Notes under the pieces: generated by a model | Told to the model about the DNA's origin: nothing | Database searches by the model: none | The model's input: the letters and a program-made list of their open reading frames with translations, nothing else | IMG/VR virus record: IMGVR_UViG_3300032223_001668 | Coordinates: 1-21,178 of that record | DNA: 21,178 bases | Strand: one strand, 5' to 3' | From: a virus | Translations under genes and position numbers: made by a program | Part shown: in pieces, positions 1 to 21,178 of the stretch | Position numbering within the stretch: position 1 is the first letter of the stretch | Layout of the letters: every line of letters starts with the position of its first letter

Positions 1-3000
1 CACCCTGTGAACCAGTGTAGCCTTGAATACCTTGAGAACCAACATAGCCGGTATCACCCTGTGATCCTGAATAACCTAAACCGCCTCGGCTACCTGTATA
101 ACCTGTATCGCCTTGGCTGCCGATGTAACCGATATCACCTTGGCTACCTGTGTAACCCGTATTGCCTCTAGAACCGGTGTAACCTGTAGTGCCTTGGCTA
201 CCTGTATAACCATGCGAACCTGTATAACCTAGATCACCTCGTGAACCAACATATCCTGTATCACCTTGAGAACCGACATATCCTGTATCACCTTGGCTGC
301 CTGTATAACCGATATTACCTTGATTACCTTGGCTGCCTGTATAACCAATATCACCTTGTGAACCGGTATAACCAATATTACCTTGATTACCCTTTGAACC
401 AGTGTAGCCTTGTAGACCTCGGTCACCTTGAGAACCAGTATAACCTAGGTCACCCTTGGAACCAGTGTAACCTATAACACCTTGATTACCTTGGCTACCT
501 GTATAACCAATATTACCTTGAGAACCTGTATAGCCGATATTACCTTGATCACCTTGTGAACCTGTGTAACCTAGAGGTCCAATCTCGCCTTGTGAACCGG
601 TATAACCAATATTACCTTGATTGCCCTTTGAACCAGTATAACCCTGTAAACCTTGGTCACCCTGTGAGCCAACATATCCTGTATCACCTTGTGATCCTGT
701 ATAACCAGCTGAACCTGTGTAACCTCTTGAACCTGTATAGCCAATAGAACCAGTGTAACCAATAGAACCTGTGTAACCAACAAATGGAATTGGAGCTGAC
801 CAATCGCCACTGGTATTACTGTTCTTGATGTAAAGATTACCTGTGTCTGTAGCTAGGTATGAGAAACCTGTATTTTGTGTGTCGTATGTTCCTCTACCAG
901 CCAATAGACCGCTTGCATTAACAGAGAAAGCTGCGCCCGTATCACCCTTAGAACCAGTATAACCTAAAGAACCTGTGTAGCCTAATGTACCCTGTGTTCC
1001 TTGACTACCTGTATAACCAATTACACCTTGGCTGCCAGAATAACCGAGATCACCCTTAGAACCAGTATAGCCAATTACACCTTGAGAACCCTGACTGCCT
1101 GTATAACCAATATTACCAACATCACCTTTAGAGCCTGTATAGCCTGATGCTCCTTGATCACCCTTAGAACCAGTGTAACCTATTACACCTTGATTACCTT
1201 GTGAACCTGTATAACCAATATTACCTTGGCTGCCTGTGTAACCTATATTGCCTTGAGAGCCTTGAGAACCAGTATAACCAACAGCACCTTGAGAACCTTG
1301 GCTGCCTGTATAACCTATTACACCCTGACTACCTGTGTAGCCAATTACACCTTGCGTTCCTTGGCTACCTGTATAACCAATAACACCCTGTGCGCCTTGC
1401 GAACCTGTATAACCAGTTGTACCTTGCGCTCCTTGGCTACCTGTATAACCAGCTGAACCTGTGTAACCTCTTGAACCTGTATAACCAATTACACCCTGTG
1501 TGCCTTGAGCGCCTTGTGATCCTGTGTAACCAGCTGTACCTTGCGTTCCTTGGCTGCCTGTATAACCTGTATTGCCTTGTGCGCCTTGGCTACCTGTGTA
1601 ACCGATGTTACCCTGAGAACCCTGAGAACCGGTGTAACCAATACCACCCTGTGAACCTTGGCTACCTGTGTAACCTAAAGCACCTTGAGCGCCTTGCGAT
1701 CCTGTATAACCGGAAATACCTTGGTCACCCTTAGAGCCTGTATAACCTGTTGGCCCTTGAGAACCTTGAGAACCAGTATAACCGGCAATACCTTGTGTGC
1801 CCTGTGAACCTTGAGGTCCTGTACTACCGGTATATCCAATTATGCCTTGAGATCCTGTGTATCCTGTGTCACCCTTAGAGCCGGTGTAACCAGCAGAACC
1901 CTGTGAACCCTGTGAACCTTGGCTACCTGTGTAACCGATACCACCTTGAGAACCTTGACTGCCTGTATATCCTGCACTACCAGCAGAACCGGTATAACCT
2001 ACGAATGGAATTGGATCAGACCAATCACCACTTGTATTACTATTCTTTATGTAAAGATTGCCTGTGTCTGTTGCTAGATATGCAAAACCTTTTGGTTGAG
2101 CATCATATGTGCTTTTAGCTGATAGAAGACCAGAAGCATCCACAGCAAATGAGGCGCCAGTATCACCTTTAGAACCTGTATAACCGACCGAACCTGTATA
2201 TCCTTTTGAGCCGGTATATCCTTGGTCACCCTTAGAACCCGTATAGCCTAATGATCCTGCATAGCCAGTATCACCCTTAGAACCTGTATAACCAGTAACA
2301 CCAGCTGAACCTGTATAACCTCTAGAACCCTGTGAACCAGTATAACCTAGATCACCTGAAGGACCGACGCTACCTGTATATCCTATTGGTCCTAAATTGC
2401 CTTGAGTACCAGGCGCACCATTTGTACCTGCATCACCTTTAGAACCTGTGTAACCTGTTGTGCCTTGGCTGCCTGTATAACCGCGTGAACCTATGTAACC
2501 AGCGGCGCCCTGTGAGCCAGTGTATCCTCTTGATCCTGCATAACCGGTATCGCCTTGTGGTCCTTGACTGCCTTGTGAACCTGTATAACCTCTAGAACCT
2601 GTGTAGCCTGAACCTTTTGAGCCTGTATAACCAATATCACCCTGATCACCCTGACTACCTGTATAACCTAGATCACCTTGGCTACCTGTGTAACCAATGT
2701 CACCTTTAGAACCAGAATAGCCCATTGGGCCTCTATTGCCTGTAGGTCCTTGAGAACCTGAGTAGCCACGATCACCTTGTGATCCTGTATAGCCTCTAGA
2801 GCCTGTATAACCAATAGATCCTGTATAACCTATATTACCTTGAGTTCCCTGCGAACCTGTGTAACCTTTAGAACCTGTGTAACCTGCGGGACCAGGTGTT
2901 GTTGATGCCGATCCTGTATAGCCTGCTGAACCTGTGTAACCTTTAGAACCTACATATCCGCTGCCTGTAGAATCTGCCAACATAACAATGTCGTTGGCAG

Positions 3001-3118
3001 AATTTTTGTAGTAAAGTTTACCGTCAGTATAGTTGAGCGCAAGCTCTCCATACTCTAGATTGGTCGGAGCATTATTGGCTGTACCAGAATTTTTGATGAT
3101 TATTGTTGTATTAGACAA
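1..3118 (-). CDS. Collagen-like repeat fibre protein (3' end outside window)
   Basis: An uninterrupted frame of about 1,039 codons runs off the left edge, so the C-terminus is missing. The start is TTG at 3118, directly after the TAA of the upstream gene, with GGGGGA nine bases before it; no ATG fits better. The N-terminus (SNTTIIIKNSGTANNAPTNL, then EYGELALNYTDGKLYYKN) resembles the head or shaft-attachment region of phage tail-fibre proteins. From about residue 60 it is almost entirely Gly-X-Y: GYTGSQGDI, GYTGSKG, GYTGSAG and variants in 6- and 9-residue periods. Such repeats form collagen-like triple helices in phage fibres (family knowledge). Two near-identical 53-residue non-collagen modules interrupt it. 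Likely a trimeric tail or capsid fibre that contacts the host; the exact virion position is inferred. It closes a translationally tight run with the two small genes upstream. Confidence 0.9.
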   Translation of the reverse strand, partial: MSNTTIIIKNSGTANNAPTNLEYGELALNYTDGKLYYKNSANDIVMLADSTGSGYVGSKGYTGSAGYTGSASTTPGPAGYTGSKGYTGSQGTQGNIGYTGSIGYTGSRGYTGSQGDRGYSGSQGPTGNRGPMGYSGSKGDIGYTGSQGDLGYTGSQGDQGDIGYTGSKGSGYTGSRGYTGSQGSQGPQGDTGYAGSRGYTGSQGAAGYIGSRGYTGSQGTTGYTGSKGDAGTNGAPGTQGNLGPIGYTGSVGPSGDLGYTGSQGSRGYTGSAGVTGYTGSKGDTGYAGSLGYTGSKGDQGYTGSKGYTGSVGYTGSKGDTGASFAVDASGLLSAKSTYDAQPKGFAYLATDTGNLYIKNSNTSGDWSDPIPFVGYTGSAGSAGYTGSQGSQGGIGYTGSQGSQGSQGSAGYTGSKGDTGYTGSQGIIGYTGSTGPQGSQGTQGIAGYTGSQGSQGPTGYTGSKGDQGISGYTGSQGAQGALGYTGSQGSQGGIGYTGSQGSQGNIGYTGSQGAQGNTGYTGSQGTQGTAGYTGSQGAQGTQGVIGYTGSRGYTGSAGYTGSQGAQGTTGYTGSQGAQGVIGYTGSQGTQGVIGYTGSQGVIGYTGSQGSQGAVGYTGSQGSQGNIGYTGSQGNIGYTGSQGNQGVIGYTGSKGDQGASGYTGSKGDVGNIGYTGSQGSQGVIGYTGSKGDLGYSGSQGVIGYTGSQGTQGTLGYTGSLGYTGSKGDTGAAFSVNASGLLAGRGTYDTQNTGFSYLATDTGNLYIKNSNTSGDWSAPIPFVGYTGSIGYTGSIGYTGSRGYTGSAGYTGSQGDTGYVGSQGDQGLQGYTGSKGNQGNIGYTGSQGEIGPLGYTGSQGDQGNIGYTGSQGNIGYTGSQGNQGVIGYTGSKGDLGYTGSQGDRGLQGYTGSKGNQGNIGYTGSQGDIGYTGSQGNQGNIGYTGSQGDTGYVGSQGDTGYVGSRGDLGYTGSHGYTGSQGTTGYTGSRGNTGYTGSQGDIGYIGSQGDTGYTGSRGGLGYSGSQGDTGYVGSQGIQGYTGSQG
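779..937 (-). repeat. Fibre module copy 2 (53 codons, non-collagen)
   Basis: This in-frame stretch encodes a compact non-collagen module ending TGNLYIKNSNTSGDWSAPIP. It begins FSVNASGLLAGRGTYD and carries the YLATDTGNLYIK core seen in many phage tail-fibre proteins. It closely matches the module at 2000-2158 and is spaced from it by 1,221 bases (407 codons). It probably forms a trimeric knob between triple-helical segments. Confidence 0.8.
2000..2158 (-). repeat. Fibre module copy 1 (53 codons, non-collagen)
   Basis: This in-frame module begins FAVDASGLLSAKSTYDAQ, contains GFAYLATDTGNLYIKNSNTS and ends GDWSDPIPFVG. It differs from the copy at 779-937 at a minority of residues, mostly in the first half. 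The two copies divide the visible shaft into at least three collagen-like segments of different length. Confidence 0.8.
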
Positions 3119-3129
3119 TTAGAATGTTC
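3116..3129 (-). promoter_or_regulatory. Ribosome binding site deciding a TTG start
   Basis: On the minus strand a GGGGGA tract lies inside the last codons of the 69-residue gene, nine bases before TTG, and the upstream stop TAA touches the TTG. The conserved-looking N-terminal sequence begins immediately, which supports TTG as the true start of the fibre gene. Confidence 0.6.
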
Positions 3130-3328
3130 CCCCGTTTAGAACCGGCAGCTGTTTAGCCACAAACTTTTCTCTAACCGAATCATAAACTAGAACATCATTA
3201 TTTGCTACGCCAGTTATATCTATCTCTTGAATTTGACCTAGTGAGTTTAAAGGAGGATTTACACCCATTGTTCTAATAGATATGTTTCTATTGACACTAT
3301 CTTTATATACTCTGACTGTGGTGGACAT
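3119..3328 (-). CDS. Small conserved phage protein (69 aa), structural context
   Basis: I do not recognise a named family. The protein has 69 residues, a basic N-terminus (MSTTVRVYKDSVNRNISIRT) and a middle with the flavour of fibre-adjacent proteins (DITGVANNDVLVYDS). No membrane segment or cysteine is present. Its ATG shares one base with the stop of the upstream gene (TAATG), and its stop abuts the TTG of the collagen-like fibre. It is therefore probably co-translated with the fibre and may be a fibre connector or assembly partner (inference from position). Confidence 0.7.
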   Translation of the reverse strand: MSTTVRVYKDSVNRNISIRTMGVNPPLNSLGQIQEIDITGVANNDVLVYDSVREKFVAKQLPVLNGGTF

Positions 3329-3666
3329 TATCTTGTTACTCCAGGTGTGACTGTTATAATTCCTTCAAGGATTCTAGTAACAACATTAGCTGTATCTTGC
3401 ATCTCCACATCGAAAACATAACGACCTGCTTTTATATTGGCTGTATTGGATGCACCTAGTGACATTTCTACAATACCATATTCAGGATCAATTATTGAGC
3501 AAACAATATTTGCTGTAGCATTGGTTGAATAGTATGATCTACGCATTTGACTACGAATAATATAACCACTAATATTGACATTAGCGTTTGTTGAATCATC
3601 ATTTAATGTGATTGTATTTGTAAATGTTGTACCTTGATCAACATACAATTCTACGAAAGCAGCCAT
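3328..3666 (-). CDS. Beta-rich small virion-type protein (112 aa)
   Basis: The 112-residue protein is rich in Thr, Asn, Ile and Val with alternating hydrophobic patterns (FTNTITL, NISGYIIRSQMRRS, GRYVFDVEM, GIITVTPG), which suggests a beta-sandwich. The pattern (a 'gttftnti' strand, an 'IRsqmR' strand, and a 'G.y.fDve' strand) resembles small baseplate or neck-associated proteins found near fibre genes in T4-like marine phages. Both ends overlap neighbours by one base (TAATG), so it is translationally coupled to the AT-rich gene upstream and the 69-residue gene downstream. The function is not established from sequence. Confidence 0.7.
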   Translation of the reverse strand: MAAFVELYVDQGTTFTNTITLNDDSTNANVNISGYIIRSQMRRSYYSTNATANIVCSIIDPEYGIVEMSLGASNTANIKAGRYVFDVEMQDTANVVTRILEGIITVTPGVTR

Positions 3667-4052
3667 TAGATATCTCTTAACCTTTTAGATACGAATAAGT
3701 CTATTGAAATTTCTTTCGAATAGATATGAGTATTTTTTATTTTCCCTACATACTTAGGCATAAAATTTAGAAAGATCAGAAAAGTTTTCAAAATATCATA
3801 ATCACATTCATCCATTTTATAGAATAACATTTTTACCGTATGTTCAACACTAAAAACATTTGAAAGAACGATTATGTGATTTAGTATCAATCGTTCTTTC
3901 AACTCACCTGTTATTCTATACCTTTTGATCAATCTCTTGACATATTTCAATCTTTTCAAGTCTTCTTCAAACTCACTAAGAATACAGTTTGGCTTATCAT
4001 AAGCTTTGGCTGCATATATCATAAAGTTGTCATCATTCAAATCATCAATCAT
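3666..4052 (-). CDS. Conserved T4-like phage protein, unknown function (128 aa)
   Basis: This is a 128-residue, AT-rich, Lys/Ile/Phe-rich protein. The N-terminal pattern NDDNFMIYAAKAYDKPNC, followed by EFEEDLKRLKYVKRLIKRY and ELKERLILNHIIVLSNVFS, matches a small family I recall from cyanophage- and pelagiphage-type T4-like genomes (recall, not a search). The whole is predicted helical, with no catalytic motif seen. The ATG overlaps the upstream stop by four bases (ATGA) and the stop overlaps the next start by one base. The family is usually next to neck or baseplate genes, so a structural or assembly role is possible. Confidence 0.75.
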   Translation of the reverse strand: MIDDLNDDNFMIYAAKAYDKPNCILSEFEEDLKRLKYVKRLIKRYRITGELKERLILNHIIVLSNVFSVEHTVKMLFYKMDECDYDILKTFLIFLNFMPKYVGKIKNTHIYSKEISIDLFVSKRLRDI

Positions 4053-4357
4053 GTTCTACTTACAACTTTTACCTTCTTATTACCATCTTTTGGATTTAAA
4101 TCATTACCTTCAATCTCAGCATGTAAATCCATATGATCGTTAACCCAATTCTGAACCAAATTCACCACTTGAAGTTGTTCACCTGATGTTTGAGCTATCC
4201 ACCCATCATTTACACCAGGTGCACCACCTCCAGCTTCGCCAGTAACGGCACCAAGACCTCTCACACCACCATAAGAAGCAAAATTAGTTTCGTCTAACTT
4301 TTTTTTTTCGCCATTTCTATACCTTTGGCTCTCTTGGCTGCAATGCCTTTGAGCCAC
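4049..4357 (-). CDS. Small phage protein entered by GTG start or -1 slippage (102-codon frame)
   Basis: The open frame starts with GTG at 4357, but its first ~19 codons overlap the preceding gene and have no visible ribosome binding site. The convincing protein begins KKKLDETNFASYGGVRGLGA and continues through GEAGGGAPGVNDGW to QLQVVNLVQNWVNDHMDLHA. Just upstream, ATG at 4314 with AAAGG seven bases before it reads Met-Ala-Lys-Lys-Lys in the other frame, then meets a run of ten A. A -1 shift on that run gives MAKKKKLDETNFASYGG, the natural-looking N-terminus. Either the run is a programmed slip site or one base is miscounted. The protein is small, Gly-rich in the middle and probably virion-associated; the function is unknown. 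Its stop overlaps the next ATG (ATGA). Confidence 0.65.
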   Translation of the reverse strand: MAQRHCSQESQRYRNGEKKKLDETNFASYGGVRGLGAVTGEAGGGAPGVNDGWIAQTSGEQLQVVNLVQNWVNDHMDLHAEIEGNDLNPKDGNKKVKVVSRT

Positions 4358-6225
4358 TTAGATTCATCTTTAAAACTTTTGCGAGATTCTTTAGAACGAC
4401 CTGTATCAGCAGCTTCTCTATCGGATAATTCAGCCTGTCTTTCGGCAGACTTCTTATCAAATTCAGCCTTCTTGGTATATCTGGCCTTTAGCTTATTTGA
4501 AAGTTCTTGAATAACTTCTTCTTTGGTCAGCTTGTCAGTAGCCTTGGCAATACCTTCACGGCGCTTCCATGACTTCTTAAACATCTTGTCAGCGAAAGCA
4601 CTGTCTTTACGACCTTGCTGATAACCAGAATAATCTTGGTTCTTCTTACGGTTATCTTCTTCTTTGTTCGCTCTCTCAGCATAACGACCAGTTGCAGCAG
4701 ACTTAGTTGCTACATCGTGCGAAGCCTTCTTGATATATGAACCAAGTGTCTTCTTTGATAGTTCTTGAATGTTTTCTTCTTTCAAAGAACCTTTCATCTT
4801 CAAATATTCAGAAGCAGCAGTCTTTTTTTCAGATGCTTTATCTTTCTGTTTTTGAACGCGAGCTAGATAATCTTTACTATGTTCACCCTTTGATTCTGAT
4901 TTAGAAAGATCAGGAAGAACACGACCTTCTGGAAGATTTGACTTACCGTGCTTACCAAGTCTTGACTTGATTACACTGGCATTGGTCTTTTGATCCTGCT
5001 TATTAGCCACACCACTCTTAGTAACTCTCATTTTATTAGTTTTTGAAAGAACATTTGTGAGAGGATCTGACTTTGCCTTTTCTGCTGATCTAGTAGCAGG
5101 AGTTGATGGCTTACCGTAGGCTGCGCGTTCAGCATGTTCACCAGCCTTTTTACCATGCTTTTTTTCAATAGAGGCTTTAATTCTGTCACCTTGATCGTGA
5201 ACTTTATCGCCGTAGTTATAATCAGCATCAACATCTCTGGTCGCAGCATATGCTTTTATTTTAGTCTTTAGACTAATTTCATCAAGCTGTTCTTCTTCTT
5301 TTAGCTTACCAACTTCAGACTCAAGCCACTTCTTTCTAACGGCTCTTGTTAGAGTTGCATGTGCTGCGGCTGTCTTTGATGGCTTTTCAAGACGCTTCTT
5401 ATTTACCTTACCAACCAACTCGGCTGATAACTCATTGAGCTTTGACTGCTTATCATCCATTTGCTGCTCCGGTGAAAGGTTTAGTTCATTCAGTTTCTTG
5501 ATAACTTTAGCTGCGATAGCCATAGGTTGATTTGAACCAGGAGTAATCTTAGGGCCAGTCTCAGCACCAGCAAATCTCAAACCTGAGTGAACATTTTCGT
5601 CCTTATCAGAACTGCCGTCTTTTGGTTCATCACCTCTTTCAAGGTGAGCTTTCATCTTGTCTCTGTTTTCACCTTTCAACATATCAGGTGTATCAAAACC
5701 TGTAGCTATTACAGGCTGATTAGAGCCGGGGGTGTGTCTTGGTCCAGTTTCAGGCATAAATGGGTGGACATGATGACCTTCATGCTCCTCATTTAGCTCA
5801 TCTTCAAGATCAGATAGAACATCTTTCAATTCATCTTGATCTAAAATTTCGCAGAACACATCGAACATGCCGTTATCTGACATATTATATTCGAAGTAAA
5901 CTGTGAAATCTGATGGAGGAGTCGTTACGACTTGGCCGTCTTCTGTTTGACCAATCTTGACACCAAACTGGTTTACAGGGAACATTGCTGTTCCCGAATC
6001 ACCTTCTAGAAAGCTATGGCCTGGTAGAAAGATATGATAAGAAGCAAGTGTGCGTCTTATTCTTTCAAGAGCCACATATGGAGTTACGAACCTGCAACGA
6101 GTGGCGCTGGCAATAATACCATTGATATTATCTCGAACCGCACTATCACTTATATCAACGCTACCGCTCTTAACATTGGCGCTCTGAACAATTTCTTCTT
6201 TTATAAAGCTCTTAAACTTTTTCAT
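4294..6225 (-). CDS. Large Lys/Glu-rich probable internal head protein (643 aa)
   Basis: ATG 6225 has GAGGA seven bases upstream. Residues 1-10 (MKKFKSFIKE) resemble a T4 capsid-targeting peptide with an [I/L]xE cleavage site at residue 10. Residues ~15-145 form the one globular-looking domain (RDNINGIIASATRCRFVTPY, FLEGDSGTAMFPVNQFGVKI, VYFEYNMSDNGMFDVF), a conserved N-terminus I recall from T4-like marine phages. Then follow an acidic-to-His segment and a duplicated ETGP(R/K)xTPGSNQP motif (159-171, 222-234). Long charged helices follow, with [L/I]xE-[L/I]S modules at ~265, 314, 487 and 572. Composition suggests a DNA-binding or scaffold-like internal head protein. The C-terminus ends at an A10 run shared with the next gene. 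Confidence 0.8.
   Translation of the reverse strand: MKKFKSFIKEEIVQSANVKSGSVDISDSAVRDNINGIIASATRCRFVTPYVALERIRRTLASYHIFLPGHSFLEGDSGTAMFPVNQFGVKIGQTEDGQVVTTPPSDFTVYFEYNMSDNGMFDVFCEILDQDELKDVLSDLEDELNEEHEGHHVHPFMPETGPRHTPGSNQPVIATGFDTPDMLKGENRDKMKAHLERGDEPKDGSSDKDENVHSGLRFAGAETGPKITPGSNQPMAIAAKVIKKLNELNLSPEQQMDDKQSKLNELSAELVGKVNKKRLEKPSKTAAAHATLTRAVRKKWLESEVGKLKEEEQLDEISLKTKIKAYAATRDVDADYNYGDKVHDQGDRIKASIEKKHGKKAGEHAERAAYGKPSTPATRSAEKAKSDPLTNVLSKTNKMRVTKSGVANKQDQKTNASVIKSRLGKHGKSNLPEGRVLPDLSKSESKGEHSKDYLARVQKQKDKASEKKTAASEYLKMKGSLKEENIQELSKKTLGSYIKKASHDVATKSAATGRYAERANKEEDNRKKNQDYSGYQQGRKDSAFADKMFKKSWKRREGIAKATDKLTKEEVIQELSNKLKARYTKKAEFDKKSAERQAELSDREAADTGRSKESRKSFKDESKWLKGIAAKRAKGIEMAKKKS
4299..4308 (-). 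promoter_or_regulatory. A10 slippery run, candidate -1 frameshift site
   Basis: Ten consecutive A (minus strand) follow ATG-GCG at 4314-4309. In the frame of the 643-residue gene this reads AAA-AAA-AAA-AGT-TAG and stops. Shifted by -1 it reads AAA-AAG-TTA-GAC and enters the downstream conserved protein. A-AAA-AAA is a known type of slippery heptamer for bacterial ribosomes and polymerases. A homopolymer miscount in the assembly would look the same. Confidence 0.5.
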
Positions 6226-6242
6226 TTATAATTCCTCAGGTT

Positions 6243-6266
6243 ATAATGGGGGCGAACCCCCATTAT
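6243..6266 (-). terminator. Intercistronic hairpin with UUCG loop
   Basis: A perfect 10-bp stem (6243-6252 with 6257-6266) encloses a four-base loop that reads UUCG on the minus strand, with five G-C pairs next to the loop. It starts at the stop codon of the Ig-like protein gene and ends just before the ribosome binding site of the 643-residue gene. No U tract follows, so it may act as an mRNA-stability or attenuation hairpin rather than a full terminator. T4 uses UUCG-capped hairpins in similar places. Confidence 0.6.
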
Positions 6267-6913
6267 TATACTACAGTGATTCGTGCGTTTGCAGAGTAGA
6301 TAGTATTTGCACCAGTTGCAGTTACGATTACGCGGAAGTTGTTTGCGTTCAGCGTTGCATTGTTCGAGATTGACAATGTTGCTGTCGTATTGCCATTTGC
6401 AGACTGGAATATACCAGTGTTTGCAATATCTGCCCATGTCTGTGAAGATGGACCACCGTCTTTCTGCCACTTGTAGCTGATTGTAGCACCAGATGGTACA
6501 GAAGAAGCAACAACTATGAAGTTGACAGCATTTGATGTGCCAAGAGTTGAGCTTACTGGCTGTGTAGAAATTACGAGTCTATAATCAGGGAACTGAGTAT
6601 CATCAGAACCGTCGCCTGTCATTGAACCCATAGCTACGAGAGTTTCATAGAAGATACGACCTGCACGGCCACCTGTACCTTCTCTACGAAGAACCCAACC
6701 AGCATGAGTAGGTTTTGCTGTATTTGAAGCTCTTTGTTCGTTAGTGTCAACACCAAACTGGCCTATAATAGCATTTGTAATAAAAGCGTTTGCTGTTGTG
6801 TTTTCGTATAGTGATACTGCGTTAGCAGATGTTGGTGATTTGTTTAGTTGAGATGCTGCCCATATAACTGAGTTGGCAGCATTATCAACATTACCCCATT
6901 GTGGTCTTGCCAT
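6266..6913 (-). CDS. Virion protein with C-terminal Ig-like domain (215 aa)
   Basis: ATG 6913 has AGGAGC before it. Residues 1-100 (RPQWGNVDNAANSVIWAAS, AHAGWVLRREGTGGRAGRIF-like core) match N-terminal regions I recall from small structural proteins of T4-like phages of marine bacteria. Residues ~113-215 form an Ig-like beta-sandwich: ISTQPVSS, NFIVVAS, ISYKWQKDGG with the core Trp, TTATLSISN and FRVIVTATGAN. There is no cysteine pair, as is usual for phage Ig-like domains. Such domains decorate capsids, tails and fibres and are thought to bind surface polysaccharide weakly. A hairpin follows the stop codon, and a candidate late promoter lies 22-29 bases before the start, so the gene may be expressed strongly on its own. 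Confidence 0.8.
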   Translation of the reverse strand: MARPQWGNVDNAANSVIWAASQLNKSPTSANAVSLYENTTANAFITNAIIGQFGVDTNEQRASNTAKPTHAGWVLRREGTGGRAGRIFYETLVAMGSMTGDGSDDTQFPDYRLVISTQPVSSTLGTSNAVNFIVVASSVPSGATISYKWQKDGGPSSQTWADIANTGIFQSANGNTTATLSISNNATLNANNFRVIVTATGANTIYSANARITVV

Positions 6914-6934
6914 TTTAGATTGCTCCTGTTCTTA

Positions 6935-6942
6935 TATTTATT
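6935..6942 (-). promoter_or_regulatory. Candidate T4-type late promoter (AATAAATA)
   Basis: The minus strand reads AATAAATA, one mismatch from the T4 late -10 TATAAATA. It overlaps the stop codon of the upstream gene and lies 22 bases before the ATG of the Ig-like protein. AT-rich stretches make chance matches possible. Confidence 0.35.
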
Positions 6943-8027
6943 TAGTGATATCCGGTTAATTCTGGTTTTGTAGGTTGCATGGTTATAGTTTCACCATTTT
7001 TACCTGTTGATGTGCTGCCTAGGGGCTGCTCTTTCTTCTTTTCCATAACTTTCTTTTTGACCATTTTTGTAGCTTCTTCAGCATAGGTCGCTGGTGATCT
7101 CTTTTGATTACCACCCCAATTTCTGCTACCTTTATGAAGTTCTGTCTTAAATACAGTTTTCTTAGGATTATATCTTGGTCCTAGACCTGGATTAGCATTG
7201 TCTATTGCTTCTTCCATTTCTTCTTTTTTAGCTTCAGCAATAAACTGATTTCTAACAAACTGTTCAAAGCTTTCACTATAGACACCAGTTGTCTTTAACT
7301 TTGATGGTGAAGAATACTTTTCACCTTTAACATTAGTCTGATATTCTTTACCATTATAGGTAAATTTACCGCCAGCGCCGCCAGATTCTTTACGAGCAGC
7401 AGCAAAGGCCTGAGAGAATGTTTGGTTTTGTGCGGCCGCTCTAGCGCCAGGTGCTTCGATTGTTGATCCGCGACCTGAACCAACTTCTTTACTTGGAGGT
7501 GTTGTTGGTGTAAGACCTGCTTCCTTGTCGCTCTTTTCAATTTCAGCGGCTTTAGCCTGCTTGACTTCATCTGGAATTTTACTGTCAGTACCACCAATGC
7601 CTTTGGCTGTAGATATATCAGTCTTTGCGATAACACCTTTATCAACAGCAACGGCACCTGGTGTATTAACAGCCGATGGTGGTCCCGCCGCATCATCGGC
7701 TGGTGTACCACCAATATTACCAATAGCTTGTCTCAGAGAACCACGCATAGCAGGTGCGGCAGGCGCAGGCCCAGAAGCCGTTGAAGGTGCTTCAGGTGGT
7801 TTATCTGAAGGTCCTGAAGCTGTTGATGGAGCCTGTGCGGGCGCTGGTTCTGGACCTTTTGCTGTACCTGCATTAGCATCAGGATTTGGAGCTGGTGCAT
7901 CTGCCTTTTTGCTACCGCCTGTTAGCCAATCTAGAAAACCCTCATTAGTGAGATCGGTTCTACCCATCTTCTTCTTGAGTTCTTCCATTACTGAATCAGT
8001 AGTAATTTTTTTCTTTAATGTCTTCAT
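6942..8027 (-). CDS. Ala/Pro-rich phage protein with FSQAF...GKEY motif (361 aa)
   Basis: ATG 8027 overlaps the upstream stop by one base (TAATG). Residues 1-35 are basic-helical (MKTLKKKITTDSVMEELKKK). Residues 40-200 are low-complexity and rich in Ala, Pro, Gly and Ser, with APSTASGP repeated at 66 and 80. Residues ~203-232 carry TFSQAFAAARKESGG followed by KFTYNGKEYQTN, a short module I recall from internal or low-complexity proteins of many phages. Residues 253-265 (FEQFVRNQFIAEA) resemble the T4 capsid-targeting peptide but are internal. The C-terminal third is basic (TKMVKKKVMEKKKEQP). No enzyme motif was seen. The composition is that of a flexible internal virion protein or linker; the function is not established. 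Confidence 0.75.
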   Translation of the reverse strand: MKTLKKKITTDSVMEELKKKMGRTDLTNEGFLDWLTGGSKKADAPAPNPDANAGTAKGPEPAPAQAPSTASGPSDKPPEAPSTASGPAPAAPAMRGSLRQAIGNIGGTPADDAAGPPSAVNTPGAVAVDKGVIAKTDISTAKGIGGTDSKIPDEVKQAKAAEIEKSDKEAGLTPTTPPSKEVGSGRGSTIEAPGARAAAQNQTFSQAFAAARKESGGAGGKFTYNGKEYQTNVKGEKYSSPSKLKTTGVYSESFEQFVRNQFIAEAKKEEMEEAIDNANPGLGPRYNPKKTVFKTELHKGSRNWGGNQKRSPATYAEEATKMVKKKVMEKKKEQPLGSTSTGKNGETITMQPTKPELTGYH

Positions 8028-8398
8028 TACTTTGATTCCTTATTCTTCGCCTTCCATGCTGTAGCATAAGCGATTGACTTTTCTTTATCTGAAAGGCCGC
8101 CCTTAGAATACTTTGACTTGATGTGCTTTACCATGCGCTCATACTTGTCACCTGGAGGTGCCTTCTCTGCAAGTTGTTCTTCTTTCATTCTTGCTCTTTT
8201 ACCTGAAGATACGCCAGCTTTTTGTTCTTTTCCTCTTCTTTTTTCAGCGCCAAGTTCGAGGCGATAAGCTTGTTGTCTATACGCCATTCCTACTGCTGGC
8301 TTACCGTTATCCGTATTCATTGTTGCCAAATTACGAGCCTTCTCAGCAGCTTTACTTGCTAATTTGGATGAAATTTCATCAAGCTTTTCTTCTTCCAT
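8027..8398 (-). CDS. Small basic phage protein with [L]xE-IS module (123 aa)
   Basis: The start (MEEEKLDEISSKLASKAAEK) is the same LDE-IS module repeated in the 643-residue protein. Residues 78-120 carry a second conserved block, EKAPPGDKYERMVKHIKSKY then GGLSDKEKSIAYATAWKAKN, which I know as a widespread C-terminal module in T4-like and other phages; its role is unknown. The protein is highly charged and helical, with no membrane segment. LxE sites at residues 6-8 and 76-78 fit the T4 prohead-protease consensus. The ribosome binding site is weak. The stop is coupled to the next gene by TAATG. Confidence 0.75.
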   Translation of the reverse strand: MEEEKLDEISSKLASKAAEKARNLATMNTDNGKPAVGMAYRQQAYRLELGAEKRRGKEQKAGVSSGKRARMKEEQLAEKAPPGDKYERMVKHIKSKYSKGGLSDKEKSIAYATAWKAKNKESK

Positions 8399-8419
8399 AT
8401 TGGCAGCTTCTTTAGATTC

Positions 8420-8749
8420 TTAACCCTTCTGCATCTTCTTTTCAGCAGACTCATTATCTTCTTCCATTTGGCCTTTCTTAGCCTTTAGGATCTTGAAGTC
8501 TTGACCATCTATTTTATTATTATGATTGGCATCAATCTTAGACTGATTACCCTTCAATTCTTCATTGAGAACTTCTTCTGTCTTTTCAGCAAGAACGCGA
8601 TCATATTCTGCACGGTCGCGGAAAGGCAAAGCGTTTCTAGAATGAATACCAAAAGATTCGTTAACCTGACGCTCAACATCACGGCGAATCTGGTTTTCTT
8701 GCATAACCTTTGCTACTGCTTCTACTAATGGATCTTTTCTGGTCAACAT
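8420..8749 (-). CDS. Small phage protein with EF-hand-like loop (109 aa)
   Basis: ATG 8749 is preceded by AAGGA. Residues 1-65 are helical (KDPLVEAVAKVMQENQIRRD), with LVE at residues 8-10. Residues 71-86 read KIDANHNNKIDGQDFK. D73, N75, N77, K79, D81 and D84 fit the 12-residue EF-hand or dockerin calcium loop. This 'DANHNxKIDGQDF' block recurs in many T4-like phage proteins (recall). The C-terminus is charged. Possible role: a calcium-stabilised structural or internal head protein. Function not proven. Confidence 0.7.
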   Translation of the reverse strand: MLTRKDPLVEAVAKVMQENQIRRDVERQVNESFGIHSRNALPFRDRAEYDRVLAEKTEEVLNEELKGNQSKIDANHNNKIDGQDFKILKAKKGQMEEDNESAEKKMQKG

Positions 8750-8781
8750 TTTTTTAAATTCCTTTAATGAGGGTTTATCTA

Positions 8782-8789
8782 TATTTATT
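8782..8789 (-). promoter_or_regulatory. Candidate T4-type late promoter (AATAAATA)
   Basis: Seven of eight bases match TATAAATA. It lies in the 46-base gap between the 969-residue gene and the 109-residue gene, 33 bases before the ATG. Confidence 0.4.
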
Positions 8790-8795
8790 GAAAAC

Positions 8796-11705
8796 TTATT
8801 CCTCGCAATTCCATTTGCGAAGTGATTTATTGATTCTTGAATTTGGATCTCTTGCAGTCTTGGCTGAGGTTAGCTTAGACTTCATACCTTTCATGCGGCG
8901 ACAGAATGATAGCCTGCGATTTGCCTTCTTAGAACCAGGCTTTAGCTTTGAAGGTTTAGTAGTTACGGCCAGTGATAACTTTGAGCCAGGATGGTCTTTG
9001 CGATATGCGTTGATGCCTGTTCTATTCAGACCACCTTCTGGATTTTTACCTTCTTTGCGCTGCCATGCGGGTGTAGATTCATCCATATCTTGCTTGCCTG
9101 TTTTTGGAACAGTACCCATATCACGGCCGCCTGCGGCATCCCATGACTCACGAATTTCTGTGAATGTTTTGGTGTTGTCATCGTTCTTTGTGTAAAGACT
9201 ATCCAGCTTATTTGCAGTTTCATATAGCTTTTCTTCCGCTCTATCACCATACTTCTCAATGAAACGCTCTATTGTCTTTTCGTTGAGCATCCAGTTTTTA
9301 ATAGATTCGTTTAATGGTAGAGAATAGCCCATACCTAAACCACCTGGTGATCTAACAACACCGAATGTTGGTCCTATGCCAGAGTTACCAAACTCATAGC
9401 CATATGGTGGTGGAGCATCTTCTTCTACCTTCTTCTTCTTAACGAAGCGAACCTTTTTCTTTTCATACAAAGGATTTAAATGTGCTGTATCTTGACCAGG
9501 TGTGTCTTTCGCATATAGATTAGCAAGGTCTTTTGTACCTAGCTCTCTCTTATATGTGTTTGTTCTGTCTTCACCTTCAACGAATGTCTCGAAGGCCTCA
9601 TCGACAGGTACACAATTAGGTACTTCTTTGCCGTTTTTCTTTTTCTTACCAACCATTTGATAGCCCTTCCAGCATGGATCTGGGCCCTTCATTTTCTTTT
9701 CTTCAGCTACTTGTTGTTGCTGTGGCTTTGGTACTAATTTTCCGTTTTGTGTTAGATAGGTCACAGTATTTTTTCCTTTAATTGTTGTGCCCCAGCGACC
9801 AAAACCATAATATGTCAGACCAAGGCGTTTAGCCTGGGACATTTGATCAGGTGATGGTGCTTGAGAAACTTGTTGAGTGGCATCTTGGTCTGGTGGTAGA
9901 GGTGTGGTCTGCATAGCACCACGCTGAACTGCACCACTACCAAATGCTGTAGCTTTTGCCGGTGTAAATGATTGCATGTTACGCTTCTGCAATTCATTTT
10001 GTTGCCAACCTGCTGCTTTTTCATTATTGATAGGTTGACGAGCAACAAACTTCTTTGTCATCTTAAAGATATTTTGGAACTCACCTTTAACTTTCTTTAC
10101 AACTTCAGGCGAAGCTTTGCGTAGATCATTGCTGTTATCTACTGCGACAAAGTTTTCTTTACCAAATAGTTTTTGAAGAACAGGCATTGCGGCTTGGCAG
10201 GCATCCCACTTATCTTTACGGATGTCTTCTGGTACTGTTCTACCACCTTCATCACCGCGAGCGATGTTTCTTTCTTTCGATACTTTATCGGAGGTGTTGA
10301 CAAACACCATCATAGTATCGTAACCTAATTCTTCTAGTTCTTTCTTGATGCTGGCAATCTTTTCTGGATCATCTGCGGTGCCATTGATGATAACACCACG
10401 GCGACCTGATAGAGCAAGGCGTTCACGCTCTTTGGTTAGTTTCTTGGCTTTGCCGCGAGCAACATCACGCTCAACTCTTTCAGATTCAGGCATCTTAAAG
10501 TTAAGACCAGCCTTCTTCATCAAGAACTCAAAGGCCACATCTGAGTTGATTTCTTGCAGACCCATACCATCTAGTGTCTGCTTCATTACATAATCTTTGC
10601 CTGAACCAGGACCACCAGCTAGAAAGACAGCTTTAAATGTTCCTGGGTCATTGATGCCTTCTGTTAGGGTTTCTTCAACCACATATCCAGATTTAAACAT
10701 TTCAGGATTCTTTTTAGCAAACCAGCGCATGATCTTTCCGGCTTCTGCGTTTGCTTCATTTTCGAAGGGGCTTCCTGTTGAACCTTCATAGGAAATATCT
10801 TTACCAATGCGATCATCTTCTTTCTGTTTATGATGCACAAGTTCATGAGCCACAGTTCTGAATATGTCCATCGGATGTCTATTCTTAGAAACGACAACGA
10901 TAGAATGATCAGCTGGATTATAGCCACCAAAACTATTTGTCATATCTTTTTTAGATAGATGTATTTTAGGAGATTTCTTAATGCCTAGTTTATCAGAAGC
11001 AAATTGGGTAAAGCTGTCGAGCATAGGCCCAAACTTTTCATGATTTAATTCACCAATATCTGCAACAGCATCTTCTTTAATAGCTTTTACAGACTTTGGT
11101 TTTGGTGGCTCAGAAGAAGCCATTCTTATTTGATTATAGACCTTCTTCACATGTTTTTCTGGCATACCAGGATGATATGCTCTGAAACCTTCATAGTCAC
11201 CTGAACGAGCCAGTTTCTCAAGTTTAGTTGCGCTTACTGAACGCTCAAGCTCATCTCGACTCATCTTAGTAGGATGCTCACCACTATCTCCACGCTTACC
11301 TTCTACTTCATGGACTTTCCATCTTTTGAAGTTGAAGCCTACTTTACCATTCTTATCAGCTCTACCGTTCCATTGCTGGAGGGTTTTGCGATATTCAGGT
11401 GCGCGATCAGAACCAGCCACCAGATGCAGTTCATCATGGTGTTGACCGAGACTAGCAAGATATGAGAATAGATTAGATGTTTCTGGAGTGCCTGTCTCTA
11501 CTGGATGGCCAAATACCATCTCAGCATGGGCTTTCTTTGTTTCTGGAGTGAGGGGGTGTGATGTTCCAGATAGACCGATACGAAGTTGACCGCCTGTCTT
11601 TTTAGCGATACCTTGTGCAGTTTCTATTGCTTTTTTATGCCCAATGGTAGGTATTCTGACCTTACCATAGAACGCCACGCCAGGCGTTTTCTTCGAATTT
11701 TCCAT
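8796..11705 (-). CDS. Multi-domain fusion: nucleotidyltransferase, zinc peptidase, P-loop kinase, C-terminal WQRKEGKNP domain (969 aa)
   Basis: ATG 11705 follows AGGGGA. Domain 1 (~1-190): nucleotidyltransferase-like, GKVRIPTIGH (H23 of the T/HxGH motif), LVAGSDRAPEY and SVSATK (156-161). Domain 2 (~215-335): zincin, HELVH at 287-291 with a likely third ligand in FENEANA (E317). Domain 3 (~355-545): P-loop kinase, GGPGSGK (364-370, then D instead of S/T) and Arg-rich lid residues (KERNIARGDEGGRTVP), similar to polynucleotide kinase or zeta-type ATPases. Linker 550-870 has GLTYYGFGRWG and DPCWKGYQMVGKKKKNGKEV blocks known from other phages. The C-terminus (~877-967) has TPAWQRKEGKNPEGGLN, SFCRRMKGMK and TSAKTARDPNSRINKSLRKW, which I associate with the stand-alone DUF6321 family. 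Substrates are unknown. LNE sites at ~798 and 807 fit prohead-protease cleavage. Confidence 0.85.
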   Translation of the reverse strand: MENSKKTPGVAFYGKVRIPTIGHKKAIETAQGIAKKTGGQLRIGLSGTSHPLTPETKKAHAEMVFGHPVETGTPETSNLFSYLASLGQHHDELHLVAGSDRAPEYRKTLQQWNGRADKNGKVGFNFKRWKVHEVEGKRGDSGEHPTKMSRDELERSVSATKLEKLARSGDYEGFRAYHPGMPEKHVKKVYNQIRMASSEPPKPKSVKAIKEDAVADIGELNHEKFGPMLDSFTQFASDKLGIKKSPKIHLSKKDMTNSFGGYNPADHSIVVVSKNRHPMDIFRTVAHELVHHKQKEDDRIGKDISYEGSTGSPFENEANAEAGKIMRWFAKKNPEMFKSGYVVEETLTEGINDPGTFKAVFLAGGPGSGKDYVMKQTLDGMGLQEINSDVAFEFLMKKAGLNFKMPESERVERDVARGKAKKLTKERERLALSGRRGVIINGTADDPEKIASIKKELEELGYDTMMVFVNTSDKVSKERNIARGDEGGRTVPEDIRKDKWDACQAAMPVLQKLFGKENFVAVDNSNDLRKASPEVVKKVKGEFQNIFKMTKKFVARQPINNEKAAGWQQNELQKRNMQSFTPAKATAFGSGAVQRGAMQTTPLPPDQDATQQVSQAPSPDQMSQAKRLGLTYYGFGRWGTTIKGKNTVTYLTQNGKLVPKPQQQQVAEEKKMKGPDPCWKGYQMVGKKKKNGKEVPNCVPVDEAFETFVEGEDRTNTYKRELGTKDLANLYAKDTPGQDTAHLNPLYEKKKVRFVKKKKVEEDAPPPYGYEFGNSGIGPTFGVVRSPGGLGMGYSLPLNESIKNWMLNEKTIERFIEKYGDRAEEKLYETANKLDSLYTKNDDNTKTFTEIRESWDAAGGRDMGTVPKTGKQDMDESTPAWQRKEGKNPEGGLNRTGINAYRKDHPGSKLSLAVTTKPSKLKPGSKKANRRLSFCRRMKGMKSKLTSAKTARDPNSRINKSLRKWNCEE

Positions 11706-11717
11706 TAAATCCCCTCT

Positions 11718-11753
11718 ACAGGAATAGTATTACTTCTTATTTATAATTCCTGT
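11718..11753. repeat. Inverted repeat flanking the late promoter
   Basis: Arms 11718-11725 (acaggaat) and 11746-11753 (attcctgt) are perfect 8-base inverted repeats separated by 20 bases that contain TATAAATA. The layout would suit an operator or an mRNA-leader hairpin. Confidence 0.5.
11738..11745 (-). promoter_or_regulatory. T4-type late promoter TATAAATA
   Basis: This is a perfect match to the T4 late -10 octamer on the minus strand. It lies 33 bases before the ATG of the 969-residue fusion gene, in one of the few intergenic gaps. Confidence 0.6.
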
Positions 11754-11757
11754 TTCT

Positions 11758-12372
11758 TCATGACTTATACCTTGTGCTTTCACCTGTTTCTGGGTTGACC
11801 AGATAGGCTTCTATTTCGATCTCTGGGTGAATTTTACCCAGCTTCAGCAAAGTATCTAGATTACCAGCATGGTCATCCCACATTCTAATTCTCTTATACT
11901 TACCAGAATTGATATACTTACGGATCACCACAGCTTTCGTAACACTGACCTTGGCATCCGCCTTGAGCTTCTGTAGATTACCGGCGCGTTCAATATGTAC
12001 CTGATCGATGGGGAAATCATGGTCACGGAACTTCTGTAGGAAAGGTTCTTTATCGTAGAAGTCTGAACGGGCTGTAATGATGATGGTCTTACCCTGCTTG
12101 ACGGCCTGCCTGGCTCTTTCTAGCATCTTATCGATAGGCTGAGCAGCTTTACGAAAATGTTCACCTGATCTAAACTGATCGAAGTTAAATTCTTCACCAG
12201 GTTTTAGCTTATAGTGATTGAACTCACCTGAGCCAAGCGTCTTGATGGGTTTACCATCTTTCATGATGACAACAGAAGTCTTTGATCGAAACAAGGTGTC
12301 ATCAATATCAAAGATATTAAGAAGACCTTCAGCCTCTTTTGCTTCTGCTAGATATTCATAGAAACTTTTCAT
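11758..12372 (-). CDS. HAD-family phosphatase with capsid-targeting-like N-terminus (204 aa)
   Basis: The HAD core is clear: motif I FDIDDTL (nucleophile D22, acid D24), motif II T100 in IIITARSD, a basic residue near K146 or K152, and motif IV WDDHAGN (D166, D167). The family hydrolyses phosphoesters or phosphoanhydrides; relatives include the 3'-phosphatase half of T4 polynucleotide kinase. The cap region is small. Residues 1-11 (MKSFYEYLAEA) align almost residue for residue with the T4 internal-protein leader MKTYQEFIAEA, with LAE ending at residue 10, so the enzyme is probably packaged in the capsid and trimmed by the prohead protease (inference). The ATG overlaps the stop of the ligase-like gene by four bases (ATGA), implying coupled production. 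Confidence 0.85.
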   Translation of the reverse strand: MKSFYEYLAEAKEAEGLLNIFDIDDTLFRSKTSVVIMKDGKPIKTLGSGEFNHYKLKPGEEFNFDQFRSGEHFRKAAQPIDKMLERARQAVKQGKTIIITARSDFYDKEPFLQKFRDHDFPIDQVHIERAGNLQKLKADAKVSVTKAVVIRKYINSGKYKRIRMWDDHAGNLDTLLKLGKIHPEIEIEAYLVNPETGESTRYKS

Positions 12373-13604
12373 TTGTCCCAGTTCTTTGTTGCATTGAAGT
12401 TTGTCTGTGAAAACTCTAATTGGTCAATAAGTTTGACCGCATTACCTTTAATTGTATCGACTGCCACAAAACCTTCGGGAGCCGTGACTTGATAGCCGCT
12501 GTCGGTTCTCTTAAATGTTCCTACAACACCTTTGACTTGCTCAAGCTTACGAACAATCATCAGCTTCGCATCGATGATGAGGTTCTGTAGATCGAAGATT
12601 TTCTTCAATTCATCTTTATTCTGCTTATACCATGTGAGAACGATTGTCTTTTCTTTTTGTCTCTTTAGCTTGGTGTCTTCTTTCTTAGCTTCAGCAATGC
12701 TTGCATTAAGTTTGCTTTCTACAGTAGAAATAAGACCTTGAACATGTGCAGAAGTGTTTGTTACCTTCTGACCTTCTCTAACCTTTAGATTATTCCATGC
12801 TTTGATTTGTACCTTATAGGTATCATTGACTGATATTTCATTTAGCGTTCTTGATGAAATATTTCTAAGGGTGCTACCAATCTGTGTCAGTATAGCATTT
12901 AGAGCCTGAGTTTCTTGCTCTGTAAATGTGGCCGTGCCTGTAGCATCAACAAACGAAGCATCTCTGAACCAGACATCTCTAGTCTGTTTCAGATGGCCTA
13001 TGTCAACACCAAAAGAGGCTTGCATATCTTCTAGCTTATCACCAATATAAGATGTATGCCATACAATACCCATCTTTGCATTTAGTATTTGCTTGGCTAA
13101 TCCTGAATCCGCAGGTACAGCATAGACTACAGTATTTGGTTGGAATATGATATATTCTATTCCATCTATAGTTTCTCTCTTGAGGTCTTCGCTGGTGAAC
13201 ATCATATCACCTTGAATGACACCAGTAATTCCTAGTGTTTTTAGATATCTCAAGGCAATCTTCAGCTTCTTATTCAGACCTTCACCTGGATGATTAGCAT
13301 CAATGTCAGCATCAGTGTAATTGAGTTTGGCGTTCTTGGCAAATACACCTTTTGTTCCGATAAAGAATTTACCATTCTCTGGATTAATACCTGCGAATAC
13401 GGCTGGTGCACCATCCCATTTGGTTGAAAGATTCACTCTTGCTGTCTTAGCATGACCAGCAAGCATGTCACGAAGAGACTGTAAGAAATTAATAGCTCCG
13501 CGTGTGCCTGCGACACCGCCGTTCAGAACTTCATCCTGAATGTGTTCGAGATGTAGGTTCTTACCCTGCTTATCTTCTCTAAGGAAACTTTTAAATTCTA
13601 TCAT
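12369..13604 (-). CDS. KxDG nucleotidyltransferase/ligase-like protein, probable capsid cargo (411 aa)
   Basis: I chose ATG 13604, in a TAATG overlap with the upstream stop, over an ATG four codons earlier because it gives MIEFKSFLRE, a leader like those of two neighbours. The protein matches a family I recall as DUF6267 in cyanophages. Motifs in order fit the covalent nucleotidyltransferase (DNA/RNA ligase, capping) fold: KWDG at 62-65 (motif I), GVIQGDMM at 128-135 (motif III-like), EGFV at 377-380 (motif IV-like), and VKLID at 390-394 (motif V-like). A long helical insert (230-345) separates motifs III and IV and contains LNE-IS at 254-258. The reaction is unproven; it may join or adenylate RNA or DNA ends. 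It is coupled to the HAD phosphatase. Confidence 0.8.
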   Translation of the reverse strand: MIEFKSFLREDKQGKNLHLEHIQDEVLNGGVAGTRGAINFLQSLRDMLAGHAKTARVNLSTKWDGAPAVFAGINPENGKFFIGTKGVFAKNAKLNYTDADIDANHPGEGLNKKLKIALRYLKTLGITGVIQGDMMFTSEDLKRETIDGIEYIIFQPNTVVYAVPADSGLAKQILNAKMGIVWHTSYIGDKLEDMQASFGVDIGHLKQTRDVWFRDASFVDATGTATFTEQETQALNAILTQIGSTLRNISSRTLNEISVNDTYKVQIKAWNNLKVREGQKVTNTSAHVQGLISTVESKLNASIAEAKKEDTKLKRQKEKTIVLTWYKQNKDELKKIFDLQNLIIDAKLMIVRKLEQVKGVVGTFKRTDSGYQVTAPEGFVAVDTIKGNAVKLIDQLEFSQTNFNATKNWDK

Positions 13605-14542
13605 TACTCTATCCATTCCGTGACTGCTCTAGATGCTCTTGGTTGTATAACAAATCGCGCACCTTTAAGCCCAAATTGGCTTCTATCACCTTTGTATATT
13701 GCCATCAATACTGGTTCATAATCACCAGTGATAGCTTCACCATTTTCTAGAACATGCTCTGAGGTCATTTCATAGGCCAAAGAACCATCTTTCTTGAGTT
13801 TGATATCGCCTTGTAGAACGATACTAACATTTTGCCTACCTAGATTTCTATTTGCGATGCTGAAATTGACACCATAGACCGCATACTTTTTCAATTTGGC
13901 ATCTTTGATTTTCTTGGCTATTGTTGTGGCGTTTGGCATAACAGTACCAAACTTTTTCTGTAGCTGTTGAATGAAGGTCTGAACTTCAGGATGATTTTGA
14001 ATTACATCTTCTGTCATACCACTCCATTGCTGGAAGTCTTTAGCTCTTGTACCCATCTTATATGATAACCAAACAACTTCATTACCACCATCATCTAGCA
14101 ATGCAAGGTCTGATTTTGGTGTTCCTTCCACCTTTACGCATTTTGTGACCGTATAAGAATGTTGAGCGACCTTAATCTTGACAGACTTCTTACCAGTTTT
14201 ACCCATTATCTCAGCTAGTTGCTGATTGATATTCATAGCAGTTCTCATTTCGGCGTCGATACCGGCGGCACCCTTTGCAGGTTTACCGCCAAACTCTTCG
14301 CTTTTCATGAAGCTGTTTATCTTATATGTCTTACTCTTAACCTTCGAGTCTTTAAAAACAAGCTTTCTATAATCATCTTGCTTTTTCTTTTTAAGAGTTT
14401 TTAATGTCTCATCATCATAAGCCAATACTACCTTCGTGCCACTCATAAGGGTAAGAGGTTCTTTACCTTCATACATGCTTATGAATTTATCTACACGCCA
14501 GGCGTATTTGAAAAGCTCAGGGACCGAAAGTGTTGTAGCCAT
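13604..14542 (-). CDS. Conserved phage protein upstream of the ligase-like gene (312 aa)
   Basis: I chose ATG 14542 (MATTLSVPELFKYAW) because AAAAGG lies nine bases upstream; an ATG two codons earlier is only three bases from it. No named family is certain. The central part reads GTPKSDLALLDDGGNEVVWL then SYKMGTRAKDFQQWSG, a block I recall in proteins of T4-like marine phages, usually beside the ligase-like gene. D145 with SYK (160-162) vaguely recalls a PD-(D/E)xK nuclease but lacks the acidic residue before K. N-terminal Lys-rich helix 45-80. It may be a partner of the downstream enzymes. Stop overlaps the next ATG (TAATG). Confidence 0.7.
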   Translation of the reverse strand: MATTLSVPELFKYAWRVDKFISMYEGKEPLTLMSGTKVVLAYDDETLKTLKKKKQDDYRKLVFKDSKVKSKTYKINSFMKSEEFGGKPAKGAAGIDAEMRTAMNINQQLAEIMGKTGKKSVKIKVAQHSYTVTKCVKVEGTPKSDLALLDDGGNEVVWLSYKMGTRAKDFQQWSGMTEDVIQNHPEVQTFIQQLQKKFGTVMPNATTIAKKIKDAKLKKYAVYGVNFSIANRNLGRQNVSIVLQGDIKLKKDGSLAYEMTSEHVLENGEAITGDYEPVLMAIYKGDRSQFGLKGARFVIQPRASRAVTEWIE

Positions 14543-14576
14543 TATCATATACCTTTTTTAGGTATTTAGCATATAA

Positions 14577-14602
14577 TAAAAAAGCTCCCGAAGGAGCTTT
14601 TA
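14577..14602 (-). terminator. Intrinsic terminator with C(UUCG)G loop
   Basis: A 9-bp stem (14580-14588 with 14593-14601) encloses UUCG closed by C-G, and is followed by a run of six U (14583-14578) and an AU-rich tail on the minus strand. It overlaps the stop codon of the Dps gene. It ends the accessory and tRNA transcription unit before the enzyme block. Confidence 0.85.
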
Positions 14603-15043
14603 AGACTTTTGGTTGGCAGTAGCCTTGAGCATCCATCGGTGCTTCTTATGAGCCATCATTCGGTCTTGAAGGAAATTAGATAGACCATATTGCTCTGCGG
14701 TTTCAGCCAGCTTATAAGCTTCAACCAGTGAAGTGATTACGGTTTCATTTGCGTCGATTAGATTTGTGATCATCTTTGTGGCCACAGGAATCTTATCATC
14801 TTCGTCTACCTTCGATAGTTCTTTCATGCGCTGGAGTGTGCCAGGTGAAAAAGAATCGAGTTGACGAATCTGTTCTGCTATATCATCTACTGCACCATGA
14901 ACTTCTTCATAAAGATCACCGAAGAACTCGTGATACTGTGGGAAATCTGAACCAATTACATTCCAATGATAGCCGTGTGCCTTGATATAGAATGTGAAAG
15001 AGTTGGCTAGAACCTCTTTCATCTTTTCTACGAGTTCTTCCAT
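14600..15043 (-). CDS. dps: Dps-family ferritin (147 aa)
   Basis: The length and four-helix pattern fit Dps, which forms a hollow dodecamer that oxidises and stores iron and protects DNA from peroxide. The inter-subunit ferroxidase residues are intact: H26 (in GYHWNV), H38, D53 and E57, with the spacing 12, 15 and 4 seen in Dps enzymes. The N-terminus is short (MEELVEKMKEVL), without the Lys-rich DNA-binding tail of E. coli Dps. ATG 15043 follows AGGAGAGAG. It overlaps the zinc-protein gene by 16 bases and is followed by a strong terminator. Phage-encoded Dps is uncommon; it might protect injected or replicating DNA, or the host, from oxidative damage. Confidence 0.9.
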   Translation of the reverse strand: MEELVEKMKEVLANSFTFYIKAHGYHWNVIGSDFPQYHEFFGDLYEEVHGAVDDIAEQIRQLDSFSPGTLQRMKELSKVDEDDKIPVATKMITNLIDANETVITSLVEAYKLAETAEQYGLSNFLQDRMMAHKKHRWMLKATANQKS

Positions 15044-15267
15044 TGTTCTCTCTCCTGGATGACATCTGTATTATTTATGTCCTCCTCCATTCCCCACTTT
15101 CCAATAGGGCACTCAGCTGCCATAAAAAGCGTCTTAGCTTCCATGAAGCATCCACACTTCAAACACTTATGAAATGTCTTATCATAATGTTCACAAGACC
15201 TACAGAACTCAAGTCTTCTTTCAGATACCTCAAATCTGTTTCTAAATTTAGATATTAGCTTGACCAT
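15028..15267 (-). CDS. Small zinc-binding Cys-rich protein (79 aa)
   Basis: Residues ~22-56 contain CRSCEHYDKTFHKCLKCGCF then EAKTLFMAAECPIGKW. The CxxC...CxxCxC...CP pattern should bind zinc. The same 'C..C......C..CgCfm..K......CP..kW' layout occurs in small phage and bacterial proteins (I associate it with DUF6171). The N-terminus is basic. It may be a nucleic-acid or protein adaptor; no enzyme motif was seen. ATG overlaps the glycosyltransferase stop by one base (TAATG), and the 3' end overlaps the Dps start. Confidence 0.75.
   Translation of the reverse strand: MVKLISKFRNRFEVSERRLEFCRSCEHYDKTFHKCLKCGCFMEAKTLFMAAECPIGKWGMEEDINNTDVIQEREQWKNS
15072..15079 (-). promoter_or_regulatory. Candidate late promoter (CATAAATA) before dps
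   Basis: Seven of eight bases match TATAAATA. It lies inside the end of the zinc-protein gene, 29 bases before the Dps ATG. Weak evidence by itself. Confidence 0.3.
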
Positions 15268-16538
15268 TATAGCCTCGGTAAAATACCTTCAATCTTGTTA
15301 CCCCAACCATGCTTTGCACTAAATGGCCAGATTACCCACTTGTATGGAACACCCTTATAGTTGAATGTTCTCCAGACATTATAGAAATCGGCGTCTTTGT
15401 GTGTCTCTTTGAGCTGGTTGATTTCGTTACGGTCAGCATCTTGTCTATAGACGGCCTTACCATCCTCATCTTCGAAAATGACAGCCCAACCATCCCAGTC
15501 CACACTATCATCAATAGACTTTTTCCATAAATCTATGCAATGTTTAAATCGATTAACGAAAGACCTTTCATAAGACTTCTGTGTTCTGTAAAGAGGATTT
15601 GGTGCATCAAAGTTGTCGAGAGTATATGTCTGAACCGCACGGTCTTCAAATCTGATACCGGAAAAGCTTTCATAATCAGATTGTGTTCGTACAGAACCAA
15701 GCCCATAGATACCAAAATCAGTATCATCCCTATTACCATCAACATTCAAAAGCTTCTTAACTCTCTTGAGTGAGTTTTTGTTCAGAATTTCCCATGTCTT
15801 ATTATCATCCCAATGCTTTGCACGACCTTTACGAGTGTATTCATGCCAAGCTACAATTCTATTTGGTATGAACAGGTCATACCCTTGAGTGTATGAACGA
15901 ACGGCTAGAGAGATTTCTTCACCATGGAAATACAATTCAGGATCATAAGGAACTTCAAAATTCCAGTGACCATAGGCAAATACAAAATGAGCGGAGAAAA
16001 ACCTTGTAGGTACTGGTAGAGGTTCATCCTGCCAGCCTTCAAGGGTTGCGGGTAACATAAAGATAACACCTTCTGGTGTAAAGCGGTCGAAGTTAAGCTT
16101 CCATACTTCTTTCACTCTCTTACCAGGATCATCATCAGGATCATATGAAGGTAGATAGGCGGTGAGTAGTGGCTTTTCATGACCAGCATCAACTAGATCA
16201 GATAGCATCTTCTTACAGATGGTATCCCAACCCTTTACGAACCTGTGATGGCTATCAATCTGTAGTGTGTAGCCTTCACCATTGTATTTGCTTTGAGTTG
16301 CATTACGGGCCCAGCATGTACCCTTGGTCTCATTCCACTTAATATCAATGATGTGGAATCTTTCATCATCTTTAAAATCATCTAGTGTATCCCAAACATC
16401 TTCATCAGAGTGCTGCCAGGCAATACTGAATACCAGATTCTCTGAATTATCAGCCTTACGAATACAATCATGAATTGTTGGTACTAATTCAGGGTCTCGA
16501 TAAGAGGCAATCTGAATAAAAATCTTTTCATTTTTCAT
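15267..16538 (-). CDS. GlcNAc-transferase-like glycosyltransferase (423 aa)
   Basis: I chose ATG 16538 (MKNEKIFIQIASYRDPEL) over a TTG two codons earlier, with GATGGA about seven bases upstream. The IQIASYRDPEL start, NETKGTCWARNATQ, and YTLQIDSHHRF with the metal-binding DSH (95-97) identify the GT-A family that includes the Skp1 hydroxyproline GlcNAc-transferase (Pfam GlcNAc, CAZy GT60). YFHGEEISLAVRSYTQGYD and PNRIVAWHEY are further family blocks. It probably moves a sugar from UDP-sugar to protein or polysaccharide. Targets could be virion proteins such as the Thr/Ser-rich collagen-like fibre, or host surface (inference). The extra ~130 residues at the C-terminus are unassigned. Stop overlaps the next start. 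Confidence 0.85.
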   Translation of the reverse strand: MKNEKIFIQIASYRDPELVPTIHDCIRKADNSENLVFSIAWQHSDEDVWDTLDDFKDDERFHIIDIKWNETKGTCWARNATQSKYNGEGYTLQIDSHHRFVKGWDTICKKMLSDLVDAGHEKPLLTAYLPSYDPDDDPGKRVKEVWKLNFDRFTPEGVIFMLPATLEGWQDEPLPVPTRFFSAHFVFAYGHWNFEVPYDPELYFHGEEISLAVRSYTQGYDLFIPNRIVAWHEYTRKGRAKHWDDNKTWEILNKNSLKRVKKLLNVDGNRDDTDFGIYGLGSVRTQSDYESFSGIRFEDRAVQTYTLDNFDAPNPLYRTQKSYERSFVNRFKHCIDLWKKSIDDSVDWDGWAVIFEDEDGKAVYRQDADRNEINQLKETHKDADFYNVWRTFNYKGVPYKWVIWPFSAKHGWGNKIEGILPRL

Positions 16539-16540
16539 GT

Positions 16541-17260
16541 TCAATCCATCAAGTTGTTTTTGATCTCATCAAGCATAAGCTTCTTATACTTAGGATGCTT
16601 GGTATAGAGATCATAATAATAATTTAAATTTTTGATTGATTTTTTACCATTCTTTAGATTCATTAAATTCAAACATAATTCTAGATATTTATCGCTCACA
16701 AAAAATTTTTTAAATTGTAGATTTTCATTTGTATGAAATCTTACATAATAAAGATCATCACCAATAGAAACTTCAATTTTTCTTTTCACATGAAAAGCAA
16801 GTTCTAGATTTCTAGGAAACTTAGCTACATCAAATTTACCAGGAATGAGTATTGTATTATCGATAAATTTATTCGTGTGAAACGAAGCTTGTTCTTGTGA
16901 GATATATAATTCTTTTTCTTCTGTAAAGAAATGATATGCGATATTAAAGCTTATCAATCTAGATTCTATTGATCTAACAAAAACAATAGAATCGTAAAAA
17001 TTTTGATCATAAAGATTAGTATAAAATCTTTGTTGAACATCATCAAAATGAAGTTCGTAATCGATGGGAGATTTAATACTGAAAAGATTCTTTTTAAATT
17101 GTGTATGTGCAGGGCATTTATCATAACGATCTATATTCAAATCTTTTATATTAGGTAAAAAATTTGTATATTTAACAGGTTCAGGTTCAAAACATCTCAA
17201 AGATAAACCTAAACCTTTATTAATATCGCCCGCACGAACACCATAATATATTGTTTTCAT
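16541..17260 (-). CDS. AT-rich conserved phage protein, unknown (239 aa)
   Basis: I chose ATG 17260 (MKTIYYGVRAGDINKGLG), which has AAAGGA six bases upstream; a longer frame would run into the tRNA-Ser gene. No domain is recognised. Features: CPAHTQFKKNLFSIKSPIDY (a pattern I associate with phage proteins of unknown role), many aromatic residues, and a Lys/Asn/Tyr-rich C-terminus (NYYYDLYTKHPKYKKLM). No membrane segment. The coding sequence is visibly more AT-rich than its neighbours, which may mean recent arrival. It sits between tRNA-Ser and the glycosyltransferase. Confidence 0.7.
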   Translation of the reverse strand: MKTIYYGVRAGDINKGLGLSLRCFEPEPVKYTNFLPNIKDLNIDRYDKCPAHTQFKKNLFSIKSPIDYELHFDDVQQRFYTNLYDQNFYDSIVFVRSIESRLISFNIAYHFFTEEKELYISQEQASFHTNKFIDNTILIPGKFDVAKFPRNLELAFHVKRKIEVSIGDDLYYVRFHTNENLQFKKFFVSDKYLELCLNLMNLKNGKKSIKNLNYYYDLYTKHPKYKKLMLDEIKNNLMD

Positions 17261-17272
17261 AATCAATCCTTT

Positions 17273-17358
17273 TGGCGGAGCGTATTGGAGTCGAACCAAT
17301 TGAACCCGAAGGTCCTACGGTTTAGCAAACCGCTGCATTACCGTCCTGCCCACGCTCC
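17273..17358 (-). tRNA. tRNA-Ser (anticodon GCU), CCA encoded
   Basis: Acceptor GGAGCGT pairs with ACGCTCC, followed by G73 and CCA. The anticodon loop is TTGCTAA. A class II variable arm (GGACC-UUCG-GGUUC) confirms serine type; the T arm is ATTGG-TTCGACT-CCAAT. It reads AGC and AGU. Position 8 is G rather than the usual U. Its first base is the G of the TAG stop of the upstream oxygenase. Confidence 0.92.
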
Positions 17359-17942
17359 TATGTATATTCAACCCAACCTGTCAATATATATTTCACATTG
17401 CTGATTGGTGGATTGCCTCTGTGTGTATGTGTGAAACCTGCTGGCCAAAGCAATAATCTGCCAGCCTTAGGCTTCACTCTTTTTGGATAATACAGAAACT
17501 CCGTTTCACCACCTTCTTCAACATCATTCAGATAAAGAATGAAAGTCATCAATCTACGCATATTTTGAGGTGTATCATCTTCATGATGCCAAACATGATA
17601 GCCACCACCAACCTGAGTTTCTTGAACCTTCATCAATCTAATTGTATGGGCCGCATCTGTATTCAATATACTAAACTTTTTTGCATAAGCTGGATATGAA
17701 TATTCCCAAAATCTTCTGGTGAATAGACCGAAAGGTTCGAGAGAATCCAAATCCAACTCTTGAACAGTTCCCATTACACCGTTGACATATAGCTGATCAT
17801 CATCTTTTTGATGTGACGCGCTGCCTTGGTCATGCCTTGATAGTGTGAGACCCATAGACTTAAATCTATGGTATACATCTATCATATAGTCACAACTCTC
17901 TTGGCTAAAAAAGTCATCTTGTATGAGAACAAAATCATTCAT
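17358..17942 (-). CDS. 2OG-Fe(II) oxygenase, prolyl-4-hydroxylase type (194 aa)
   Basis: This is a double-stranded beta-helix dioxygenase using 2-oxoglutarate, O2 and Fe(II). The metal triad is visible as H120-E-D122 (YHVWHHEDD) and H174 (THTHRGNPP), and K184 in VKYILTGWVEY should bind 2-oxoglutarate. Supporting blocks are MTFILYLNDVEEGGETEF and AGRLLLWPAG. Length matches bacterial and phage P4H-like proteins, common in T4-like marine phages, whose substrate may be a protein or nucleic acid. Because a collagen-like fibre lies in the window, proline or lysine hydroxylation comes to mind, but the visible repeats contain little proline. ATG overlaps the RNase H-like stop (ATGA). The TAG stop uses tRNA-Ser base 1. 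Confidence 0.9.
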   Translation of the reverse strand: MNDFVLIQDDFFSQESCDYMIDVYHRFKSMGLTLSRHDQGSASHQKDDDQLYVNGVMGTVQELDLDSLEPFGLFTRRFWEYSYPAYAKKFSILNTDAAHTIRLMKVQETQVGGGYHVWHHEDDTPQNMRRLMTFILYLNDVEEGGETEFLYYPKRVKPKAGRLLLWPAGFTHTHRGNPPISNVKYILTGWVEYT

Positions 17943-18421
17943 GCAGTTAAAATCTCCTTGAGTCTGTCAGCAGCATAAGAGGCCGCAAATGCTTCTGGTT
18001 TGACCTTTGGTGCGAAACCACACATGCCACGAATGTAGCCAGTAGCCTGTTGAATAACGCATGACGAACCGTGCATTTCATCTGGATTAATATCCAGGTG
18101 GACTTCACAATGACGATCACCAATAGCTTCAATCAAATCAAGATACATCTGCGATGCACGATATACTTCATTCATTAGGCGGACGGCTGGGCGATCATGA
18201 CGCTTATCATAATCACGCTCCGTATCTACTTTTCCGAAGACACGACAACCTCTAGAAGAATCCATATGAATAACAACGGCAACTGTATAGTCAGCATACC
18301 ACTGATCATCCCTACCGCGGTAACGCTCACTATCTGCTCCAATATAGATGGAGGTGGAAGGCGAAGAACTGCGGATAAATTCAACCACTTCATTCAGATC
18401 AAACTTTCTGTTCACTTTCAT
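17939..18421 (-). CDS. YkuK-type RNase H-like protein (160 aa)
   Basis: The pattern SIYIGADSERYR (D30), YTVAVVIHMDSSRGCRVF, RLMNEVYRASQMYLDLIEAI, EVHLDINPD (D110), and GFAPKVKPEAFAASYAADR fits the RNase H-like fold of Bacillus YkuK (DUF458, PF04308). Acidic residues D30, E85 and D110 occupy plausible metal positions. The biological role of the family is unclear; nuclease activity is an inference. The start lies 12 bases after the 3' end of tRNA-His, with AGAAGAG nearby. Coupled to the downstream oxygenase by ATGA. Confidence 0.8.
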   Translation of the reverse strand: MKVNRKFDLNEVVEFIRSSSPSTSIYIGADSERYRGRDDQWYADYTVAVVIHMDSSRGCRVFGKVDTERDYDKRHDRPAVRLMNEVYRASQMYLDLIEAIGDRHCEVHLDINPDEMHGSSCVIQQATGYIRGMCGFAPKVKPEAFAASYAADRLKEILTA

Positions 18422-18433
18422 TCTCTTCTATTT

Positions 18434-18509
18434 TGGTACTGCCTCCAGGGTTCTAACCTGAACTCCGAGAACCACAACCTCGGGTGCTTAACAATTACAC
18501 TAAGGCAGC
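18434..18509 (-). tRNA. tRNA-His (GUG), A73 and no G-1, CCA encoded
   Basis: Acceptor GCTGCCT pairs with AGGCAGT (G1-U72 wobble), followed by A73 and CCA. D stem GTGT/GCAC; anticodon stem CGAGG/TCTCG around TTGTGGT; T arm TCAGG-TTAGAAC-CCTGG. Base -1 is T, so no G-1 is encoded, and base 73 is A instead of C. Position 19 is U and position 56 is A in place of G19 and C56. The first ten bases overlap the end of the amidotransferase-like gene. Confidence 0.88.
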
Positions 18510-19156
18510 ATTAACTTGTCAACAAATTCTAGCAACCACTTGTGGTGTCTACCTTGGTGCCAGTGGTTCTTTATGTATGGATACATGTTGTACCATAGCA
18601 TTTCACTCTCTGGATGGCAACCTATGATACCAACATTGTTCTGTATCAGAGCCATAGGATCACCATTTCTATATCTAGCTTGTACCTGGTATGTAGCACG
18701 AATATCAGTCAAAACTACAGCACCACCATCATAAAAGAACATTTTATCTTTGCTGAAATCACTCTCGTAGGTTATCTCAGCGATAGTTCCGTATGATCTT
18801 TTAATTTCTGCTGTCGGTCTTTTGATGTATTGTGTGACATCAATACCTTCGAGGATATCAAAGTAATTGGATCCAGCCCAATACTGTCCCATACATATAC
18901 CAAGGTACTTTCCCCCGTCGGATACGAAATCAGCAATGGCATTACCATGACGCCGCTTGAAGAACTTGTAGTATGAGTCCGAGTCACCTATACCTCCAGG
19001 AAAGGCCACACAATCAGATTGTGAAAGCACATAATTTAAATCGTCAGCTATACTGAAAACTTTAACATGATAGTGTGGTGATAGCGCCGTTATCATACCT
19101 GATACGCATTGATCAGAACATTCAGGATGATGACTAAACAATGCTATCGTTTTCAT
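18500..19156 (-). CDS. Class I glutamine-amidotransferase-like protein (218 aa)
   Basis: I chose ATG 19156 (MKTIALFSHHPECSDQCVSG); a GTG two codons earlier is possible, and neither has a strong ribosome binding site. The nucleophile elbow LGICMG (Cys88 from this start) and GCHPES (His181, Glu183) supply the Cys-His-Glu triad of class I amidotransferases. FPGGIGDSDSYYKFF and GKYLGICMGQYWAGS resemble the biotin-protein-ligase N-terminal-like (BPL_N) subgroup. The ammonia acceptor is unknown. It could also act as a stand-alone amidase or peptidase. The TAG stop is made of tRNA-His bases 8-10. Confidence 0.82.
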   Translation of the reverse strand: MKTIALFSHHPECSDQCVSGMITALSPHYHVKVFSIADDLNYVLSQSDCVAFPGGIGDSDSYYKFFKRRHGNAIADFVSDGGKYLGICMGQYWAGSNYFDILEGIDVTQYIKRPTAEIKRSYGTIAEITYESDFSKDKMFFYDGGAVVLTDIRATYQVQARYRNGDPMALIQNNVGIIGCHPESEMLWYNMYPYIKNHWHQGRHHKWLLEFVDKLMLP

Positions 19157-19181
19157 AAACACACCGATTTGTATTCTCGAC

Positions 19182-19189
19182 TATTTATG
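19182..19189 (-). promoter_or_regulatory. Candidate late promoter (CATAAATA)
   Basis: Seven of eight bases match TATAAATA, in the 34-base gap between a tRNA 3' end and the amidotransferase-like gene. It lies 26 bases before the ATG. Confidence 0.4.
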
Positions 19190-19190
19190 A

Positions 19191-19267
19191 TGGTGCCCAT
19201 GGAGGGATTCGAACCCCCAACATGCGGAGTTTGAAGCCGCTACCTCTACCATTTGGATCACATGGGC
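19191..19267 (-). tRNA. tRNA with CAA at the anticodon position (isotype uncertain), CCA encoded
   Basis: Acceptor GCCCATG/CATGGGC, A73, CCA; T arm GGGGG-TTCGAAT-CCCTC; five-base variable loop ATGTT. Counting fixes the anticodon stem as GCGGC/TCCGC with a C-U mismatch and the loop as TTCAAAC, giving CAA (leucine UUG). If the loop is taken one base earlier (CTTCAAA) the anticodon is UCA, which would read UGA. The short variable loop is wrong for a bacterial tRNA-Leu. The D stem is only about three pairs. Confidence 0.75.
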
Positions 19268-19274
19268 GGGAAAT

Positions 19275-19351
19275 TGGTGCCCCAAGTCAGATTCGAACTG
19301 ACAACCTACGGTTTCTAAGACCGGCACCTCTACCAATTGGGCTACTGGGGC
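19275..19351 (-). tRNA. tRNA with UAG anticodon (leucine codon CUA, short variable loop), CCA encoded
   Basis: Acceptor GCCCCAG/TTGGGGC, A73, CCA; D loop AATTGGTAG; anticodon stem CCGGT/ACCGT with loop CTTAGAA, giving UAG; variable loop AGGTT; T arm GTCAG-TTCGAAT-CTGAC. UAG reads CUA (Leu), yet the class II arm of bacterial tRNA-Leu is absent. It lies seven bases from the next tRNA. Its bases 8-10 are the TAG stop of the small membrane-protein gene. Confidence 0.8.
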
Positions 19352-19476
19352 GAAAGAGTAACTAAGAATCCTAAAAATGTCAATACGATGATAGGCATCC
19401 AGAAAAGATATGCTAAGACCATACTCGTATGATAGTAGCCCATCACCTTTCTGTAAACTTTGGTTGATATTGACAT
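19342..19476 (-). CDS. Small single-span membrane protein (44 aa)
   Basis: ATG 19476 follows AGGAAG at good spacing, giving MSISTKVYRKVMGYYHTSMV; a longer frame from 19536 would run through tRNA-Ala and is rejected. Residues ~18-40 (VLAYLFWMPIIVLTFLGFLV) form one membrane helix after a basic N-terminus, so the N-terminus should face the cytoplasm. No family is recognised. Small holin-like or accessory membrane peptides have this shape, but nothing specific supports that role. The stop lies ten bases inside the following tRNA. Confidence 0.6.
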   Translation of the reverse strand: MSISTKVYRKVMGYYHTSMVLAYLFWMPIIVLTFLGFLVTLSPQ

Positions 19477-19492
19477 TTTACTTCCTGAAATA

Positions 19493-19568
19493 TGGTGGAG
19501 GTAGACGGGATCGAACCGCCGACATATTGCTTGCAAAGCAATCGCTCTCCCAACTGAGCTATACCCCC
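19493..19568 (-). tRNA. tRNA-Ala (UGC), CCA encoded
   Basis: Acceptor GGGGGTA/TACCTCC contains the G3-U70 pair that marks alanine tRNAs. The anticodon stem ATTGC/GCAAT encloses TTTGCAA. A73 and CCA are encoded. Its first base is the G of the TAG stop of the upstream membrane-protein gene. Confidence 0.96.
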
Positions 19569-19819
19569 TAAAACACTTGATAATGATTAATCAGACCACT
19601 AATGTATATAGCAACAGCCATCAACTCAATTATGATTAATGACCATTTTTTCCACAAATAGCCTACAATTAACCAACCTGCATTACCTACTAAAGAAAAC
19701 CAAACACCTAACGGGTAAACATTATATGCGGTCATAAGAATACCAACCATCAGAATAGCGGTTGATATCCATTCGAGCCAAACATCATAGCCCGTAATAA
19801 GCTTCTTGTTTTCTTTCAT
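19568..19819 (-). CDS. Small two- to three-span membrane protein (about 83 aa)
   Basis: The likely start is ATG 19819 (MKENKKLITGYDVWLEWIST); an ATG at 19861 is also open but overlaps the upstream gene more. Hydrophobic segments are TAILMVGILMTAYNVYPLGV, FSLVGNAGWLIVGYLW, and LIIIELMAVAIYISGLI. The NVYPLG and GNAGWL...W motifs fit a small phage and bacterial membrane family I recall as DUF6552; its role is unknown. The gene overlaps the end of the 114-residue gene, and its TAG stop ends on tRNA-Ala base 1. Confidence 0.7.
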   Translation of the reverse strand: MKENKKLITGYDVWLEWISTAILMVGILMTAYNVYPLGVWFSLVGNAGWLIVGYLWKKWSLIIIELMAVAIYISGLINHYQVF

Positions 19820-20129
19820 ATTCTTTAGCAACAGATAAAGCCTGTTCCTCTGTATAATCATTTATCCGACTCTCTTCATATACTGAAGACAGTTGAGTGT
19901 TAGCTTCTTCATCGGTATTGACGGTATAATAATGCACAACCGGTCTATCCGAATCGCTAACATAAATTTCGATCTTTATGATGACCTTCTGTTTCGCAAA
20001 AGCTTTGAAATGTGATACATCTCTATACCAAACTTCATCTTCAAATCTGAGTTCTTCTTTCTCATATACTTCATAGCAACGAGGAACCCAAAATTTATGG
20101 CCAACATTATATTTTGTAGGAATAATCAC
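19785..20129 (-). CDS. Phage protein of unknown function (114 aa, GTG start)
   Basis: The start is GTG 20129 in a four-base overlap (GTGA) with the stop of the AdoMet-decarboxylase-like gene. The N-terminal part (YNVGHKFWVPRCYEVYEKEE, KQKVIIKIEIYVSDSDRPVV, HYYTVNTDEEANTQ) resembles small phage proteins that predict as a beta-barrel of SH3-like type, followed by an acidic helical tail (TEEQALSVAKEYERKQEAYY). No catalytic motif. Function not known. Confidence 0.7.
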   Translation of the reverse strand: MIIPTKYNVGHKFWVPRCYEVYEKEELRFEDEVWYRDVSHFKAFAKQKVIIKIEIYVSDSDRPVVHYYTVNTDEEANTQLSSVYEESRINDYTEEQALSVAKEYERKQEAYYGL

Positions 20130-20491
20130 GCTTGTCTCGTTAGATAGTTAGGTCTCACATACTTGGCACCAAAAAACTCTTTTACCAATCTGATAACGAC
20201 CTGATCATCATATTCTTTGCAAGAGAAAACATCAAGATACATTGCGTTACCACCCATACCATCATCAGGCACGAAGTGTGCAACAATATTTGAAGTCTCA
20301 ATCAACTGCACAAGAGTATAGCCAGCCTTATTGCCAGAACCAAAGTTTACAATCTGTGGTTCACCATAAGCAACCATGTCAATCTCTTGAACAAGACGCT
20401 TGACGAAATTATAAATGGTATTCTCACTGGTAATGCAAGCATGATCCAGTTCAGCACAATCCAACAGAAGATGATAACCCCAATATGCCAT
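20126..20491 (-). CDS. S-adenosylmethionine decarboxylase-like pyruvoyl protein (121 aa)
   Basis: ATG 20491 is preceded by AGGA. The layout WGYHLLLDCAELDH, LVQLIETSNIVAHFVPDD and YLDVFSC matches class 1b AdoMet decarboxylase (SpeD/SpeH). The self-cleaving serine (S67), proton-donor histidine (H72) and catalytic cysteine (C91) are all present. The usual Glu-Ser-His at the cleavage site is Thr-Ser-Asn here, and four residues are inserted between H72 and C91. Canonical enzymes make the aminopropyl donor for spermidine, which condenses DNA; some relatives decarboxylate arginine or ornithine instead. So the substrate is open. Phage copies are known in T4-like marine phages (recall). Confidence 0.8.
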   Translation of the reverse strand: MAYWGYHLLLDCAELDHACITSENTIYNFVKRLVQEIDMVAYGEPQIVNFGSGNKAGYTLVQLIETSNIVAHFVPDDGMGGNAMYLDVFSCKEYDDQVVIRLVKEFFGAKYVRPNYLTRQA

Positions 20492-20512
20492 TTCTATAGT
20501 TCCTAATAAGAG

Positions 20513-20584
20513 TGGAGCGGATGCTGGAATTAAACCAGTCTTGCGATATGGAAGACCGCTGTGCTGTCGTTACACTAAGTCCGC
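20513..20584 (-). tRNA. tRNA-Gly (UCC), degenerate structure, CCA encoded
   Basis: Glycine identity bases are present: G1-C72, C2-G71, U73 and C35-C36 (anticodon UCC in loop CTTCCAT). D stem GTGT/GCAC, D loop AACGACA, anticodon stem GCGGT/ATCGC. Only five acceptor pairs form cleanly (6-67 and 7-66 mismatch), and the T stem CTGG/CCAG has four pairs around TTTAATT. Position 19 is A and 56 is U. Length 72 bases. May be functional but weakened. Confidence 0.75.
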
Positions 20585-20590
20585 ATAGTT

Positions 20591-20664
20591 TGGAGCGGGG
20601 ATCGGGAATCGAACCCGAACGATCACCTTGGCAAGGTGACAGGCTACCACTACATCACCCCCGC
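20591..20664 (-). tRNA. tRNA-Gly (GCC), CCA encoded
   Basis: Acceptor GCGGGGG/TCCCCGC, U73 and CCA; anticodon stem TCACC/GGTGA around TTGCCAA (GCC); T arm CGGG(T)-type stem with TTCGATT loop. It reads GGC and GGU, the main glycine codons of the collagen-like gene. It is six bases from the second glycine tRNA. Confidence 0.95.
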
Positions 20665-20669
20665 AAATA

Positions 20670-20879
20670 CTAATCTCTAATAAACTGCTTGGTAGTATTG
20701 AAACTACCGATTCTTTCTATATAGTTTTCTGCCAGACTCTCAGCATAGTGAATACCATGACCCGCCATACCTCTTTCATCCATCAGAATACCGTTTTCAT
20801 ACAATCTGACCAGATATTGATTGTTCTCACGATAAATTTCGCTCTTGCGACCATCTTTCTCATAAGTGTTAATCAGCAT
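20670..20879 (-). CDS. Small phage protein, unknown (69 aa)
   Basis: ATG 20879 follows AGGAG six bases upstream; that binding site overlaps the stop codon of the partial oxygenase. The pattern IYRENNQYLVRLYENGILMD followed by HYAESLAENYIERIG suggests a small beta-hairpin then helix, a shape seen in several tiny phage proteins ('eyevrlyenG....de....h...yAEd.AenW..G'). No specific function. It ends five bases before tRNA-Gly(GCC). Confidence 0.7.
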   Translation of the reverse strand: MLINTYEKDGRKSEIYRENNQYLVRLYENGILMDERGMAGHGIHYAESLAENYIERIGSFNTTKQFIRD

Positions 20880-20888
20880 TAATATCTC

Positions 20889-21178
20889 CTACCATATCAA
20901 TTCTTTTGGCCATTGAAACTTAAAATATATATTTGTCGCTATCGATAATCTAGGATTATCTAGGCTACTATTTGAAACTTCTGGTCTGTGCATCATCCAA
21001 TCAGGGAAAATTATCATTTCACCAGACTTGGGTGAGTATTTATAATGATCCTCATCTCTACTTCTAGGGTCTAGAATTGAAAAATGACCACTATCAATAT
21101 CTTCTGCACTAATATAATATACGCCACCAACACCTTTAACATTGACAGGGTTTAGATGATGATGAAACCTATAACCAC
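20889..21178 (-). CDS. 2OG-Fe(II) oxygenase, TIGR02466-like (5' part outside window)
   Basis: Only the C-terminal 95 codons are visible. YRFHHHLNPVNVKGVGGVYY, GHFSILDPRSRDEDHYKY, SPKSGEMIIFPDWMMHRPEV and PRLSIATNIYFKF match the C-terminal half of the phage-abundant TIGR02466 family of putative 2OG-Fe(II) dioxygenases. The H in HRPEV is the likely distal metal ligand, and R in PRLSIA the 2-oxoglutarate ligand; one His in HHH is the proximal ligand region. Substrate unknown. A TATAAATA-like octamer at 21037-21044 lies inside the coding sequence and is probably chance. Confidence 0.85.
   Translation of the reverse strand, partial: GYRFHHHLNPVNVKGVGGVYYISAEDIDSGHFSILDPRSRDEDHYKYSPKSGEMIIFPDWMMHRPEVSNSSLDNPRLSIATNIYFKFQWPKELIW

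Follow-up and report, generated by a model that had tools for sequence, protein, structure and literature searches.

A cluster of minus-strand genes in a T4-like, marine, Kyanoviridae-related phage encodes a restriction-endonuclease-like protein, a probable ligase-like protein of the family DUF6267, a HAD phosphatase and a large fusion protein with a kinase domain. The explanation we favour, tentatively, is that these proteins are head-packaged cargo that would cut, heal and seal nucleic-acid ends right after injection. Computation identifies the domains and shows that the motifs and the cleavage motifs are conserved and the genes coupled; these results are laid out below for the window, meaning the whole 21,178-nt stretch taken from IMG/VR virus record IMGVR_UViG_3300032223_001668. 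Its relevant features are the following (↓ marks a predicted cut).

14548-13604, minus strand: type II restriction endonuclease/nickase-like protein, 314 aa (PADLOC REase_II, E=5.5e-11), overlapping the DUF6267 start
14119-14057, minus strand: PxxD...SxK core of the 314-aa protein, residues 144-164, with S162-x-K164 on strand E157-164
13604-12369, minus strand (ORF opens at 13616): DUF6267 protein, 411 aa from M5 (Pfam PF19782, E=1.4e-103), predicted covalent nucleotidyltransferase/ligase
13604-13575, minus strand: capsid-targeting-like leader MIEFKSFLRE of DUF6267, ending in the L/I-x-E cleavage motif, disordered in the AF2 model
13421-13410, minus strand: DUF6267 motif I, K66-W-D-G, with K66 the candidate nucleotidylated lysine
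13214-13206, minus strand: DUF6267 motif III-like Q135-G-D137, invariant, on strand E133-141
12476-12465, minus strand: DUF6267 motif IV, E381-G-F-V384 (E381, G382 and V384 invariant), strand E382-387
12434-12432, minus strand: DUF6267 motif V lysine K395 (VKL..xxFSxxNF), invariant, strand E393-396
12372-11758, minus strand: HAD phosphatase, 204 aa (phrog_415 'polynucleotide kinase', E=8.5e-8)
12372-12343, minus strand: leader MKSFYEYLAE of the HAD protein, of L/I-x-E type, absent in the nearest HAD clade
11705-8796, minus strand: multidomain (polyvalent-like) protein, 969 aa (Pfam and PHROG domain matches)
11705-11118, minus strand: cytidyltransferase-like domain, residues 1-196 (phrog_3041, E=5.8e-21; phrog_395, E=1.5e-9)
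10973-10746, minus strand: zincin-like region with HELVH, an HExxH motif, at residues 287-291 (weak DUF6782/M78 and phrog_87 matches)
10667-10656, minus strand: LTE↓G at residues 347-350, a predicted cleavage site of the prohead protease where the kinase borders the rest of the fusion
10658-9978, minus strand: P-loop (Pnk/zeta-toxin-like) kinase, residues 350-576, P-loop lysine K370 (Zeta_toxin, AAA_33)
9050-8811, minus strand: DUF6321 basic C-terminal domain, residues 886-965 (E=2.2e-14)

Three of the genes are consecutive: a 415-aa open reading frame (13616-12369), whose likely start at M5 (13604) leaves the 411 residues of DUF6267, the HAD gene (12372-11758) and the fusion (11705-8796). The DUF6267 stop and the HAD start overlap as ATGA, and the stop of the 314-aa gene upstream overlaps the DUF6267 start as TAATG. 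The original prediction, which read kinase, phosphatase and ligase-like protein as a packaged end-repair set, had the coordinates, the gene order and the coupling right. Nor is the grouping due to chance, since it recurs in related contigs, the full trio occurring in one clade only (8 of 87 loci after removal of redundancy, counting those with 4 kb or more downstream), a count that rules out the trio as a universal module. DUF6267 itself is found in 465 of 50,697 phage records, and hundreds of marine viral contigs carry it as well; the notion that it is confined to phage contigs was dropped, most genome matches lying on MAG contigs.

Motifs and predicted topology indicate that DUF6267 is probably a covalent, ligase-like nucleotidyltransferase. 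Within KWDG, K66, D68 and G69 are invariant among 53 relatives of the 415-aa protein. As in T4 Rnl1, Rnl2 and the ATP-dependent DNA ligases, the motifs KxDG, GD, EGxV and hKh follow one another on strands; we find them in order in 298 of 303 DUF6267 relatives versus none of 1520 other ORFs (20 of 15,150 shuffled sequences match the composite pattern), and again in all 27 full-length relatives that were added later (33-48% identity). The AF2 model is confident (pLDDT 87.9, pTM 0.84) and places the motif residues on strands and strand ends, K66 at the end of strand E61-66. The protein differs from those ligases in a long helical insertion (about 233-359), in a D that replaces E in motif III, and in the lack of a significant profile or fold match. 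Foldseek against PDB and BFVD returned no significant ligase (T4 DNA ligase ranked fourth, E=1.6), hhalign against T4 Rnl1, Rnl2 and gp30 gave probabilities of at most 1.3%, phmmer and hmmsearch of PDB with the full protein found nothing significant, and a PDB profile search with the core alignment, helical insertion removed, found no match. Matches to LSD1 in the PDB search were coiled-coil noise. The proposal of a KxDG nucleotidyltransferase is supported by the invariant motif positions, and the structure prediction proposed for the 411-residue protein places the motif residues on strands and strand ends, but significant likeness to any ligase did not appear in Foldseek, hhalign or the PDB searches.

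The most constant partner of the DUF6267 gene is a variable restriction-endonuclease-like gene, which lies outside the region originally delimited; the 314-aa gene was not included in that set. Within the 314-aa protein's family the best PADLOC REase_II match reaches E=4.8e-18, P144, D147, S162 and K164 are invariant, and E100 is nearly so. The AF2 model (pLDDT 93.2) has an alpha-beta-beta-beta core; a fold search put RecU, YaeQ, Hjc and DrdV on top, all with E=0.7 or worse. The protein shares with type II restriction endonucleases and nickases a significant family match and the PxxD...SxK core, and differs in that its gene is paired with a ligase-like gene; no methyltransferase was recognised among the window genes scanned. 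The slot adjoining DUF6267 holds many different PxxD...(S/E)xK families, and D..[SED]xK is conserved in 8 of 13 upstream families versus 5 of 45 others. At least two of these five pattern-positive control families directly adjoin DUF6267. PADLOC gave no convincing match for the other upstream families, so their nuclease nature rests on conservation of PxxD..(S/E)xK. Because the neighbour that stays constant is restriction-enzyme-like, of type II, we prefer DNA ends over RNA as the substrate.

By its sequence the 204-aa protein belongs to the HAD phosphatases, as had been proposed. The catalytic motifs DxDxT/TAR/K/DD are complete, and D22, D24, T26, T100, R102, K146, D166 and D167 are invariant among 20 relatives. 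Its profile has no match in PDB; hhalign against the T4 Pnk phosphatase gives a probability of 23%, with controls at or below about 1%, which is only suggestive of a relationship. The kinase aligns with T4 Pnk by profile (hhalign probability 96%, E=3.7e-9), which supports the P-loop kinase originally proposed, but the active site in the window is non-canonical: equivalents of K15, D35 and R126 are kept, whereas S16 is replaced by D, so that the P-loop reads GKD where GK[ST] is expected, R38 is lost and D85 is changed. With T4 Pnkp (PseT) the locus shares a profile-related P-loop kinase and a HAD domain with DxDxT, motif II arginine (SGR/TAR) and DD; it differs in having two genes, with the kinase buried in the fusion, and in the GKD P-loop without R38 and D85 equivalents. 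The fusion resembles polyvalent phage proteins (Iyer et al. 2017, PMC5512222) in combining a number of enzymatic domains with a putative zincin (HExxH), and adds cytidyltransferase-like and kinase domains and a conserved prohead-protease site. Its cytidyltransferase-like and kinase matches are significant, and the zincin is indicated by weak family matches plus HELVH.

Are these proteins carried in the phage head? In T4, gp21 cleaves after L/I-X-E, and leaders of 10 residues are enough for packaging (PMC9026906). MIEFKSFLRE↓D and MKSFYEYLAE↓A both fit M..F..[FY][LI]xE, a pattern that only 21 of 14,591 internal methionines show, and L/I-x-E precedes DUF6267 in 124 of 127 distinct leaders versus 7.8% of interior 16-mers. 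Likewise, [L/I]xE↓G stands before the kinase in all 72 kinase ORFs, as a standalone leader or within fusions. The 314-aa protein of the window has no clear leader. The DUF6267 family corresponds to T4-GC71; its gene in S-SM1 adjoins that of the cytidyltransferase T4-GC190, which corresponds to the portion that S-PM2 fuses to DUF6267 and is reported from purified S-SM1 virions (PMC3037559). The cytidyltransferase-like domain of the fusion has phrog_3041 and phrog_395 in common with T4-GC190. The capsid-targeting-like leaders first proposed for two proteins are thereby strengthened, as across the family the motif stands ahead of both DUF6267 and the kinase, and from these sequences we infer packaging in the heads of this phage. 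Like the T4 internal proteins IPI-III and Alt, the candidates have a short leader with aromatics around positions 4 and 7, together with an L/I-x-E motif; here the cargo would be end-processing enzymes.

In the reading we favour, the leaders would bring both DUF6267 and the HAD phosphatase to the core of the prohead, and a gp21-like protease would trim both after L/I-x-E and cut the 969-aa polyprotein at LTE↓G to free the kinase. Once a new host is entered, nucleic acid would be broken by the restriction-endonuclease/nickase-like protein, the kinase and the HAD phosphatase would regenerate 5'-phosphate and 3'-OH ends, and DUF6267 would join these ends by way of a nucleotide adduct on lysine 66. 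We infer what each enzyme does, that the proteins are packaged in this phage and injected, which substrate they act on and that they act jointly. Ligase motifs, HAD protein, Pnk-related kinase and packaging signals lend the end-repair set as first conceived partial support; the trio is not general, the kinase is not a canonical T4 Pnk, DUF6267 has no significant ligase match by fold or profile, and the joint end-repair role is a possible one.

Alternatively, these proteins may be independent injected effectors with packaging signals but no pathway in common: a zeta-toxin-like kinase, an unrelated HAD phosphatase, DUF6267 nucleotidylating a protein or small molecule, and a nuclease against host or rival DNA. 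Cargo signals do occur on unrelated proteins, gene content around DUF6267 is mosaic, and polyvalent proteins mix unrelated early effectors (PMC5512222). The best Pfam match of the kinase, at residues 355-514, is Zeta_toxin (E=2e-12, 47.4 bits versus a gathering cut-off of 22.3), ahead of AAA_33 (E=1.1e-9); no antitoxin adjoining it was recognised. Against this stand the start/stop overlap and, in the window clade, the fixed order DUF6267-HAD-kinase with the coupled gene upstream, and we consider independent action rather doubtful.

It is less likely still that the genome is delivered with an RNA repair kit, in which kinase, HAD phosphatase and ligase mend tRNAs cut by host anticodon nucleases. 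The three activities match those of T4 Pnkp plus Rnl1, in jumbo phages RNA ligases are accompanied by HAD phosphatases and kinases (PMC7824862), and the window phage encodes tRNA genes; in addition, VKLVDRLEFSxxNF of motif V resembles IKCKNSKF of Rnl2, and EGYV matches Rnl1 and Rnl2. The trio is uncommon, however, whereas the restriction-enzyme-like neighbour recurs widely, DUF6267 lacks a profile match to Rnl1 or Rnl2 in hhalign, and the kinase active site is altered. DNA ends are at least as likely a substrate as tRNA; no evidence favours tRNA, and the restriction-enzyme-like neighbour tilts the probable substrate toward DNA ends. That the genes are replication or recombination accessories expressed in the infected cell, with incidental leaders, is improbable: the cyanophage and pelagiphage locus adjoins polymerase, uvsX and gp41 genes, but L/I-x-E is fixed at domain boundaries while its middle residue varies, and T4-GC190 is among the virion proteins reported in PMC3037559.

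The locus varies known themes: repair by T4 Pnkp and ligase, capsid-targeted internal proteins, and polyvalent proteins. Rnl2-HNH nuclease fusions (PMC7824862) also join nuclease and ligase in phages, whereas in this locus the ligase-like family is a different one and the PD-(D/E)XK-like gene beside it is separate and interchangeable. It is possible, if somewhat short of an even chance, that DUF6267 is a new virion-carried ligase family and that T4-like marine phages pair a ligase that stays constant with a restriction-endonuclease/nickase slot whose occupant is interchangeable. If true, phages would inject a module for cutting and sealing, swapping its nuclease among themselves but retaining the sealing enzyme, and T4-type capsid targeting would deliver enzymes of nucleic-acid repair and cleavage, beyond inhibitors and ADP-ribosyltransferases. 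For DUF6267, a widespread family without assigned function, lysine 66 is a testable catalytic prediction; with it, the exact cleavage sites predicted for the cargo and the swapping of the nuclease partner, a cyanophage neighbourhood that has lacked an explanation would become an injected system open to assay.

In the window, 21,178 bases of an IMG/VR virus record, four genes on the minus strand are transcribed in the following order:

13604-14548, minus strand: 314-residue protein, its gene overlapping the DUF6267 gene at TAATG
12369-13604, minus strand: DUF6267 protein (411 residues from M5, ORF of 415), its gene overlapping the HAD gene at ATGA
11758-12372, minus strand: HAD phosphatase (204 residues)
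8796-11705, minus strand: fusion (969 residues) of a cytidyltransferase-like domain, a zincin-like region with HExxH, a P-loop kinase and DUF6321, starting about 50 nt past the HAD gene

The three domain calls (kinase, HAD phosphatase, ligase-like protein) and two capsid-targeting-like leaders of the original prediction, a packaged end-repair set, are all present in the sequence. Among phage records, the closest relatives by the 415-residue protein are Kyanoviridae and other T4-like phages, including Methylophilales phage Melnitz, phage C48C1, Stenotrophomonas phage DLP_6, pelagiphage HTVC008M and many cyanophages. A Dps/ferritin-like protein (14600-15043; Ferritin E=3.5e-24; phrog_3636) is encoded directly upstream of the 314-residue protein. 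Seven tRNA genes (Ser, His, two Leu, Ala, two Gly) with small genes in between occupy 17273-20664, a region that also encodes a BPL_N (Biotin-protein-ligase N-terminal-like, amidotransferase-like) protein (18500-19162); S-adenosylmethionine decarboxylase, a phage-borne polyamine-synthesis gene, lies at 20126-20491 (AdoMet_dc E=2.8e-17). Dense tandem repeats of 18/27/36 bases at 1-2900 translate on the minus strand into collagen-like GYTGSQG repeats and probably belong to a fibre gene truncated where the contig ends.

The ligase-like protein belongs to Pfam DUF6267 (E=1.4e-103) and PHROG 455, both families without function. Invariant positions among 53 diverse relatives include K66-x-D-G, Q-G-D137, E381-G-x-V384 and K395. 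The composite ligase-motif pattern K.DG..G[DE]h..EG.h..hKh was found in 298 of 303 relatives, as against 0 of 1,520 other ORFs of at least 200 aa and 20 of 15,150 shuffled sequences; all 27 full-length relatives that genome contigs later yielded have it too. In the AF2 model (pLDDT 87.9, pTM 0.84) a strand ends at K66 and passes through the DG turn into a second strand, and the remaining motifs sit on strands, the predicted placement being that expected of a nucleotidyltransferase fold; between motifs III and IV lies a helical insertion (233-359). Foldseek returned no significant PDB match, T4 DNA ligase being the sole ligase near the top of the list (rank 4, E=1.6, not significant); significant BFVD matches were only to DUF6267-like proteins, named or unnamed, and profile comparison with T4 ligases was negative. 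These comparisons did not prove the fold; we consider covalent nucleotidyltransferase chemistry quite likely.

Catalytic residues of the HAD protein are invariant across 20 relatives. The kinase domain of the fusion matches Zeta_toxin and AAA_33, and hhalign aligns it with T4 Pnk (probability 96%, E=3.7e-9). It retains the P-loop lysine, NSD base and RNxxR..VP lid; in the clade of the window it carries GKD and lacks equivalents of T4 Pnk R38 and D85. The domain is a possible 5'-OH polynucleotide kinase.

The leader pattern is present in 146/302 DUF6267 proteins, 15/40 HAD proteins and 61/246 proteins encoded upstream of DUF6267, as against 40/1,934 other ORFs; a slightly stricter pattern occurs at 21/14,591 internal methionines. 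Enrichment was assessed by Fisher tests, whose p-values overstate independence because related sequences were counted. The protease site is more telling. T4 gp21 cuts after L/I-X-E (PMC9026906). This tripeptide immediately precedes the domain in 124 of 127 distinct DUF6267 leaders, in at least 20 different versions (background, 7.8% of interior 16-mers), and the kinase domain in 72/72 ORFs, one read by eye after the pattern missed it, whether standalone (MERFIIKE|GLYDPG) or fused (LTE|GINDPG in the window). Protease specificity would leave such a trace: positions 1 and 3 conserved and the middle one free, where a domain begins and across unrelated contexts. S-PM2 has DUF6267 and a cytidyltransferase in one fusion protein, and the N-terminal domain of the window's fusion is homologous to the T4-GC190 type. 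The S-SM1 cytidyltransferase T4-GC190, a DUF6267 neighbour, was detected in purified virions (PMC3037559). The short motifs CWKGYQMVGKKKKNGKEVPNCVP and LTxxYxxDTPGQ, possibly core-binding or processing tags, are common to otherwise different cargo-like proteins (8796-11705; related loci L107, L119, L217, L086); the latter also stands at the C-termini of HAD proteins and in a small HTVC008M gene between DUF6267 and kinase. A 643-residue protein (4294-6225), which has EELSxxTLxxYxKKA-type repeats and whose leader, MKKFKSFIKE|E, is perfect, is a further candidate head cargo or core protein.

The grouping of three genes is present in the window and is not general. Of 87 non-redundant loci that extend at least 4 kb downstream, 18 have HAD, 18 kinase, 58 cytidyltransferase and 8 both HAD and kinase; the set is a clade-level elaboration of a broader DUF6267 cargo locus.

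In PADLOC the 314-residue protein matches type II restriction enzymes (REase_II, E=5.5e-11), as do 13 of 24 relatives (best 4.8e-18), 7 of the 24 matching 'nicking endonuclease'. P144, D147, S162 and K164 are invariant. The nearest solved neighbours of its model (pLDDT 93.2), none significant, are RecU, YaeQ, Hjc and DrdV, all four of which are PD-(D/E)XK proteins. In relatives, the slot beside DUF6267 holds many families that BLAST does not bring together, most conserving PxxD...(S/E)xK; at 90% conservation the motif is found in 8/13 testable slot families versus 5/45 other families (p=0.0005), and the pattern recurs in independent genome loci. Four related loci (L045, L227, L255, L241) lack a nuclease-like gene immediately upstream of DUF6267; in such loci a PxxD..(S/E)xK protein can sit directly downstream or one gene further off. 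An exchangeable nuclease with a constant ligase-like partner is the most unusual feature of the locus.

The proposed chemistry of the set is like that of T4 Pnkp/ligase repair, its proposed delivery like that of T4 internal proteins and its fused architecture like that of polyvalent proteins, yet it cannot be assigned to any of the three without reservation. The best-supported reading is that nucleic-acid end enzymes are delivered as a set by the virion. They may serve one joint pathway, acting on DNA rather than RNA, and their target would be host DNA, rival DNA or the phage's own genome after host defence has cut it.
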